NCBI RefSeq assembly: GCF_026241095.1
Contig: NZ_JAPFGB010000006.1
Coordinates: forward strand, 124,001 to 188,000
DNA from: Saccharopolyspora sp. NFXS83
GTDB lineage: Bacteria; Actinomycetota; Actinomycetes; Mycobacteriales; Pseudonocardiaceae
Reading direction: 5' to 3'
DNA: 64,000 bases
The notes beneath the pieces were generated by a model. It was not told the DNA's origin, ran no database searches, and saw only the letters and a program-made list of their open reading frames with translations. The translations under genes were made by a program, and so were the position numbers. Positions 1 through 64,000 of this stretch are shown here, piece by piece (the first letter of the stretch is position 1; each line of letters begins with the position of its first letter).

Positions 1-534
1 GGCCAGCTCCCACCAGGTGCCCACCAGGCCGGGCACCTGCGCCTGCCCGCCCAGCCTGCCCTCGGTGCCGATCTCCCCGGCGACCCGGCTGACCTCGGAG
101 GCGAACAGCGACAGCTGGTCGAGCAGGTCGTTGACCGTCGAGGCCACGTCGCCGAAGCCACCGGGCAGCCGGTCGTCGGCGCGGCGCGGCATCCGCTGCG
201 TCAAGTCGCCCGCCGCGACCGCTCCCAGCACCCGGCTGAGCTCGCCCGCGGGGCGCAGCAGCGCCTCCAGGAGCTCGGTGACGGCCTGTTCGCCCCCTTG
301 CCAGCCCCCAGCGCCGCCGAAGCTCACCGGCGGCTGCGGCCACTCCCCGCGCACGGCCGCCGCGGTGACCCGCCGCAGCTCGGTGATCAGGTGCTGCTCG
401 CGGTCGGCGAGTTCGTTGAACACCGCCGCCAGTTCCGCGTCGGGACCCGCCACCGCGAGCCTGCGGCGGAAGTTGCCGTCCCGCAGGTCCCGTAATCCGG
501 CGAGCAGCCGGTCGCGCCCAGGATCAGCGGTCAC
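1..534 (-). CDS. HAMP-repeat sensor kinase, N-terminal part (cut by window edge)
   Basis: The first 178 codons of a gene running off the left edge, starting at GTG 534, only 4 bp after the stop of the response regulator, so the two are probably co-transcribed. The visible part has no signal peptide or membrane segment. It contains a HAMP-like stretch (AGDLTQRM near residue 110) followed by the pattern [19 protein letters not shown] and EGRLGGQA, typical of soluble actinobacterial hybrid kinases with tandem HAMP domains. The histidine kinase core is outside the window, so kinase activity is inferred from this pattern and from the adjacent regulator. It is probably the partner of the DevR-like protein. 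Confidence 0.75.
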
Positions 535-538
535 CGCG

Positions 539-1195
539 TCAGTCCTTGCCCCGGGTGCCGCGGTCGAGCCGCAGTTCGGTCGCGAGCACCGCCGCCTCGC
601 TGCGGTGGCGCATCGCGAGCTTCGCCAACATCTGCGAGACGTAGTTCTTGATCGTCTTCTCCGCGAGGTACATCCGCTGGGAGATCTCGCGGTTGGTCAG
701 GCCCTCCCCGATGAGCTCCAGCACTTCCCGCTCCCGCGAGGTCAGCTCCCGCAGCGGGTCCGCGCGTTCCTGCTCCCGGCGCAGCCAGGACAGCATCGCC
801 TCGGTCTTCTTCGGGCTCAGCAACGACCGGCCGGATCCGACGGTCCGCAGCGCGCTGAGCAGCTCCTCGCTGACCACGCCCTTGAGCACGAAACCCGCCG
901 CACCGGCCAGGATCGCGTCCAGCAGCGCCTCGTGATCGTCGAACGAGGTGAGCATCAGGCACCGCAGTTCCGGGTGCTGCGAGCGCAGTTCCCGGCACAG
1001 CTCGACGCCGTTGCCGTCGGGCAGCCGTACGTCGAGCACGGCCACGTCCGGCCGGTGCTGCGGCACCAGCGCCAGCGCCTCGGCCGCCGATGCCGCCTCA
1101 CCGATCAGTTCTAGTTCCGAATCGGATTTCACCAGGGCCGCCACGCCCCGCCGGATCACCTCGTGGTCGTCGACCACGAACACACGTATCGCCAT
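539..1195 (-). CDS. devR: DevR/DosR-type NarL-family response regulator
   Basis: 218 aa. The receiver domain (about 2-118) has the acidic pair D9-D10 and phospho-acceptor D55 in [11 protein letters not shown]-terminal LuxR helix-turn-helix spans about 151-208 ([18 protein letters not shown]). The pattern [19 protein letters not shown] and [17 protein letters not shown] matches mycobacterial DevR/DosR, which controls the hypoxia/NO dormancy regulon. ATG 1195 is chosen because the receiver fold starts right after it. The kinase gene follows after 4 bp, the same regulator-then-kinase order as devR-devS. The genes just upstream (CBS protein, ferredoxin FdxA) have homologues in the DosR regulon, which supports but does not prove a dormancy role. 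Confidence 0.85.
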
Positions 1196-1266
1196 CTCGC
1201 TCGCCGGCTCCCCTCGTGGATCACTGCGGACACCAGGGCATTGACCAGCATAAACGCGAAGGGGCG

Positions 1267-1452
1267 TTACGCACCCGGCGCCGAGTGGCGACGATCTCGC
1301 AAGTGGAACCCGGACGCGGGCGCGGCGGCGGTGCCGCTCGTGCCTGGAGCGAGCCGACCCGCGTGCCAGGACAGCTGGCACTGCTCGCGGCAGAAGTCGT
1401 CGGACGGGCTAGAGGACGGGATCGGTTCGCGGCAACTCGCACAGAACATCAT
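1267..1452 (-). CDS. Small Cys-rich (zinc-ribbon-like) protein
   Basis: About 61 aa from the first of two consecutive ATGs. The N-terminus reads MMFCASCREPI followed by FCREQCQLSWH, giving C-x2-C and C-x3-C pairs that could bind one zinc. This resembles the many short actinobacterial proteins with a CxxC...FCxxxCQxxWH pattern whose function is unknown. The C-terminal half is low-complexity and probably disordered. It lies upstream of the response regulator on the same strand with a gap of about 70 bp. The call rests on the Cys pattern alone. Confidence 0.5.
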   Translation of the reverse strand: MMFCASCREPIPSSSPSDDFCREQCQLSWHAGRLAPGTSGTAAAPASGFHLRDRRHSAPGA

Positions 1453-1662
1453 CGCTGCACCGCCTCCACGGAGAAGGTTCGTGCACGTCAGTGCACCCCC
1501 CACGTGTTCCGCTGAGGTTGCGGACAGGTCACGGAACGCATCGCCCCGGTTCCACGACCCCTTCGCGATGCCGGTCAGCCGGTGCGCTCGCGGTCCCGCG
1601 ACGGGAGCGCGCCCCGCATTCGGAATCGCTGCCGCGAGCGTGCCCGGCGACCTCTCACGAGG

Positions 1663-2079
1663 TCACCGCAGCGCGTAGACGCTTTCGACGAAGTGGGCCA
1701 GCTGGTCGTCGGTGATGTTCCTGGCGAGGTCGGCTTCGCTGATGATGCCCACGAGCCGATGCCGGTCGATCACCGGCACCCGCCGGATCTGGTGGGTCTC
1801 CATCATCGTGAGCACCTCGGTGGTCTCGGCATCGGCGGAGACCCAGTGCGGGGTGCCTGCCGCGAGCTCGCCCGCGGTCACCTGCGCCGGGTCCCGTCCC
1901 TCCGCGCAGCAGTGCAGCACGATGTCCCGATCGGTGAGCATGCCGCGCAACCGGTCGTCCCGGCCGCAGATGGGCAGCGACCCCACTCCCAGGTCCCGCA
2001 TCATCCCGGCGGCCACCTGCAGGTTCTCGTCCTCACCCACGCAGCGGGCTCCCGCGTGCATGATCTCGCGCGCCATCAT
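1663..2079 (-). CDS. CBS-domain pair protein (Hrp1-like)
   Basis: 138 aa, almost entirely two CBS motifs (about 8-60 and 73-128), with the characteristic LTDRDIVLHCCAEG and RRVPVIDRHRLVGIISEADLAR segments. CBS pairs bind adenine nucleotides or similar ligands and usually act as sensors. Stand-alone CBS pairs of this size include mycobacterial hypoxic response protein 1, a DosR-regulon product. Its position two genes from a DevR-type regulator makes a similar role likely. The partner protein and the ligand are unknown. Confidence 0.8.
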   Translation of the reverse strand: MMAREIMHAGARCVGEDENLQVAAGMMRDLGVGSLPICGRDDRLRGMLTDRDIVLHCCAEGRDPAQVTAGELAAGTPHWVSADAETTEVLTMMETHQIRRVPVIDRHRLVGIISEADLARNITDDQLAHFVESVYALR

Positions 2080-2140
2080 GAGCTTCTCCTTCCGGGTCGG
2101 GCCGAGCGGCCTTCGAGCTCGGCCGGGTCGCGTGCGCGGG

Positions 2141-2377
2141 TCAGGATTCCCGCATCAGGCGGTCGAACGCCTCGTTCGCGTGCGCCCAGACCGCGGTGAG
2201 CACCCCGTCGGCCCCCTCGGCGCCCCGCGGGGCGTCGATGGCGACGACGAAGCCGGGTTCGGCCACCCTGCGGCGCAGGAAGACCAGGTGTCCCGCGCGG
2301 GAGCGGCCCATCCGCTCACCGTTGTCCCGCGCCACGCTTTGTCCCGGGGCGAGTTCGGAGGTATCGGTGTCGGCCAT
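2141..2377 (-). CDS. Small hypothetical protein
   Basis: 78 aa from ATG 2377; a GTG a few codons upstream is also possible. I do not recognise the family. The protein is soluble, mixed-charge, without Cys clusters or membrane segments. It lies 61 bp upstream of the CBS gene on the same strand and is divergent from the flavoprotein gene at 2520, so it may be the first gene of a small redox/dormancy operon. Confidence 0.45.
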   Translation of the reverse strand: MADTDTSELAPGQSVARDNGERMGRSRAGHLVFLRRRVAEPGFVVAIDAPRGAEGADGVLTAVWAHANEAFDRLMRES

Positions 2378-2519
2378 GCCTTCCGTTGTAGTCACTTCCA
2401 CGCGGAGCCGCAGGCCAGGGACGATGCGTGTGCGGCAGCGGCGCAGCAGTGGTGCGCTGGTGGTGCGAGAGGTGTCCCGGACGCGGTTCCGGGAGGGACG
2501 CGGCGAACAGGAGCACCGG

Positions 2520-3899
2520 ATGGCAACCGAAGAAGTCGACGCGGTCGTGATCGGCATGGGCCCGGGCGGGGAGGACGTCGCGGGGCGCCTCGCCACGGCC
2601 GGGCTCGACGTCGTGGCCGTGGAGTCCCGCCTGGTCGGCGGGGAATGCCCGTACTACGCGTGCATTCCGACGAAGATGATGGTGCGCGCCGCGGACGCGC
2701 TCGGCGAGGCCCGGCGCGTCCCGGAACTGGCCGGTTCCGCCACGGTGCGGCCCGACTTCACGCCGGTCGCCGACCGGATCCGCGACGAGGCCACCACCGG
2801 CTGGGACGACACCGCCGCCGTGGAGCGGTTCGAGCGCACCGGCGGGCGGCTGGTCCGCGGACGGGGCCGCATCACCGCCCCCGGCGAGGTGACGGTCACG
2901 ACGGACTCCGGGCCGCGGACCTTCCACGCGCGCAAGGCGATCGTGCTCAACCCGGGCACCGAACCCACGGTGCCGCCGATCGACGGGCTCGCCGACACCC
3001 CGTACTGGACGAACCGGGGCGCGGTCGCCGCGCGGACGGCTCCGGAATCGCTGCTGGTGCTCGGCGCAGGCCCGGTGGGATTGGAGTTCACCCAGGTCTT
3101 CGCCCGCTTCGGCAGCGCCGTCACCGTCGTCGAGACCGGTGACCGGATCCTCGGCCCCGCCGAACCCGAGGTGTCGGAGGCCCTGGAGCGGGTGCTGCGC
3201 GCCGAGGGCGTCGACGTGCGCGTCGGAGCCGGCGTGCGGCGGGTCGCGCACTCCGGCGGCCGGTTCCGCGTCGAATTCGACCAGGGCGACCCCGTCGAGG
3301 TGGAACGGCTGCTGGTGGCCACCGGCAGGCGGACCGACCTCGCCGCGCTGGGCGTGGGCGCCGTCGGGCTCGACGAAGCCGCCCGCACGATCCCGGTGGA
3401 CGAGCGGCTGCGCGCCGCCGACGGGGTGTGGGCGATCGGCGACGTCACCGGCCACGGCGCGTTCACCCACACGTCGGTGTACCAGGCACCCATCGCGGCG
3501 GCCGACATCCTCGGCGAGCGGGGCCCCGCCGCCGACTACCGCGCGGTCCCCTCGGTCACGTTCACCGATCCCGAGGTCGGCATGGTCGGGCTCACCGAGA
3601 AGGCCGCCACCGACCGCGGCCTGCGGGTGCGCACCGGCAGCGCCGAGATCCCGTCCGCGGTGCGCGGCTGGATCCACAAGGCGGGCAACGACGGGCTGAT
3701 CAAGGTGGTGGCCGACGCCGACCGCGACGTGCTCGTCGGCGCCACCGCGGTCGCCCCCGGCGGCGGCGAGGTCCTGGGCGCGCTGGCCGTCGCGGTGCAC
3801 GCCGAGGTCCCGCTCGCCACGCTGCGCCGGATGATCTACGCCTACCCGACCTTCCACCGCGCGATCAGTTCAGCGGTCGACGACCTCGACGCGTCGTAG
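2520..3899 (+). CDS. FAD/NAD(P)-dependent disulfide oxidoreductase family protein
   Basis: 459 aa. The N-terminal FAD-binding motif is GMGPGG (12-17). The redox-active disulfide is C43/C48 in GGECPYYACIPTK, with the Cys-x4-Cys spacing of lipoamide dehydrogenase, mercuric reductase and mycothione reductase but a different sequence between the cysteines. A second Rossmann motif (VLGAGPVGLEF) binds NAD(P)H. The C-terminal dimerisation domain ends in YPTFHRAI, which could supply the active-site His. This PYxxC subgroup is common in actinomycetes and its substrate is not established. ATG 2520 fits the start of the FAD fold. The ferredoxin gene follows 64 bp later. Confidence 0.8.
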   Translation: MATEEVDAVVIGMGPGGEDVAGRLATAGLDVVAVESRLVGGECPYYACIPTKMMVRAADALGEARRVPELAGSATVRPDFTPVADRIRDEATTGWDDTAAVERFERTGGRLVRGRGRITAPGEVTVTTDSGPRTFHARKAIVLNPGTEPTVPPIDGLADTPYWTNRGAVAARTAPESLLVLGAGPVGLEFTQVFARFGSAVTVVETGDRILGPAEPEVSEALERVLRAEGVDVRVGAGVRRVAHSGGRFRVEFDQGDPVEVERLLVATGRRTDLAALGVGAVGLDEAARTIPVDERLRAADGVWAIGDVTGHGAFTHTSVYQAPIAAADILGERGPAADYRAVPSVTFTDPEVGMVGLTEKAATDRGLRVRTGSAEIPSAVRGWIHKAGNDGLIKVVADADRDVLVGATAVAPGGGEVLGALAVAVHAEVPLATLRRMIYAYPTFHRAISSAVDDLDAS

Positions 3900-3963
3900 C
3901 CGGAGTTTCAAGTCGCTCCGCGGTGGGGAGGCCGGGGGGCGCAACCGCTCGGCAGGAGGCGAT

Positions 3964-4284
3964 GTGACCTACGTGATCACCGAACCGTGCGTGGACGTGC
4001 TCGACCGGTCCTGCATCGACGAGTGCCCGGTCGACTGCATCTACGAAGGCGGCCGGATGCTCTACATCCACCCCGACGAGTGCATCGACTGCGGGGCCTG
4101 CGAACCGGTGTGCCCGGTGGAGGCGATCTACTACGAGGACGACGTGCCCGACGAGTACCAGGCCTACACCCAGGCCAACGCCGAATTCTTCACCGAGCTC
4201 GGTTCCCCGGGCGGCGCCGCCGGCGTGGGCAAGGTCGACCGCGACGTCCCGCCCGTCACGAACCTGCCGAAGATGGCCGACTGA
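3964..4284 (+). CDS. fdxA: Seven-iron ferredoxin FdxA
   Basis: 106 aa from a GTG start with AGGAGG (3954-3959) upstream. Cysteines 9, 17, 21, 25 and 40, 43, 46, 50 give the pattern of 3Fe-4S/4Fe-4S ferredoxins, with the CxxCxxCxxxCP motif clear (CIDCGACEPVCP). The acidic C-terminal extension is normal for actinobacterial FdxA. It is a cytosolic low-potential electron carrier, for example for P450s or redox enzymes. In mycobacteria fdxA is DosR-induced, consistent with the DevR-like gene nearby. Confidence 0.92.
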   Translation: MTYVITEPCVDVLDRSCIDECPVDCIYEGGRMLYIHPDECIDCGACEPVCPVEAIYYEDDVPDEYQAYTQANAEFFTELGSPGGAAGVGKVDRDVPPVTNLPKMAD

Positions 4285-4435
4285 CGCGCCCGCCGCCGCA
4301 GCGCCCCGCGCACCCGTACGATGGATCAGCACGGCGGGCGCACCGGATCTCCTGGCGGTGCGGCGGATCTCGCGATCGCACCGCCTGCCGCGGGCACCAG
4401 CCGACACGACGGACTAGCCGGGGACGACGGGGCGC

Positions 4436-5140
4436 ATGGGGACATCGGAACGCATCGGCACTCCGGCCGTCGCCGCGGCAGCGGGCGGCAAGCCCAGTTC
4501 GGTGCGCCGCGCCATCGACCAGATCCGGACGATGCTGCGCAGCCAGGAGATCCTGCCCGGCCAGTCGCTTCGCCAAGAGGCTCTGGCCGAGCGCCTCGGG
4601 GTGAGCCGGGTGCCGGTGCGGGAGGCGTTGAAGGCGCTGGAGGGCGAGGGCGTGCTGCACCACCGGCCGAACGTCGGCTACACGGTGGCGCGGTTGTCCG
4701 CGGATGAGCTGCGCCAGGCCTACCTGATGCGGGCGGCGCTGGAAACGGTGGTGCTGCGCGAGATTCCGCGCCTGACCACCGGCCAGCTCGCCGAGCTCAC
4801 CGCCCTCAACGAGCGGATCGCGGAGGCCGCCGCGGCTCCGGACGTGGCGCTGATGCTGGAGCTCAACCACGAGTTCCACTTCGCGGTGTTCCGCCATTCC
4901 GGGCTGAACCTGGTCGTGGACGAGATCGAGCGGGTGTGGCAGCGCACCGAGGTGTACCGGACCGTCTACCTCTACGACGAGGCGTCCCGGCGGCGCATCG
5001 TCCGCGAACACCGGCAGCTGATCACCGCCCTGCGGCGGGGCAGCACCGAACGCGCGGTGGAACTCATGAACGCCCACCGCGACGCCACCCGCGACACCCT
5101 CGCCCCCTCCCTCTCCCCCGCTCCCGCCCCGACCACCTGA
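4436..5140 (+). CDS. GntR-family transcriptional regulator, FCD type
   Basis: 234 aa. The winged helix spans about 20-85 (LRQEALAERLGVSRVPVREAL is the recognition region) and the FCD ligand domain about 90-220. Potential metal/ligand residues are in NHEFHFAVF, REHRQLI and AHRDATRD. FCD-type GntR proteins usually sense a carboxylic acid or acyl-CoA and repress the adjacent catabolic operon. The crotonase/ligase/transporter/dehydrogenase operon starts about 340 bp downstream on the same strand, and an ATTG-N4-CAAT palindrome lies between them. Control of that operon is inferred. Confidence 0.87.
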   Translation: MGTSERIGTPAVAAAAGGKPSSVRRAIDQIRTMLRSQEILPGQSLRQEALAERLGVSRVPVREALKALEGEGVLHHRPNVGYTVARLSADELRQAYLMRAALETVVLREIPRLTTGQLAELTALNERIAEAAAAPDVALMLELNHEFHFAVFRHSGLNLVVDEIERVWQRTEVYRTVYLYDEASRRRIVREHRQLITALRRGSTERAVELMNAHRDATRDTLAPSLSPAPAPTT

Positions 5141-5477
5141 CCGGCCGCCGCGAACCACGCCACACCTGGACCCCGCGCGGTTTCGCGCGAACTCGACACG
5201 CCGCCGAACCACGACCACCGGCCGCACCCCCGGTTTCGCAGGCCGGTTTCGGGCTCTCCCCAGAGGTCGGTGCGCGCGAATCCACGAAGATCTCGAGCGG
5301 GTTTCTCGGGTGCGCGGAGCTGGTCGAGAGCTGGCGGGAGAGCACTCGAAGCAGGTCCGGCGGGCTCGGGCGAGGACTGGTCGTTCCGGTGGATTGTATT
5401 CAATTTTGCATGGACTTCGTCGATCGTGACGTGGTTCACTCCGTCTGCGCAACGGGGTGGCGGCGGAAGGCGGCGGC
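5141..5477 (+). other. 337-bp intergenic region between gntR and the acid-catabolic operon
   Basis: No convincing gene. The left part is GC-rich. The stretch 5390-5440 is distinctly AT-richer than its surroundings and contains the possible operator at 5393. It is probably the promoter region of the downstream operon. The crotonase start at 5478 is preceded by GGAAGG (5463-5468). Confidence 0.5.
5393..5404. promoter_or_regulatory. Possible GntR/FCD operator ATTG-N4-CAAT
   Basis: The sequence ATTGTATTCAAT is a palindrome with one central deviation from ATTGTATACAAT, a form often bound by FCD-subfamily GntR regulators. It sits about 75 bp upstream of the crotonase start, inside the only AT-rich patch of the region. 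Binding by the upstream GntR protein is inference. Confidence 0.4.
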
Positions 5478-6260
5478 ATGGCGGACCTGGAATACCGAGT
5501 CTCCGAGGGCGTGGGCACGATCCTGCTCAACCGCCCGGAGCGCAAGAACGCGTTCACCTTGGAGATGGTCGACCAGTGGGCGCAGGCGGTCCGCCAGGCC
5601 CACGCCGACCCGGACGTGCGGGTGCTGGTGGTGACCGGCGCCGGGGACGCGTTCTGCTCCGGGGTCGACCTCGACGACTTCACCGGCGAGCGGAAATCCG
5701 TGCTGCAGAACAAGACCGTGCTCACCGAGCGCGTACACCAGGTGGCGCTCGCGCTGGAGGACATGGACAAGCCGGTGCTCGCATCGGTCAACGGCGTCGC
5801 GGTGGGCGCGGGCATGGACATGGCGCTGATGTGCGACATCCGGCTGATCTCGGAGTCCGCGCGCTTCTCCGAGGGCTACGTGCGGGTGGGCCTGGTGCCG
5901 GGCGACGGCGGCTGCTACTTCCTGCCCCGGCTGGTGGGTACGGCGAAGGCGCTGGAGTTGCTGTGGACGGGGGATTTCGTGGACTCCGCCACGGCCGTCG
6001 AGCTCGGCATCGCCACCTACCGCTACCCGGACGCCGAGCTGGCCGACCGGACCGCCGAGTTCGCGCGCAAGCTCGCGGCGGGCCCGCCGGTGGCCGTCCG
6101 GGCGATCAAGCGCGCGCTGTACCAGTCGGCGCGGTGCGATCTGCGCACCTCGCTGGACCTGATCTCCTCGCACCAGGCGATCGTGCAGTCCACCGAGGAC
6201 TCCGCTGAAGCGCTGAGCGCGTTCCGCGAGAAGCGCCGCCCCGACTTCCGGGGGCGGTGA
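5478..6260 (+). CDS. Crotonase-fold enoyl-CoA hydratase/isomerase family protein
   Basis: 260 aa. The crotonase fold is evident from NRPERKNAFT, GAGDAFCSGVDLDDF (oxyanion region) and VNGVAVGAGMDMALMCDI. The two catalytic glutamates of classical hydratases are not conserved: the GGCE position reads GMDM (Asp) and the PE position reads GY (Tyr). It may therefore be another crotonase-type activity rather than a standard hydratase. ATG 5478 is preferred over GTG 5457 because of GGAAGG upstream. It is the first gene of a five-gene operon and its stop overlaps the next start (GTGA). Confidence 0.82.
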   Translation: MADLEYRVSEGVGTILLNRPERKNAFTLEMVDQWAQAVRQAHADPDVRVLVVTGAGDAFCSGVDLDDFTGERKSVLQNKTVLTERVHQVALALEDMDKPVLASVNGVAVGAGMDMALMCDIRLISESARFSEGYVRVGLVPGDGGCYFLPRLVGTAKALELLWTGDFVDSATAVELGIATYRYPDAELADRTAEFARKLAAGPPVAVRAIKRALYQSARCDLRTSLDLISSHQAIVQSTEDSAEALSAFREKRRPDFRGR

Positions 6261-8353
6261 CATCCGCTGTGGAATCGCTGCTGAACCCCGCCGCGGTGGC
6301 GGTCGTCGGCGCCTCCGAGCGCAAGGCCATGGCCGCCAGGTTGACCCGGTTCCTCCTCGACGACGGGTTCACCGGCGCCGTCTACCCGGTGAACCCGCGC
6401 TACGAGCAGGTGCACGGCCTGCCCTGCTACCCGGCGCTGGACCGGATTCCCGGCCCGGTCGACCTGGTGCTGATCATGGTGCCCGCCGACCGGGTGGCCG
6501 AGGTCGTCGCCGAATCCGCGCGGGCGGGCGCGCGACTGGCGATCGTGCTGTCCTCCGGTTTCGCCGAGGTCGGCCCGGACGGCGCCGCGCTCCAGGACGA
6601 ACTGGCGGCCACGGCGCGGCGCTGCGGCATCCGCGTGCTCGGCCCCAACTGCCAGGGCCTGCTCTACCGGCCCGCCGCGCTGACCGCGACGTTCAGCTCC
6701 GGCGCGGGCCTCCCCTCCGCGCCGCCCGCCGAGACCGGCGGCATCGCCTACGTCGGCCAGAGCGGGGCGCTCGGCGGCAGCGTGCTGGGCATGGCGGCCG
6801 ACCGGGGTGTCGGTCTCACCGCGTGGATCTCCGTCGGCAACCAGGCCGACCTCACCGCGACCGAGGCGACCGCGCTGCTGCTGGAAGACCCGGCGATCCG
6901 GGTGCTGGCCTGCTACCTGGAGCAGTTGCCGGACGGCGCGGAGTGGACCGAGCTGGCCGACCGGGCCGCCGAGCTCGGCAAGCACCTGGTGGTGCTGCGC
7001 TCCGGGCGTTCGGAGACGGGTCGCCGCGCGGTCGCCTCGCACACCGGGGCGCTGGTCCGCTCCGGCGCGGCGTTCGACCTGGTCGCCGAGCGGTCCGGGG
7101 CGGTGCTCGTCGACGACATCGACGAGCTGCTCGACACGGCGATCGCGCTCGGCGGTCCGCGTCCGGCTGGCGGGCGGCTCGGGGTCGTCACCAGCTCCGG
7201 TGGAGCCGGTGGCCTCGCCGCCGATCAGGCCGAACCCACCGGCCTGCGACTGCCGGAGCTCGATCGGTCCACCCAGGACGTCCTCGCGCCGCTGATCCCG
7301 CCGTTCGGGAGCCTGGTGAACCCGGTGGACGTGACGGCGCAGGTCATCAACGACGCGAGCGCGCTCGGCCAGGTCTGCGAGGCCGTGGCCGCCGACGACG
7401 CGGTGGACGCCGTGCTGGTGCTGCTGACGACGCTCGGCGGGCGCACCGCGGAGCAGATCGCCGAGTCGATCCTGCGGGCCTCCCGCGGCTGCGCCAAGCC
7501 GTACGCGGTGGCGTGGCAGTACTCGCACGCCGAGATCGCGGCACCCGCCGGGCGGTTGCGGCGGGAGGGGATTCCCGTCGTCTCGACGAGCAGCGCGGCG
7601 ATCACCCTGCTGTCGCGGCTGCTGCCGCGCGACTGCCCCACCGTCGCCCCGGCCGCCCCGCCGGGCTCGGCGGGGCACCTGCCCACCGGCACGCTCACCG
7701 AGGCCGCCGGTGCGCGGTTGCTCGACGCGCTCGGCGTGGCCAGGCCGCGCGGCGGGCTCGCCACCGGTGCCGCTCAAGCCGAGGCCGTCGCCCGCGAGCT
7801 GCACGGCGAGCTGGTGCTCAAGGTCCAGTCACCGGACGTGCCGCACAAGACCGAGGTGGGCGGGGTCCTGCTCGGGGTGCCCGCCGCCGAAGCCGGAGCC
7901 GCCGCTGAACGCCTGCTGCGCGCGGTCCGGAGCGCGGCGCCGCACGCCCGGATCGACGGGGTGCTAGTGCAGGAACTCGCTGCACCGGGCGTGGAGCTGC
8001 TGGTCGGCGTGCGAGGCAGCCGTGACGGGTACCCCCCGGTGCTCACCGCGGGCTTCGGCGGCGTCACCGCCGAGCTCTACGCCGACGTGGTCACCGCGCT
8101 CGCGCCGGTCGACGTCGCGGGCGCCGAGCGGATGCTGCGCGCGTTGCGCGGGGCTCCGCTGCTCACCGGTTTCCGGGGCCGCCCGCCCGCCGACGTGCGG
8201 GCCGCGGCGACGGCGATCGCCGCGCTGTCGCAGGCCGCCGCCGCGTTGGGCGACGGCCTCGCCGAGTTCGAGATCAACCCGCTGATCGTGCACGCCGAGG
8301 GCGCGACCGCGGCGGACCTGCTGCTCACCAGAACGTCGGAGGTCCGCGGATGA
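6257..8353 (+). CDS. NDP-forming acyl-CoA ligase (fused alpha-beta subunits)
   Basis: 698 aa from a GTG overlapping the previous stop. Domain order is CoA-binding Rossmann (about 8-100, VGASERKAM), succinyl-CoA-ligase-like domains (GPNCQGLLYRP, VGQSGALGGS), the segment AVASHTGALVRSG that holds the likely phospho-histidine, and a C-terminal ATP-grasp domain (about 480-698, LVLKVQSPDVPHKTEVGG, FEINPLIVH). This is the architecture of ADP-forming acetate/acyl-CoA synthetases, which make acyl-CoA plus ADP and phosphate from an acid, ATP and CoA. The substrate is unknown. The neighbouring importer and dehydrogenases suggest activation of the acid brought in by the MFS protein. Confidence 0.88.
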   Translation: MTSAVESLLNPAAVAVVGASERKAMAARLTRFLLDDGFTGAVYPVNPRYEQVHGLPCYPALDRIPGPVDLVLIMVPADRVAEVVAESARAGARLAIVLSSGFAEVGPDGAALQDELAATARRCGIRVLGPNCQGLLYRPAALTATFSSGAGLPSAPPAETGGIAYVGQSGALGGSVLGMAADRGVGLTAWISVGNQADLTATEATALLLEDPAIRVLACYLEQLPDGAEWTELADRAAELGKHLVVLRSGRSETGRRAVASHTGALVRSGAAFDLVAERSGAVLVDDIDELLDTAIALGGPRPAGGRLGVVTSSGGAGGLAADQAEPTGLRLPELDRSTQDVLAPLIPPFGSLVNPVDVTAQVINDASALGQVCEAVAADDAVDAVLVLLTTLGGRTAEQIAESILRASRGCAKPYAVAWQYSHAEIAAPAGRLRREGIPVVSTSSAAITLLSRLLPRDCPTVAPAAPPGSAGHLPTGTLTEAAGARLLDALGVARPRGGLATGAAQAEAVARELHGELVLKVQSPDVPHKTEVGGVLLGVPAAEAGAAAERLLRAVRSAAPHARIDGVLVQELAAPGVELLVGVRGSRDGYPPVLTAGFGGVTAELYADVVTALAPVDVAGAERMLRALRGAPLLTGFRGRPPADVRAAATAIAALSQAAAALGDGLAEFEINPLIVHAEGATAADLLLTRTSEVRG

Positions 8354-9669
8354 GCACGGCGCAGGAGCGCCGCCCGCACGTGCGCGCGGTGATCGGCGGC
8401 TCGATCGGCAACCTGGTCGAGTGGTACGACTGGTTCGTCTACGCCAGCTTCGCGCTGTACTTCGCCGGGCGGTTCTTCCCGGAGGGCGACGCCACGGCGC
8501 AGTTGATGAACACGGCTGCGGTGTTCGCGGTCGGCTTCCTCGCCCGCCCGCTGGGCGGGTGGCTGCTGGGGCGCGTCGCCGACCGGCGGGGCCGGAAGTT
8601 CGGGCTCACGTTATCGGTGAGCATGATGTCGCTGAGCGCGTTGATGATCGCCGTCGCGCCCACCCACGACCGCGCCGGTTACCTGGGCGCCGTGGTCCTG
8701 CTCGTCGCCCGCGTGCTGCAGGGCCTCAGCGTCGGCGGTGAGTACGCGGCCAGCGCCTCCTACCTCACGGAGGCCTCCCGGCGCGGGCACCGCGGCCTCG
8801 GCTCCAGCTTCCAGTACGTGTCGGTGACGCTGGGCCAGCTGCTCGGGCTGGCCGTGCTCATGGTTGTGCAGGCGACGCTGACCGAGGCGGAGCTGACGGC
8901 GTGGGGCTGGCGGATCCCGTTCATCATCGGGGCCGTCGCCGCGGTCGTGGTGTTCTACCTGCGCCGCGGCCTGCACGAGACCGACGCCTACCGCGAGGAG
9001 GCGGCGCACGACGACGCCGAGCGGCGCGGGACGGTGCGGGAGGTGTGGCGGCACCGGCGGGCCGCGCTGCTGGTGTTCGCGCTGACCATCGGCGGCAGCG
9101 TCGCGTTCTACACCTACACGACGTACCTGACGAAGTACCTGGCGAACTCGGTCGGACTGTCCAAATCGGACGCGACGCTGGTGATGTTCCTGGCGCTGTG
9201 CCTGTTCACCGTGCTGCTGCCGGTGGGCGGGGCGGTGTCGGACCGGATCGGCCGCCGGCCGGTGCTGATCTTCTTCGGCGTCGGCACCACGCTGGGCACC
9301 TACCCGATCCTCACCGCGATGCAGCGCTGGCCGTCGGTCGGTGTCGCGCTGGCGCTGACGATGCTCGCGCTGACCATCGTGTGCGGCTACTCCTCGGTGA
9401 ACGCGTGCGTGAAGGCGGAGCTGTTCCCCACCAGCGTGCGCACGGTGGGCGTGGCGATCCCGTACTCGCTGGCGCAGGCGATCTTCGGCGGCACCGCCGA
9501 GTACATCGCGCTGGCGTTCCGCGACGCGGGCCACGAGCACTATTTCTTCTTCTACGTCTCGGGATGCGCGCTGTTCTCGCTCGTCGTGTACCTGGCGATG
9601 CCCGAGACGCGGACCGCGGCGCTGAGCAGGGCCGAGGAACTCGGCTCGGACGAGGAGCGGGTGGCATGA
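8350..9669 (+). CDS. MFS transporter, metabolite:H+ symporter (MHS) type
   Basis: 439 aa with about 12 hydrophobic segments. The N-terminal IGNLVEWYDWFVYASFALYF and the loop GRVADRRGRKFGL are signatures of the MHS family, which imports organic acids such as shikimate, dicarboxylates or aromatic acids with protons. ATGA overlap with the ligase upstream and with the dehydrogenase downstream. It is most likely the uptake system for the acid activated by the upstream ligase. The substrate cannot be read from the sequence. Confidence 0.88.
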   Translation: MSTAQERRPHVRAVIGGSIGNLVEWYDWFVYASFALYFAGRFFPEGDATAQLMNTAAVFAVGFLARPLGGWLLGRVADRRGRKFGLTLSVSMMSLSALMIAVAPTHDRAGYLGAVVLLVARVLQGLSVGGEYAASASYLTEASRRGHRGLGSSFQYVSVTLGQLLGLAVLMVVQATLTEAELTAWGWRIPFIIGAVAAVVVFYLRRGLHETDAYREEAAHDDAERRGTVREVWRHRRAALLVFALTIGGSVAFYTYTTYLTKYLANSVGLSKSDATLVMFLALCLFTVLLPVGGAVSDRIGRRPVLIFFGVGTTLGTYPILTAMQRWPSVGVALALTMLALTIVCGYSSVNACVKAELFPTSVRTVGVAIPYSLAQAIFGGTAEYIALAFRDAGHEHYFFFYVSGCALFSLVVYLAMPETRTAALSRAEELGSDEERVA

Positions 9670-10760
9670 CCGAACGCACCGAACTGCGCCATCGGGTGCG
9701 CGACCTGTGCCGCGGGTGGCGGGACGAGGGACGTTATCGACCGCGGCCGGACGCGTGGCTGCGCTCGTTCGACCAGGACTTCTCCCGCGAATTGGCCCGG
9801 CACGGCTGGATCGGCATGACCTGGCCGCGCCGCGTCGGCGGCGCCGAACGGTCCAACGCGGACCGGCTGGTGGTCACCGAGGAGCTGCTGCGGGCCGGGG
9901 CCCCGGTCGCGGCGCACTGGATCGGCGATCGCCAGATCGGCCCGTCGATCCTGCGGCACGGGACGCCCGAGTTGCAGCGGGAGGTCCTGCCGGGCATCGC
10001 CTCCGGTGATCACGTGCTCTGCCTGGGCATGAGCGAACCCGATGCGGGCTCCGACCTCGCCGCCGTGCGCACCACCGCCCGGCGCACCGCGGGCGGCTGG
10101 CGCGTCGACGGCCGCAAGATCTGGACGAGCCACGCCCACCGCGCCACGCACTGCTACCTCCTCGCCCGCACGGAGCGCACCGAGCGCAAGCACGAGGGGC
10201 TCACCGAGTTCCTGGTGGACGCGGACTCGCCGGGCATCACCGTCACGCCGATCGTGGACATGGCGGCCTCGCACCACTTCAACGAGGTGGTGTTCGAGGA
10301 CGTGTTCGTCCCCGCGGGCCGCGTCATCGGAGTGGAAGGCCGGGGCTGGCGGCAGGTAACCGAGCAGCTCGCCCACGAACGCGGCGGACCGGAACGGGTG
10401 CTCTCGACGTATCCGGTGCTCGCCGAGCTGCTCGACGCGAGGACCGAGCTCGACGAGGGCCTGCTGGTGGAGCTCGGCGAGCTGGTCGCCCGCCTGGGCG
10501 CGCTGCGGGCGATGTGCGTCCGGGTCGCCGAGGCGCTCGACACCGGCACCGCGCCGATCCGGGAGGCCGCGACGCTCAAGTACCTGGGCACCGAGTTCGA
10601 ACGCGACGTGCTCGAATTCGCCCGCGGAGCGGCGGTTCCCGGTGTGCTCGCGCCGGACGACCCGCTGGGCGAGGCGATCCTCGCCGCGCCGGGGTTCAGC
10701 ATCCGCGGCGGCTCCTCCGAGGTGCTGCTGTCCATCCTCGCCAAGCAGGAGGCGCTGTGA
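9666..10760 (+). CDS. Acyl-CoA dehydrogenase (large-subunit type)
   Basis: 364 aa. The acyl-CoA dehydrogenase fold is shown by GMSEPDAGSDLAAVRT, the FAD-binding loop WRVDGRKIWTSHAH, and the C-terminal IRGGSSEVLLSILAKQ. Start ATG 9666 overlaps the transporter stop and has GAGGAG upstream. The next gene is a second, more divergent dehydrogenase overlapping by 4 bp. Such pairs commonly form alpha2beta2 heterotetramers, as in PimC/PimD or FadE28/FadE29. Heteromer formation is inferred from the coupling. Confidence 0.85.
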   Translation: MTERTELRHRVRDLCRGWRDEGRYRPRPDAWLRSFDQDFSRELARHGWIGMTWPRRVGGAERSNADRLVVTEELLRAGAPVAAHWIGDRQIGPSILRHGTPELQREVLPGIASGDHVLCLGMSEPDAGSDLAAVRTTARRTAGGWRVDGRKIWTSHAHRATHCYLLARTERTERKHEGLTEFLVDADSPGITVTPIVDMAASHHFNEVVFEDVFVPAGRVIGVEGRGWRQVTEQLAHERGGPERVLSTYPVLAELLDARTELDEGLLVELGELVARLGALRAMCVRVAEALDTGTAPIREAATLKYLGTEFERDVLEFARGAAVPGVLAPDDPLGEAILAAPGFSIRGGSSEVLLSILAKQEAL

Positions 10761-11731
10761 ACGACGCACTGCTCGCGGAGGTCGCCGCCGACGTGCTCGG
10801 CTCAGCCACCCCGCAGGACGCCGATGATCGGCTGCCCGAGGTGTGGACCACGATGGCCGAGCTGGAGTGGCCGCTGGTGTCGATCCCGGAGGGCTCCGGC
10901 GGCGCGGGCGGCTCCGTCGCGGACCTGCTGGCGCTGGTCGGGGCGGTGGCCGAGCACGGGCTGAGCGCGCCGCTGGCGGAAGCGGCGCTCGCCCGCTGGG
11001 CGTTGGCCGCCGCCGGACGCGCGGACCTGCCGGGACTGGTGCTGCCCGCGTGGGAGGACGACACCGGCGTGCCGCGCGGGACCGGCTGGGCGCGGCACGC
11101 GCGGAACCTGGTGGTGTGGCCGCGCACCGGACCGGCGTACCTGGCAGACATGGCCACCGCACGCGTCTTCCCCGGCACGAACCTCGCCGCGGAACCGCGG
11201 GACACCGTCGCGGTGGGCGCCGGCGCCCGCACGCCGCTGCCGGACGCACCCGCCCGTTCGGCGGCGGTGGACCGCGCCGCGCTGCTCAACGCCGCCGCGA
11301 TCACCGGGGCTGCGCGCGGGGCGCACGAGATCACCCGGCTCCACGTGACGCGGCGCGAGCAGTTCGGACGTCCGCTGATCGCGCTGAAAGCGGTCGCGAA
11401 CTCGCTCGCCCGGATGCGCGCCGAGCTCGTGTCGACCCGGGCAGCGCTGGACCGCGCCTGCACCGCGCACACCGAGGATCCGGCGCGCGCACGGCCCGCG
11501 ACCGCCACGGCGAAGATCCGCGCGGCGCGGGCGGCGACCTCGATCGCGCGCGACGCGCACCAGCTGCACGGCGCGATGGGCGTGACTCGGGAGCACTCGC
11601 TGCACCACGTCACCCGCAAGCTGTGGGCCTGGCGCGACGAGCACGGCGCGGAACGCGAGTGGTCCGCCTGGCTCGGCCGCACCGCCCTCGCCGCCGGGGA
11701 GGACGAACTGTGGGAGCACCTCACCGCTTGA
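10757..11731 (+). CDS. Acyl-CoA dehydrogenase (small/divergent subunit)
   Basis: 324 aa from GTG 10757 (GTGA overlap). The N-terminal domain is shortened. The C-terminal helical domain is conserved, with HVTRREQFGRPLIALKAV (FAD/adenine contact region) and HQLHGAMGVTREHSLHHVTR. The shortening fits a beta subunit that completes the FAD site of the upstream protein. It is the last gene of the operon; a dispersed repeat with a hairpin lies just downstream, before the convergent fadD gene. Confidence 0.8.
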   Translation: MNDALLAEVAADVLGSATPQDADDRLPEVWTTMAELEWPLVSIPEGSGGAGGSVADLLALVGAVAEHGLSAPLAEAALARWALAAAGRADLPGLVLPAWEDDTGVPRGTGWARHARNLVVWPRTGPAYLADMATARVFPGTNLAAEPRDTVAVGAGARTPLPDAPARSAAVDRAALLNAAAITGAARGAHEITRLHVTRREQFGRPLIALKAVANSLARMRAELVSTRAALDRACTAHTEDPARARPATATAKIRAARAATSIARDAHQLHGAMGVTREHSLHHVTRKLWAWRDEHGAEREWSAWLGRTALAAGEDELWEHLTA

Positions 11732-11808
11732 TCCGGTCAGCGCCCAGGACGCACCTCGGCTCTTGTTCGGTTCCGCGTGCGCCGGTCTCCGGTGTCGCCG
11801 TCTCGTCG

Positions 11809-11966
11809 GCGGCGAAGCCGCTGAGCAGCGACCACCGGTGCGGCCCGGCCACCGGCGGGTTCTCAGCGGCCCCTCGCGAGGACGGCGGTTTCCCCGCGCG
11901 TCGGACACGGGAAATCGCTCCCGCGGCGAGCAGGCCGGTGAGGTTCCGCCGCCCGGCCACGTTCGC
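11809..11966 (+). repeat. Dispersed intergenic repeat, copy A
   Basis: Begins with GCGGC-GAA-GCCGC (hairpin) then TGAGCAGCG. It shares ordered blocks with copy B at 57258: CCACCGGCGGGT, CTCGCGAGGAC, GGGAAATCG, GTGAGGTTCC (TTGAGGTTCC in B) and GTTCGC. It sits between convergent genes (dehydrogenase ending 11731, fadD ending 11979), so it may act as a bidirectional terminator. Confidence 0.75.
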
Positions 11967-11978
11967 ACAACGGGAGCC

Positions 11979-13634
11979 TCAGCTCGTCAGTTCCCGGCGC
12001 AGGTCTCGCTTGAGGACCTTTCCGGTGCTGGTGCGGGGAATCGCTTCGGTGCGCAGCGAGACCTGGTCCGGGACCTTGAACGCCGCCAGCCGTTCCGCGA
12101 CGTGGTGGCGCAGCTCGTCGGGGTCGAGCTCGGCGCCGTCGTGGACCTGCACGATCGCGGCGACCTGCTCGCCCAGGTCCGGGTGCGGCACGCCGACCAC
12201 GGCCGCGTCGGCCACCTCCGGGTGCTCGAACAGCGCGGCCTCCACTTCGGCGCAGTAGACGTTCTCGCCGCCGCGGATCACGATGTCCTTGAGCCGGTCC
12301 ACCACCCGCACCAGCCCGTCGGTGACGTAGCCGAGGTCGCCGGTGCGGAACCAGCCGTCGACGAACGCCTCCGCCGTGGCCTTCGGGTCGTTCCAGTAGC
12401 CGCGCACGACGTTGGGGCCGCGGAACCACAGCTCACCGATCTCCCCGGCGGGCACGTCCTCGGCCGTGGCGGGGTCGACCACCCGCAGGTCCGCGCCGGG
12501 CACGCAACGGCCCACGCTGTCGGGGTGGGCGACGCACTCGGGGCCGTTGTTGCTCACGACCGCGGACGTCGTCTCGGTGAGCCCGTAACCGTTGCCGGGC
12601 GCGACGTTCGCGGTGAACGAGGTGTGCACCAGCCCGACCAGGTCCGGCGGGATCGGCGCGCCGCCCATGTTCACCGCCTCCACGGTGGACAGATCGCCCT
12701 CGGCGTGGCGCACGAGTTCGCGCAGCACCGTGGGCACTCCGGCGATGGTGTTCACGTGCTCCTCGCGCACCAGGCGGATCGCCTCGCGCGGTTCCCAGCG
12801 GTGCATCGTCGCCAGCTTCCCGCCCGCCAGCGTCGTCGAGCACAGCCCGGACAACCCCGCGATGTGGAAGATCGGGAACGTGAGCAGCACCGACGGCCGG
12901 GCGTCCGGGTCGGGTTCCACGCCCGCCGCGGCCTGCAGCGCTCGACGCCCCAACGCCATGTTCCACAGGTTCGTGCAGTGGTTGCGGTGGCTGGCCACCG
13001 CGCCCTTCGGACGTCCGGTGGTGCCGGAGGTGTACATGATGGTGGCGTCGTCGTCCGGATCCACCACCACGCCCGGCAGCGCCGCGTCCGGACCCAGCTC
13101 GGCGAGCAGCTCGTCCCAGCAGCGCACGCCTTCCTGCGGGCTGTCGCCGCGGACCTGCACAACGTCGAGCTCGCCGAAGTCCGGGGCGAGCCGGGCGACC
13201 CGCTCGGCGTCCGCGAACAGCACCCGCGCCCCGGAATCCTCCAGCGCGAAGCGCAGTTCCGGCCCGGTCCACCACGCGTTGAGCGGCACCGCCACGAGCC
13301 CGGCGGCCTGCACCGCCCAGAAGATCGGCGCCCACTCCGGGTAGTTCCGCATCGCGATCGCGACCCGATCCCCTTGGCGGAGGCCGAAATCGGTCAGCAA
13401 GCTCGCCGCCAAGCCGGTGGCCACCCGCAGGTGCTCGGTGAACGTCCACCGCTGCTCGCCGAACACGAGGTAGTCGGCACCGCCGTGCACGGCGGTGCTG
13501 AGCAGCACGTCGCGCAAGGTCTGCGGTCCGGTGGCGTAGATCCGCATCGGGATGCCGCGCACGTCGCGCGGGACCAGTTCGAACTCCCCGCCGGGTCCGG
13601 TGAACTCCGCCAGCAGACGCTCCCGATCCAGCAT
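11979..13634 (-). CDS. AMP-forming acyl-CoA synthetase (FadD-like)
   Basis: 551 aa from ATG 13634. ANL-superfamily enzyme: the AMP/P-loop motif is [14 protein letters not shown], followed by GYGLTETTSAV (A5 region), GWFRTGDLGYV and VDRLKDIVIRGGENVYCAEVE, ending with the conserved lysine segment RTSTGKVLKRDLR. It activates a fatty or other carboxylic acid to an acyl-CoA through an acyl-adenylate. It is on the same strand as the beta-oxidation genes upstream but separated from them by 316 bp holding repeat copy D, so it may have its own promoter. Confidence 0.9.
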   Translation of the reverse strand: MLDRERLLAEFTGPGGEFELVPRDVRGIPMRIYATGPQTLRDVLLSTAVHGGADYLVFGEQRWTFTEHLRVATGLAASLLTDFGLRQGDRVAIAMRNYPEWAPIFWAVQAAGLVAVPLNAWWTGPELRFALEDSGARVLFADAERVARLAPDFGELDVVQVRGDSPQEGVRCWDELLAELGPDAALPGVVVDPDDDATIMYTSGTTGRPKGAVASHRNHCTNLWNMALGRRALQAAAGVEPDPDARPSVLLTFPIFHIAGLSGLCSTTLAGGKLATMHRWEPREAIRLVREEHVNTIAGVPTVLRELVRHAEGDLSTVEAVNMGGAPIPPDLVGLVHTSFTANVAPGNGYGLTETTSAVVSNNGPECVAHPDSVGRCVPGADLRVVDPATAEDVPAGEIGELWFRGPNVVRGYWNDPKATAEAFVDGWFRTGDLGYVTDGLVRVVDRLKDIVIRGGENVYCAEVEAALFEHPEVADAAVVGVPHPDLGEQVAAIVQVHDGAELDPDELRHHVAERLAAFKVPDQVSLRTEAIPRTSTGKVLKRDLRRELTS

Positions 13635-13950
13635 GCAGCGACTCCTCCCCGGTCCGCGTCGACCGGTCGGCACCACGATCGTCCCCAGTCTGCGCCACGA
13701 ACCTCCCGCGAAACAGCCCCCGAACCGCCGCATCCCCGCCGCCGCGAACCTCGGCTCACGGGCGCAGGCCGGTCTCGTGCAGTCCGTGGCGGAGCCGCTG
13801 AGCAGTGGCCGCGCACGCAGGTCACCTACCGGCGGGCGCTGAGCCGCTTCCTCGTGAGGACGGCATTGTCGCCGCGCATCGGCGCTGCATCGGAGATCGC
13901 GGCCACATCGGGCTCCGGCCCACTGCGCAGGGTCGTTCGGCACGGACGGC
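13635..13950 (-). other. 316-bp intergenic region between enoyl-CoA isomerase-like gene and fadD
   Basis: No gene seen. It holds the diverged repeat copy D (13787-13870, plus-strand orientation). The segment next to 13634 would carry the fadD promoter, but no clear -10/-35 pair stands out. Confidence 0.5.
13787..13870 (+). repeat. Dispersed intergenic repeat, diverged copy D
   Basis: GGCGGAGCCGCTGAGCAGTGG, ACCGGCGGG and CTCGTGAGGACGGC occur in the same order as the first half of copies A and B (GAAGCCGCTGAGCAGCGG, ACCGGCGGG, CTCGCGAGGAC). It is a degraded member of the family and lies antisense to the flanking genes. Confidence 0.5.
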
Positions 13951-14832
13951 TCAAGGCCAGGGCGGGAGAAAGTCCGGGAAGTCGGTGCTGACCTTGCCGG
14001 GGAATTCGGCGGGCCGCTTCTCCAGGAACGACGACACGCCCTCCGCCGCGTCCGGGCCTGCGCCGAGGCCGTGGATGGCGCGGGAATCGAGGCGGTGAGC
14101 TTCGAAGGGGTTGTCCGCGCTGAGCATGCTCCACATGAGCCGCCTGGTCGCCGCGACCGAGACCGGAGCGGTGTTGTGCACGATCTCCGCCGCGATCTCC
14201 CGCGCGGTGGCGAGCAGGTCCGCGTCCGGGACCACGCGGGACACCAAGCCGCCCGACTTCGCCTCGGCCGCGTCGAAGATGCGGCCGGTCGCGGCCCACT
14301 CCATCGCCTGGGAGATGCCGACCAGGCGCGGCAGGAACCACGTCGAGGCAGCCTCCGGCACCAGTCCGCGGCGGGCGAACACGAACCCGAACCGCGCGGT
14401 CTCACCGGCGAGGCGGATGTCGGCGGGCAGCAGCATCGTCGCCCCCACCCCGACGGCGGCACCGCCGACGGCGGCGATCACCGGTTTCTTCGACGCCGCG
14501 ATGCGCAGCGAGCAGGTGCCGCCGCCGTCGCGCGGCACCCCGTCCTCGGTCAGCCCCGTCGCCCGCGACTCCGGGTCGCGGGAGTCGTAGTCGAACGTGC
14601 CCGCACCGCTGCTGAGGTCCGCGCCGGCGCAGAACGCCCGCCCCGCACCGGTGAGGATCACCGCGCGCACCTCGTCGTCGGCGTCGGTGGCGTCGAAGGC
14701 GTCGAGCAGTTCGCGCCGCATCACGTCGGTGAACGCGTTGAGCCGGTCCGGCCGGTTCAACGTGATCGTCGCGACCTGCTCGTGCACCTCGTAGGAGATC
14801 TGCCGATACGTCAACCCGCACCTCTCATCCAC
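13951..14832 (-). CDS. Crotonase family protein, enoyl-CoA isomerase-like
   Basis: 293 aa. Crotonase fold: LNRPDRLNAFT, GAGRAFCAGADLSS and GGAAVGVGATMLLPADIRL. The two hydratase glutamates are absent, but RRGLVPEAASTWFLPRLVG carries a Glu where delta3,delta2-enoyl-CoA isomerases have PEGCSS. It may therefore shift double bonds of unsaturated acyl-CoAs. It follows the two acyl-CoA dehydrogenases by 33 bp in a thiolase-headed operon. The start may also be TTG a few codons inside. Confidence 0.83.
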   Translation of the reverse strand: MDERCGLTYRQISYEVHEQVATITLNRPDRLNAFTDVMRRELLDAFDATDADDEVRAVILTGAGRAFCAGADLSSGAGTFDYDSRDPESRATGLTEDGVPRDGGGTCSLRIAASKKPVIAAVGGAAVGVGATMLLPADIRLAGETARFGFVFARRGLVPEAASTWFLPRLVGISQAMEWAATGRIFDAAEAKSGGLVSRVVPDADLLATAREIAAEIVHNTAPVSVAATRRLMWSMLSADNPFEAHRLDSRAIHGLGAGPDAAEGVSSFLEKRPAEFPGKVSTDFPDFLPPWP

Positions 14833-14865
14833 GCGTTCACCGGGAATTCCTCGCCCGAACCGGGC

Positions 14866-15942
14866 CTACACGCCCAACAGGTCCGCCAGGCGCAGGCGCC
14901 GGTCCCGTTCCGAGCCGAACAGGACCTCCGAGGTCTTGGCCCGCTTGTAGTACAGGTGCGCGTCGTGCTCCCAGGTGTAGCCGATGCCGCCGTGCAGCAC
15001 GACGCCGTCGGCGGCGGCCCGGAAGGCGGCCGGAGCGCAGAAGACCTGGGCGACGGCGGCGGCCACCGGCAGCTCGTCCGGGGCCTCGTCAGCGGCCCAC
15101 GCGGCGTGGCGCAGCACGGAGACCGCCTGCTCCCACGAGCCGTAGAGGTCCGCCAGCGCGTGCTTCACGCCTTGGTAGGAGCCGATCCGCCTGCCGAACT
15201 GCACCCGGACCTCGGCGTAGCCGGTGGTCATCTCCAGCACGCGGCGCATCCCGCCCACCTGCTCGGCGGCCAGCGCCACCGCGGCCAGGTCGTCCGCAGT
15301 GGACCGCACCGCGTCCGGATCCGCCGCGTCCAGCCGCGTCGCGCGAGCGCCGGCGAGGTCGATCCGGGCGAGCCGCCGGGTCGGGTCGAGCGTGCGCAGC
15401 GTCGTGCGGCGCACGCCGGACGCCGTCGTGTCGAGGGCGAACCAACCGGTGCCGTCCGGGGTCGACGCGTGCACCAGCACCACATCGGCCACGTCGCCGG
15501 AGATCACCGGCGCCAGCCGGCCGTCCAGCCGCCAGCCGCCGTCGCGTTCGGCCGCCTCCGCGCCGTGCGCGACGGTGCCGATGAGCTCCCCCGCCGCCAG
15601 CGGTGGCAGGTACCGCTCCCGCATCCCGATGTCGTCGACGGCGTTGAGCACGTCGACCGCCAGCACCGCCGAGGCGAGGAACGGGGACGGCACCAAGGTG
15701 GCGCCGAGCTCCTCGGCCACGACGGACCGCTCGACGTGTCCCGCTCCCGCTCCGCCGTGCTCCTCGGCGACGACGAGCCCGAGCACCCCGAGCTCCGACC
15801 CCGCCCGGCGCCACAGCTCCCGGTCGAACCCGTCGGCGGTCTCCAGCACCTCCCGGACCCGCGCGGGTCCGGCCTGGTCGGCGAGGAAGTCGCGCACCGC
15901 CGTGCGCAGGTCCTCCTGCTGTCCGGTCAACACCAATCGCAT
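14866..15942 (-). CDS. Acyl-CoA dehydrogenase (FadE28-like subunit)
   Basis: 358 aa. Typical sequence marks are VRVQFGRRIGSYQGVKHALADLY and LHGGIGYTWEHDAHLYYKRAK near the C-terminus. The N-terminal domain lacks the usual EPxAGSD loop, as in the beta-type subunits of heterotetrameric dehydrogenases. The preceding gene (15965-17194) encodes a full-length partner 22 bp upstream, so an alpha2beta2 enzyme is likely. It acts on an acyl-CoA of unknown chain in the beta-oxidation operon. Confidence 0.85.
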   Translation of the reverse strand: MRLVLTGQQEDLRTAVRDFLADQAGPARVREVLETADGFDRELWRRAGSELGVLGLVVAEEHGGAGAGHVERSVVAEELGATLVPSPFLASAVLAVDVLNAVDDIGMRERYLPPLAAGELIGTVAHGAEAAERDGGWRLDGRLAPVISGDVADVVLVHASTPDGTGWFALDTTASGVRRTTLRTLDPTRRLARIDLAGARATRLDAADPDAVRSTADDLAAVALAAEQVGGMRRVLEMTTGYAEVRVQFGRRIGSYQGVKHALADLYGSWEQAVSVLRHAAWAADEAPDELPVAAAVAQVFCAPAAFRAAADGVVLHGGIGYTWEHDAHLYYKRAKTSEVLFGSERDRRLRLADLLGV

Positions 15943-15964
15943 GTGCGCACTCCCCGCTGCCGGT

Positions 15965-17194
15965 TCAGGTGGTTTCGCGTTGCGTGCCGACGCGGAGTTC
16001 GCGGAACGGCACGTCCCGATCGACCTGGGGTTCCTTGGGCAGGCCGAGGATCCGCTCGCCGATGATGTTGCGCTGCACGTTGTTCGTGCCGCCCGCGATG
16101 CTGGAGGCGGGCACCGCGTTGATCGCCACCGCCAGCTCTTCCGCCGCCTCGTCGCCGGGTTCCCAGGCCACCGCGTCGGTTCCGGCGATCTCCCCGGCGG
16201 CGTGCAGGGCCTGCCACAGCAGCATGGCGCCGCCGAGCTTGCCCACCGAGCCGCGCGCGCCCGGAGGCGTCCCGGACTCCGCTTCCTGGCGCAGCCGGAC
16301 GCTGAACAGCTCCAACGCCCGTTCCGCCGCGTGGAGCCCGGCGAGTTCGGCGCGCACCTGCGGGTCGGTCGCGGTGCCGTTCGCGCGCGCGAGCCGAGCC
16401 AGGTTGGCCGCGCTCAGCGGCTCGTCGCGGCGCCGGGTGGCGCCGCCCAGCGAGACCCGCTCGTGGCCGAGCATCGTCACCGCCGCGCGCCAGCCGTCGC
16501 CGACCTCGCCGAGCACGGCGTCCGCGGGCAGCCGCACCTGGTCGAAGTGCACCTCGTTGAACGGGCTCCTGCCGGTCATGTCCCGCAACGGCCGCACCGC
16601 GACGCCCGGCGCGCGCATGTCCACGATGAACATCGTCAGCCCCGCGTGCTTGGGCACGTCCGGGTCGGTGCGGGCCAGCAGCGCGCCGAAGTCGGCGTGG
16701 CGCGCACCGGACGTCCACACCTTCTGGCCGGTGACGACCCAGTCCTCGCCGTCGCGGACGGCCTTCGTCCGCAGGCTCGCCACGTCCGATCCGGCGTCGG
16801 GTTCGGAGAACAGCTGGCACCAGATCTCCTCGCCGCGCAGCAGCGGGCGGACGTAGCGCTCCCGCTGCCGGTCGGTGCCGAGGTCGACCAGCGTCGGCCC
16901 GCACATGCCGAGGCCGATCACGAACGGCCCGGTCGGCAGGTCGCGCGTGGAGGCCTGCTCCCGGAACGCCTGCTCCTGCGCGGCCGTTCCGCCTCGGCCG
17001 CCGCAGTCGGCGGGCCAGGTGATGCCGGCGAATCCGGCGTCGTAGAGCGCGGCCTGGAATTCCCGCGCGACCGGGATCAGCTCGGCCGGTTCCAGCTCCG
17101 ACCACCTCGCCGGGATCGCCGACTCCAGGAATTCCCCGGCGCGCCTGGAGAATTCCTCGATCGAGCCGGAGTCCGCCCGTGTCGATTCCACCAT
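15965..17194 (-). CDS. Acyl-CoA dehydrogenase (large-subunit type)
   Basis: 409 aa. It contains WCQLFSEPDAGSDVASLRT, VVTGQKVWTSGARHADF, FNEVHFDQVRLP and the C-terminal SSIAGGTNNVQRNIIGERILGLP. These FAD and substrate loops are complete. It is cotranscribed with the divergent dehydrogenase downstream (22 bp gap) and follows the thiolase by 82 bp. It probably carries the active site of the heteromeric enzyme. Confidence 0.88.
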   Translation of the reverse strand: MVESTRADSGSIEEFSRRAGEFLESAIPARWSELEPAELIPVAREFQAALYDAGFAGITWPADCGGRGGTAAQEQAFREQASTRDLPTGPFVIGLGMCGPTLVDLGTDRQRERYVRPLLRGEEIWCQLFSEPDAGSDVASLRTKAVRDGEDWVVTGQKVWTSGARHADFGALLARTDPDVPKHAGLTMFIVDMRAPGVAVRPLRDMTGRSPFNEVHFDQVRLPADAVLGEVGDGWRAAVTMLGHERVSLGGATRRRDEPLSAANLARLARANGTATDPQVRAELAGLHAAERALELFSVRLRQEAESGTPPGARGSVGKLGGAMLLWQALHAAGEIAGTDAVAWEPGDEAAEELAVAINAVPASSIAGGTNNVQRNIIGERILGLPKEPQVDRDVPFRELRVGTQRETT

Positions 17195-17276
17195 CCGCGG
17201 TCACCTTCCTCCACAAGCCGACAGCCCACCCCGGAACGCTCCGGCGGGGCTCGTTCTCACCGTCCGTCCGGGCGGA

Positions 17277-18422
17277 TCAGAGCCGTTCCAAGATCGTCGC
17301 GTTGGCCTGGCCGCCGCCTTCGCACATGGTCTGCAGTCCGAATTCCGCACCGCCGTCGCGCATGTGGTGCACGAGGGTGGTCATGATGCGCGCGCCGCTC
17401 GCGCCGAGCGGGTGGCCCAGGGCGATGGCCCCGCCCAGCGGGTTGAGCGTCTTCACGTCGGCGCCGATCTCGGTGAGCCAGGCCAGCGGCACGGGAGCGA
17501 ACGCCTCGTTCACCTCGAACGCGCCGATGCGGTCCACCGACAACCCGCTGCGGCGCAACGCCTTCTTCGTCGCGGGGATCGGCGCGGTCAGCATGATCAC
17601 CGGGTCGTCCCCGGCGAGCACGGCGGTGTGCACGCGCGCCAGCGGGCGCAGGCCGAGCTGCGCGGCCTTCTCCCCGGTCATCATCAGCAGCGCCGCCGAG
17701 CCGTCGCTGATCTGCGAGCTGTTCGCGGCGGTGATCACGCCGTCCTCGCGGAACGCGGGCTTGAGCGCGCCGAGCTTGTCCACCGTGCCGCCGCGGCGGA
17801 TGCCCTCGTCCTTGTCGACGACGGTGCCGTCGGGCAGCGTGATCGGCGCGATCTGCGCGTCGAAGGCACCGGCGTCCTGCGCGGCGGCGGCCTTCTCGTG
17901 CGAGCCGATGCTGAACTCGTCGAGCTGGGCGCGGCTGAGGCCCCAGCGCTGCGCGATCATCTCCGCGCCGATGCCCTGGTTCGGCGGCGTGCCGCCGTAC
18001 CGCTCCATCAGCCGCGTGCCGAACGGGTCGGCGCCGTTGACGGTGCTGCCCATCGGCACCCGGCTCATCGACTCGATGCCGCCCGCCACGACGACGTCGT
18101 AGTGCCCGGCGACGAGCCCGGCCGCGGCGAAGTGCACCGACTGCTGCGAGGACCCGCACTGGCGGTCCACCGTCACGCCGGTCACCGTGTCCGGCCAGCC
18201 CGCCGCGAGCACCGCGTTGCGGGCGATGTCCAAGGTCTGCTCGCCCCCTTGGCCGACGCAGCCCCACACGACGTCGTCGACAACACCGGGGTCGATGCCG
18301 GTCCGGTCCACGACCGCGTCGAGCACCTGGGCCGACAGGTCGACCGGGTGCACTCCGGACAGCGCCCCGTTGCGCTTGCCGACCGGGGTGCGCACGGCCT
18401 CCACGATCACCGCGTCACGCAT
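17277..18422 (-). CDS. Thiolase (acetyl-CoA acyltransferase)
   Basis: 381 aa. The nucleophile is C89 in VDRQCGSSQQ; the C-terminal motifs NEAFAPVPLAW, GHPLGASGARI and CEGGGQAN supply the catalytic His and second Cys. This is a degradative-type thiolase that cleaves 3-ketoacyl-CoA. Start ATG 18422 has GGGAGGAA upstream; the longer in-frame start at 18452 would overlap the operator. It is the first gene of the operon with two dehydrogenases and a crotonase. A perfect palindrome (18446-18461) lies 24 bp upstream, so TetR-type repression is likely. Confidence 0.92.
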   Translation of the reverse strand: MRDAVIVEAVRTPVGKRNGALSGVHPVDLSAQVLDAVVDRTGIDPGVVDDVVWGCVGQGGEQTLDIARNAVLAAGWPDTVTGVTVDRQCGSSQQSVHFAAAGLVAGHYDVVVAGGIESMSRVPMGSTVNGADPFGTRLMERYGGTPPNQGIGAEMIAQRWGLSRAQLDEFSIGSHEKAAAAQDAGAFDAQIAPITLPDGTVVDKDEGIRRGGTVDKLGALKPAFREDGVITAANSSQISDGSAALLMMTGEKAAQLGLRPLARVHTAVLAGDDPVIMLTAPIPATKKALRRSGLSVDRIGAFEVNEAFAPVPLAWLTEIGADVKTLNPLGGAIALGHPLGASGARIMTTLVHHMRDGGAEFGLQTMCEGGGQANATILERL

Positions 18423-18445
18423 GGCGTTCCTCCCACCGAGATAAG

Positions 18446-18461
18446 CAGTCAACTCTGACTG
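18446..18461. promoter_or_regulatory. Predicted TetR operator CAGTCA-N4-TGACTG (perfect)
   Basis: CAGTCAACTCTGACTG, a perfect 6-4-6 palindrome 24 bp upstream of the thiolase ATG. The same palindrome occurs at 22212, and degenerate forms at 20199, 22271 and 25732, all upstream of acyl-CoA metabolism genes. The TetR protein encoded at 20258 is the obvious candidate binder. Confidence 0.7.
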
Positions 18462-18505
18462 TAAACGAGGTGGCGCCGTCCGGCGTTACGCCGAACGAGC
18501 CCGGA

Positions 18506-20047
18506 TCAGCCGGATTCGGCCGCGTACCTGGCTTTCAGCACGCCCTTGACGAGCTTGCCCGTCGGCGTGCGCGGCAACTCGTCGAGGAAGTCCACGCTGC
18601 GCGGCACCTTGTAGTGCGCGATCCGGGCGCGCACGAACTCCAGCAGCTCCCGCTCCAGTTCGGGGCCGGGCTCGACGCCGGGCGCGGGCTGCACCACCGC
18701 CTTCACCGACTCGCCCATCTCCGGATCCGGGACGCCGATGACCGCCACGTCCGCGATCCGCGGGTGCAGCGCGAGCAGGTCCTCGATCTCCTGCGGGTAG
18801 ATGTTCACCCCACCGGAGATGATCATGAAGGCCTTCCGGTCGGTGAGGAACAGGAAGTCCTCGTCGTCCAGGTAGCCCACGTCCCCGACCGTCGCCCAGT
18901 TCTGGTGCTCCGGATGCCGGGCGGCGCGGGTCTTGTCCGCGTCGCCCCAGTACTCGAACGCCTGCTCCTCGCGGTCGAAGTACACCGTGCCGACCTGCCC
19001 CACCGGGAGCTCGACGCCGTCGTCGTCGCAGATCCGCACCGTGCCGAGCACCGACTTGCCCACCGAGCCCGGTTTCCGCCGCCACTGCTGCGAATCGATG
19101 AACGTCATGCCGATGCCCTCGGTCGAGGAGTAGTACTCGTAGAGCACCGGCCCCCACCAGTCGATCATCGCCTGCTTCACCTCCGCCGGACACGGCGCGG
19201 CGGCGTGCACCGCGACCCGGTGGCTGGAGAGGTCGTACCGGTTCCGCACCTGCTCGGGCAGCTTCAACATCCGGATGAACATCGTCGGCACCCACTGGCT
19301 GTGCGTGGCGCCGTAGCGCTCGATCGCCCGCAGCGCCTGCTCCGGCTCGAACTTCTCCATCAGCACCACCGTGCCGCCCAGCGCGTGCGTCGAAGCGCAG
19401 TAGCGCAGCGGCGCCGCGTGGTAGATCGGCGCGGGCGAGAGGTACACCGAATCCGAGTCGATCCCGTAGAGCTGCGAGGCGACCACCGTGAGGATGTCGC
19501 CCTGCTCACCGACCTGGCGATCCGGCAGTTTGGGCCGGATCCCCTTGGGGCGCCCCGTGGTTCCCGACGAGTACAGCATGTCCGCGCCGCGCGGCTGGTC
19601 CGCCGGCGGCACCGATGCGGACTTCGCCAGCGCCGCCTCGTAATCGCCGTAGCCCTCGACCGCGCCCCCGAAGGCCAACCGGACCCGCACGTCCGGCGTG
19701 GTCGCGGCCACTTCGGACGCGGTCTCGGCGAGCGCGGCGGACACGACCAGCGCCGCGGCTCCGGAATCGCCGACGATGTAGGAGATCTCGGCCGGGGTGA
19801 GGTGGCTGTTGACTGCGGTGACGTAGAGGCCGGACCGCACGGCGGCCCAGTACACCTCGAAGGCGGGCAGCGCGTTGTCGGTCAGCAGCGCCACCACGTC
19901 GCCGCGCCGCAGGCCCGCTTCGCGCAGCGAGTGCGCCAGGCGGATCGACCGCTCCTCCAGCTCCCCGTAGGTGAGCCGATCCCCGGAGCCCGCCATGATC
20001 ACGGCTGGCCGGTCCGGGGCGGTCGCGGCGTGGGCACCTGGAAACAT
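18506..20047 (-). CDS. AMP-forming acyl-CoA synthetase (FadD family)
   Basis: 513 aa from ATG 20047, with GAGGAGG in the leader. ANL motifs are [51 protein letters not shown] and [16 protein letters not shown]. It forms acyl-CoA through an adenylate. It is divergent from the TetR gene at 20258, the intergenic gap holding a degenerate operator (20199-20214). The region after the P-loop is unusual in length and sequence ([20 protein letters not shown]) and groups with the FadD4-like type as far as I can tell; the substrate is unknown. Confidence 0.88.
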
Positions 20048-20198
20048 GCGGTTCCTCCTCGAACCTCGACCTCGCCGCGCCCCCGGCCGCCCCGCCGCGG
20101 GCCTCCGCCGCCCGGCGACGCGGCGGAGGCCACCGCGGCCCAGCAGCACCCGGCTCGGGCGCCCCGGACCAACCGAGCCTGGCACCGCCGCACGGCGG

Positions 20199-20214
20199 CG
20201 GTCAATGCCGACTG
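20199..20214. promoter_or_regulatory. Predicted TetR operator (degenerate), fadD/tetR divergent region
   Basis: CGGTCAATGCCGACTG matches CAGTCA-N4-TGACTG at 10 of 12 positions and keeps the dyad. It lies between the divergent fadD (20047) and tetR (20258) starts, where an autoregulatory site is expected. Confidence 0.5.
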
Positions 20215-20257
20215 CTTCCGGGGTCATGTTCAGTCCACCAGCGGGTACGCTGTGCCG

Positions 20258-20929
20258 GTGGTCGAGTCCGAAACGGCGAACGCGCGCAACCCGAGCTCCG
20301 GCGGCCCCGCCGGGACGACACCCCGCACGCGCGAAGAACGCACCGCCGACAGCCGAGCGCTCATCCTCGACGCCGCCGTCGACTGCCTCATCGAACACGG
20401 CTACTCCGGTGCCTCCACCCTCGTGATCCAGGCGAAGGCGGGCGTCTCCCGGGGGCGGCTGCTGCACCACTTCCCGTCGCGCGACGGACTCCTGGTCGCC
20501 GCCGCGCAGCACTTGGCGAACACCCGGCTCGCGCAGACCCAGGTGCACGCCCAGCACAAGCTCGCCGAAGAACCCGAGGGCCCGGCGCGCGTCGACCGCT
20601 GCATCGAACTGCTGTGGGAGACCTTCCAGGAACCGCACTTCTGGGCCGCGATCGAGCTGTGGACCGCCGCCCGCACCAACCCGGCGCTCGGCGCCGCGCT
20701 GCGCCCCGAGGAACGCGGGCTGCGCGCCGCGATCCGCGACGTCACCGACGGCATCTGGGGACCGGCCGTGCGCGAGCACCCGCAGTACGAACTGCTCCGC
20801 GAGCTGCTGTTCACCAGCATGCGCGGCGCCGCGATGCCCTACGCCTTCGAAGACCGCTCCCCCGCGACCGACCCGCACCTGGCGCTGTGGAAGGGCTTGG
20901 CCCGCAGGCTGCTGTTCGACCAGCAGTGA
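20258..20929 (+). CDS. TetR-family regulator of the beta-oxidation genes
   Basis: 223 aa from GTG 20258; GTG 20252 in the same frame is equally possible. The N-terminal helix-turn-helix is [19 protein letters not shown] followed by [20 protein letters not shown], the usual TetR recognition region at about 30-75. The C-terminal domain should bind an acyl-CoA or fatty acid, as in other TetR regulators of fatty-acid breakdown. It is divergent from fadD and is surrounded by genes carrying CAGTCA-N4-TGACTG sites, so it is the likely repressor of this island. A hairpin array lies downstream before the convergent SDR gene. Confidence 0.87.
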
Positions 20930-21094
20930 GCGGCTTCAGCGCTCGCCGATCGACGCGCGGGGCGGCAAGGCCGCGGCACCGAGCAGCACCGGCTCCTCCG
21001 CCGCATCGCTGCCCGCGTCCGGGTGGCGCGCGACGAGCATGATCGGCTCAGCGCCCCCGCCCCAACGCCTCACCCCGCCCGCAGATCTCTCCAG
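20930..21094. other. Non-coding stretch downstream of tetR
   Basis: About 165 bp, no gene supported. A short minus-strand reading frame (about 34 codons from an ATG near 21037) has no recognisable features. It leads directly into the hairpin array. Confidence 0.4.
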
Positions 21095-21405
21095 GAGCGA
21101 ACGGACCGTTCGTCCAATCTCGTTGGACAAACGGTCCGCTCACCCAGCGACCACGAGCCCCGCCGGAGTCCGCCAGTGAGTGAACGGACCGTTCGTCCAA
21201 TCTCGTTGGACGAACGGTCCGTTGACTTCGAACGGAACGCCCCCGCCCGGCCCGCTCACGACCCGGATCTGAAGGGTGAACGGACCGTTCGTCCAATCCC
21301 CTTGGACAAACGGTCCGCTCACCCAGCGACCACGAGCCCCGCCGGAGTCCGCCAGTGAGTGAACGGACCGTTCGTCCGAACCCGTTGGACGAACGGTCCG
21401 CTGAC
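21095..21405. repeat. Tandem array of four long hairpins between convergent genes
   Basis: Four near-identical inverted repeats: H1 21095-21143, H2 21180-21226, H3 21276-21322, H4 21359-21405. Each has the arms AACGGACCGTTCGTCCAA and TTGGACGAACGGTCCG (16-20 bp, few mismatches) around a 4-5 base loop. H1-spacer-H2 and H3-spacer-H4 are copies of each other with a period of 179 bp, including a shared 36-bp spacer, so the array arose by duplication. H4 abuts the stop codon of the SDR gene. The position between convergent ends suggests a multiplied bidirectional terminator, but H2/H4 arms could also be a protein-binding palindrome (CGGACCG and CGTTCG cores). Confidence 0.85.
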
Positions 21406-22170
21406 TCAGCGGGGGGCCATGCGGATGGAGCCGTCGAGGCGGATGACTTCGCCGTTGAGCATCGGGTTGGCGACGACGTGTTCGGCCAGGGCGCCGAATT
21501 CGTCGGGTTCGCCGAGCCGCGAGGGATGCGGGACCTGCTCGCCGAGGGAGGCTTTGACCTCTTCCGGCGCACCGGCCAGCAGCGGGGTGTTGAACAGGCC
21601 GGGCGCGATGGTGACGACCCGGATCCGGTGTTCGGCGAGGTCGCGGGCGATCGGCAGCGTCATGCCGACCACGCCGCCCTTGGACGCCGAGTAGGCGGCC
21701 TGCCCGACCTGCCCGTCGAACGCGGCGGCGGAGGCGGTGTTGATGATGACGCCGCGCTCCTCCCCGACCGGATCGTGCGCGATCATCCGCTCCGCCCCGA
21801 GGCGCAGCACGTTGAACGTGCCGATCAGGTTGATGTTGATGATCTTCGCGAACGCGTCCAGCGGGAACGGGCCGCGCTTGCGGCTCACGACTCGCAGCGC
21901 GTTGCCGAGGCCCGCGCAGTTGACCACCACGCGCAGCGGACCGAGTTCGTCGGCCACGTCGAGCGCGGCGGCGACCTGCGTCTCGTCGGTGACGTCGGCT
22001 GCCGCGAACCGCGCCGCGGAGCCGAGTTCGGCCGCGACCTGCTCGCCCTGGGACGTCGGCAGGTCCAGCAGCACGACGCTGCCGCCCGCCGCCACCAGCC
22101 GCTTGGCGGTGGCCAGTCCGAGCCCGGACGCTCCCCCGGTGATGACGGCGACGCCACCCGCGATGTCCAT
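21406..22170 (-). CDS. SDR family 3-hydroxyacyl-CoA dehydrogenase (HSD10-like)
   Basis: 254 aa from ATG 22170, with GAGGAGGAA upstream. Rossmann motif TGGASGLG (11-18), NCAG motif (VVNCAGLGN), catalytic Ser in [11 protein letters not shown] and YSASK. The overall pattern, including [11 protein letters not shown] and [11 protein letters not shown], matches type II 3-hydroxyacyl-CoA dehydrogenases of the HSD17B10 type. It would supply the NAD-dependent third step of beta-oxidation, missing from the thiolase operon. A perfect CAGTCA-N4-TGACTG site lies 42 bp upstream. It is divergent from fadD at 22473. Confidence 0.88.
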
Positions 22171-22211
22171 GCGTTCCTCCTCGCCCCGACGGGGCCGCCC
22201 GAGGCCCCGAC

Positions 22212-22227
22212 CAGTCAGTGATGACTG
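22212..22227. promoter_or_regulatory. Predicted TetR operator CAGTCA-N4-TGACTG (perfect)
   Basis: CAGTCAGTGATGACTG, perfect palindrome upstream of the SDR start and followed by an AT-rich TTTTCTA. Identical half-sites to 18446-18461. With the second site at 22271 it flanks the divergent SDR/fadD promoter region (302 bp, otherwise without genes). Confidence 0.7.
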
Positions 22228-22270
22228 TTTTCTACGGCACGCGGGGCGCGGAGGGCAAGAACCCCCTGAG

Positions 22271-22286
22271 CAGTCAGGGTTGACCG
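22271..22286. promoter_or_regulatory. Predicted TetR operator (degenerate), fadD side
   Basis: CAGTCAGGGTTGACCG keeps the left half-site and the N4 spacing; the right half has TGACCG in place of TGACTG's last two bases. Located 187 bp upstream of the fadD ATG at 22473. Confidence 0.5.
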
Positions 22287-22472
22287 CCGCAGGTCGGCGA
22301 TCGCACCATGGACACCGACGGCGCAGGCGGCCCGCACCCGCGACGACCCGGCCGCCGAACGGTTCCCGGATCACGGACCTCTCCCTCGCCGACACGCCAC
22401 GGCCCCACGTCTCGTTGTCCTGACGTCACCGGATTCGCCGCCCCATCCGCCCCTCAACGCCGAGGAACGCCG

Positions 22473-24056
22473 ATGCACCCGTCCCAGCCCGCAGGTACCG
22501 GCATGACCAGCAGCGACCAGATCGCCCGGCACGCGCGCAAGATCCCCGATTCGGTCGCGCTGCGCTTCGCCCAGGACGGACGCACCTACCGCGAGCTCGA
22601 CCAACGGCTCAGCAGGCTCGCGAACGCGCTGCTCGCGCGCGGGGTGACGGCGGGCGACCGGGTCGCGGTGCTCGGCCTCAACGGCATCGAGGTCGTGGAG
22701 GCCTACCACGCCTGCGGGCGGATCGGGGCGATCTGCGTGCCGATCAACTTCCGGCTGGTCGCCGACGAGATCGCCTACGCCCTCACCGACAGCGGAGCCG
22801 CCGCGGTCGTCGCCGACGCGGCGCTCGCACCCGTGCTGGGCAAGGCCCGCGAGCAGGCCGACGTGCCGACTTGCCTGGTCATCGGCGAAGACGCCGCCGA
22901 GGCCGGGCCGGACGCGGAGCGCTACGAGGACGTGCTCGCGGCGGCCAGGCCGGAGCATCCCGGCATCGACGTGGACGAACGCTCACCGGCGTACATCATG
23001 TACACCTCCGGGACCACCGGTCGCCCCAAAGGCGCGGTGCTCACCCACCACAACCTGCTGCTGCACTCGTTCAGCATGATGGCGCACCTGGGCACGCCCG
23101 CCGGGGAGCGCGTCGGGATCTCCGGCGCGCCGCTGTTCCACATCGCCGGGGTCTCCGGAATGCTGCCGAACCTGTTGCTGGGCGGGAGGACCGTGCTGTC
23201 GCGCTCCGGCCGGTTCGACCCGGCGGAGGTCGTGGACGTGCTGGAGCGCGAGCGCGTCTCGGACTGCTTCTTCGTGCCCGCGCAGTGGCAGGCGATCTGC
23301 GCGGTGCCGGGCATCGCCGAGCGGGATCTCTCCGCGCTGCACCGGATCTCCTGGGGCGCGGCCCCGGCGTCCACCTCGCTGCTGCGCACGATGATCGACA
23401 CGTTCCCGCAGGCCCAGGTGGTGACCTCGTTCGGCCAGACCGAGTGCAGCCCGGTCACCACGTTGCTGCGCGGTGAGGACGCGTTGCGCAAGATCGGCTC
23501 GGTCGGCACGCCGATGCTCAACGTCGAAGTCCGCGTGGTGGACGTGGAGATGAACGACGTGCCGCGCGGCGAGGTCGGCGAGATCGTCTACCGCGGCCCG
23601 ACGGTGATGCGGGAGTACTGGGGCAAACCCGCCGAGACCGCGGACGCGTTCGCGGGCGGCTGGTTCCACTCGGGGGATCTGGTGCGCGAGGACGAGGACG
23701 GCTACTACTACGTGGTCGACCGGAAGAAGGACATGATCATCTCCGGCGGGGAGAACATCTACTGCGCCGAGGTCGAGGACGTGCTCGCCGGGCATCCGAA
23801 GGTCGCCGAGGTAGCGCTGATCGGCGTGCCGGACGAGAAGTGGGGCGAGACGCCGCTGGCGGTGCTCGTGGCCCGCGACCCGGCGGACCCGCCCACGCCG
23901 CAGGACGTCGAGCAGTACTGCCGCGAGCACCTGGCCGGCTACAAGCGACCCCGCCACGTCACGATCCTGCCGGAACTGCCGCGGAATCCGAGTGGGAAGG
24001 TCCTCAAGACCCGCCTCCGCGCCGATCGCGAAGCAGGTGGCCTCCCCGACGCGTGA
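22473..24056 (+). CDS. AMP-forming acyl-CoA synthetase (long-chain FadD type)
   Basis: 527 aa from ATG 22473, with GAGGAA upstream (22462-22467); a second ATG follows at 22503. ANL motifs: [58 protein letters not shown] and NPSGKVLKTRLR. It activates fatty acids to acyl-CoA for the adjacent beta-oxidation enzymes. It converges with the thioesterase gene, with a strong bidirectional terminator (24061-24103) starting 4 bp after its stop. Confidence 0.9.
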   Translation: MHPSQPAGTGMTSSDQIARHARKIPDSVALRFAQDGRTYRELDQRLSRLANALLARGVTAGDRVAVLGLNGIEVVEAYHACGRIGAICVPINFRLVADEIAYALTDSGAAAVVADAALAPVLGKAREQADVPTCLVIGEDAAEAGPDAERYEDVLAAARPEHPGIDVDERSPAYIMYTSGTTGRPKGAVLTHHNLLLHSFSMMAHLGTPAGERVGISGAPLFHIAGVSGMLPNLLLGGRTVLSRSGRFDPAEVVDVLERERVSDCFFVPAQWQAICAVPGIAERDLSALHRISWGAAPASTSLLRTMIDTFPQAQVVTSFGQTECSPVTTLLRGEDALRKIGSVGTPMLNVEVRVVDVEMNDVPRGEVGEIVYRGPTVMREYWGKPAETADAFAGGWFHSGDLVREDEDGYYYVVDRKKDMIISGGENIYCAEVEDVLAGHPKVAEVALIGVPDEKWGETPLAVLVARDPADPPTPQDVEQYCREHLAGYKRPRHVTILPELPRNPSGKVLKTRLRADREAGGLPDA

Positions 24057-24060
24057 TCCC

Positions 24061-24103
24061 GCCTCCGATCGTGTTCCGCCACGCGCGGAATACGATCGGA
24101 GGC
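24061..24103. terminator. Bidirectional intrinsic-type terminator
   Basis: Inverted repeat with 19-nt arms (24061-24079 and 24085-24103) differing at a single position that still allows a G-U pair, around the loop CACGC. It lies between the convergent fadD (stop 24056) and thioesterase (stop 24110) genes. No clear T-tract, as is usual in high-GC actinomycetes. Confidence 0.85.
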
Positions 24104-24109
24104 CTCTCG

Positions 24110-24871
24110 TCAGTACCGGTCCTGCTGCCAGCGCGGAGGACGGGAGTCGCCGAAGATCCGGCTCGCCTGTTCGGCGCTGGGCACGACGAACACCCCGGAA
24201 GCCTCCACCAGCACCCGATCCGGTTCGTCCTGGGTGGCGATGGTGGCCTGGGGTCCGGTGCGGCGGTCGGTGATGGACTCCTCCGGAACCCACGCGGTGA
24301 GCCGCAGCGGCGTCTCCAGCGGAACGGGCCTGCGGTAGCGCAGCGACAGCGCCACGGTCATGCCGGGCCGCCCGAGGGCGGCGTGCGCGTGCCCCAGGAC
24401 CTGGTCGATCAGCAGCGCACTCACCCCGCCGTGGGTGTAGCTGTGCGGCCCTTCGTAGGCGAGCCCGAGCGTGCAGGTGCCGACGACGACACCGTCGCCG
24501 ACCTCGACCCGCATCGGCGGTGCGATCGGGTTTCCCGGCCCGACGGCCGGGTTGTACATCCGCCTGCCGGGCTTGGCGTCGTCGATGGACGGCGGCGTGT
24601 GCCGGGTGCGGGAGGCCGCGCTCAGCGGCCCGGCCAGGTCCCTCGCCTGATCGGCGATCTTGCGCAAGGTCGCGGCGTCCACCTCCGTGCTGGTGGCGGC
24701 GGCGGTGAGCTCGCGCAATGCGTCGCCGAGTTCGCGCGCGGCGCGGGCTCGGTCCTGGTCTCGGTCCTCGCCGGAGCCTTCGGGTTCGGTCTCGGCGTCG
24801 GACTGGCGGTACGGGGCGATGGCGGTGCTCTCCTTGCTGGTCGTACGAGCGCGTGCGGTTCGGTCACTCAC
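24110..24871 (-). CDS. PaaI-like hotdog thioesterase
   Basis: 253 aa. The C-terminal hotdog domain (about 90-240) contains YEGPHSYTHGGVSALLIDQV, the PaaI-type loop in which HGG and the following acidic residue activate water for acyl-CoA hydrolysis. The N-terminal 85 residues are hydrophilic and probably flexible plus helical. Its start overlaps the end of the crotonase gene by 8 bp, so the two are coupled. It probably releases CoA from dead-end or toxic acyl-CoAs in this island. Confidence 0.82.
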   Translation of the reverse strand: MSDRTARARTTSKESTAIAPYRQSDAETEPEGSGEDRDQDRARAARELGDALRELTAAATSTEVDAATLRKIADQARDLAGPLSAASRTRHTPPSIDDAKPGRRMYNPAVGPGNPIAPPMRVEVGDGVVVGTCTLGLAYEGPHSYTHGGVSALLIDQVLGHAHAALGRPGMTVALSLRYRRPVPLETPLRLTAWVPEESITDRRTGPQATIATQDEPDRVLVEASGVFVVPSAEQASRIFGDSRPPRWQQDRY

Positions 24872-25628
24872 CGCGCCAGACGGGGGCGCGCTTCTCGGCG
24901 AACGCGCGGGCGCCTTCCTGGGCGTCGGCCGAAGCGAACACCGGCCCCACCAGGTCGGCCTGCTCGGCGAACGCCTCGGCGTCGGTCCAGCGCAGCGCGC
25001 CGGAGACGATCTGCTTGGTGGCGCGCACCGCCAGCGGCCCGTTGCCCGCGATCCGCCCGGCGAGTTCCTTCGCGCCGTCGAGCGCGCCGCCCGGTTCGGT
25101 GAGGGCGTTGATCAGTCCGTGGGCGTGCGCCTTCTCCGCGGTCAGCGGGTCGCCGGTGAGGGCGATCTCCATCGCCAGCTGGTACGGCAGCGCCTTCGGC
25201 AGCCGCAGCAGACCACCGGCGGCGGCGACCAGGCCGCGTTTGACCTCGGGCAGCCCGAACTTCGCCTCCCGCGAGGCGACGATGAGGTCCGCCGACAGCG
25301 CCAGCTCGCACCCTCCGGCCAGCGCCCAGCCTTCGACGGCGGCGATGAGCGGTTTCTGCGGCGGCTGCTCGGTGAGCCCGCCGAATCCGCGGCCGGGCAG
25401 CGCGGGCCGCTCACCTCGGGTGAACGCCTTGAGGTCCATGCCGGCGCAGAAGGTGCCACCGGCGCCGGTGAGGATCCCGATGACCAGGTCGCTGCGGGAC
25501 TCGAACTCGTCGATGGCGGCGGCGATGCCTTCGGCGACGGACCTGTCGACGGCGTTGCGCGCCTCGGGCCGGTCGATGGTGATCACGGCGATGCCGTCGC
25601 CGAAATCGGTGCGGACGCTGTCGCTCAC
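24864..25628 (-). CDS. Enoyl-CoA hydratase (classical crotonase)
   Basis: 254 aa. Both hydratase glutamates are present: in AGGCELALSADLI and in FGLPEVKRGLVAAAGG. The oxyanion region is GAGGTFCAGMDLKAF. It should hydrate trans-2-enoyl-CoA to 3-hydroxyacyl-CoA, the step before the SDR dehydrogenase at 21406. It heads a two-gene operon with the thioesterase; a degenerate CAGTCA-type operator lies 104 bp upstream. Confidence 0.9.
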   Translation of the reverse strand: MSDSVRTDFGDGIAVITIDRPEARNAVDRSVAEGIAAAIDEFESRSDLVIGILTGAGGTFCAGMDLKAFTRGERPALPGRGFGGLTEQPPQKPLIAAVEGWALAGGCELALSADLIVASREAKFGLPEVKRGLVAAAGGLLRLPKALPYQLAMEIALTGDPLTAEKAHAHGLINALTEPGGALDGAKELAGRIAGNGPLAVRATKQIVSGALRWTDAEAFAEQADLVGPVFASADAQEGARAFAEKRAPVWRGE

Positions 25629-25938
25629 GTGCTGTTCTCCTCTGTTCGCTGAGGGAATCGGCCGCCTCGCCGGTGGTTCGTCCCGCTGCGGAGTGCTTCC
25701 GGGCTTCGAGTGTTACCCGCCCCCGGAAAAACAGTCAAGCCAGACCGTCCCAGGGCGATACCGGGTACCACCTGGCGATCTTCTCATCCGGCTCGCCCAC
25801 CGACCCGCCGACCGGAACGGACGCCGATCGACTCGGCGTCCGCGGACTCTTGTCGGGGATGGGAGGGATGCTGCGGTCGAGCGCTCCGGTGTTCGCCGTG
25901 GCGGCGGGACGGGGCGGTGATGACGACGGGAGGTTTCG
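25629..25938. other. 310-bp divergent intergenic region (enoyl-CoA hydratase / DUF1697)
   Basis: No gene. It carries the degenerate operator at 25732-25747 in a locally A-rich stretch (GGAAAAACAGTCAAG). The right half is GC-rich without clear promoter elements; GGGAGG at 25928-25933 is the ribosome-binding site of the next gene. Confidence 0.5.
25732..25747. promoter_or_regulatory. Predicted TetR operator (degenerate), enoyl-CoA hydratase side
   Basis: CAGTCAAGCCAGACCG: intact left half-site CAGTCA, N4, and AGACCG, which matches TGACTG at 4 of 6 positions. The only such site in front of the hydratase-thioesterase operon. Confidence 0.45.
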
Positions 25939-26472
25939 GTGCGGCAGATCGCGTTGCTCCGGGGGATCAATCTGGGCAGGCACAACAGGATTCCGATGGC
26001 GACGTTGCGCGAGGCGGTGGATCGGCTCGGGTTCGACGCGGTCGTGACGCACCTGCAGAGCGGGAACGTCGTGTTCTCCGCCGACGCTCCCGCCGCGGAG
26101 TCGGAGCGGGTGATCTCGGCGGGCATCGCCGAGGAGTTCGGGCTGGACGTGCCCGTGGTGGTCCGGACCCGCGACGAGCTGGCCGCGGTGGTGGCCGCCG
26201 ACCCGCTGGCCGGGATCGCCACGGTGCCGGCGCAGTACCTGGTCACGTTCCTGTCCGCGCGCCCCGACCCGGCGGTGCTCGCCGAGCTCGACCCGGCGGC
26301 GTTCGCACCGGACGAGGTGCGGTTCGGCGAGCGCGAGGTCTACGTGTGGTGCCCCGAAGGAGTGCGGAACTCCCGGGTGCCGCAGTCCTGGTGGGAGCGC
26401 CGGCTCGGCCTGCGCGCCACGTCCCGCAACTGGACCACGGTGACCCGGCTGCTGGAGCTCGCGGACTCCTGA
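25939..26472 (+). CDS. DUF1697 family protein
   Basis: 177 aa from GTG 25939, with GGGAGG six bases upstream. The family signature is clear: ALLRGINLGRHNRIPM at the N-terminus, THLQSGNVVF, and NWTTVTRLLEL at the end. DUF1697 proteins are small cytosolic proteins of unknown function, widespread in soil bacteria. Nothing around it indicates a pathway; the next gene (dnaK) is 159 bp away. Confidence 0.9.
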   Translation: MRQIALLRGINLGRHNRIPMATLREAVDRLGFDAVVTHLQSGNVVFSADAPAAESERVISAGIAEEFGLDVPVVVRTRDELAAVVAADPLAGIATVPAQYLVTFLSARPDPAVLAELDPAAFAPDEVRFGEREVYVWCPEGVRNSRVPQSWWERRLGLRATSRNWTTVTRLLELADS

Positions 26473-26631
26473 CCGTCCCGCTCCGGCGCGTCGCGGGAAC
26501 ACGGCGCGTCGCCCTCCGGCAAGGACGTTCTCCCCTACCGATGTGCCGCGCCGACCTCCGAGTCTGGAGTTAGGAGCCACGTGGTGACGCCGCACGGCCG
26601 GGCTGCGGTGTGGCCGAGGCGAGGAGGCGCA

Positions 26632-28497
26632 ATGGGGCGAGCGGTGGGCATCGACCTGGGCACGACGAACTCCGTCGTGGCCGTGCTGGAAGGCGGCGAC
26701 GCGACGGTCATCGCGAACTCGGAGGGGGCGCGCACCACGCCGTCGGTGGTGGCCTTCGCCCGCAGCGGCGAGCTGCTGACGGGGCAACCGGCGAAGAACC
26801 AGGCGGTGACGAACGTCGACCGCACGATCCGGTCGGTCAAGCGCCACATGGGCACCGACTGGAAGACGACGATCGACGACAAGGACTACACCGCGCAGGA
26901 GATCAGCGCGCGGGTGTTGATGAAGCTCAAGCGCGACGCGGAGACCTACCTCGGCGAGGAGGTCACCGACGCGGTGGTCACCGTCCCCGCCTACTTCGAC
27001 GACGCGCAGCGCCAGACCACGAAGGAGGCCGGCCAGATCGCCGGGCTCACCGTGCTGCGCATCATCAACGAGCCGACCGCCGCCGCGCTCGCCTACGGGC
27101 TGGAGAAGGGCGAGAAGGAACAGACGATCCTGGTCTTCGACCTGGGCGGCGGCACGTTCGACGTGTCGCTGCTCGACGTGGGCGAGGGCCTGGTCGAGGT
27201 GAAGGCGACGTCCGGGGACACCGACCTCGGCGGCGACGACTGGGACCAGCGCATCGTCGACTGGCTGGTGGAGAAGTTCAAGGCGTCCTCCGGGATCGAT
27301 CTGACCAAGGACAAGATGGCCTTGCAGCGGATCAAGGAAGCCGCGGAGAAGGCCAAGATCGAGCTCTCCAGCTCCTCCACCACCAACATCAACCTGCCCT
27401 ACATCACGGTCGATTCCGAGAAGAACCCGATGTTCCTCGACGAGACGCTGTCGCGCGCCGAGTTCCAGCGGATCACCTCCGACCTGCTGGAGCGCACCCG
27501 CAAACCGTTCGAGAACGCGGTGCGCGACGCGGGGATCTCGGTGCAGGACGTCGACCACGTGGTGCTGGTGGGCGGGTCGACCCGGATGCCCGCGGTCACC
27601 GAGCTCGTCAAGGAGCTCACCGGCGGCAAAGAACCGCACAAGGGCGTGAACCCCGATGAGGTCGTCGCCGTCGGCGCCGCCCTGCAGGCCGGTGTGCTGC
27701 GCGGTGAGGTCAAGGACGTCCTGCTGCTCGACGTGACCCCGTTGTCGCTCGGGATCGAGACCAAGGGCGGCATCATGACCAAGCTCATCGAGCGCAACAC
27801 CACGATCCCGACGAAGCGCTCCGAGACCTTCACGACCGCCGACGACAACCAGCCGTCCGTGCAGATCCAGGTCTTCCAAGGTGAGCGCGAAATGGCCGCG
27901 CACAACAAGAAGCTCGGCAGCTTCGACCTGACCGGCCTGCCGCCCGCTCCGCGCGGGGTCCCGCAGATCGAGGTGTCCTTCGACATCGACGCCAACGGCA
28001 TCGTGCACGTCAACGCCAAGGACCTGGGTACCGGCAAGGAGCAGTCCATCCAGATCTCCGGCGGCTCGGCGCTGCCGAAGGAGGACATCGAGCGGATGGT
28101 CTCCGACGCGGAGGCCCACGCCGACGAGGACAAGCAGCGCCGCGACGAGGCGGAAGCCCGCAACCAGGCCGAAACCCTCGTCTACCAGACGGAGAAGGTC
28201 CTCACCGACAACGACGACAAGCTGCCCGCGGACGTCAAGGACCGGGTGCGCACGGTGATCGGCGAGACCAACGAGGCGTTGCGCGGTCAGGACGTCGCCG
28301 CCATCAAGGCCGCGGTGGAGAAGCTCGCCACCGAATCCCAAGCGCTCGGCCAGGCCCTCTACAGCGAAACCGGACCCCCCGGCGACGGCGCTTCGACGGG
28401 CGGATCCGGCACGAGCGGCGGTTCCGCCACCGGAGGTTCGGGTTCCGACGACGTGGTGGACGCGGAGATCGTCGACGAACCCGGCACCAAGGAGTGA
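26632..28497 (+). CDS. dnaK: Hsp70 chaperone DnaK (accessory copy)
   Basis: 621 aa from ATG 26632, with GAGGAGG upstream (26620-26626). Nucleotide-binding domain: [39 protein letters not shown] and [10 protein letters not shown]. Substrate-binding domain: [12 protein letters not shown] and [16 protein letters not shown]. It ends in [10 protein letters not shown], the usual DnaK tail, after a Gly/Ser-rich linker. ATP-driven folding chaperone working with GrpE and a J-protein. Only grpE follows, without dnaJ or hspR, and I see no CIRCE or HAIR element upstream, so this looks like a second, non-canonical copy. Confidence 0.95.
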
Positions 28498-28500
28498 GCG

Positions 28501-29121
28501 ATGGACGACGATCGCCCCGACGGCCCGCGCCGCAACTCGTTGCCGGTGCCCGCGGAGCGCCGCCCCGGCAGGCCGCACGTCGTGACCTCGCCCAGGGCCG
28601 AGCCGCCGGGGACGGCCGAACCTCCCTCCACCCCGGACCCCGCCGAAGTGGGCGCCTCGGCGGAACCCGGCGAGCAGATCAGCAGGCTGCAAGGGGAACG
28701 CGACGCCCACCTGGAGACGCTGCGCCGGGTGACGGCGGAGTTCGACAACTACCGCAAGCGGATGCTGCGGGAGCAGACCACGCACCTGGACCGCGCGGCG
28801 GAGGGCCTGCTGCGGGAACTGCTGCCGGTGCTGGACGCCGTGGAGATCGGCGCCCAGCACAATCCGGAAGCGCTGGGCGCGGTGCACAAGCAGTTGCAGC
28901 AGACCCTCGCCGCCGAGGGCCTGCACCGCATCGACCCGCTGCACGAACCGTTCGACCCCGCTGAGCACGAGGCGGCGCAGTCCGAGCCGGGCACCGTGGT
29001 TCGGCTGCGCGACGACGACGCCCAGGCCGACGCCGTGGTCTCCGAGGTGCTCCGGCCCGGCTACCGCATGCACGGCCACCTCATCCGGCCCGCGCTGGTG
29101 CGCGTCGCCTCCGGCGGCTGA
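28501..29121 (+). CDS. grpE: Nucleotide exchange factor GrpE
   Basis: 206 aa, starting 3 bp after the dnaK stop. A Pro-rich N-terminal 60 residues is followed by a coiled-coil helix (QISRLQGERDAHLETLRRVT), the core FDNYRKRMLREQ, and the beta-domain (FDPAEHEAAQ, VVSEVLRPGYRMHGHLIRPA). It exchanges ADP for ATP on the adjacent DnaK. Slightly more divergent than standard actinobacterial GrpE, matching a dedicated partner for the accessory DnaK. Confidence 0.9.
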   Translation: MDDDRPDGPRRNSLPVPAERRPGRPHVVTSPRAEPPGTAEPPSTPDPAEVGASAEPGEQISRLQGERDAHLETLRRVTAEFDNYRKRMLREQTTHLDRAAEGLLRELLPVLDAVEIGAQHNPEALGAVHKQLQQTLAAEGLHRIDPLHEPFDPAEHEAAQSEPGTVVRLRDDDAQADAVVSEVLRPGYRMHGHLIRPALVRVASGG

Positions 29122-29229
29122 CGTCGCGATTTCCCGTGAACGCGGGTCACGCGCACATCGGTTCCGCAGAAAGCGATCAACGGGGGCGTTCCCCGAACAC
29201 GCGGCAGCGGTGTGCGCGTTCCCGCTGCG

Positions 29230-30279
29230 TCACGGGTGCAGGACGAGCTTGCCGACGTGGTTCCGGCGGGCGAGTTCTTCCTGCGCCCGGGCGGCCTGCT
29301 CCAGCGGGAACGTCGCGGCGATCACGGGCTGGACCTCGGCGCGGCGGGCGAGGCCGACGAGGAGGTCGAAGTGGGCGGGCGTGTGCATCGCGGAGCCGAT
29401 CACCTGCGCGTTGTGCAGGTAGAGGCGGCGCACGTCCACGGTCGTGCGATATCCGCCGAGCGCGCCCGCGATGACCCATCGGCCGCCTTCGCGCAGCAAC
29501 GGGAGTCCCTCGCTCACCAGATCACCGGCCACGACGTCGAGCGCGACGTCGATGCCGCCGGGCGCGGCGGCGCGGAGCTGCTCGACGACGTCGCCCGCGC
29601 GGTCGACGACGTCGTGCGCACCCGCCTCCCGCACCGCCCGGATCTTCGATCCGCTGCTGATGGCGAGCACCGTCGCCCCGCGCGCACGGGCGATCTGCAC
29701 CAGCGCGACGCCGACACCACCGGACGCGCCGGAGACCAGGACGGTCTCCCCCGCCCGCACCCGGCCCCGCTCGATCATGCCCAGCGCGGTGCCGTACGCG
29801 GTCGGCAGCGTCGCGATCTGGTCGTCCGTGAGCGGGGAGTCCGTCACGTCGTGGACCCGTTCCGCCGGTGCGGTCACGTACTCGGCGTAGCCGCCGTCGC
29901 GTTCGCTGCCCATCAACCCCACCGGGTTCGCGTCCGGCCCCTCGGCGTCGTAGATCGCCGGGTCGACGACCACCCGGCGACCGACGAGGCCGTCGTCCAC
30001 GCCTGCGCCGACCGCGACGATCCGCCCCGCCACGTCGGCGCCTTGGATCCGCGGGAAGTCGATCGGCCCGCGCCAGCCCGACAGCGCCTCGGGGTCGTCC
30101 GGGCGGCCGTAGGCACCGTCCCGGGTCCACAGGTCGGTGTTGTTCAGCGCCACAGCGCTGACCTTGACCAGCACCTCCCCTTCGCCCGCAGCGGGCACGG
30201 CCGCTTCTACCGGTTCGAGGACCTCCGGTCCTCCGTGCGCCGCGATCCGGACCGCGCGCATGGTCTCGGACATGCCCAT
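29230..30279 (-). CDS. Zinc-less medium-chain dehydrogenase (quinone oxidoreductase/NADPH type)
   Basis: 349 aa. The N-terminal GroES-like domain (ALNNTDLWTRDG) lacks the zinc cysteines. The Rossmann domain has the cofactor motif VSGASGGVGVALVQIA followed by ISSGSKI, suggesting NADPH. This is the quinone oxidoreductase / alkene reductase type. Start ATG 30279 has AGGGAGG at good spacing; ATG 30273 is an alternative. It is divergent from a TetR gene at 30353, with repeated GGTAYACYGACCKGT boxes between them, so it is probably an inducible detoxification enzyme repressed by that TetR. Confidence 0.87.
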   Translation of the reverse strand: MGMSETMRAVRIAAHGGPEVLEPVEAAVPAAGEGEVLVKVSAVALNNTDLWTRDGAYGRPDDPEALSGWRGPIDFPRIQGADVAGRIVAVGAGVDDGLVGRRVVVDPAIYDAEGPDANPVGLMGSERDGGYAEYVTAPAERVHDVTDSPLTDDQIATLPTAYGTALGMIERGRVRAGETVLVSGASGGVGVALVQIARARGATVLAISSGSKIRAVREAGAHDVVDRAGDVVEQLRAAAPGGIDVALDVVAGDLVSEGLPLLREGGRWVIAGALGGYRTTVDVRRLYLHNAQVIGSAMHTPAHFDLLVGLARRAEVQPVIAATFPLEQAARAQEELARRNHVGKLVLHP

Positions 30280-30296
30280 CTCGTGAACCTCCCTTA

Positions 30297-30340
30297 GGTA
30301 TACTGACCGGTGAACCATCCGCCACGGTACACCGACCTGT
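30297..30340. promoter_or_regulatory. Direct-repeat operator pair, MDR/tetR divergent promoter
   Basis: GGTATACTGACCGGT (30297-30311) and GGTACACCGACCTGT (30326-30340) are two copies of GGTAYACYGACCKGT spaced 29 bp. They lie between the divergent dehydrogenase and TetR starts. The second copy reaches within a few bases of the tetR start, fitting autorepression. Confidence 0.6.
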
Positions 30341-30352
30341 GAAGTGAGCTCA

Positions 30353-30922
30353 ATGCAGGAAGCACGCCCCCTGACAGCGGCCGGGCACCGGATCGCGGCA
30401 GCCGCCGAGGAACTGTTCTACGACAACGGGATCACCGCGGTCGGCGTGGACCTGATCGCCGAACGCTCCGGTGTCACCAAGCGGACCTTGTACAACCAGT
30501 TCGGCTCGAAGGACCAGCTCGTCGCGACCTACCTCGCGCAACGCGACCTGCGCTGGCGGTCGCTGGTCCGCGCCACCGGGGACGCCTGCGAGGACCCCGT
30601 CGAGGCCGTCACGGCACCCTTCGAAGCGCTGCGGACCTGGAGCGCGACCAACGCCCGCGGATGCGCGTTCACCAACGCGCTGGCCGAGATCCCGGATCCC
30701 GCGCACCCCGCGCACCGCATCATCGCGGACCAGAAGTCCTGGCTGCGGAACCTCTTCGAAGACCTCGCCACCGCGGCGGGCTGCGCGGACCCCGGCACCC
30801 TCGCCACCCGACTCCTCGTGCTGCACGAAGGCGCACTGGCGATGCAGCCGCTCCCCCTCGACACCCTCGCGGAAGCCACCGAGCTCGCACGGATCCTGGT
30901 CCGTTCCGGCGCTTCGCGCTGA
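30353..30922 (+). CDS. TetR-family regulator
   Basis: 189 aa from ATG 30353 (GTG 30344 in frame is an alternative; neither has a strong ribosome-binding site). The helix-turn-helix region is AAAAEELFYDNGITAVGVD and AERSGVTKRTLYNQFGSKD. The C-terminal domain contains NARGCAFTNALAEIPDPAHP, the same subfamily as the TetR at 31797. Divergent from the oxidoreductase gene; likely controls it and itself through the boxes at 30297-30340. Confidence 0.87.
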   Translation: MQEARPLTAAGHRIAAAAEELFYDNGITAVGVDLIAERSGVTKRTLYNQFGSKDQLVATYLAQRDLRWRSLVRATGDACEDPVEAVTAPFEALRTWSATNARGCAFTNALAEIPDPAHPAHRIIADQKSWLRNLFEDLATAAGCADPGTLATRLLVLHEGALAMQPLPLDTLAEATELARILVRSGASR

Positions 30923-30927
30923 AACCC

Positions 30928-30982
30928 CGACGGCGACCGGCCGCACCCCATCAGTTCACCGCGGGCGCTCCGGTCGCCGTCG
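30928..30982. terminator. Inverted repeat between convergent genes, putative terminator
   Basis: 13-bp perfect arms (30928-30940 CGACGGCGACCGG and 30970-30982) with a 29-base loop, just after the TetR stop (30922) and before the convergent membrane-protein gene end (31052). Confidence 0.6.
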
Positions 30983-31051
30983 CACATCGCGTTCACGCGG
31001 ATCCACCGGGCCGATCCCGGCCCCGGATCAGCGGCGGATGTGCCCGGACGG

Positions 31052-31642
31052 TCAGCGCGCCTTGGCGGCCAGGCGGTGCAAGCGGAGGGCGGAGAACAGG
31101 AAGAAGATGCCACCGAGCAGCGCGTAGCCGGCGACGGAGCCGAGCGAGGCGTCCGGCCCGTTCGCCATCAGGATGAAGCTGGTGCCCGCGATCGTGGAGA
31201 TGCCGCCGCTGAGGATCATCGCCCACTGGCCGCCGAGCCGGTAGCGCAGGATCGCGACGAGCAGCTGCACGAGGCCCGCGGTGATCGCCCACGCGCCCCA
31301 CACCCGCAGCACGCCAGGGGCTCCGGCGGGGATCGCGACGGCCAGGCCGGCCGCCGCGAGCAGGCTCAGCCCCATGTTGATGCAGAGCGGCGCCTTCGGA
31401 CGGGCGGCACCCGACGAGCGGAAGTCGATCACCGCCGCGACCACGTCGAACAGCGGGTAGAGCACCAGCAGCGCGATCACCGCCGGGCCGAGCGTCCCGG
31501 CCATCGCCGTCAGCAGGGCCACCCAGACCAGGGCGAACCCGAACCGGACGTAGTACAGCGCGCGCAGCGACTCGGCGCTCTCGACGGCTTCAGCGGCCGT
31601 GCCGGTCCCGTCGTTTCGGGTGGCTGTTGCAGAGCTGGACAT
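31052..31642 (-). CDS. DUF308/HdeD-like membrane protein
   Basis: 196 aa with about six hydrophobic segments (for example RFGFALVWVALLTAMAG, GPAVIALLVLYPLFDVVAA and GLSLLAAAGLAVAIPAG), arranged in pairs as in HdeD/DUF308 proteins. Function unknown; HdeD-like proteins are linked to stress. It is divergent from a TetR gene with a very strong inverted-repeat operator between, so it is probably the regulated target. Confidence 0.75.
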   Translation of the reverse strand: MSSSATATRNDGTGTAAEAVESAESLRALYYVRFGFALVWVALLTAMAGTLGPAVIALLVLYPLFDVVAAVIDFRSSGAARPKAPLCINMGLSLLAAAGLAVAIPAGAPGVLRVWGAWAITAGLVQLLVAILRYRLGGQWAMILSGGISTIAGTSFILMANGPDASLGSVAGYALLGGIFFLFSALRLHRLAAKAR

Positions 31643-31684
31643 CGGAGCCCTCCCAGGAGTGCAGTGCGTTCCGCCCCATCAGGG

Positions 31685-31753
31685 AGATAGAACGGTCGGT
31701 ACACTTGAGCCTGCACCACTCGTCGCGCCTCGTCAATACCGACCGTTCTATCT
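31685..31753. promoter_or_regulatory. Paired TetR operators forming a perfect 17-bp inverted repeat
   Basis: AGATAGAACGGTCGGTA (31685-31701) and its exact complement TACCGACCGTTCTATCT (31737-31753), separated by 35 bp, in the divergent region between the DUF308 gene and the TetR gene. Each arm is itself a semi-palindrome around CGGTCG, so each may bind one dimer. The geometry suggests symmetric control of both genes. Confidence 0.75.
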
Positions 31754-31796
31754 GCTAGCCTCGCGGCGGCACTCCAGCGAAACGAACGGGGGACGG

Positions 31797-32375
31797 ATGT
31801 CGGAGGCACGGGCTCGCCTGCTCAACGCGGCAACGGAGCTCTTCTACGCCGACGGCCTGCACGCCGTGGGGGTCGATCGCGTCATCGCCCGAGCGCAGGT
31901 CACGCGGGCCACGCTCTACCGGCACTTCCCCAGCAAGGACGACCTGCTCGTCGCCTACCTCTCGCGCGCCGACGAAGCCATCCGGGCGCGGACGGAGCAG
32001 GCACGTGCCCAAGATTCCGACCCGGACGACGTCGTGCGAGCCGTCGGCCGAGCCGTCACCGACGACATCCGCGGACCAGGTTTCCGGGGGTGCGCGTTCC
32101 TCAACGCCGCCGCCGAATACCCCGACCCGGCGCACCCCGTCCACCAGGCCGTCCAGGCGCACCGGCAGTGGTACCTCGCGACGATGGTCGAACTGTTCAC
32201 CGGGATCGGGAAGATCGATCCGGCTCCTGCCGCCCGGCACTTCGTGATGTTGCGCGACGGCGCGATGGCCGCGGGCTGCCTGACGGATCCGCAACCCGTC
32301 TGCGAGACGTTCACGCGCGGAGTCGAGGGACTGCTCACCTTCCGCAGCCGCGCGGAGCCGGATTTCCTGACCTGA
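31797..32375 (+). CDS. TetR-family regulator
   Basis: 192 aa from ATG 31797. The HTH region is LLNAATELFYADGLHAVGVD and ARAQVTRATLYRHFPSKDD. The C-terminal domain has FRGCAFLNAAAEYPDPAHPV, close to the TetR at 30353, so the two are probable paralogues. Divergent from the DUF308 membrane protein; binds, by inference, the 17-bp inverted repeat just upstream of its start. Confidence 0.88.
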   Translation: MSEARARLLNAATELFYADGLHAVGVDRVIARAQVTRATLYRHFPSKDDLLVAYLSRADEAIRARTEQARAQDSDPDDVVRAVGRAVTDDIRGPGFRGCAFLNAAAEYPDPAHPVHQAVQAHRQWYLATMVELFTGIGKIDPAPAARHFVMLRDGAMAAGCLTDPQPVCETFTRGVEGLLTFRSRAEPDFLT

Positions 32376-32380
32376 GCGCA

Positions 32381-32431
32381 GCGAACGGCCCGCCCTCCCG
32401 GCCGACGGCGGCGGGACGACGGGCCGTTCGC
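32381..32431. terminator. Inverted repeat between convergent tetR and glycosyltransferase
   Basis: 12-bp perfect arms GCGAACGGCCCG (32381-32392) and CGGGCCGTTCGC (32420-32431) with a GC-rich loop that can fold further. It starts 6 bp after the TetR stop and ends 10 bp before the glycosyltransferase stop, so it can serve both. Confidence 0.7.
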
Positions 32432-32440
32432 GTGCGGCTC

Positions 32441-33637
32441 TCAGCCGAGGAACTTCTCCAGGGCGTCGGCTCCCGCGGAGGCCCCGCCGCCGGCGAGGAC
32501 GGCCTCGCGCATTTCCGCCAGGTTGGCGCGGACCCGCTCGTCCGCGGCGATCTCGTCCACCGTCGAGCGCAGCAGCTCCGGTGTGATGTCCTCGGCCTGC
32601 AAGCGCTTGCCCAACCCGAGTTCTTCGGCGCGGTCGGCGTTGGCCTCCTGCTCCGGCATCTGCGGGACCGCGATCGGCGGCACGCCGTAGTACAACGTCT
32701 CCATCGTCGAGTTCATGCCGGTGTGGGTGAGGAACGCGGCGGCGTGCTGGAGCACCGCGGGCTGCGGGAAGCTCGGGCGCACGTCGAAGTTCTCCGGGAC
32801 ATCGCCCAGATCCGCGACGTCGACGACCTTGCCGATGGACATCGCGACCTGCCACTCCGAGTCCCGGAACGCCTCGATGCACAGCTTGAAGAAGTCCGGG
32901 CGCTGGTTGAACACGGTGCCCAGCGAGATGAACAGCAGCGGCGACTCGGGATGCGCAGGCTTCCAGTCGACGATGCCGCGTTGACCGACCGACGGGCCGA
33001 TGAACTCGAACCGGTCGTCGAAGGTCTCCGGGCGCAGCTGGAACTTCTTCGGCAGGAACACGAGGTTCAGCGGTGACGGCGGCACCTGGCCGAACGCGGC
33101 CGGGTCGAAGGTCACGCCGAACTCGGCGGTGATCTCCTTCATCCGGGCCATGAAGTCCTGCAGCACGGGGTGGTTCGGGTCGAAGACGTCCGGTTCGTCC
33201 TTCTTCTGCATGATGTCGCGCAACGAGAACTCCTCGTTGCCCGCGAAGTGCGGCACCAGCGCGACCTCCGGCACGCCGAGCTTCTCGGCGAGCATCCGGC
33301 CGGTGAGCTCGCCCTGGTCGAAGCACACCGCGTCCGGCCGATCCCGCTCGAAGTGCTCCAGCAGCTTCGGGAAGGACTCGCGCACGTCCTTCAACCGGAA
33401 TTCGAGCAGCGGCGCCATGGCCTCGGGCGTGAAGTTCTTGAAGTTCGTGGGAATCTCGGGCATCACGGTGCCGGTGTCGAGCAGCCTGGCGCCGACCGAT
33501 TCGACGGCGGCGTGGAATTCGGGGCCGATGGCGTAGGTGACCCGGTGGCCACGCCGGACCAGCTCCTCCACCAGCGGCAGCGTCGGGTTGACGTGTCCGT
33601 GCGCGGTCATGCTGACGAACGCGAAGTGCTTGCTCAT
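32441..33637 (-). CDS. Macrolide-type UDP-glycosyltransferase (MGT/OleD family)
   Basis: 398 aa. GT-B fold: the N-terminal acceptor domain starts SMTAHGHVNPTLPLVEEL with the catalytic-type His, and the C-terminal donor domain has THTGMNSTMETLYYGVPP followed by PQMPEQEANADR, the UDP-sugar site of OleD, OleI and Mgt. Family members glucosylate macrolides and other acceptors, giving resistance or self-protection. Its start overlaps the stop of a 22-codon leader ORF (ATGA), so translation is coupled to that leader. No macrolide biosynthesis genes are in the window, so resistance is the likelier role. Confidence 0.87.
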   Translation of the reverse strand: MSKHFAFVSMTAHGHVNPTLPLVEELVRRGHRVTYAIGPEFHAAVESVGARLLDTGTVMPEIPTNFKNFTPEAMAPLLEFRLKDVRESFPKLLEHFERDRPDAVCFDQGELTGRMLAEKLGVPEVALVPHFAGNEEFSLRDIMQKKDEPDVFDPNHPVLQDFMARMKEITAEFGVTFDPAAFGQVPPSPLNLVFLPKKFQLRPETFDDRFEFIGPSVGQRGIVDWKPAHPESPLLFISLGTVFNQRPDFFKLCIEAFRDSEWQVAMSIGKVVDVADLGDVPENFDVRPSFPQPAVLQHAAAFLTHTGMNSTMETLYYGVPPIAVPQMPEQEANADRAEELGLGKRLQAEDITPELLRSTVDEIAADERVRANLAEMREAVLAGGGASAGADALEKFLG

Positions 33638-33702
33638 GTTCCCCTCAGAACGATGCTTACCCGGCTCGGCCCATACCGCCGCGCCCGATCGACCGTCCTC
33701 AT
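33634..33702 (-). CDS. Leader peptide upstream of the macrolide glycosyltransferase
   Basis: 22 codons from ATG 33702, with a strong ribosome-binding site GGGAGG 3-4 bases upstream. The stop TGA overlaps the glycosyltransferase ATG. The peptide begins MRTVDRARRYGP; R6-A7-R8 fits the Arg/Lys-x-Arg/Lys motif at which macrolide-bound ribosomes stall on leaders such as ErmDL. Stalling and regulation are inference; the ORF, its ribosome-binding site and the overlap are seen directly. Confidence 0.5.
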   Translation of the reverse strand: MRTVDRARRYGPSRVSIVLRGT

Positions 33703-33733
33703 AATCCTCCCGGCGCGCCACCGGAAAAAGGTG

Positions 33734-33762
33734 TTTTAAGCAACCAACTACCTTCGCGACAA
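33734..33762 (-). promoter_or_regulatory. Candidate promoter for leader-glycosyltransferase
   Basis: On the minus strand TTGTCG (33762-33757) and TTAAAA (33739-33734) are separated by 17 bp in an unusually AT-rich patch, about 32 bp upstream of the leader ATG. The -10 match is moderate. Confidence 0.4.
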
Positions 33763-34146
33763 CCACAAGAACCACCGCGGAACGCCACCTGAAATGCGAA
33801 AACTCAGAGCCTCGCCGGCGCGTGAACCTGCCACTGTGACGTTCGCCCGAACGCCGCAAGTCCGATAAAACGGCCACCGCGGCGCACCCTCCACAACGAC
33901 GGAACGCCCGCAATCACGCGAATCCCACCGGCGCCCGCGCGATGCCGGTCAGACCAGCGCGGCGGTGCTGTCCTCCGTGCGCGGCCTCCGGCCCGAGCCG
34001 AGTTCCTCGGCGCGGTCGCGAGCCCCTGGGAAAGATCGGCAGGGCGAGTAGGATGCCTCCCGCGTGCGCCGAACCAGTGGCGTGTTCCGACGGCACGCTC
34101 CTGACGACCCGCACCCCGCAGCGCCCAAGCCCAACTGGGAGCACCA
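33763..34146. other. Intergenic region between glycosyltransferase promoter and HAD gene
   Basis: About 384 bp with lower GC than its neighbours in the first half. A 76-codon minus-strand frame (33914-34144) has no recognisable features or ribosome-binding site. No repeat or RNA gene seen. Confidence 0.45.
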
Positions 34147-34941
34147 GTGCCAGATCCGCTGGACGACCTCGAAATGTCCGCTCCGCCGGACGCAGCGCCT
34201 GCGGAATCCGATCACCGGGCCGGATCGAGCACCGGCGTTGAAGAACTCATCTCGTCCGCGGCCGGGTTGCTGCTGGACTTCGACGGGCCGATCTGCGAGC
34301 TGTTCGCCGGGTACTCCCCCAGGACGACAGCCGCCGCGATACTCGCGGTCCTCAACCGGGAGAAGGTCGACTTCCCCGCCGATTTGCACGATGCCCGGGG
34401 CGGACTCGCGCTGCTCGAATGGGCCCAGTTCAACACCCCGGAGCTGGTCCCGGACATCGAGGACATCCAGGAAGCGGCCGAGCTGCGTGCGCTGCGGACC
34501 GCGCGGCCCACGCCGCACAGCCTCGCCACCGCCGTCGCCGCGACCGAGGCAGGTCTGAAGGTCGCGGTCGTCAGCAACAACTCCGCGGAAGTCGTCGCGG
34601 AGTACCTGACCAGACGCGGTTTCGCCGAACACGTTCACGACGTGGTCGGCAGGGAGCCGGGACGCGCCGTCCTGATGAAGCCGAATCCGGACCCGCTCCG
34701 CAGGGCGGCGTCCGCGCTGAACGTTCCGATCCGACGTTGCGTCATGGTCGGCGACGCGATATCGGACATCGTCGCGGCCAACCGAGCGGGAGCGTCGAGC
34801 ATCGGATACGCCCGCAACGACGATCCGCTGCGCTTCACCCGCGCCGGTGCGGACGTGGTCATTCGCACCATGTCCACGCTCTCCTCCGCGATCAGCACCT
34901 CGGTGACGCGCTCGAACCGACGTGATCACAAACCATTCTGA
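34147..34941 (+). CDS. HAD-superfamily phosphatase-like hydrolase
   Basis: 264 aa from GTG 34147. HAD motifs in order: I LLLDFDGPICEL (nucleophile and general acid Asp), II VAVVSNNSAEV, III Lys in VLMKPNPDPL, IV CVMVGDAISDIVAA. The cap region between I and II is about 80 residues, fitting a phosphoglycolate-phosphatase-like C1 cap. The substrate is unknown. It converges tail to tail (9 bp) with the beta-lactamase-fold gene and sits near the NLR-like gene. Confidence 0.83.
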   Translation: MPDPLDDLEMSAPPDAAPAESDHRAGSSTGVEELISSAAGLLLDFDGPICELFAGYSPRTTAAAILAVLNREKVDFPADLHDARGGLALLEWAQFNTPELVPDIEDIQEAAELRALRTARPTPHSLATAVAATEAGLKVAVVSNNSAEVVAEYLTRRGFAEHVHDVVGREPGRAVLMKPNPDPLRRAASALNVPIRRCVMVGDAISDIVAANRAGASSIGYARNDDPLRFTRAGADVVIRTMSTLSSAISTSVTRSNRRDHKPF

Positions 34942-34950
34942 AAGAACTCA

Positions 34951-35904
34951 TCAACGCGGTGTTGCGAGTATCCGCCGAAGGCAGTGGGACACCGCCAGGG
35001 TGTCACCCTGATCAGCCAGCGCCGTGATGACCAGCCGCTCGCCCGGAACCACGATCACGAACTGGCCGCCTGAACCATCGCAGTAGTAGGTCCCGTCCGG
35101 GCAAATCCAGATACCGTAGCCGTATCCTGATGCTTGGAGCGGGCTGCTCGCATCGTAACCACTGGCGGCGCGGACCACCGGCGACCGAATCGTGTCCACC
35201 CACGAACCCGGCACCACTTCGGCGTCTCCGTACCAGCCATCCCGCAGGAGCACCTGGCCCAACTTGTGCAGGTCCCGGCCGGAAACAGCCAGACCGGTGG
35301 CGCCCGCCTCGTGCTCGTCGTACTTCCGCCAACTGAAGTCGGATATCCCGATCCCATCGAAGAGCAGCTCTGAAAGAAACCCAGAAAGCGATTTGCCCAG
35401 CTCCCTGCGCACCATCGCCGAAACCAGATACCAGCCGACGTTCGAGTACGAGAAGTGCACACCAGGAGGAAAGCTGATCTCCTGGTCGAAGATGTAGCCG
35501 AGGAGCTCGCTCGAATCCTGGTCCTGCACATCACGGCGAAACAAGAATCCCTCGCGATGCCCCAGAGTATTGCTGAGCAGATGCCGCAATCGCACCTCCC
35601 CCCAATGGCGCCGGCTCTCCGCTGACTGCCGATCGGCGAAATCCTCGAAGAAAGGTGCTACCCGCATGTCCAGCGCCAGCGGCTCACCCCGCAACCGAAC
35701 CCCGTCCGATATCGCGATTCCGAGCGCCATCGAGACGGCCAGCTTGCTTATGGAGCGCAGATCCACCCGCGCACCCGGTGCGCCGAAGTCCTCAGCGAAG
35801 ACCCCGTCCGGGCTCGACACCACCAAACTCTTCATCCGAAGGCCCTGGGAACCGGCCTCGGAAAGGTCGGACAGCACTGCTTCAAAGGAACCGCGATCCA
35901 CCAT
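34951..35904 (-). CDS. Cytosolic serine hydrolase, class C beta-lactamase fold
   Basis: 317 aa from ATG 35904, with GAGGAAGG upstream. The catalytic triad of the family is visible: S51-I-S-K54, Y153-S-N155, and a C-terminal GSGG in place of KTG/HTG. There is no signal peptide, so it is not a secreted beta-lactamase; such proteins are esterases, amidases or peptidases. A longer in-frame start (35982) would overlap the end region of the NLR-like gene. The gene lies 86 bp downstream of the NB-ARC gene on the same strand and may be co-expressed with it. Confidence 0.8.
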   Translation of the reverse strand: MVDRGSFEAVLSDLSEAGSQGLRMKSLVVSSPDGVFAEDFGAPGARVDLRSISKLAVSMALGIAISDGVRLRGEPLALDMRVAPFFEDFADRQSAESRRHWGEVRLRHLLSNTLGHREGFLFRRDVQDQDSSELLGYIFDQEISFPPGVHFSYSNVGWYLVSAMVRRELGKSLSGFLSELLFDGIGISDFSWRKYDEHEAGATGLAVSGRDLHKLGQVLLRDGWYGDAEVVPGSWVDTIRSPVVRAASGYDASSPLQASGYGYGIWICPDGTYYCDGSGGQFVIVVPGERLVITALADQGDTLAVSHCLRRILATPR

Positions 35905-35990
35905 CGGCAACCTTCCTCTTCGTGATCTCGCGAAGCAACCCCGCGTTTCGGACGAGTCCCCGGACGCATGGAAATCGCTCATCGGAAACG

Positions 35991-38174
35991 CTAGCCGGCC
36001 CCGGCCAGCCGATCGGTGATACGAGCCACCTCCTCGGCACGATGGGTGAACCGGTACAAGCGAAGGGCGCCCCGCCAGGCTTGACGAGCCTCGGGCAAAC
36101 AATCGAGATTCACGAACGCCTCCCCGAGGTGCTCCAGCACATCCGCTTCATCGTAGGTGTTGTCGAGCGAGCGGTACAACGCAAGAGCATCCTGGTAGTA
36201 ATCACGCGCGGCAGCGTATTTCCTGTTGCTCAGCGCGATGCTGCCGAGGCTGTCGAGGGATTCCGCCGCACCGGACACGTGCCGGTGCTCCCGGTGCAGG
36301 GCGAGCGCTCGCCCGCAGCAGTCCACCGCCTCCGCGTGCGCTCCGAGGCGTAAATGACTCGTACCCAACTGGTTCAGCGCATGCGCTTCCCACACCGGGT
36401 TTCCCAACTCCCGGTAGAGCACCAGTGATTCCTTCGCGTGGTCCACGGCTTTCTCATCGTCGTCCAAGTTCGCGCAAATCCACGAGGCGATGCGGTGAGC
36501 GTGCGCTTGACCCAGACGGTCCTCTGCGTGTTCAGCCAGTTCAAGACCGATCATCATGTGTTCGAGGGCCAGCTCGAATCGGTTCACCCGCCCATGAGCA
36601 CGGCCGAGCCGCCGGTGCGCGAGACCTATCGGGAAAAGGGATCCGATGCGCTCCGCAGCAGCAAGTCCCGCTTGCCAGCTGGCGATGTCGTCGTACAGAT
36701 GCCCACGACGCCAATGAAAGCTGTCCAGCACCCAGGCGAACTGCCACACGTGGCGCAGCCATCCGTGCGCGAGTGCGGCGCGCTGCGCCGCGAGGATGTG
36801 GGGATGCTCAGCGGAGAACCACTCCATCGCCGCCAGATCATCGCGCATCGACACCGGCGAGCACCCCTCGGCGGGCGGGTCCAGCGGGATGGAGCGCCGG
36901 TGATCCGCGATCAGCCGATCACCGGAGAACCCCGAATGCAGGTAGTGATCGACCAGTCGTCGCGTCCCGGCTTCCCGGGACGACTCGGTTTGGTCCACGA
37001 CAGCTCGTTCCGCGGCGTACAGGCGGACGAGGTCGTGCATCCGATACCTCCCCGGTGCGTGCTGCTGCACCAGCGAAGCGGCCTCCAACTCCCGCATGAC
37101 CACTCGGACCCGGCTCACCGGAACACCGACCAACGACGCCGCCGCGGACAGCCCGATGTCCGGCCCGACCGCGGTCCCGAGCAACCCGAACATGCTGGTC
37201 GCCCTGGGCGTCAACGCGTGCTCCGACCAGGAGAGCACCGCACGCAGGTTCGCACGCAGGTCACCGGCGTCCAGCCCGTCCAGCCGAGCCGACGCGTCGC
37301 GGAGCTCCTCGGCCAAGACGGCCAGCGGGAAGTCGGAGTGGTACTCGGCTCGTGCGGCCACCACCCGCAGGGCCAGCGGCAACCCCGCGCACATCCGCAG
37401 CAGTTGGGCCACCGCGGCCGACTCGGCCACGAGCCGATCCGAGCCCAGCCGGTCCGCGAGCAACGCCCGAGCGTCGTCCTCGCGAAAAACGTCCAGGTCC
37501 AGCAGCCACGCACCGTGGTTGACCCCCAGCCCCGCCAACCGCCGACGACTGGTGATCAGCACCGCGCAGGTCGGGCTGCCGGGAAGCAGCGGAGCCACCT
37601 GCGCGGTATCGGCCGCGTTGTCCAGCACGATCAGCATGCGGTTGCCTGCCACCAGACTTCGGTACAGCGCCGCCCGCGCCTCCAAGTCCACCGGGATAGC
37701 CGTGGGTTCCACGCCCAATCCGTCCAGGAACCCCCGCACCGCGACCTCGGAAGACATCGGCTGCCCGGAAGGGTCGAACCCGCGCAGGTCCACGTGGAGT
37801 TGGCCGTCGGGAAATCGTGCGAGGTTCTGGTGCGCCCATCGGGATGCCAGCCACGTCTTGCCGACGCCGCCGCTCCCGGTGACGGCGCACACCCTGGCCC
37901 CCGCGGCCCCGTCGCCCCGGTCAACGGCCTCGTCCAGCGCGGAGCTGAGCGTGGCGAGCTCGGCGGTGCGCCCGATGAACGTGGACGGCGTGCGGGGCAG
38001 CTGCCGTGGCACTGGAACTTCGCGAGCGCTCACGTGCTGGTGAACGCCGCCGGTGATGGTGCCCGCCTGCACCACCAGGTCGGATGCCGCGTTCGCGGCG
38101 ACCTCGTTGTGCACACCCGGTGGCCCTTGTTCGCCCCCATCTCCGGTGCCGTTGCGCGGATCCTGAGTCGCCAT
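35991..38174 (-). CDS. NB-ARC/TPR (NLR-like STAND) protein with amyloid-like N-terminal motif
   Basis: 727 aa from ATG 38174 (GTG 38195 also possible). The short N-terminal tail holds VVQAGTITGGVHQHV (34-48). The NB-ARC ATPase follows: P-loop GSGGVGKT (100-107), Walker B RMLIVLDNAAD, GLPLAL motif, and MHD motif in YRMHDLVRLYA. The C-terminal 230 residues are TPR repeats (for example EAHALNQLGTSHLRLGAHAE). There is no SARP or HTH domain, so it is not a full AfsR-type regulator. STAND proteins of this shape act as ligand-triggered switches. The N-terminal motif resembles bacterial amyloid signalling sequences that recruit an effector. Confidence 0.85.
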   Translation of the reverse strand: MATQDPRNGTGDGGEQGPPGVHNEVAANAASDLVVQAGTITGGVHQHVSAREVPVPRQLPRTPSTFIGRTAELATLSSALDEAVDRGDGAAGARVCAVTGSGGVGKTWLASRWAHQNLARFPDGQLHVDLRGFDPSGQPMSSEVAVRGFLDGLGVEPTAIPVDLEARAALYRSLVAGNRMLIVLDNAADTAQVAPLLPGSPTCAVLITSRRRLAGLGVNHGAWLLDLDVFREDDARALLADRLGSDRLVAESAAVAQLLRMCAGLPLALRVVAARAEYHSDFPLAVLAEELRDASARLDGLDAGDLRANLRAVLSWSEHALTPRATSMFGLLGTAVGPDIGLSAAASLVGVPVSRVRVVMRELEAASLVQQHAPGRYRMHDLVRLYAAERAVVDQTESSREAGTRRLVDHYLHSGFSGDRLIADHRRSIPLDPPAEGCSPVSMRDDLAAMEWFSAEHPHILAAQRAALAHGWLRHVWQFAWVLDSFHWRRGHLYDDIASWQAGLAAAERIGSLFPIGLAHRRLGRAHGRVNRFELALEHMMIGLELAEHAEDRLGQAHAHRIASWICANLDDDEKAVDHAKESLVLYRELGNPVWEAHALNQLGTSHLRLGAHAEAVDCCGRALALHREHRHVSGAAESLDSLGSIALSNRKYAAARDYYQDALALYRSLDNTYDEADVLEHLGEAFVNLDCLPEARQAWRGALRLYRFTHRAEEVARITDRLAGAG

Positions 38175-38379
38175 GTCCCGATCCCCGATCGTCACGTGGC
38201 ACCGAGATTACCGAGTTGATCTTTCCCGGACGCTCACTTCGGGTCCGGTTGGGCTGATCGGCACATCGGCAACGGCTTCGTGGAACAACCGGGCGGACGA
38301 TGAACGGGCCGCACAGAGGGTTCGCTCTCGCCCGGATGAATCGAACCGCGCTGGCCTTCCCTCAGCAGCGCACGGCAAA
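38175..38379. other. Short intergenic region between NLR-like gene and gltBD terminator
   Basis: About 200 bp, AT-richer than average near 38200-38240 (ACCGAGATTACCGAGTTGATC), which is a plausible promoter for the NLR-like gene on the minus strand. No gene. Confidence 0.4.
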
Positions 38380-38414
38380 GGCGCCTCGGAATCCGCGGCG
38401 GATTCCGAGGCGCC
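38380..38414. terminator. Strong hairpin terminator downstream of gltD
   Basis: Perfect inverted repeat with 17-nt arms (38380-38396 and 38398-38414) around a single G, giving about a 15-bp stem. On the minus strand, 12 bp after the gltD stop, it is followed by CTTTGCC. One of the clearest terminators in the window. Confidence 0.88.
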
Positions 38415-38426
38415 GGATGCCATCGA

Positions 38427-39878
38427 TCAGACCATCGGGCGGTCCGTCGGAGCGATCGGAGCCGGCAGCACGTCCCGGCCCGTCAAGTAGCGGTCCACCC
38501 CGGCCGCCGCGGAACGGCCCTCGGAGATGGCCCACACGATCAGCGACTGGCCGCGGCCCATGTCGCCCGCCGTGAACACGCCGTCCACGGTGGTCATGAA
38601 GTCCGAGTCGCGGGCGACGTTGCCGCGCTCGTCGAGCTCCACGCCGAGGTCGGTGAGCAGACCTTCCTTCTCCGGGCCGACGAAGCCCATCGCCAGGAAC
38701 GCCAGCTGGCACGGCAGTTCCCGCTCGGTGCCCTCGACCGGCACGAAGCGGCCGTCCTCGCGGCGCACCTCCACCAGCCGCAGCGCCCGCAGGTTCCCGT
38801 CGGCGTCGCTGAGGAATTCCTGCGTGTTGACCGAGAACAGCCGCTCCCCGCCTTCCTCGTGCGCGGAGGACACGCGGAAGGTCATCGGGTACGTCGGCCA
38901 CGGCTGGCTGTCCGGCCGCGTCGACGGCGGCGTCGGCATGATCTCCAGCTGGGTCACCGAGGCCGCGCCCTGGCGGTGCGCGGTGCCGACGCAGTCCGCA
39001 CCGGTGTCACCGCCGCCGATCACGACGACGTCCTTGCCCGCGGCGTCGATCGGCGAGGACACCAGATCGCCCTCTTGCACCCGGTTCGACAGCGGCAGGT
39101 ACTCCATCGCCTGGTGCACGCCGACGGCCTCGCGGCCGGTGATCGGCAGGTCGCGGGCGGCGGTCGCGCCGCCGGAGAGGACCACCGCGTCGTAGTCCGC
39201 CTTCAGCTGCTCCACCGTCACGTCCACGCCGACGTTGACGCCCGCGCGGAACTCGGTGCCCTCGGCCCGCATCTGCCCGAGCCGCCGGTCCAGCCGGCGC
39301 TTCTCCATCTTGAACTCGGGGATGCCGTAGCGCAGCAGCCCGCCGATGCGGTCCGCCCGCTCGTAGACCACGACGTCGTGGCCCGCGCGGGTCAGCTGCT
39401 GGGCTGCGGCCAGCCCGGACGGCCCGGAACCGATGACGGCGACCTTCTTGCCGGTCTTCGACGCGGGTGCCTGCGGCGTCACCCAGCCCTCGTCCCAGGC
39501 CTTGTCGATGATCTCGATCTCGACCTGCTTGATCGTCACCGGATCGGAGTTGATGCCGACCACGCACGCCGCCTCGCACGGGGCGGGGCACAACGTCCCG
39601 GTGAACTCCGGGAAGTTGTTCGTGGCGTGCAGGCGCTCTACGGCGTCGCTCCAGTCGCCGCGCCAGGTGAGGTCGTTCCACTCCGGGATCAGGTTGCCCA
39701 GCGGACAGCCCTGGTGGCAGAACGGGATGCCGCAATCCATGCAGCGCCCGGCCTGCTCCTTGACCCGGCCCGGCTCGAAGTCCAGGTAGACCTCGCGCCA
39801 GTCCTTGATCCTGATGTCCACGGGGCGGCGCTGGGGCGTTTGGCGCGCCGTGGTGATGAATCCCTTCGGGTCAGCCAT
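38427..39878 (-). CDS. gltD: Glutamate synthase small subunit GltD
   Basis: 483 aa from ATG 39878, overlapping the gltB stop by 8 bp. N-terminal Fe-S motif C46-x2-C49-x4-C54-x3-C58 and a second set in [15 protein letters not shown] motif [18 protein letters not shown] motif [13 protein letters not shown]. It passes electrons from NADPH to GltB for making two glutamates from glutamine and 2-oxoglutarate. Length and motif order are standard. A strong terminator follows. Confidence 0.95.
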
Positions 39879-42800
39879 GAGCCGCCTCCATGATCGCCTT
39901 GTTGACGTCGCGACCGTCGCGCTCGGCGGCGTCCTGCGCTTCCAGCACGCGCTTGAAGTCGCGCGGCATGACCTTGCCGAAGCGCGCCACCGAACGGTCC
40001 CAGTCGGCCAGCAGCTCGCTCGCCACCTGTGAGGCGGTCTGCTCGAAGTGCCTGCGGACCCGGTCGTGCAAGAACTCGCGGTCGGCGTCGTCGAGCGGGT
40101 CGAGGTCGACCATCTCCGGGTTGACGCGGTCCTCGCGCAGGTCCAGCACGTAGGCGATGCCACCGGACATGCCGGCCGCGAAGTTGCGCCCGGTGCCACC
40201 GAGGATCACCGCGCGACCACCGGTCATGTACTCGCAACCGTGATCGCCGATGCCCTCGACGACGGCCACCGCGCCGGAGTTGCGCACGCAGAACCGCTCA
40301 CCCACGACACCGCGCACGAACAGCTCGCCGCCGGTCGCGCCGTAGAGCAGCACGTTGCCCGCGATGACGTTGTCCTCGGCGGTGTAGGAGGCGTTCTCCG
40401 GTGGCCGCACCACGATGCGCCCGCCCGAAAGGCCCTTGCCGACGTAGTCGTTGCCGTCGCCCAGCAACCGCAGCGTGATACCGCGCGGCACGAACGCGCC
40501 GAAGCTCTGCCCGGCCGAACCGGTGAACGTCACGTCGATCGTGTCGTCCGGCAAACCTTCGCCGCCCCACCTGCTGGTCAGCTCGTGGCCGAGCATGGTG
40601 CCCACCGTGCGGTTGACGTTGCGCACCGGCAGTTCCAGCCGCACCGGCGAGCCGTCCTTGAGCGCACCCTCGCTGAGCTGGATCAGCGTGTGGTCCAGGG
40701 CCTTGTCCAGCCCGTGGTCCTGGGTGGTCGTGTTGTGCAGCGCCGCGCCCGCGGGCAGCTCCGGCACGTGGGTGATGGCCGAGAGGTCGAGCTCCTCGGT
40801 CTTCCAGTGCCGCACCGCGTCGTCGGTGTCGATCAGCTCGGCGTGCCCGATGGCCTCTTCGATGGACCGGAAACCCAGCTCCGCCAGGTATTCCCGCACT
40901 TCCTCGGCGATGAACTTGAAGAAGTTCACCACGTACTCGGCCTTGCCGTCGAACTTCGCCCGCAGGTCCGGGTTCTGCGTCGCCACGCCCACCGGACAGG
41001 TGTCGAGGTGGCACACCCGCATCATGATGCAGCCGGACACGACCAGCGGAGCGGTGGCGAAACCGAACTCCTCGGCACCGAGCAGCGCGGCGATCACCAC
41101 GTCGCGGCCGGTCTTGAGCTGGCCGTCGGTCTGCACCACGATCCGGTCGCGCAAGTCGTTGGCCAGCAGCGTCTGCTGCGCCTCGGCCAGGCCGAGCTCC
41201 CAGGGGCCGCCCGCGTGCTTGATCGAGGACAGCGGCGAGGCACCGGTGCCGCCGTCGTGCCCGGAGATGAGCACCACGTCGGCGTGCGCCTTGCTCACGC
41301 CCGCCGCGACCGTGCCGACGCCGACCTCGCTGACCAGCTTGACGTGGATCCGCGCCTTCGGATTGGCGTTCTTCAGGTCGTGGATCAGCTGCGCGAGGTC
41401 TTCGATCGAGTAGATGTCGTGGTGCGGCGGCGGGGAGATCAGCCCCACGCCCGGCGTGGAGTGCCGGGTCTTGCCGACCCACGGGTACACCTTGTGACCG
41501 GGCAGCTGACCGCCCTCACCGGGCTTGGCGCCCTGGGCCATCTTGATCTGGATGTCGTCGGCGTTGACCAGGTATTCGCTGGTGACGCCGAACCGCCCGG
41601 AGGCGACCTGCTTGATCGCCGAGCGGCGCGAGTCGCCGTTGGCGTCCGGGGTGAACCGGTCGGCGTCCTCACCGCCCTCACCGGTGTTGGACTTGCCGCC
41701 GAGGCGGTTCATCGCGATCGCCAGCGTCTCGTGCATCTCCTGCGAGATCGACCCGTAGGAGATGGCGCCGGTGGCGAACCGCTTCACGATCGACTCGACG
41801 GACTCGACCTCGTCGATCGGAACCGGCTTGCGCACGCCGTCGCGGAACTTGAACAGCCCGCGCAGCGTCATCAGGTCGCGCGACTGGTCGTCGACGGCCT
41901 TCGTGTACTCCTTGAAGACCTCGTAGCGCCCGGCCCGCGTGGAGTGCTGCAGCTTGAACACGGTGCGCGGGTTGAACAGGTGCGGGTCGCCTTCGCGCCG
42001 CCACTGGTACTCGCCGCCCACCTGCAGGCTCCGGTGCGCGGCCTGGACGCCGTCGGCCGGGTAGGCCTTGCGGTGCCGCTCGGCGACCTCCTTGGCCAGC
42101 AGGTCGAAGCCGACGCCGCCGAGCCGCGAGGTGGTGCCCGCGAAGCAGCGCTCGATGACCTCCGCGCCGAGACCGATCGCCTCGAAGATCTGCGCGCCGG
42201 TGTAGGAGGCCACCGTGGACACGCCCATCTTGGACATGGTCTTGCGCACGCCCTTGCCGAGCGCCTTGATCAGGTTGCCGGTGGCCTGCGTGCCTTCGAG
42301 TCCCTGGAGCACGCCGTTGTGCACCAGGTCCTCGACGCTGGCCATCGCCAGGTACGGGTTGACCGCGGCGGCGCCGTAGCCGATCAGCAGCGCGACGTGG
42401 TGCACTTCGCGCACGTCGCCCGCTTCGATCACCAGGCCGACCCGCGTGCGGGTCTTCTCGCGCACCAGGTGGTGGTGCACGGCGCCGGTGACCAGCAGCG
42501 ACGGGATCGGGGCGTGATCGGCGTCGGCGGTGCGGTCGGAGAGCACCAGGACGTGCGCTCCGTCGGCGACGGCGGCCGAGACCTCGTCGCAGATCTCGTC
42601 CAGCCGGTCCCGCAGCGCCTGCCCGCCACCGCCGACCTCGTAGGTGCTGCGGATCGTGGCGGGCTTGAGGCCGGGCCGGTCGCCGTCGTCGTTGATGTGC
42701 ACGATCTTGGCGAGCTGGTCGTTGTCCAGCACCGGGAACGGCAGCACCAGCTGCTTGCAGGCGTCCGGGTCGTGGTCGAGCAGGTTGTGCTCGGGTCCCA

Positions 42801-44436
42801 CGTGGGTGGCCAGCGAGGTCACCAGCTCTTCCCGGATCGCGTCCAGCGGCGGGTTCGTGACCTGCGCGAACAGCTGGGTGAAGTAGTCGAACAGTTGCCG
42901 GGGGCGCTTCGAGAACGCCGCGAACGGCACGTCGTTGCCCATCGAACCGATCGGTTCCGCACCACCGGCGGCCATCGGCTTGAGCAGCACTCCCAGCTCT
43001 TCCTGGGTGTAGCCGAACACCTGCTGGCTGTGCACCAGCGACGCGTGCGTTGGCACCTCGCGGTCGCGGTCGGGCAGGTCGCCCAGGTGCACCACGCCGT
43101 CGTCCAGCCACTGCTGGTACGGGTGCGCGGCGGCCAGCTCGCCCTTGATCTCCTCGTCGTCGACGATGCGGCCCGCACCGGTGTCGACGAGGAACATGCG
43201 GCCCGGCTGCAACCGGCCCTTGCGCACCACGCGCGCCGGGTCCAGTTCGAGCACGCCGACCTCGCTGGCCAGCACGACCAGCCCGTCGTCGGTGACCCAG
43301 TAGCGGCCGGGGCGCAGGCCGTTGCGGTCGAGGACCGCGCCGATCTGGGTGCCGTCGGTGAACGCCACCAGCGCGGGGCCGTCCCAGGGTTCCATCAGGT
43401 AGTTGTGGAACTCGTAGAACGCCTTGCGCTCCGGGGACATCTCGGCGTGGTTCTCCCACGCCTCCGGGATCATCATCAGCACCGAGTGCGGCAGCGACCG
43501 GCCGCCGAGGTGCAGCAGCTCCAGGACTTCGTCGAAGGTCGCCGAGTCGCTGCCGTCGGGCGTGGCGATCGGGAACAACCGCTTGAGGTCACCGGGGATG
43601 AGGTCGGTCGCGAGCATGCTCTCGCGGGTCCGCATCCAGTTCCGGTTGCCCTTCATCGTGTTGATCTCGCCGTTGTGCGCGATGAAGCGGTACGGGTGCG
43701 CCAGCGGCCACGACGGGAACGTGTTCGTGGAGAACCGCGAGTGCACCAGGCCGATCGCGCTCGCGAACCGCTCGTCGAGCAGGTCCGGGAAGAACGCGTC
43801 GAGCTGGGTCTCGCTGAGCATTCCCTTGTAGACGAAGGTCCGGGCCGACAGGCTCGGGAAGTACACCGCCGCCTCGTGCTCGGCGCGCTTGCGCACGCAG
43901 AAGGCGCGGCGTTCGAACTGGAGGGCCGATTCCTGCTCGGCTCCATCCGTTCCGTGCCCGATGAACAGCTGCCGGAAGCTCGGCATCACCTCGCGGGCGG
44001 ACCGGCCCGCGTTGTCCGCGATGATCGGAACCTCGCGCCAGCCGAGCAGCGTGAGCCCCTCCTCGGCCACGATCCGCTCGATGACTCCGACGGCCTCCTC
44101 GGCCGCTTCCTCATCGGCGGGCAAGAAGGCGGTCCCGGCCGCGTACCCGCCTGCTTCGGGCAGGTCGAAGGGGACGACGGCGCGGAAGAAGGCGTCGGGA
44201 ACCTGCGTGAGCAGGCCGACACCGTCTCCGGTTTCCGGGTCGGCGCCCTTGGCTCCCCGGTGTTCCAGGTTTCGCAATGCCGTGAGCGCGTTCTCCACCA
44301 AGGCATGGCTGCGTCGCCCGTGCATATCGGCCACGAACGCCACCCCGCAGGCGTCGTGGTCGTGAGCCGGGTCGTAAAGACCCCGCTCGGCGGCGCGACG
44401 TTGCGCCTCATTTCTCAAATACTGGGAATCCGGCAT
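39871..44436 (-). CDS. gltB: Glutamate synthase large subunit GltB
   Basis: 1521 aa from ATG 44436, with GGGAGG upstream. N-terminal class II glutaminase domain: the nucleophile is Cys30 ([12 protein letters not shown]), so a 29-residue propeptide must be removed. Central and FMN domains include [20 protein letters not shown] and [17 protein letters not shown]; the 3Fe-4S cluster is in [15 protein letters not shown]. The C-terminal beta-helix ([17 protein letters not shown]) is present. It makes glutamate from glutamine-derived ammonia and 2-oxoglutarate with GltD. Central nitrogen assimilation. Confidence 0.96.
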
Positions 44437-45205
44437 CGATCCTCCCGTCGCCAGGCCCGGATCGAGCGAGGGAATTGTGAGCACTCGCCATCGATCCGCG
44501 AAAACCTATCGGGCACTGACAAAAGGATGCGCCGTTGCATCGTCGGTCAGTTTGAGGCACTGTACAGACCGATGCCGCTCAAGGCTACGCCTGAGTAACG
44601 CGGGTAAAAATCACATGGCGCCTTCCCGCCCGGCGCGACGATCCTCTCCAAGCGCCTCCACCGCAGGTCACGTTCGATCAACCGCCCGTGCCCGCCACCT
44701 GCGGCGAGCGACGGCCGACAGCACGCCGCCGAGAGGCGTTCTCCCAGCTCAGGACGGCTTTTTCGGTCCAGTCCGCGTTACTGGTGATGTAGGCCACAGC
44801 TCAGGAACCCTTGCGCGCAGCGGGTTTTCGCCGCACCGTCCCCTGTGGAGCGGTCGATTGTCCGACGGCCGTGCGAAGTTCACACGGATGCCGCAACCCG
44901 CGCGGTCGCCTTTCTCACCATGCGCGGAAACGCGCGCCCACCGGTCCACCCACCCGGACGCCGACGACTCACAACCTCGCAGGCCACGCCCCTGACCTGG
45001 ACGAATCCGACTCCTCACGTGACGCGCGTCGCCACCCACCCCGGAACCGGTCCGCCCGGAAAGGCCGCATCGGCACGCTGCGCAATTCTCCTGCCACGCT
45101 GGGCGAACCACCGCGAAGGCCATTCTTGATCGATTGTCGAATTGCCGCGGAGCGGAGCGGAATCGGACGATTTCACACCGTCACGAAAGATTCCCCCTCC
45201 CCCGA
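44437..45205. other. 769-bp intergenic region upstream of gltB
   Basis: The largest gap in the window. No convincing gene: reading frames on both strands (for example 44749-45123 minus and 44845-45129 plus) lack ribosome-binding sites and family features. The gltB-proximal 170 bp is AT-richer and should contain the promoter. GTAAC-N6-AAAAA at 44595-44610 is a weak resemblance to a GlnR half-box. The part next to the GT87 gene shows nothing clear. Confidence 0.45.
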
Positions 45206-46534
45206 TCAATCGCGCGAGAGCCGACCGGTGAGCACTCCCGGCGGTTCGGGGAACCGCCGCGGTCGTGCCGCATAACGCGACAGCAGCAAAAGCATTGCGA
45301 TCCCGATCAGCAGATAGGAATCGCCGATCACGTGCTGTACGGCATTCCAGTCACCGCGCGCGGGCAACATCCGGAAGGTGGCGGCGAACGCGGCCACGGT
45401 GATGACCGCACCGGCGGCCAGCCAGCCCGTGCTGCGCCTGCGCAGGGCGGTACCGGCCACGACGAGCAGGCCCGGCGCCACCCACACCCAGTGGTCCGAC
45501 CAGGACGTCGGCGAGATCAGCAGGGCCAGCAGCGCGGTCCCCAGCAGCGCCGGTCCCACCTCCGCCGACCGCAGCACGCGGACCGTCACCAGCGTCAGCA
45601 CCAAGGCGAACAGCGCCCACAGGGAGTACTGGGTCAACGTCGGCAGGTCCAACCGGGCGAGCCCGCCCATGACCGATTGGTTGGTGTGGAACGCGGAACC
45701 GCTCACCCCGGCCGCGGGGCCGCTGCCGAACCAGTAGTCCATCGAGGCCGACCGGCTCAGCACGAAGCCGAAGCAGGTTCCGGCCGCAGCGGTGGCCGCC
45801 GCGACGGCGGCGGCCCGGTAGTCCTTGCGCACCAGGAAGAACAGCAGGAACGCGGCGGGCGTGAGCTTGATCGCGGCGGCGAGGCCGACCAGCAGGCCGC
45901 GCGGCCACCGGGGACTCTCGGTGAGGCAGTCGACGGCCACCAGCGCCATCAGCAGGATGTTGATCTGCCCCAGCCCGAACGACGCGTACACCGGTTCCAG
46001 CAGCAGCGTTCCCGGCAGCGCGAGCGCGGCCACCGCCAGCGCGCTCTCCCGCCCGGCCAGCGGCCACGTGCGCCGCGCCACGAGGTACAGCACGAGCCCG
46101 ATGGCGGCCAGGTCGGCCAGGTAGATCAACCACAGGCCGACGACGTAGGGCAGCACCGCGGGCACCGACAGCGGCAGCAGCGCGAACGGCGGGTACACCC
46201 ACGGCAGGATGCGATCCGCGCTGGTCATCGGTCCGCCGACCGTGATGTCCCCGCCGCTGAGCCAGGTGTGCACCGCCCACCGGTAGACCTGGTAGTCGAT
46301 GCCGGCGTTGTGCCCGAGCCCGGCGCGGCGCATCAGGAACATCGCCACCGTCGAGATCACCAGCGCGACCGCTCCGACGGCGATGACGGAACGCGGCCGT
46401 GCGAGCACCCGAGCGCGCAAGAGCTCCATCCACCGCTGGGCGGTGGCGAGGTGCGAGGCGAGGGCCGAGCGGAATCCGGTCTCCTCGGGCGGGCCGGGCG
46501 TGCCCGATAAGTCAGGGTGCAGCGGGGTGGCCAA
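45206..46534 (-). CDS. GT87-type polyprenol-phosphate-mannose alpha-mannosyltransferase-like protein
   Basis: 442 aa from TTG 46534, with GGAAGG upstream; ATG 46429 is a later alternative. About ten hydrophobic segments. The motif DYQVYRWAVHTWLSGGD after the first membrane helix carries the DxxVY pattern of GT87 (DUF2029) integral-membrane GT-C enzymes such as PimE. IKLTPAAFLLFFLVRKDYRA is another hallmark. Family members add mannose from polyprenyl-phosphomannose to cell-envelope glycolipids outside the membrane. The acceptor here is unknown. Confidence 0.82.
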   Translation of the reverse strand: MATPLHPDLSGTPGPPEETGFRSALASHLATAQRWMELLRARVLARPRSVIAVGAVALVISTVAMFLMRRAGLGHNAGIDYQVYRWAVHTWLSGGDITVGGPMTSADRILPWVYPPFALLPLSVPAVLPYVVGLWLIYLADLAAIGLVLYLVARRTWPLAGRESALAVAALALPGTLLLEPVYASFGLGQINILLMALVAVDCLTESPRWPRGLLVGLAAAIKLTPAAFLLFFLVRKDYRAAAVAAATAAAGTCFGFVLSRSASMDYWFGSGPAAGVSGSAFHTNQSVMGGLARLDLPTLTQYSLWALFALVLTLVTVRVLRSAEVGPALLGTALLALLISPTSWSDHWVWVAPGLLVVAGTALRRRSTGWLAAGAVITVAAFAATFRMLPARGDWNAVQHVIGDSYLLIGIAMLLLLSRYAARPRRFPEPPGVLTGRLSRD

Positions 46535-46680
46535 CGAGATCCTTCCGTCGCGCGGCCACCAGCATCGACTGCCCGATCCCCGACGAGGAGCATCCGGCCG
46601 CGGGGTGCACCTGAATGCAGGCACAAAACTCTATCCAACCCTGCCACAACGACTTCGGGGCGGTCTGCGGGCGGGGCGAG

Positions 46681-46745
46681 CGGCGGGTACCCGAGCCGGC
46701 GCCGGGCGCGAGGGTGGTCGCTGCGCAGCGGCTTCGCCGCTGAGC
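46681..46745 (-). repeat. Dispersed intergenic repeat, partial copy C
   Basis: On the minus strand CAGCGGC-GAA-GCCGCTG (a 7-bp hairpin, 46742-46726), then CGCAGCGACCACC and a diverged CCGGC..GGGTACCCGCCG. This matches the first third of copies A and B. It lies 25 bp after the cupin stop in sense orientation, so it may terminate the sulfur operon. Confidence 0.6.
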
Positions 46746-46769
46746 AGGACGAAGATCAGCGGATCGTGC

Positions 46770-47231
46770 TCAGAGCGCGTAGAGCTCGGGGAGGTTGACG
46801 ACGATGGCTTCTTGGGTGCTCCGGGAGATGACGACGACGGCCTTGTTGTCGGGGTCGGGGTTCTCCTCGCGGTGCGGGACGTAAGGCGGGACGAAGATGT
46901 AGTCCCCCGGTTCGGTCTTGATGCGGACCTCTTCGGTGCCGTCGTGGAAGACGAACTCAGGGTTGCCGCTGGCCACGTAGATCGCGGTCTCGGACTCGCC
47001 GTGGTGGTGGTTGTCGGAGGCGGTCGACGGAGCCACGTGGGTCTCCCCCGTCCAGATCCGCTCGGAGCCGACGGTGTCGCCGCTGATCGCGGCGAGCCGC
47101 TGCATCCCCTCGGTCTGCGCGGTGTTGCGGTCCAGATCGTCACCACGGATGTGGTGCAACCGCGCCCGCAGCGGGCGGTTCTCCTCGGGGCTCGCCTGCG
47201 AGCTGAAGTCGGGGTGGAAGGCGTCGGGCAT
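46770..47231 (-). CDS. Cupin-domain protein
   Basis: 153 aa. Cupin motif 1 is HHHGESETAIYVASG and motif 2 is PGDYIFVPPYVPHREENPD, giving the His/Glu metal site of small cupins (dioxygenases, isomerases or sensors). Soluble, no signal peptide. It is last in the sulfonate operon, 75 bp after the hydrolase-Rrf2 fusion, so a role in sulfur-compound handling is plausible but unproven. Confidence 0.82.
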   Translation of the reverse strand: MPDAFHPDFSSQASPEENRPLRARLHHIRGDDLDRNTAQTEGMQRLAAISGDTVGSERIWTGETHVAPSTASDNHHHGESETAIYVASGNPEFVFHDGTEEVRIKTEPGDYIFVPPYVPHREENPDPDNKAVVVISRSTQEAIVVNLPELYAL

Positions 47232-47306
47232 GGCTGTCTCCGTTCGGTGGAAGGTGCGCGGTGCGGCGCTCGCCCGGATCGGTGCTCGATCCGGGCGAGC
47301 ACCGCG

Positions 47307-48380
47307 TCATGCGACGGGGCTCCGGTCGGCGGCGAGGTCGGCGATGGTGACCCGGTCGAGGAACTCGGCGACCGCGCCGCCCAGCCTCGCCCAGACGCCG
47401 TCCGGCCGCGCGTCGTCGTGGCGGGAGGTCACCGAGCCCTCCACGACGCGGACGACCTCGGCGACGGTGATCTCCGCAGCCGGTTTCGCGGGCCAGTAGC
47501 CGCCTTCGCAGCCGCGCTGGCTGTTGACCAGGCCGCCGCGCCGCAGCTCGACCATCAGGTTCACCAGCGAGTTCAGCGGGATTCCCTGGGTGCGGGCCAT
47601 CGACTCGCAGGTTTGCTGCCTGCCGCTGCGCGCGAGCTCGGTCAGCGCCCGCACCGAGTAGTCCACCCGCGCGGACACGTGCACGGGCGCGGCGCGGCGC
47701 ACCCGCGAGCCCTTCGCGGCCACGACCTCCGGAAGCACCACGGCGCCCTTGGCGATCTCCTCGCAGAACAGCACGATCCGGGCGGCGACGCTGCGGTGCA
47801 CCTTGTCGTTGAGGATGTCGTGCACGCCGTCCTTGAACACCGCCGAGGTGGCCTGCGGGTGCGCGGCGCCGAGCCTGGTCACCGGGTCCACGGGCGCGAT
47901 GGCGTCGCCGTCGCCGTGCAGCAGCAGCGTCGGGACCTCCGGGAGGCGCTGCGGCGGCGGCGAGGTGCCCGCGTCGAGCTCGCCCCACGTGAAGTCGGGG
48001 TCGGCGTGCAGCCGCTCCCGGTGGATCGGGCAGGACGTGCGCGCGGAGATCTCGTCGTCCCGGTTCGCCGGCCGCTCGGTCCCGTCCGCCAGCGGCGTGC
48101 CCGCCAGCACCAGCCCGTCGACCGGCGAGCGCAACGCCTCCTCCCAGGCGCGCAGCGCTCCGGTGTCGGTGCCGACGAGGATGCGGGCCGTGTCGCCGGC
48201 GTCGGCGAACCACGCCGCGGGCCCGCCGGGGTCCTCGGTGAGGTCGGGCACGACCACGGTGTAGCCGTCGACGGCGAGCCTCCGGCCGAACCGCTCGTAC
48301 ACACCGGGGTGTTCGCCCCTGCCGTGCAGCACCACGACGTGTCCCCGCGACGTGCTCTCGGGCACCCACGTGCGCGTCAT
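47307..48380 (-). CDS. Alpha/beta-hydrolase fused to an Rrf2-type regulator
   Basis: 357 aa in one uninterrupted frame. Residues 1-215 form an alpha/beta-hydrolase: VVVLHGRGEHPGVYERFG, nucleophile elbow G70-T-D72-T-G74 (Asp instead of Ser), LLLHGDGDAIAPVD with the acid, and His187 in GVHDILND. Residues 234-357 are an Rrf2 winged-helix protein: HVSARVDYSVRALTELAR, GIPLNSLVNLMVELRRGGL, and wing SQRGCEGGYWPAKPAAEIT. Of the Fe-S cysteines of IscR/NsrR only one (C291) is present. It lies in the ssu operon, suggesting a regulator whose hydrolase domain senses or processes a sulfur metabolite. The fusion is unusual. Confidence 0.85.
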   Translation of the reverse strand: MTRTWVPESTSRGHVVVLHGRGEHPGVYERFGRRLAVDGYTVVVPDLTEDPGGPAAWFADAGDTARILVGTDTGALRAWEEALRSPVDGLVLAGTPLADGTERPANRDDEISARTSCPIHRERLHADPDFTWGELDAGTSPPPQRLPEVPTLLLHGDGDAIAPVDPVTRLGAAHPQATSAVFKDGVHDILNDKVHRSVAARIVLFCEEIAKGAVVLPEVVAAKGSRVRRAAPVHVSARVDYSVRALTELARSGRQQTCESMARTQGIPLNSLVNLMVELRRGGLVNSQRGCEGGYWPAKPAAEITVAEVVRVVEGSVTSRHDDARPDGVWARLGGAVAEFLDRVTIADLAADRSPVA

Positions 48381-48477
48381 CTCGACTCCATTCGTTCCAT
48401 CCCCGGCATCATCCCCCGCCGGATCGCGGGCCGGGCGCGCCGGATGCCCCGGCGCCGGTGTCCCGGAGGTGCGGCGG

Positions 48478-49611
48478 TCACGCCGGTGTCCGCTCGGTCC
48501 GGGTCTGCTCGCGGGCGCGGGCGCGGCGGGCGACCTCTTCGCGGACGGCCGGAATGAGTTCGCGGCCGTAGTCGATGGCGTCGTCGAGCGGGTCGTAACC
48601 GCGGATGAGCAGCGTGGTCACGCCGATGTCGACGTAGTCGGCCAGCGCCTGGGCCACCGTCCCGGCGGTGCCGACGAGCGCCGTGGAGTTGCCCGCGGCG
48701 TTCGTGGCCTGCGTGGTGGGGGTCCACAGCGCGCGGTCGTGCAGTTCGCCCTTCGCGGCGGCGGCGAGCAGGCGCTGCGAGCCGACGTTGGCGACCTCGG
48801 TGCCCTTGCCGAGCGTCTTCGGCCCGGTGAACGAGCCGAACCCGCCGCGGGCCGCGCGGATCCGGTCCAGCACGGAATGCGCGCGTTCCCAGGCGAGTTC
48901 CTCGGTGGCACCGAGGATCGGCCGGAACGACACGCTGATGCCGGGCGTGTCGGTGCGCCCGGCCACGCGGGCGGCGGCGCGCACCGAAGCGATCTGCTCG
49001 GTGGTCTCGGCCAGCGGTTCGCCCCACAGCGCGAACACGTCGGCGTGCTTGCCGCCGACCCGGTACGCGGCCTCGGAGGAACCGCCGAAGTACAGCGGAA
49101 TCCGGGGTCGCTGCACGGGTTTCACCGCGGTCTGGAAGTCCTCGAAGCGGTAGTTCGGGCCGTCGTGGCTGATCGGCCCTTCCTCGGTCCACGCCCGCTT
49201 GAGGATGTCGAGGTACTCGTCGGTGCGGGCGTAGCGCTGCTCCTTGTCGAGGTGGTCGCCGTCGCGGCGCTGCTCGGCGTCGCTGCCGCCGCTGATGACG
49301 TGCACCGCGATCCGCCCGCCCGCGAGGGCGTCCAGCGTCGAGAAGGTGCGCGCCGCCAGAGTCGGCGACGCGAAGCCCGGCCGGTGCGCCACCAGGAACC
49401 CGAGCCGGTCGGTGTGCGCGGCGACGTGCGCGGCGATCTGGGTGCCGTCCGGTGAGCCGGAGCCGTGGCCGATGAGCACGCGGTCGAATCCGCCGTCCTC
49501 GTGGGCGCGGGCGAAGCGGCGCAGGAACTCCGGGTCGATCGCGGGTCCCTGGGCGCTGTGGATCTCCGAGACGTGCTGAGCGCCGATCATGCCGACGATT
49601 TCCACACTCAT
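48478..49611 (-). CDS. ssuD: Alkanesulfonate monooxygenase-like LLM flavoprotein
   Basis: 377 aa. Luciferase-like FMNH2-dependent monooxygenase: DPEFLRRFARAHEDGGFDRV, LVAHRPGFASPTLAARTFST, LAGGRIAVHVISGGSDAEQ and YARTDEYLDILKRAW match SsuD-type enzymes that cleave alkanesulfonates to aldehyde and sulfite. It follows the ABC ATPase and permease genes and precedes the hydrolase-Rrf2 fusion. No flavin reductase gene (ssuE) is present, so reduced FMN must come from elsewhere. The exact sulfonate or sulfone is unknown. Confidence 0.87.
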   Translation of the reverse strand: MSVEIVGMIGAQHVSEIHSAQGPAIDPEFLRRFARAHEDGGFDRVLIGHGSGSPDGTQIAAHVAAHTDRLGFLVAHRPGFASPTLAARTFSTLDALAGGRIAVHVISGGSDAEQRRDGDHLDKEQRYARTDEYLDILKRAWTEEGPISHDGPNYRFEDFQTAVKPVQRPRIPLYFGGSSEAAYRVGGKHADVFALWGEPLAETTEQIASVRAAARVAGRTDTPGISVSFRPILGATEELAWERAHSVLDRIRAARGGFGSFTGPKTLGKGTEVANVGSQRLLAAAAKGELHDRALWTPTTQATNAAGNSTALVGTAGTVAQALADYVDIGVTTLLIRGYDPLDDAIDYGRELIPAVREEVARRARAREQTRTERTPA

Positions 49612-49740
49612 GACAACACTTCCTGTTCCGGTCCTGGATCCGCGAGTGGACGCGGCGGCCCGCCCCGGTCTCCTGCGGAGCCGCGGTGGGCCGCCGCATC
49701 GGTGCGGCGAATGTCGTGGTGCAGCTGGAGGAACCTGTGG

Positions 49741-50541
49741 TCAGTGCACTCCGAGCCACGAGAGGAGTTCGGCGCGCTGCGCGACGAACGCGGGCGCGGA
49801 CACGTCGCGCGGGCGGGGGTGTTCGACGAGCTGGTCGTGCACGATGCCGCCGTCGTTCATCACCAGTACCCGATCGGCCAGCAGCAGCGCCTCTTCGACG
49901 TCGTGGGTGACGAGCAGGATCGCGCACCCGTGGCGCTGCCACAGCTCCCCGACCAGCGCCTGCACCTTCAGCCGGGTGAGGGCGTCGAGCGCGGAGAACG
50001 GTTCGTCCAGCAGCAGCAGGTCCGGCTCGCGCACCAGCGCGCGGGCCAGCGAGGCGCGCTGCGCCTCACCGCCGGAGAGCACCTTCGGCCACACGTCCAC
50101 CCGGTGCCCGAGGCCGACCTCCTCCAGGGCGGCGACGGCCCTGGCCCGGTTCGGCTTGCCGCGCAGGCCGAGGATCACGTTGCGCCACACCCGTTTCCAC
50201 GGCAGCAGCCGCGGCGCCTGGAAGGCCACGGCGCGCCGCTGCGCCACCTGGACCTCTCCGGTGATCTCGCGATCGAGGTCGGCGAGGATGCGCAGCAGGG
50301 TGCTCTTGCCGCAGCCGCTGGGGCCGAGCAGCGCCACGAACTGGCCCGGCTGGATGTCCAGGTCCAGGCCGTCGATGACGGTGTTGTCGCCGAAGCTCTT
50401 GGTCAAGCCGCGCACCGTCGCGGGCAGCGCGGCGGTGGACGCGGTCCCGTCGTCGGCAGGGCCCGCCGCAGGGGCGGCGGTGTCGGGGTTCGCGGTCTCG
50501 GGGGCGGATTCCGTCACGCTCCGCGGAAAGCCGGTCGCCAT
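49741..50541 (-). CDS. ssuB: Sulfonate ABC transporter ATP-binding protein
   Basis: 266 aa from ATG 50541, overlapping the permease end by 28 bp. Walker A GPSGCGKST, Q-loop FQAPRLLPWKRV, signature LSGGEAQRAS, Walker B LLLLDEPF and His-loop LLVTHDVEEA. The pattern is that of the nitrate/sulfonate/taurine subfamily (SsuB/TauB). A 35-residue Ala/Pro-rich N-terminal extension precedes the domain. Energises import together with SsuC. Confidence 0.9.
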   Translation of the reverse strand: MATGFPRSVTESAPETANPDTAAPAAGPADDGTASTAALPATVRGLTKSFGDNTVIDGLDLDIQPGQFVALLGPSGCGKSTLLRILADLDREITGEVQVAQRRAVAFQAPRLLPWKRVWRNVILGLRGKPNRARAVAALEEVGLGHRVDVWPKVLSGGEAQRASLARALVREPDLLLLDEPFSALDALTRLKVQALVGELWQRHGCAILLVTHDVEEALLLADRVLVMNDGGIVHDQLVEHPRPRDVSAPAFVAQRAELLSWLGVH

Positions 50542-51368
50542 GCCAGCACGGTCCTTTCGAGAAGTCGAACGATGAAGTCGGCCACCAGGCCGAGCAGGGC
50601 GTAGAGCACCAGGCAAACCACGATCACGTCGGTCTGGAAGAACTCGCGGGCCATGTTCATCTCGTAGCCGATGCCCGCGTTCGCGTTGATCGTTTCGCCG
50701 AACACCAGCGCCAGCCACGCCGAACCGAGCGAGAACCGCAGGCCCACCAGCGCGTTCGGCATCGCGGCGGGCAGGATCACGTGCCGCACCTGGGCGAACC
50801 AGCCGAGCCCGAGGGTCTTGGCGGCCTCCACCAGGCCCGCGTCCACGTTGCGGATGCCGCCGAAGATGTTCATGTACAGCGGGAAGGTCACCGCGAGCGC
50901 GATGAGCACGATCTTCGGCGTCTCCCCGATGCCGAACCAGATGATCAGCAGCGGGATCAGGCCGATCACGGGCACCGTGCGCAGCATCTGCATCGGCGCG
51001 TCGGCGATGTCCTCACCGCGCCGGAACAACCCGGAGATCGTGGCCAGCACGACCGCCGCGATCAGCCCGAAGACCAGTCCGATCGCCACGCGCTGCACGG
51101 AGGCCAGCACCGCGTCCTGCAGCCTGCCCTCCTGCCACATCTCCCAGGCGGTGGCCGCGACCGTCGCCGGGGACGCGAGCGTGTCGTCGTCGAGCACGCC
51201 GGTCGAGCTGAGCAGCTGCCACAGCGCGATCAGCGCGATCGGGCTGAAGGTCTTGACCAGCCAGCGGGGAATTCGCTCCTCTCCCTTGGATCGGCTGGTC
51301 CGCACCGTCGTGACGGGGATGCCGTCGGTATCGGGTCGGGCGCTCGGGGGCGCCGCGGGCGAAGTCAT
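50514..51368 (-). CDS. ssuC: Sulfonate ABC transporter permease
   Basis: 284 aa from ATG 51368. About six membrane segments after a hydrophilic 45-residue N-terminus. The EAA loop is EAAKTLGLGWFAQVRHVILP, typical of binding-protein-dependent permeases of the SsuC/TauC type. It is the first structural gene after the leader peptide. No gene for a periplasmic-type binding lipoprotein (SsuA) is adjacent, so it must be encoded elsewhere. Confidence 0.9.
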   Translation of the reverse strand: MTSPAAPPSARPDTDGIPVTTVRTSRSKGEERIPRWLVKTFSPIALIALWQLLSSTGVLDDDTLASPATVAATAWEMWQEGRLQDAVLASVQRVAIGLVFGLIAAVVLATISGLFRRGEDIADAPMQMLRTVPVIGLIPLLIIWFGIGETPKIVLIALAVTFPLYMNIFGGIRNVDAGLVEAAKTLGLGWFAQVRHVILPAAMPNALVGLRFSLGSAWLALVFGETINANAGIGYEMNMAREFFQTDVIVVCLVLYALLGLVADFIVRLLERTVLAWRPAFRGA

Positions 51369-51421
51369 CGTCACGCTCCACTGGCGACAAGGATCTGCGT
51401 AGGACGGCACGGTTCGCGACC

Positions 51422-51460
51422 GGTGCCGCCGGAGGAAGGGGGCGCCGCGCCGGCGGCACC
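51422..51460 (-). promoter_or_regulatory. Hairpin in the leader of the sulfonate operon
   Basis: 11-bp perfect arms GGTGCCGCCGG / CCGGCGGCACC with a loop that, in the mRNA, contains CCCCCTTCCTCC, an anti-Shine-Dalgarno-like run. A similar GCCCTTCCTCC occurs just after the leader-peptide stop (51547-51559). These elements lie between the leader peptide and ssuC and fit an attenuator or Shine-Dalgarno-sequestering structure. The mechanism is inferred. Confidence 0.5.
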
Positions 51461-51559
51461 TCGCATCGGGCGGGCGGTGTCACCGGGGAAGGTCAGCGGC
51501 GCGGCAGTGCCGTCACGGCCGAGCGCTCCGGCTCGGCCACGGCAGTGCGGAGGAAGGGC

Positions 51560-51637
51560 TCAGGCGCTACAGAGCGCGGAGGACACCCGTGCGTTGTCCA
51601 CGTATTCGCGCGTGGTGAGGGTCGCCGTCCGGGCCAT
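51560..51637 (-). CDS. Cys-containing leader peptide of the sulfonate operon
   Basis: 25 aa from ATG 51637. The peptide starts MARTATLTTREYVDNARV and ends SSALCSA. It matches the short actinobacterial leader peptides with the pattern TRxxVDxxRVSSALC found upstream of sulfur-assimilation genes. The Cys codon near the stop suggests cysteine-responsive attenuation. A promoter-like -10 only 7 bp upstream of the ATG would give a leaderless transcript. Confidence 0.7.
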   Translation of the reverse strand: MARTATLTTREYVDNARVSSALCSA

Positions 51638-51644
51638 GCGATCA

Positions 51645-51672
51645 CGCTAACCGGGCACCACCCCGGTGTAAA
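51645..51672 (-). promoter_or_regulatory. Candidate promoter for a leaderless transcript of the ssu leader
   Basis: On the minus strand TTTACA (51672-51667), 16 bp, TTAGCG (51650-51645), then 7 bases to the leader ATG. This spacing puts transcription start at or next to the A of ATG. Confidence 0.45.
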
Positions 51673-51785
51673 CCCAACTCGACAGCCCAGGATTGACCTC
51701 CCGGATCGTGGGACTCCCCGGCTGATACCGCTGAACCCCGGAAACCCGGGAGTGCGCCCACCACCGCTCCGCTAACTTGATCGAG

Positions 51786-52952
51786 ATGAACCTGTCCGCC
51801 CCGGTAGACCCCGTCCACGCGGAGCTGCGAAAAGTCGAGCTCGCCTGCACCTACCTGCGCCGCGCGTTGTGGCTGGCCGAAGTCGCCGTCCTCGCCATGG
51901 TCCTCGTCGCCGCGCTGGCTCCGAGCTGGTTCTCCCCGATGCTGTTCGGCAACGGCCTGCTCGTCGCGGTCGTGCTCTGGGGGATGCTGATCGCCGCGAA
52001 TCGCCGCCGCCGCGGCCTGCACGAGGTGATCGCGACGCGCTACGGCGTGCGGCCGGAGCTGCCGGTCGGCTACGGGATCAGCCTCGCGCTGCCGTGGCGG
52101 ACCGCCAAGGCCCTGTACAAACCCGCGCAGGCCACCGACAGCCGGGCCAGGACGCTGGAGCGGATCGCGTTCTGGCGATCGGTGGCGGGCCTCGCGACGG
52201 TCATCATCGTGACCAGCGGCCACCGGACGTTCTGGGACAACGTGCTCGAAGCGACCGGCAAGACGGCCACGACCGCGCGCTTCGCGATGTACGCCGCCCC
52301 GTTCGTGCTGCTGCTGCTGTTCTTCGCCACCCGCGCCGACTTCCGCCGCCGGTTCCGCGCCGGGGTCGCTCACATCCTGCGGCGGCTCCTGCTCGGTGCG
52401 CTCACCACGATCGTTCCCGTCGTCGTGCTCGTCGCGGCGTTCTTCGGGCTCGCGGGCCCGGGAGGCCGACGGGCCGCCGCCGAAGACCTCACCAGGTGGG
52501 AGGTCCTGCTCCTGGTCACGTTGGTGCTGCTGATGCTCTGGATCCTCCTCTACTCGATCTGCACCGCGTACTGGGCGGCCCGGACCTCCTTCTGGACGAG
52601 CGACGTGCACCCGCTGCTGGCGCCGACGGGTTCGGCGCTGCTGGCGGCCTCGATCTCCGTGGTGGAGGTCGTCGGGCGGCTGCACGAGCAGCAGCCCGAG
52701 GTGCCCGCTCATCTCTGGTATCCGCTGAACGCGAGCGGGCTGGTCACCACGCTCGTGCTCGCCACGGCCGAGTACCGGCACCTGCGCGGCAGCGGCATCG
52801 GCTGGTCGACCGGACCCGATCCGGTGGAACCCCTCACTGACCGGACCCTGCTGCCCGACCGGGTCACCGACCGGATCTCGACGCGGACGGATCCCGTCGC
52901 GCGCGAGCCGCACCACCCGACACCCCCGCCGCACGGCCCGTGGAATCCCTAG
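51786..52952 (+). CDS. Multi-pass membrane protein of unknown function
   Basis: 388 aa from ATG 51786 (TTG 51777 in frame is possible). About seven hydrophobic segments, among them LWLAEVAVLAMVLVAALAP, TIVPVVVLVAAFFGLAG and LLLVTLVLLMLWILLYSICT. The C-terminal 55 residues are hydrophilic and Pro-rich. Such integral membrane proteins recur in actinomycetes without known function; I recognise no catalytic motif. Its promoter region is shared with the divergent sulfur operon. Confidence 0.75.
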   Translation: MNLSAPVDPVHAELRKVELACTYLRRALWLAEVAVLAMVLVAALAPSWFSPMLFGNGLLVAVVLWGMLIAANRRRRGLHEVIATRYGVRPELPVGYGISLALPWRTAKALYKPAQATDSRARTLERIAFWRSVAGLATVIIVTSGHRTFWDNVLEATGKTATTARFAMYAAPFVLLLLFFATRADFRRRFRAGVAHILRRLLLGALTTIVPVVVLVAAFFGLAGPGGRRAAAEDLTRWEVLLLVTLVLLMLWILLYSICTAYWAARTSFWTSDVHPLLAPTGSALLAASISVVEVVGRLHEQQPEVPAHLWYPLNASGLVTTLVLATAEYRHLRGSGIGWSTGPDPVEPLTDRTLLPDRVTDRISTRTDPVAREPHHPTPPPHGPWNP

Positions 52953-53006
52953 ATCCGGTCGAAAACCGCTGGATGCCCGGATCCGTTCGGATACGATCGA
53001 GGCATC

Positions 53007-53852
53007 ATGAGCTCCGCATCCGGCGAACTGCTGGCCGTCAGCGACCTGCACGTCGCGATGGCCGAGAACAAGGACATCGCGCGCGCCCTGCGTCCGCGCA
53101 CCGACCACGACTGGCTGATCGTCGCGGGCGACGTCGGCGAGCTCGCCGACGAGATCGCCTGGGCGCTGGGCATGCTCGCCGAGCGGTTCGCGAAGGTCAT
53201 CTGGGTGCCCGGCAACCACGAGCTGTGGACGCCGAAGCAGGATTCGCTGCAACTGCGCGGCGAAGCCCGCTACCTGGAGCTGGTGCGCCGCTGCCGCGAG
53301 CTCGGCGTGGTCACCCCGGAGGACGAGTTCCCGGTGTGGACCGGGCGCGGTGGACCGGTGACCATCGCGCCGCTGTTCGTGCTCTACGACTACACGTTCC
53401 GCCCCGCCGGGACCTCCACGAAGGAGGAGGCGCTGGCCGTGGCGCACGAGTCCGGCGTCGTGTGCAGCGACGAGTTCCTGCTGCACCCGGACCCGTACGC
53501 CACCCGCGACGACTGGTGCCGGGCGCGGCTCGCCTACAGCGAGCAGCGGCTCGCCGAGTGCGATCCGGAACTGCCGACGGTGCTGGTGAACCACTACCCG
53601 CTGGTGCGCGAACCCACCGACGTGCTCTGGTACCCGCAGTTCGCGCAGTGGTGCGGCACCGTGCACACCGCCGACTGGCACCTGCGCCACCGGGCCGCGG
53701 CCGTGATCTACGGGCACCTGCACATCCCCCGCACCACCTGGCACGACGGGGTGCGGTTCCAGGAGGTGTCGGTCGGCTACCCGCGCGAGTGGAAGCGCCG
53801 CGGCCTGCCCGACGACCCGCTGCGCCTGGTGTTCCCCGAGGAGAAGCCGTGA
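53007..53852 (+). CDS. pptH: Metallophosphoesterase, PptH-like
   Basis: 281 aa. Calcineurin-type metal motifs in order: SDLHVAM, GDVGELADEI, GNHELW, NHYPLV and YGHLHIPRT. The following gene, overlapping by 4 bp (GTGA), is a PptT-type phosphopantetheinyl transferase. The same two-gene arrangement occurs in mycobacteria, where PptH removes phosphopantetheine from carrier proteins and so opposes PptT. A TACGAT-like -10 lies at 52992-52997, 10 bp before the ATG. Confidence 0.85.
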   Translation: MSSASGELLAVSDLHVAMAENKDIARALRPRTDHDWLIVAGDVGELADEIAWALGMLAERFAKVIWVPGNHELWTPKQDSLQLRGEARYLELVRRCRELGVVTPEDEFPVWTGRGGPVTIAPLFVLYDYTFRPAGTSTKEEALAVAHESGVVCSDEFLLHPDPYATRDDWCRARLAYSEQRLAECDPELPTVLVNHYPLVREPTDVLWYPQFAQWCGTVHTADWHLRHRAAAVIYGHLHIPRTTWHDGVRFQEVSVGYPREWKRRGLPDDPLRLVFPEEKP

Positions 53853-54511
53853 TCGAACGCCTGCTGCCCGGCGAACTCGCCTGGGAGGAGACCCGCACCG
53901 ACCCGCCGGACGCCTGGCTGTTCGACGAGGAGGCCGCGGTGATCGCGCGCGCGGTGGACAAGCGCCGCCGCGAGTTCACCACGGCCCGCCACTGCGCCCG
54001 AGCGGCGCTGGCGAAGGTCGGCGTGCCCGCCGCACCACTGCTTCCCGGTGAGCGCGGCGCACCCGGCTGGCCCGCCGGGGTGGTGGGCAGCATGACGCAC
54101 TGCGCCGGTTATCGGGCCGCCGTCGTCGGCCTGGAGAAGTCGGTGCTCACCGTCGGCATCGACGCGGAACCGCACGACGTGCTGCCGGACGGGGTCCTGG
54201 GCGCCGTGACGATCCCCGCCGAGCGCCCGCGGATCGAGGCATTGTCCACAGCGGACCCTTCGGTGCACTGGGACCGGATCCTGTTCAGCGCCAAGGAATC
54301 CGTGTACAAAGCGTGGTTCCCGATCACCGGGCAGTGGCTGGGCTTCGAGGACGCCGACCTCACCATCGACCCCGACGGCACCTTCTCCGCGCGGCTGCTC
54401 AAGACCGGCCCCGAGGTGGAGGGCGAACCGCTCACCTCGTTCACCGGCCGCTGGCTGGCCGACGACGGCCTCATCATCACCGCGATCGCGCGCCTGCCCC
54501 GCACCCCCTGA
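53849..54511 (+). CDS. pptT: 4'-phosphopantetheinyl transferase, PptT/EntD type
   Basis: 220 aa from GTG 53849. Motifs of the EntD/Sfp-like group: RHCARAAL, GSMTHCAGYRAAVV, GIDAEPHDVLPDGV (metal-binding D105 and E107) and FSAKESVYKAW (ESxYK). It transfers the phosphopantetheine arm of CoA to acyl- and peptidyl-carrier proteins of fatty-acid, polyketide and peptide synthases. Translationally coupled to the PptH-like hydrolase upstream. Confidence 0.9.
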   Translation: MIERLLPGELAWEETRTDPPDAWLFDEEAAVIARAVDKRRREFTTARHCARAALAKVGVPAAPLLPGERGAPGWPAGVVGSMTHCAGYRAAVVGLEKSVLTVGIDAEPHDVLPDGVLGAVTIPAERPRIEALSTADPSVHWDRILFSAKESVYKAWFPITGQWLGFEDADLTIDPDGTFSARLLKTGPEVEGEPLTSFTGRWLADDGLIITAIARLPRTP

Positions 54512-54523
54512 CCCGACCGGACC

Positions 54524-55128
54524 TCATGTCTCGGCGAAGACGTCGTCGAGGATGCGGTGCTGGGCCGTGGCGGACTCGCCGTCCGGGTCGGCGGCGAGCG
54601 TGATCAGCGCTTTCCACCGCGCCCAGCCGCGAGCGCGCGCCCAGGTCGCGTCGTCCGGTCCGACCGCCTCGCGGAACGCTTCCCTGCTCGCGCCGGTGAA
54701 CAACGCCCACGCGAGCACCAGATCGCAGGGCGGTGCCCCCCGGTGGAAGTCGTGGGCGCCCGGTGCGGCCCACCGGAGGCGTCGATCCGGTGCAAGGCGA
54801 GCAGGAACTCCGCGACCGACACCGCGAACGCGGACCAGCCCTCAATGCGTTCCGGCGCCGCGCCCCGTCCGGACAACGCCGGACCGACCAGCTGCACGGG
54901 AAACCGCGCCCCGGCTCGCCCTTCGCCAGCGGCTCCGGGGTCACCAGCGGCAGCGCTGGAGCGAGCAGCGGCAGCCAGTGCTGCTCCTGGCGGATCGCCG
55001 CCTCGTGCTCGGCGGCCGTCGACGACCGCACCGTCATCCGCTCGCCGAGCCGGTAGGTCCGGGAGCGCCACCGGCAGCGCGCCCCACCGCGGGAGTCGGC
55101 TCGCGACCAAGCGCCCGACCAGCCCGCA
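54524..55128 (-). pseudogene. Decayed aminoglycoside/macrolide phosphotransferase (APH family)
   Basis: Family fragments appear in order but in different frames: LVGRLVASRLPRWGALPV, then YRLGERMTVRSS and LPLVTPEPLAKGEPG, then WSAFAVSVAEFLLALHRID, then LVLAWALFTGASREAF and the C-terminal GWARWKALITL. The catalytic HGDLxxxN and metal-binding DFGD segments are missing, as is the GGTDN glycine loop. Several frameshifts and deletions are needed to explain this, so the gene is dead. It converges with pptT. Confidence 0.75.
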
Positions 55129-55318
55129 CCGATCCCCGCGCGTTCGTTCCGAAGTGCCTCGACCGCACCGGGAGCCTGCCCGGCACCGCACCGCTCGGGC
55201 AACCGAATTCCGCCGGCGCGCGCGACGGCGAGTGATGTCCGACACGTCGCGTTGACCGTGCCGCGACGGCACGGAGTGTGCTGGCTCCAGCTTCACCAGC
55301 CCGACGAAAGGACGACCG

Positions 55319-57223
55319 ATGACCTCTCCCGACCACCTCTCCGTCGAGGACCTGTTCGGCCCGCCCGAGCGCTCCGGTGCGTCGATCTCCCCGGACGGGG
55401 ACCGGATCGCCTTCCTGGCACCGTGGAAGAACCGGCTCAACGTCTGGGTGCAGGACCTCGGACGGGCCGGTGGACCCGACGGCGAACCGCGCTGCGTGAC
55501 CGCGGACGACGTCCGCAGCGTCACGAGCTTCGAGTGGACGCACGACCCGCGCTGGCTGATCTACGCGCAGGACAGCGGCGGCGACGAGAACCACCACCTG
55601 TTCCGGGTCGACCTCGCCGATCCGGAAGCGCCGGCCGTCGACCTGACTCCGCATCCGGGGGCTCGGGTGCTCAGCCACGTCCAGCCGTCCGGGCGTCCGG
55701 GGACGGTGCTGCTGCAGATCAACCACCGCGAAGTCACCGAGATCGACCTCGCCGAGCTCGACATCGCCACCGGCGAACTCACGGTGCTCGCGGAGAATCC
55801 GGGCCAGGTCACGGAATGGCTGCTGACCCCGGATCGGGATCCGTACGCGCTGACCACGGACGACGGCGGTGACATCGTGCTGTCCCGCTGGAACGGTGGC
55901 GATCCGGTCGAGGTCGCGGTGTTCCCCGGCAGCGATCACCCGCTGAACATCTACCCGTTCGAAATCACCGCCGACGGCAGCGGTGCGTGGCTGGGTTCCT
56001 GGGCGGGCGGCGACCGGTTGCGGTTGTCCCGGATCGACCTGGTCACGGGCGCGGAGACGGTGGTCGACGAGCACCCGGAGCTGGAGCTCGACGGGATGCG
56101 CCGCGGGGTCGCGCAGATCGGATCACCGCTGATCCGCAGCCCGCGCGACGGTGAGCTGCTGGGCGTGCGGTACCTCGGCGAGCAGCAGGTGATCCGCCCG
56201 CTGACCCCGCGGTTCGCCGCCGTGCTGGAGGCGCTGGAAGCGCTGTCGGACGGGACCATCGGCCGGTTGTCCTGCGACCACGACGAGCAGCGCTGGGTCG
56301 TCGACTTCGACCACGACCGCGAGCCGGGCGCCACCTGGCTCTACGACCACGCGACCGGTGAGAGCAGGCTGCTGTTCCGTCCCTACCCGCACCTGGATCC
56401 CGAGGCGCTGGCACCGATGACGCCGGTGACGATCCCCGCCCGCGACGGGCTGGCGCTGCCGTCGTTCCTGACGCTGCCGGTCGGGGTCGAACCGAGCCGG
56501 TTGCCGCTGGTCCTGCTGGTGCACGGCGGACCCTGGTACCGCGACTCGTGGGGGTTCAGCCCGGACGTCCAACTGCTGGCCAATCGTGGCTACGCGGTGC
56601 TGCAGGTCAACTTCCGCGGCTCGGTCGGCTACGGCAAGGCGCACATGCAGGCCGCGATCGGCGAGTTCGCCGGAGCCATGCACGACGACCTGATCGACGC
56701 GGTGGACTGGGCCGTGGCGCAGGGCTACGCCGACCCGGCGCGGGTCGGGATCTTCGGCGGTTCCTACGGCGGCTACGCCACGCTGGTGGCGGTCACCTCC
56801 ACCCCTGACGTGTTCGCCGCCGCCATCGACTACGTCGGCATCTCGGACCTGGAGAACTTCATGCGGACCGTTCCGGCGTTCGCCCGCAAGCAGCTGACCA
56901 ACAACTTCCACCACTACATCGGTGACCCCGACGACCCGGAGCAGACCGCCGACATCCGATCCCGGTCCCCGATCCACCACGTCGACAAGATCCGCACGCC
57001 GTTGATGGTGGCCCAGGGCGCCAACGACGTCCGGGTGGTGCGGGCCGAGTCCGACAACCTCGTCGCCGCCCTGCGCGAACGCGGCGTGGACGTCGAGTAC
57101 CTGGTCAAGGACGACGAGGGCCACGGCTTCCTCAACCCGGAGAACCAGATCGACCTCTACCGCAAGGCCGACCGCTTCCTCGCCCGCCACCTCACCGGCA
57201 ACGACGAGGACATCGCCTGCTAG
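55319..57223 (+). CDS. S9 family peptidase (prolyl-oligopeptidase fold)
   Basis: 634 aa. The N-terminal about 370 residues form a beta-propeller (SISPDGDRIAFLAPW, WLIYAQDSGGDENHH). The C-terminal alpha/beta-hydrolase has the catalytic Ser482 in GGSYGGY, Asp570 in GANDVRV and His602 in EGHGF. No signal peptide, so it is cytosolic. Family members cleave oligopeptides or acyl-peptides. It stands alone; repeat copy B lies just downstream and may terminate it. Confidence 0.9.
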   Translation: MTSPDHLSVEDLFGPPERSGASISPDGDRIAFLAPWKNRLNVWVQDLGRAGGPDGEPRCVTADDVRSVTSFEWTHDPRWLIYAQDSGGDENHHLFRVDLADPEAPAVDLTPHPGARVLSHVQPSGRPGTVLLQINHREVTEIDLAELDIATGELTVLAENPGQVTEWLLTPDRDPYALTTDDGGDIVLSRWNGGDPVEVAVFPGSDHPLNIYPFEITADGSGAWLGSWAGGDRLRLSRIDLVTGAETVVDEHPELELDGMRRGVAQIGSPLIRSPRDGELLGVRYLGEQQVIRPLTPRFAAVLEALEALSDGTIGRLSCDHDEQRWVVDFDHDREPGATWLYDHATGESRLLFRPYPHLDPEALAPMTPVTIPARDGLALPSFLTLPVGVEPSRLPLVLLVHGGPWYRDSWGFSPDVQLLANRGYAVLQVNFRGSVGYGKAHMQAAIGEFAGAMHDDLIDAVDWAVAQGYADPARVGIFGGSYGGYATLVAVTSTPDVFAAAIDYVGISDLENFMRTVPAFARKQLTNNFHHYIGDPDDPEQTADIRSRSPIHHVDKIRTPLMVAQGANDVRVVRAESDNLVAALRERGVDVEYLVKDDEGHGFLNPENQIDLYRKADRFLARHLTGNDEDIAC

Positions 57224-57257
57224 TCCGCGCAGGACTCCCAGCGGCTTCGTGCTGTCA

Positions 57258-57408
57258 GCGGCGAAGCCGCTGAGCAGCGGCCACGCGACCACCGGCGGGT
57301 CTTCGGCGGTCTTCTCGCGAGGACAGCGATTTCCCTCGCGGCGGAGCCACTGGGGAAATCGAATCCCAGCGAGAAGACCGTTGAGGTTCCACTACCCGCC
57401 CCGTTCGC
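57258..57408 (+). repeat. Dispersed intergenic repeat, copy B
   Basis: 151 bp with the same ordered blocks as copy A: GCGGCGAAGCCGCTGAGCAG, ACCACCGGCGGGT, TCTCGCGAGGAC, GGGGAAATCG, TTGAGGTTCC and GTTCGC. AGCGGCTTCG at 57240-57249 also pairs with CGAAGCCGCT (57262-57271). Located between the convergent peptidase (stop 57223) and ltp2 (stop 57428). Confidence 0.78.
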
Positions 57409-57427
57409 GACCCGACCTGGGCGAACC

Positions 57428-58597
57428 TCACCCCGCTGCGAGCACCAGGCCGCTGGTGGGGACTCCTGTTCCCGCGGTGACCAGCACGTTGTCCACGTCG
57501 TCGAGCTGGTTCACCGCCGTGCCGCGGATCTGGCGCACCGCTTCGGCGATGCCGTTCATGCCGTGGATGTAGGCCTCGCCGAGCTGCCCGCCGTGGGTGT
57601 TGATCGGCAGCGCCCCGTCGAGGCCGATTCCGCCGTCGGCGATGAAGTGCCGCGCCTCGCCGCGTTCGCAGAACCCGAGTTCCTCCAGCTGCACCAGGAC
57701 GAACGGCGTGAAGTGGTCGTAGAGGATCGCCATCCGCATGTCCTGCGGTCCGAGTCCGGCTTGGCGCCACAGCTGCCGGGCCACCAGGCCCATCTCGGGA
57801 AGCGCGCCGAGTTCGTCCCGGTAGTAGCTGGTCATGGTGAACTGGTCCGGTCCGCTGCCCTGCGCGGCGGCCTGGACCACAGCGGGCGGGTTCGGCAGGT
57901 CCTCGGCCCGTTCTGCGCTGACGACCACGATGGCAACGCCGCCGTCGCTCTCCTGGCAGCAGTCGAGCAGGTGCAGCGGCTCGGTGATCCACCGGGAGGC
58001 CTGGTGGTCGGCCAAGGTGATCGGGCGCTCGTAGAACCAGGCGTTCGGGTTGGTGGCGGCGTGCTGCCGGTCGACGACCGCGACGCGGCCGAAGTCCTCG
58101 CTGGTGGCGCCGTACTCGTGCATGTAGCGCCGGGCGAACATGGCGACCTGCGCGCCCGGTGTGCCCAGCCCCACCGGGTAGCTCCAGCTGTTGTCCACTC
58201 CGGACGAGGTGGGCGCGGCAGCGGCGGCGGCCTGCACCTGGCCGAACCGCTGCCCGGAGCGTTCGTTGAACGCGCGGTAGCAGACGACGACGTCGGCGAC
58301 TCCGCTGGAGACCGCGAGCGCGGCCTGCTGCACCGTCGCGCAGGCGGCGCCGCCGCCGTAGTGCACGCGGCTGAAGAAGCTCAGCTCCGGCACGCCGAGC
58401 TCCCGCGCTAGGGCGACCTCGGTGTTGTCGTCCATGGTGAACGTGACCAGTCCGTCCACATCGGACGTTTCGAGTCCGGCGTCGGCCAGTGCGGTGCGGG
58501 TCGCCTCGGCGGCGAGCTGGAGTTCGCTGCGGCCCGAGTTCTTGGAGAACTCCGTCGCCCCGATCCCCGCGATGGCGGTCTTGCCCGCGAAGCTCAT
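57428..58597 (-). CDS. ltp2: Steroid side-chain retro-aldolase Ltp2 (thiolase-like)
   Basis: 389 aa. Thiolase-superfamily lipid-transfer-type protein: VHYGGGAACATVQQAALAV, DCCQESDGGVAIVVVSAERA and INTHGGQLGEAYIHGMNG. It is the last gene of a cluster in the same order as the mycobacterial igr operon (fadE28-fadE29-chsH2-chsH1-ltp2). There Ltp2 cleaves 17-hydroxy-3-oxo-4-pregnene-20-carboxyl-CoA to androstenedione and propionyl-CoA, working with the DUF35 part of ChsH2. The start overlaps the chsH1 stop (ATGA). Confidence 0.92.
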   Translation of the reverse strand: MSFAGKTAIAGIGATEFSKNSGRSELQLAAEATRTALADAGLETSDVDGLVTFTMDDNTEVALARELGVPELSFFSRVHYGGGAACATVQQAALAVSSGVADVVVCYRAFNERSGQRFGQVQAAAAAAPTSSGVDNSWSYPVGLGTPGAQVAMFARRYMHEYGATSEDFGRVAVVDRQHAATNPNAWFYERPITLADHQASRWITEPLHLLDCCQESDGGVAIVVVSAERAEDLPNPPAVVQAAAQGSGPDQFTMTSYYRDELGALPEMGLVARQLWRQAGLGPQDMRMAILYDHFTPFVLVQLEELGFCERGEARHFIADGGIGLDGALPINTHGGQLGEAYIHGMNGIAEAVRQIRGTAVNQLDDVDNVLVTAGTGVPTSGLVLAAG

Positions 58598-59034
58598 GCC
58601 ACCACCTCCGGCAGCGCCACCGTGACGGTCCCGCGCATGTGCTCGCCGAGCCCGTTGCGCCCCAGCACCTCCACCTCGAACCGGGTCTCCCCGTCCGCCG
58701 TGGAGCTGTCGAGCACCTGGCCGAACAGGGTCAACGTGTCGTGGGCGTAGCACGGCACGCCGAGCTTGACCGACACGGAGCGCACCAGCGCCTCCGGGCC
58801 CGCCCAGTCGGTGACGTAGCGCTGCGCGATCCCGGTGCTGGTGAGGATGTTGACGAAGATGTCCTTCGACCCCTTGGCCTGGGCCAGGTCCCGGTCGTGG
58901 TGGACGTCCTGGAAGTCCCTGGTGGCGAGCGCGGTGCTCACGATGCAGGTGGGGGTCATCTCGATGCGTTCCTCCGGCAGGGCCGCGCCCACCCGCACTT
59001 CGGCGGACGTCCTGGTCCGTGGCAGCGCGTTCAT
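58594..59034 (-). CDS. chsH1: MaoC-like hydratase ChsH1
   Basis: 146 aa from ATG 59034, overlapping both neighbours by 4 bp. Single hotdog domain with hydratase-type segment TRDFQDVHHDRDLAQAKG (catalytic Asp/His region) and NILTSTGIAQRYVTDWAG. In mycobacteria ChsH1 pairs with the MaoC half of ChsH2 to hydrate the side-chain enoyl-CoA made by FadE28-FadE29. Confidence 0.92.
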   Translation of the reverse strand: MNALPRTRTSAEVRVGAALPEERIEMTPTCIVSTALATRDFQDVHHDRDLAQAKGSKDIFVNILTSTGIAQRYVTDWAGPEALVRSVSVKLGVPCYAHDTLTLFGQVLDSSTADGETRFEVEVLGRNGLGEHMRGTVTVALPEVVA

Positions 59035-60014
59035 CGCGCACTCCTTCGCTGTCGTGGCCGCCAGAACGGCATGCTGACCTGATCGCCGTGCTGGAAGCCG
59101 ACTTCGACGCGCAGCCCCACCGACACCTCGTCCGGGTCGACGTCGTCCAGTTCGCCGAGCATCCGCACGCCCTCGTCGAGCTCGACCAGCGCGATCACCA
59201 GCGGCAGCTCCTTGCCGGGAAGCGGCGGGTGGTGGTGCACGACGTAGCTGTAGACCTCGCCGTGCCCGGCCGCGACCAGGTGGGTGGGCGCGGTGGCGCC
59301 GCACTCCGGGCACATCGGCCCCGGCGGGTGGCGCAGCAGCCCGCACTGCCCGCAGCGCTGGATGCGCAGCTCACCGGCGGCGGTGCCCTCCCAGAAGTAC
59401 GCGGTGTCGCGGTTGATCGCGGGCAGGATCGCCGGGCCCGCCACCGGTTCCGGTGCCGGTTCGGGCGGTGCTTCCCGCGACGGCGGCCGGAACTTGAGCA
59501 CCCGGAACATCATCTCGGCGACCGGTTCCGCTCCGACGTACCAGACGTTGCGGGTGGTGACGAACCAGCCTTCGCCGAGTCCGGTGCGCTTCGGGCCGAC
59601 CACGGATTCGAGCCTGGTGGTCACCGCGACGCGTTCGCCGTGGCGCAGGTACCGGTGGTAGGTCTGCTCGCAGTCGGTCGCCACCACGGAGGTGAAGCCG
59701 AAGCCGTCGAGCGCGGACATCATGGCGTGCAGCGGATCGTCGGTCTCGTGGTCGGGGTGCAGGCCCGGCATCGTCCACACCTGGGCCATCGCGGGTGGCG
59801 CGACCAGTTCGCCGTGCACGGATTCGGCGGCGGCCTCGGCGGAGGTGTAGACGGGGTTGCCGTCGCGCAGCGCCTCGACCCAGTTGTTGATCATCGGCTG
59901 GTTCACCGGGTCGCGGGCGAGCCGGGAACTCGACTCCCCCGCTGCCTTGATCCGCTCCGCGATCGCCGGGATCGCCTGGTCGGTGTCGCGCGCTTCGTCG
60001 GTGTCGACGGTCAT
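59031..60014 (-). CDS. chsH2: ChsH2: MaoC hotdog fused to DUF35 zinc/OB domain
   Basis: 327 aa. The N-terminal MaoC-like half (about 20-175) is followed by a linker rich in Pro/Glu and a DUF35 half (about 200-320) with a rubredoxin-like zinc site CGQCGLLRHPPGPMCPECG and an OB fold (GEVYSYVVHHHPPLPG). This architecture is specific for ChsH2. The MaoC half forms the hydratase with ChsH1 and the DUF35 half supports Ltp2 aldolase activity. Confidence 0.93.
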   Translation of the reverse strand: MTVDTDEARDTDQAIPAIAERIKAAGESSSRLARDPVNQPMINNWVEALRDGNPVYTSAEAAAESVHGELVAPPAMAQVWTMPGLHPDHETDDPLHAMMSALDGFGFTSVVATDCEQTYHRYLRHGERVAVTTRLESVVGPKRTGLGEGWFVTTRNVWYVGAEPVAEMMFRVLKFRPPSREAPPEPAPEPVAGPAILPAINRDTAYFWEGTAAGELRIQRCGQCGLLRHPPGPMCPECGATAPTHLVAAGHGEVYSYVVHHHPPLPGKELPLVIALVELDEGVRMLGELDDVDPDEVSVGLRVEVGFQHGDQVSMPFWRPRQRRSAR

Positions 60015-60035
60015 GGCTCGTCGTGCTCCCTCCGG

Positions 60036-61205
60036 TCAGCGGGGCACTCGGGGCAACCCGAGCCCGGCCGTGGCGATCAGTTCCCGCTGGATCTCGTTGA
60101 CGCCGCCGCCGAAGGTGAGCACCAGGTTGCGCTTGGCCAGCACGTCCAGCCAGCGCAGGAGATCCGCGGTCTCGGAGTCGGCGGGGTCGCCGTGGCGGGC
60201 TACGACCTCTTCGAGCAGGCGGCCCAGCGACTGGGTGCGCTCGGAGGTGAACACCTTCGTCGCGGAGGCGTCGGCCACCTCCACCGGCCCGTCCGCCGCC
60301 GCGGCGACCTGCCAGTTCAACAGCTCGTTCACGCGGGTGCAGGCGTGCGCGCGGGCCAGCGCGCGCCGCACGTCCGGCAGCTCCGGCAGCGGCGTGCCGT
60401 CCGGATCGGTGCGCCGCCGCGCCCACTCCCGGACCCGCTCGGCCATCCCGTCGATCCGCCCGGACGGGCCGAGCATGACCCGCTCGTGGTTGAGCTGGGT
60501 GGTGATCAGCTTCCAGCCCCGGTCCTGCTCGCCCACCAGCAGCCACTCCGGCACCCGCACCTCGCTGAAGTACGTGGCGTTCACGTGGTGCGCGCCGTCG
60601 CAGGTGATGATCGGCGTCCAGGAGAACCCCGGGTCCGAGGTGTCCACGACGAGGATGGAGATCCCCTTGTGCCTGGGGGCGTCCGGGTTCGTCCGGCAGG
60701 CCAGCCAGATGTAGTCGGCGTCGTGGGCGCCGGTGGTGAAGATCTTCTGCCCGTTCACCACGTACGCGTCCCCGTCGCGCACGGCGGAGGTGCGCAGCGC
60801 CGCCAGGTCGGTGCCCGCTTCCGGCTCCGTGTAGCCGATCGCGAAGTGGATCTCACCGGCGAGGATCTTCGGCAGGAAGAAGTCCTTCTGCTCCCGGGTT
60901 CCGTAGGCGAGCAGCGTGGGGCCGACCGTTTGCAGGGTGACCGACGGCAGCTGGACGTCGGCGCGCGCCGCTTCGCTGGCGAAGATGTGCTGCTCCAGCG
61001 GGCCGAACCCGCGACCGCCGTACTCGACGGGCCAGCCGACGCCGAGCCACCCGTCCCGGCCCATCCGCCGCACGACCTCGCGGAAGGCGGCGTTGTGCCG
61101 GTCGGTGGCCATGGCCGCGCGCTCCGCCGGGGAGATCAGGCCGCTGAAGTACTCGCGCAGCTCGGCCCGCAATCCCCGCTGCCGTTCGGTGCAGTCGATG
61201 AACAT
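60036..61205 (-). CDS. fadE29: Acyl-CoA dehydrogenase FadE29 (ChsE2)
   Basis: 389 aa. Full dehydrogenase loops: IGYTEPEAGTDLAALRT, VVNGQKIFTTGAHDADY, FSEVRVPEWLLVGEQDRGWK and LTFGGGVNEIQRELIATAGL. Starts 9 bp after fadE28. In mycobacteria FadE28-FadE29 (ChsE1-ChsE2) is an alpha2beta2 enzyme that desaturates the three-carbon side chain of 3-oxo-4-pregnene-20-carboxyl-CoA. Confidence 0.9.
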   Translation of the reverse strand: MFIDCTERQRGLRAELREYFSGLISPAERAAMATDRHNAAFREVVRRMGRDGWLGVGWPVEYGGRGFGPLEQHIFASEAARADVQLPSVTLQTVGPTLLAYGTREQKDFFLPKILAGEIHFAIGYTEPEAGTDLAALRTSAVRDGDAYVVNGQKIFTTGAHDADYIWLACRTNPDAPRHKGISILVVDTSDPGFSWTPIITCDGAHHVNATYFSEVRVPEWLLVGEQDRGWKLITTQLNHERVMLGPSGRIDGMAERVREWARRRTDPDGTPLPELPDVRRALARAHACTRVNELLNWQVAAAADGPVEVADASATKVFTSERTQSLGRLLEEVVARHGDPADSETADLLRWLDVLAKRNLVLTFGGGVNEIQRELIATAGLGLPRVPR

Positions 61206-61214
61206 CCGCGCTCC

Positions 61215-62309
61215 TCACCGGTCGGCGAGCCGGTCGGCGAGCGCGTCGAGCACGTGCCCGGAGCCGCCCAGCGCCCGCGCCAGGTCTTTGACCAGCGAAT
61301 AATGCCGGTGCATCGGGTAGGTCACGTCCAGGCCCGCGCCGCCGTGCAGGTGGTGGCACACGTGCATCGCCGCCGGTGCCTCCTCGGCCAGCCACAGCGC
61401 CGCGACCGCGAGGTCGTCGTCCGGGTCGCGGTCCTCGGCCAGCCGCCAGCAGGCCGACAGCGCCGCCAGGTGCAGGGTCCGGGACGCGATGTAGACGTCG
61501 GCGATCTGACCGGCGACGGATTGGAAGGCCGCCAGCGGCCGGCCGAACTGGGTGCGGATGCGCAGGTGCTCGGTGGTGAGCGCGAGCGCTCCCGCCACCG
61601 CACCGTCGCCCAGTGCGCACATCCCCGCCCGCGCGCAGCGCAGCAGGTCCGGCAGCGCCTCGGCGCCTCCGAGCCGTTCCGCGCGCACTTCGTCGAAGCG
61701 CAGCGTCCAGCCCGAGCCGCCGGACATCGGTGCGGCCTCCGCCACGAGCCGGTCCGAGTCCGGGCGAACCAGGGCGACGGCGGTCGTGCCGTCGTCCAGC
61801 GCGACCGGCACGAGGATCTCCCGCGCGAGGTCGGCGTGGAGCACGTCGGTCTTGGTGCCGGACACCAGGAGTCCGCCACCGTCCTGGCGGGCCGAGGTTC
61901 GCGGCGCCGCGGTCAGCGGCGCCGACGGCTCGCTGAGCGCCGCGGTGAGCACCTGACCGGATTCCACGTCGCGCAGCAGCCGGTCCTGCTGCTCGGCCGT
62001 CCCGTGGCGCACCACCGGCAGCACGCCGAACGCCAGGGTCGCCAGCGCGGGCACGTCGGCGGCGTGCCGTCCCACTTCGGTCAGCACCACGGCGGTCTCC
62101 ATCGGACCGAGCCCCGCGCCGCCGAGCCGCTCCGGGACGGCGATCGACAGCAGTCCCGCCGCCGCGAGCGCCTTCCACAGCGCCTCCAGCGAACCGGTTC
62201 CACCTCCGGCGTCCTCGCCGGGGCTCCGCGCACGGCCTCGTTCCCGGGTCAGCACTTCGGATGCCAGTTCCCGCAAGGGTTGCTGCGTGTCATCGAGCGC
62301 GAACTCCAC
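61215..62309 (-). CDS. fadE28: Acyl-CoA dehydrogenase FadE28 (ChsE1)
   Basis: 364 aa from ATG 62309. Divergent dehydrogenase lacking the EPxAGSD loop in standard form but with EHLRIRTQFGRPLAAFQSV and HLHGGAGLDVTYPMHRHYSL at the C-terminus, as in FadE28. First gene of the igr-type operon; a KstR-type box lies 35 bp upstream. In mycobacteria cyp125 precedes fadE28, but here a FadE34-like gene takes that place. Confidence 0.9.
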   Translation of the reverse strand: MEFALDDTQQPLRELASEVLTRERGRARSPGEDAGGGTGSLEALWKALAAAGLLSIAVPERLGGAGLGPMETAVVLTEVGRHAADVPALATLAFGVLPVVRHGTAEQQDRLLRDVESGQVLTAALSEPSAPLTAAPRTSARQDGGGLLVSGTKTDVLHADLAREILVPVALDDGTTAVALVRPDSDRLVAEAAPMSGGSGWTLRFDEVRAERLGGAEALPDLLRCARAGMCALGDGAVAGALALTTEHLRIRTQFGRPLAAFQSVAGQIADVYIASRTLHLAALSACWRLAEDRDPDDDLAVAALWLAEEAPAAMHVCHHLHGGAGLDVTYPMHRHYSLVKDLARALGGSGHVLDALADRLADR

Positions 62310-62343
62310 ACCGGCTCCCCGTGTCGTCCCGAACGAACAAGAA

Positions 62344-62357
62344 TGAAACTTGTTCTA
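62344..62357. promoter_or_regulatory. KstR-type operator TNNAACNNGTTNNA
   Basis: TGAAACTTGTTCTA matches the KstR consensus at every fixed position, in an AT-rich patch (62330-62365), 35 bp upstream of fadE28. KstR is the TetR repressor of upper cholesterol catabolism in mycobacteria and rhodococci. Its gene is not in the window. Confidence 0.75.
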
Positions 62358-62433
62358 GTTCTAGCCGCGATCCGCGCCTTCCGCAAGACCGCACGGGCAC
62401 CGGCGGCGGCCCGCGGAAGGGAGAACGGCGGGT

Positions 62434-64000
62434 TCACCCGCGCGGCAGGCCCAAAATCCGTTCCGCCGCAACGGTCCGCAGGATCTGGGTCGTACCACCG
62501 GCGATGCTCAAGCAGCGGGTGAGCAGGAACTCGCGCGCCCGATCCGCGGCCACGCCATCGGCGGCGGCTCCTTCCGGGCCGAGGAATTCGAGCGCGGCCT
62601 CGGCCACGTCCTGCCGGTGCCGCACGCCCACCAGCTTCTCCACGCTGGACTGCGCGCCGGGATCACGACCGTTGAGGCTCAGCAGCGTCGCCCGCAACCG
62701 CAGCAGCGAGACCGACAGCCCTTCGGCCACCAGCGCGCCGATGCGCTCGTGCTCCGCTCCTCCCGGCCGCACGCCGCGTTCGCCGGCCAGCGCGAGCAGC
62801 GCCTCCACGTCCTCGCCGAGCGCCGAACCGCCGCTCATCGCGACCCGCTCGTTGGACAACGTGGTGCGCGCGAGCCGCCAGCCCTGGCCGGGTGCGCCGA
62901 CCACCAGCTCGTCGGGGACGAACACGCCGTCCAGGAACACCTCGTTGAACACGGCCTCGCCGGTGATCTCCCGCAACGGCCGCACTTCGATGCCGTCGGC
63001 GGCCATGTCGACCAGGAAGTAGGTGATCCCCCGGTGCTTGGGCGCCTCGGGATCGGTGCGGGCCAAGCAGATCGCCCAGTGCGCCTGCTGGGCCATCGAC
63101 GTCCACACCTTCTGGCCGTGCAACCGCCAGCCGCCGTCCACGCGTTCCGCGCGCGTGCACAGCCCGGCGAGATCCGAGCCGGCGCCCGGTTCGCTGAACA
63201 GCTGGCACCAGGTGATCTCGCCGAGGGCGGTGGGACGCACGAACCGCTCCTGCTGCTCGGCGGTGCCGTGTTCCAGCAACGTGGGCACCGCCCAGCCGCC
63301 GATGATCAGGTCGGGCCGGGCGACCCCGGCGGCGCGCAGCTCCTCGTCGATGAGCAGTTGCAGCCCCGGAGCCGCCGCGAGCCCGTAGGGCTCCGGCCAG
63401 TGCGGGGCGAGGTATCCGGAGGCGTAGAGCCGTTCCCGGCGCTGCCCGTCGGGCGAGGCGGCGAGCTCTTCGGCGAAGGCGCGCACTTGCGGACGGCGGG
63501 CCGCGACGTCGGCGGGCAGCTCACCGCTGACGCCCAGCCGCCGCCGGGCGCCGCCCAACGCGAGGTCGGCGGCGCGGGCGCGCCAGGCTGAGCCGCCACC
63601 GAGCCACTGCCGCAGCGCGAGGACCCGCCGCAGGTGGAGGTGCGCGTCGTGCTCCCAGGTGAACCCGATGCCGCCGAGCACCTGCACGCAGTCCTTCGCG
63701 GTGTCGACCGCCGCGTCCAGCGCGACCGCACCGGCCGCTGCCGCCGCCAGCGGGTGCTGGCTGGGATCCTCGTCGAGGGTGCGCGCGGCGTCCCAGGCGA
63801 GCGCCGCGACCTGCTCGGCGCGGCACACCATCTCGGCGCACAGGTGCTTGACCGCTTGGAAGGTCCCGATGAGCCGCCCGAACTGCTCACGGGTGCGGGC
63901 GTGCTCGACGGCGGTGCGCAGGCACCACCCGGCGGCTCCGGAGGCTTCGGCCGCGGCGGCGGTCACCAGCACGTCGCGGACGTCCGCCGTGCTCAGCTCC
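62434..64000 (-). CDS. fadE34: Fused double acyl-CoA dehydrogenase, FadE34-like (5' part outside window)
   Basis: At least 522 residues, open to the right edge. The first part is the C-terminal half of one dehydrogenase domain (REQFGRLIGTFQAVKHL, LGGIGFTWEHDAHLHLRR). A complete second domain follows (WCQLFSEPGAGSDLAGL, WRLHGQKVWTSMAQQAHW, SIAGGTTQILRTVAAERILG). Two tandem dehydrogenase domains in one chain is the FadE34 (ChsE3) architecture, which desaturates the five-carbon cholesterol side-chain CoA ester. It ends 124 bp before fadE28 on the same strand. Confidence 0.85.
   Translation of the reverse strand, partial: ELSTADVRDVLVTAAAAEASGAAGWCLRTAVEHARTREQFGRLIGTFQAVKHLCAEMVCRAEQVAALAWDAARTLDEDPSQHPLAAAAAGAVALDAAVDTAKDCVQVLGGIGFTWEHDAHLHLRRVLALRQWLGGGSAWRARAADLALGGARRRLGVSGELPADVAARRPQVRAFAEELAASPDGQRRERLYASGYLAPHWPEPYGLAAAPGLQLLIDEELRAAGVARPDLIIGGWAVPTLLEHGTAEQQERFVRPTALGEITWCQLFSEPGAGSDLAGLCTRAERVDGGWRLHGQKVWTSMAQQAHWAICLARTDPEAPKHRGITYFLVDMAADGIEVRPLREITGEAVFNEVFLDGVFVPDELVVGAPGQGWRLARTTLSNERVAMSGGSALGEDVEALLALAGERGVRPGGAEHERIGALVAEGLSVSLLRLRATLLSLNGRDPGAQSSVEKLVGVRHRQDVAEAALEFLGPEGAAADGVAADRAREFLLTRCLSIAGGTTQILRTVAAERILGLPRG

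Follow-up and report, generated by a model that had tools for sequence, protein, structure and literature searches.

Within a stretch of 64,000 nucleotides from the genome of Saccharopolyspora sp. NFXS83 (the window, meaning the whole stretch at its full length), a single gene among sulfonate-type genes appears to encode both an alpha/beta-hydrolase and an Rrf2 transcriptional regulator. Is this joining of enzyme and regulator genuine, and could the product act as a one-protein sensor, in which the hydrolase pocket binds or turns over a sulfur metabolite and the Rrf2 part controls the operon, as a preliminary description of the window proposed? We address these questions by examining the gene and its relatives, their genomic neighbourhoods, the conserved residues of both domains and the promoter of the operon.

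The fused gene

The hydrolase–Rrf2 fused gene is real. In the translation of the window's open reading frames, a frame of 357 amino acids runs uninterrupted from ATG to stop on the minus strand (47307–48380), and the two domains that the preliminary description had read in it both score above their Pfam gathering thresholds. The Rrf2 family (PF02082) matches residues 236–351 (E = 3.6e-23; 82.6 bits against a gathering score of 30), and the NCBIfam model for the Rrf2 superfamily (TIGR00738) scores 80.2 bits against a cut-off of 73.3. Hydrolase_4 (PF12146) matches the N-terminal part (E = 9.7e-12; 45.1 bits against 27) in two stretches, the better of which covers residues 11–46. The gene, its parts and its neighbours are as follows.

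46770–47231, minus strand: cupin, downstream of the fused gene (Pfam, locus mapping)
47307–48380, minus strand: fused gene, consisting of an alpha/beta-hydrolase (residues 1 to about 215), a linker and an Rrf2 winged helix (residues about 234–351) (open reading frame, Pfam, family alignment)
47325–47681, minus strand: Rrf2 part of the fused gene (Pfam), with the recognition helix PLNSLVN, C258 and C291 invariant in the fused set and no Cys in the loop that would match the Fe–S ligand loop of IscR/NsrR
47736–48380, minus strand: hydrolase part of the fused gene (Pfam), in which D72, D159, H187 and C117 do not vary among the fused proteins
48478–49611, minus strand: SsuD-like (LLM) monooxygenase (Pfam, NCBIfam, locus mapping)
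49741–50541, minus strand: SsuB-like ABC ATPase, start inferred at ATG 50541 (longest open reading frame 49741–50718)
50514–51410, minus strand: SsuC-like permease, possibly starting at ATG 51368

An AlphaFold2 model of the fused protein, built on a seven-row alignment, is modest (mean pLDDT 65.6), and the arrangement of the domains is unreadable in it; the winged helix is modelled fairly to well (pLDDT 77–92 in blocks 241–310), and the linker and the region of the catalytic His poorly (pLDDT below 50). The top Foldseek match of the model is CymR (2y75; E = 2e-9; TM 0.81 of the target), which supports the comparison with CymR drawn in the preliminary description, and the match for the hydrolase part is a monoglyceride lipase (3hju). 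No hydrolase–Rrf2 fusion is described in the titles and abstract beginnings listed by searches of an open-licence library; one may be in print elsewhere.

Distribution and phylogeny of the fusion

The search for the two-domain architecture covered overlapping samples of genomes from the same family (297), order (397) and class (394). A full-length fusion, with a match reaching from residue 6 or earlier to residue 346 or later, is present in 29 of the 297 family genomes. Homologs of the two domains are thus not always separate genes, and an artefact of frameshift or chimeric assembly is ruled out. No internal stop occurs in 28 of the 29; in the remaining genome (G268), the fused protein has 343 amino acids and the stop lies only past its C-terminus. 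By genus label, with denominators taken from the full genome list of the same sample, the fusion is found in all six genomes of the window's genus (g1), 12 of 22 of g26, 9 of 25 of g5, one of two of g19 and one of 18 of g43, and the fused proteins of the family sample span 52–91 per cent identity to the window's protein. Six named Saccharopolyspora records also carry it, several of which are genomes already in the family sample. Among the matches listed, the fusion occurs in at least seven of the 397 order genomes, all of them of the same family, and in at least one of the 394 class genomes, the window's own; no fused form outside the family is among the matches listed for either sample. For four long matches that cross a stop (in genomes G685, G858, G804 and G833), no Rrf2 gene was found in the stretch mapped.

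We reconstructed a maximum likelihood tree of the hydrolase part from 92 rows (26 fused, 3 adjacent and 63 solo; one duplicate genome was left out). The fused rows form one group (support of 100/98; recovered in 99 per cent of 200 bootstrap trees), inside which no separate-gene row falls. Nearest to the fused rows is L101 (support of 95/93), a solo hydrolase from a different family, and not the adjacent trio L058–L060; at the locus of that solo hydrolase (L205) none of the other queried genes was found. A single fusion event would be the simplest reading of the tree. The fusion may have originated from neighbouring genes like those of L058–L060, where SsuD, hydrolase, Rrf2 and cupin are encoded by four separate genes in the same order.

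Genomic neighbourhood

Genes for SsuC, SsuB and SsuD lie upstream of the fusion in 26 of the 26 mapped fused loci and a cupin gene lies downstream in 25 of the 26, a set that includes one genome twice (L007/L041). The context given in the preliminary description (ssuC, ssuB, ssuD, the fusion and the cupin, behind a Cys leader peptide) is present in the window, and its order is kept in relatives. The proteins themselves are best called Ssu-like: the window's monooxygenase scores 210.5 bits against the 518.2 required by the SsuD equivalog model (TIGR03565) and is therefore SsuD-like only, and because all of the window's Ssu-type proteins fall below the NCBIfam equivalog cut-offs, annotation does not pin down what they act on. 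No ssuA was found in the window operon, in which the fusion directly follows ssuD. In several relatives (nine loci viewed), an SsuA-like binding protein and a class II aldolase-type protein, named from its sequence and not from a family search, are encoded between SsuD and the fusion; the aldolase-like gene and ssuA occupy this place in L041, L038, L056 and L004, and the window lacks both.

The hydrolase does not need the regulator, since 14 of 18 mapped loci of stand-alone hydrolases are without an Rrf2 gene. Many stand-alone hydrolases lie in organosulfur loci, where they adjoin a cupin, NtaA-type or SsuD-type monooxygenases and ABC ATPases (the ABC matches being weak and unspecific). One on a Streptomyces plasmid is located beside ssuE, near genes for O-acetylhomoserine sulfhydrylase and homoserine O-acetyltransferase; the annotated neighbours of another, on a Pseudonocardia plasmid, are mixed and not uniformly of organosulfur type. 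Loci with three family labels (f1, f33 and f34) contain relatives of the window's cupin (46770–47231) close to the hydrolase. At L072 (6744–8339), a hydrolase of the same type shares one frame with two rhodanese stretches, and at the related locus L071 hydrolase and rhodanese are adjacent, separate genes.

These neighbourhoods bear on the alternative that survives best, a fusion of convenience, in which co-transcribed neighbours were joined once, the joint was kept for the linked dose and folding that it brings, and both parts, an enzyme and a local regulator, work with no cross-talk. Unfused neighbours in the same order do exist (L058–L060), and the single hydrolase–rhodanese frame of L072 beside the adjacent pair of L071 suggests that such joining is easy. 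The retention of the fusion across the whole range of identity given above, with no separate-gene row inside the fused group, is weak evidence of coupling and speaks against this alternative, which we regard as a serious one that falls somewhat short of an even chance.

The hydrolase part

The nucleophile elbow of the hydrolase part reads G70-T-D72-T-G74, with Asp in place of Ser, as had been noticed in the preliminary description. D72, D159, H187, C117, C258 and C291 are invariant in 27 aligned fused rows; C117, the third invariant Cys besides the two of the Rrf2 part, is located in the hydrolase part, in the motif RT[SA]CP[IV]HR. Of the other hydrolase hits, 66 are distinct; all 66 keep C117 and H187, 65 keep D159 and, when scored by machine, 62 keep D72. 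The last four were inspected by eye, and these apparent exceptions are shifted alignments with G[SA]D[AS]GA nearby in each. Because the Asp elbow is kept in stand-alone relatives, it is a trait of the family, consistent with an Asp nucleophile, and D72, D159 and H187 would form an Asp-nucleophile triad. We reject the reasoning that the hydrolase must be dead for having Asp instead of Ser, as Asp is the norm of the family. The Ser nucleophile that marks the elbow of serine hydrolases such as monoglyceride lipase is replaced by Asp in 27 of 27 fused rows, and no dehalogenase or epoxide hydrolase is among the matches listed from profile, alignment and Foldseek searches.

The Rrf2 part

CymR is an Rrf2 winged-helix protein that is not known to have Fe–S ligands, and Rrf2 proteins of the IscR/NsrR type have three Cys ligands of an Fe–S cluster in the loop after the winged helix. 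At what we take to be the matching loop of the fused protein, the region corresponding to the IscR/NsrR ligands has no Cys in any of the 27 aligned fused rows. The fused protein scores 53.8 bits with the IscR/NsrR-type model (TIGR02010; cut-off of 207.55) and 60.5 bits with the CymR equivalog model (NF047409; cut-off of 195), and is thus below both cut-offs. The preliminary description held that the wing keeps one Cys, C291, instead of the three Fe–S ligands. C291 is indeed present, but it does not stand at the site of an Fe–S ligand, and a second invariant Cys of the Rrf2 part, C258, had been missed. In alignments with CymR, C291 takes the place of Ala in the wing's RG.GGY, a position that rejects it as a remnant ligand, given that the Fe–S loop lies later and has no Cys. 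C258 is located at the start of helix 2 of the helix-turn-helix, and the alignment places it about three residues from Cys25 of S. aureus CymR, presumably the redox site of that protein. Both the recognition helix, PLNSLVN, and the wing are invariant in the fused set.

Eight of 14 distinct separate Rrf2 relatives have C258 and C291 together, and all eight have a cupin gene near; of the six without both Cys, three were mapped, none of them with a cupin. The recognition helix of the eight two-Cys relatives is IP[PAF]RF[IL]K, not PLNSLVN. These observations bring in a second alternative, a thiol switch, in which a disulfide or adduct of C258 and C291 senses cysteine, persulfide or oxidation and the hydrolase is only an enzyme. 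The invariance of the two Cys in the fused rows, their retention in cupin-linked separate relatives and the nearness of C258 to the place of Cys25 all point its way, and we consider it possible, though less likely than not.

A candidate operator at the ssuC promoter

The ssu promoter region to which the preliminary description drew attention (51640–51700) contains a conserved dyad that recurs at an unlinked ssuA operon and that, as a putative regulatory element, is new in this analysis. In the window, the following elements were read upstream of ssuC.

51560–51637, minus strand: Cys leader peptide MARTATLTTREYVDNARVSSALCSA-stop (NF042934, E = 3.2e-4, below the cut-off)
51644–51672, minus strand: inferred promoter, TTTACA (51672–51667), 17 bp, TAGCGT (51649–51644), read by eye; the predicted start is the leader ATG
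51670–51694, minus strand: candidate operator AATCCTGGGCTGTCGAGTTGGGTTT, canonical in its right half and degenerate in its left, with three mismatches

In the fused loci, the dyad AATCCCAAC-N7-GTTGGGTTT, whose right half after AATCCCAAC-N7 is GTTGGG(T/A)TT, precedes the Cys leader peptide at the ssuC promoter; it is followed by a –10-like TANNNT box and then at once by the leader start (boxes read by eye). Its centre lies about 41–46 bp before the leader start, a position that would fit either repression or class II activation. An RNA hairpin is an unlikely explanation of the dyad, which sits upstream of the predicted transcript start. The window's own copy at ssuC is weak, with a degenerate left half (AATCCTGG).

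With up to four mismatches the dyad is found at 25 of 25 ssuC promoters, and with up to three at 24 of 25, counts that are descriptive because the motif was derived from these same promoters; 912 control windows of the same loci contain none with three or fewer mismatches and three with four. The exact core CCCAA-N4–9-TTGGG is present in 13 of the 27 fused loci, the window not being among them, and in none of the 20 loci in which hydrolase or Rrf2 genes are unfused. We assessed the symmetry of the dyad in 21 hand-chosen sites, a set that omits the promoters of L043, L044 and L046, where the right arm is one G short, omits L008, L040, L041 and L057 as near-copies and includes three sites from other loci. 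Positions 1–25 and 4–22 pair in 21 of 21 sites, 2–24 and 5–21 in 17, 6–20 in 16, 7–19 in 15, 8–18 in 13, 9–17 in 10 and 3–23 in only three.

The Cys leader is present at 25 of the 27 fused loci. At the two others, the contig starts inside ssuC (L047) or a contig end is close and there is an apparent insertion upstream (L006). Scores against NF042934 (cut-off of 27 bits) are 20.2 for the window and 22.9 for L005, both below the cut-off, and 31.2 for L050 and 32.0 for L048, both above it. The leader mRNA is probably leaderless, starting at ATG 51637, like the cysteine attenuators of M. smegmatis that an excerpt of PMC9031893 cites.

A second operon with the same site

In a whole-genome scan that allowed one mismatch, the dyad was found in 23 of the 297 family genomes, namely in 21 of the 29 with the fusion and two of the 268 without it (Fisher P-value = 1.3e-23, kinship ignored); because the fused genomes are related, this association is not one of independent observations. 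A reversed-pattern control of the scan matched in nine of the 297. Eight of the 29 fused genomes lack a site at this limit; two of these eight are among the six genomes of the window's genus. Seventeen of the 21 hits in fused genomes lie at the ssuC promoter or were assigned to it (L145 and L158 are on other contigs, with the leader beside the site and the link to ssuC inferred, and G220 is placed by distance only). The other four, in the g1 genomes G000, G101, G120 and G137, mark a second site that is unlinked to the first. As for the two unfused genomes, G080 has no leader beside its site and G145 carries a decayed copy of the ssu operon. This copy (L157, G145:C8:179000–192000, 6273–8300) keeps the dyad, the leader, SsuC and SsuB, has an apparent SsuD remnant and has lost the fusion.

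The window's own genome (97.5 per cent complete) contains two dyads with up to two mismatches to a pattern based on the window, and two Cys leaders of this type, at the same two places. One place is the ssuC promoter, and the other is a second operon.

L153 (G000:C45:10000–25000), 4801–7398: dyad, leader MPQRPMLTTRDHVDLSRVSSALCHR-stop, NMT1/SsuA-type binding protein and luciferase-type (LLM) monooxygenase

The dyad of this ssuA operon has one mismatch, and the operon supplies the SsuA-like uptake component that is absent from the window operon. That two unlinked operons share a site speaks for a protein that binds DNA, and this second, unlinked site is the strongest point in favour of reading the dyad as a putative operator.

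We rejected the possibility that the dyad is a general part of Cys-leader promoters. A search for leaders that covered the window's genome and 18 of the remaining 28 with the fusion turned up three other Cys leaders without the dyad (L164, L169 and L182). The fused-type dyad was not found at the promoters of separate-gene loci or in their divergent stretches between cupin and Rrf2 genes. Eight of eight promoter stretches viewed at these loci (a raw count) share the element GGACACC or its complement (GGTGTCC), located upstream of SsuD in L058–L060 and between cupin and Rrf2 in L195–L199; this different element is in keeping with their different recognition helix. That the dyad is bound by a regulator encoded elsewhere, with the fused Rrf2 part acting on other genes or only dimerising, is favoured by the dyad's travelling with its operon but is unlikely, given that the only two dyads of the window's genome at the limit used are both at organosulfur operons, that just two of 268 unfused genomes have the site (one of them in a decayed ssu operon), that neither recognition helix nor wing varies among the fused proteins, and that separate relatives differ in both recognition helix and shared promoter element.

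Proposed mechanism

On balance, we lean towards reading the fused protein as a CymR-like regulator that controls an organosulfur regulon of two operons and is made in one chain with an enzyme; the state of a ligand or of thiols would probably set its DNA binding. The fusion and its conservation, the gene order, the dyad and its two-site layout are there to be read in the sequences; to these the proposed mechanism adds predicted DNA binding, predicted catalysis, a coupling of the two and a sense of control that may be repression or activation. The C-terminal Rrf2 part would be a CymR-like regulator without an Fe–S cluster that binds the dyad as a dimer. It would control its own operon (ssuC-ssuB-ssuD-(aldolase)-(ssuA)-fusion-cupin), that is, by autoregulation, and also the unlinked ssuA-monooxygenase operon that the window's genome shares with three close relatives, with the Cys leader peptide as a putative second, translation-coupled layer of control. 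The N-terminal part is predicted to be catalytically active as a hydrolase in organosulfur use, its nucleophile being Asp (D72/D159/H187) and its cap containing the invariant C117. The ligand state of the hydrolase, the thiol state of C258/C291, or both, would probably set DNA binding, by analogy with CymR and CysK.

From the same analogy, sensing of a sulfur metabolite by the enzyme part is plausible. A narrower proposal is that of a single-protein metabolite sensor, in which an Asp-nucleophile organosulfur hydrolase, through the cluster-free Rrf2 domain to which it is joined, signals directly to a sulfonate regulon of two operons which substrate or product state it is in; we put this forward only tentatively and hold it to be less likely than not. 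Taken overall, the interpretation in the preliminary description is partly supported.

A conserved fusion in soil actinobacteria, with a predicted operator and a small regulon, would offer a test of an enzyme active site driving an Rrf2 domain. Organosulfur uptake in Saccharopolyspora and Pseudonocardia relatives also gains a putative operator and a candidate regulator from the analysis, which draws attention to an uncharacterised hydrolase family that is often found among organosulfur genes in several actinobacterial families.

Comparison with known systems

Most known Rrf2 regulators either sense through an Fe–S cluster or thiols or work with an enzyme that is a separate protein. The DNA motif of CymR itself differs from the dyad of the fused loci. 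The separate SsuD-hydrolase-Rrf2-cupin sets (L058–L060), which come from the same family, comprise the same four functions in the same order, with both Cys in the Rrf2 protein, but they are unfused, have the recognition helix IP[PA]RFIK and another promoter element, and in the tree a different hydrolase lies closer to the fused group than theirs. The monoglyceride-lipase-like enzymes of Hydrolase_4 have the fold and the Asp and His of the triad in common with the hydrolase part, whereas the latter has Asp and not Ser at the elbow, an invariant RT.CP cap motif and a different gene context.

The window's leader resembles actinobacterial Cys-rich leaders (NF042934; Canestrari et al. 2020, as cited in PMC9031893) in being a short open reading frame that ends in SALC and starts at the predicted transcript start, but it scores below the cut-off and has one Cys instead of a polycysteine run. 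For Rhodococcus IGTS8, an excerpt of PMC8557817 reports a CymR/Rrf2 protein that was detected only in dibenzothiophene culture. The CymR–CysK system of Bacillus and Listeria is like the fused protein in its Rrf2 winged helix, its sulfur genes and its use of an enzyme as the signal partner; according to an excerpt of PMC9239247, B. subtilis CysK, called a trigger enzyme, acts through CymR. The partner there is a separate CysK, whereas here it is a fused alpha/beta-hydrolase, and the fused protein does not reach the NCBIfam cut-off for CymR. If the narrower proposal of a single-protein metabolite sensor is true, the fusion would be a permanent, hydrolase-based version of the CymR–CysK trigger-enzyme pair.
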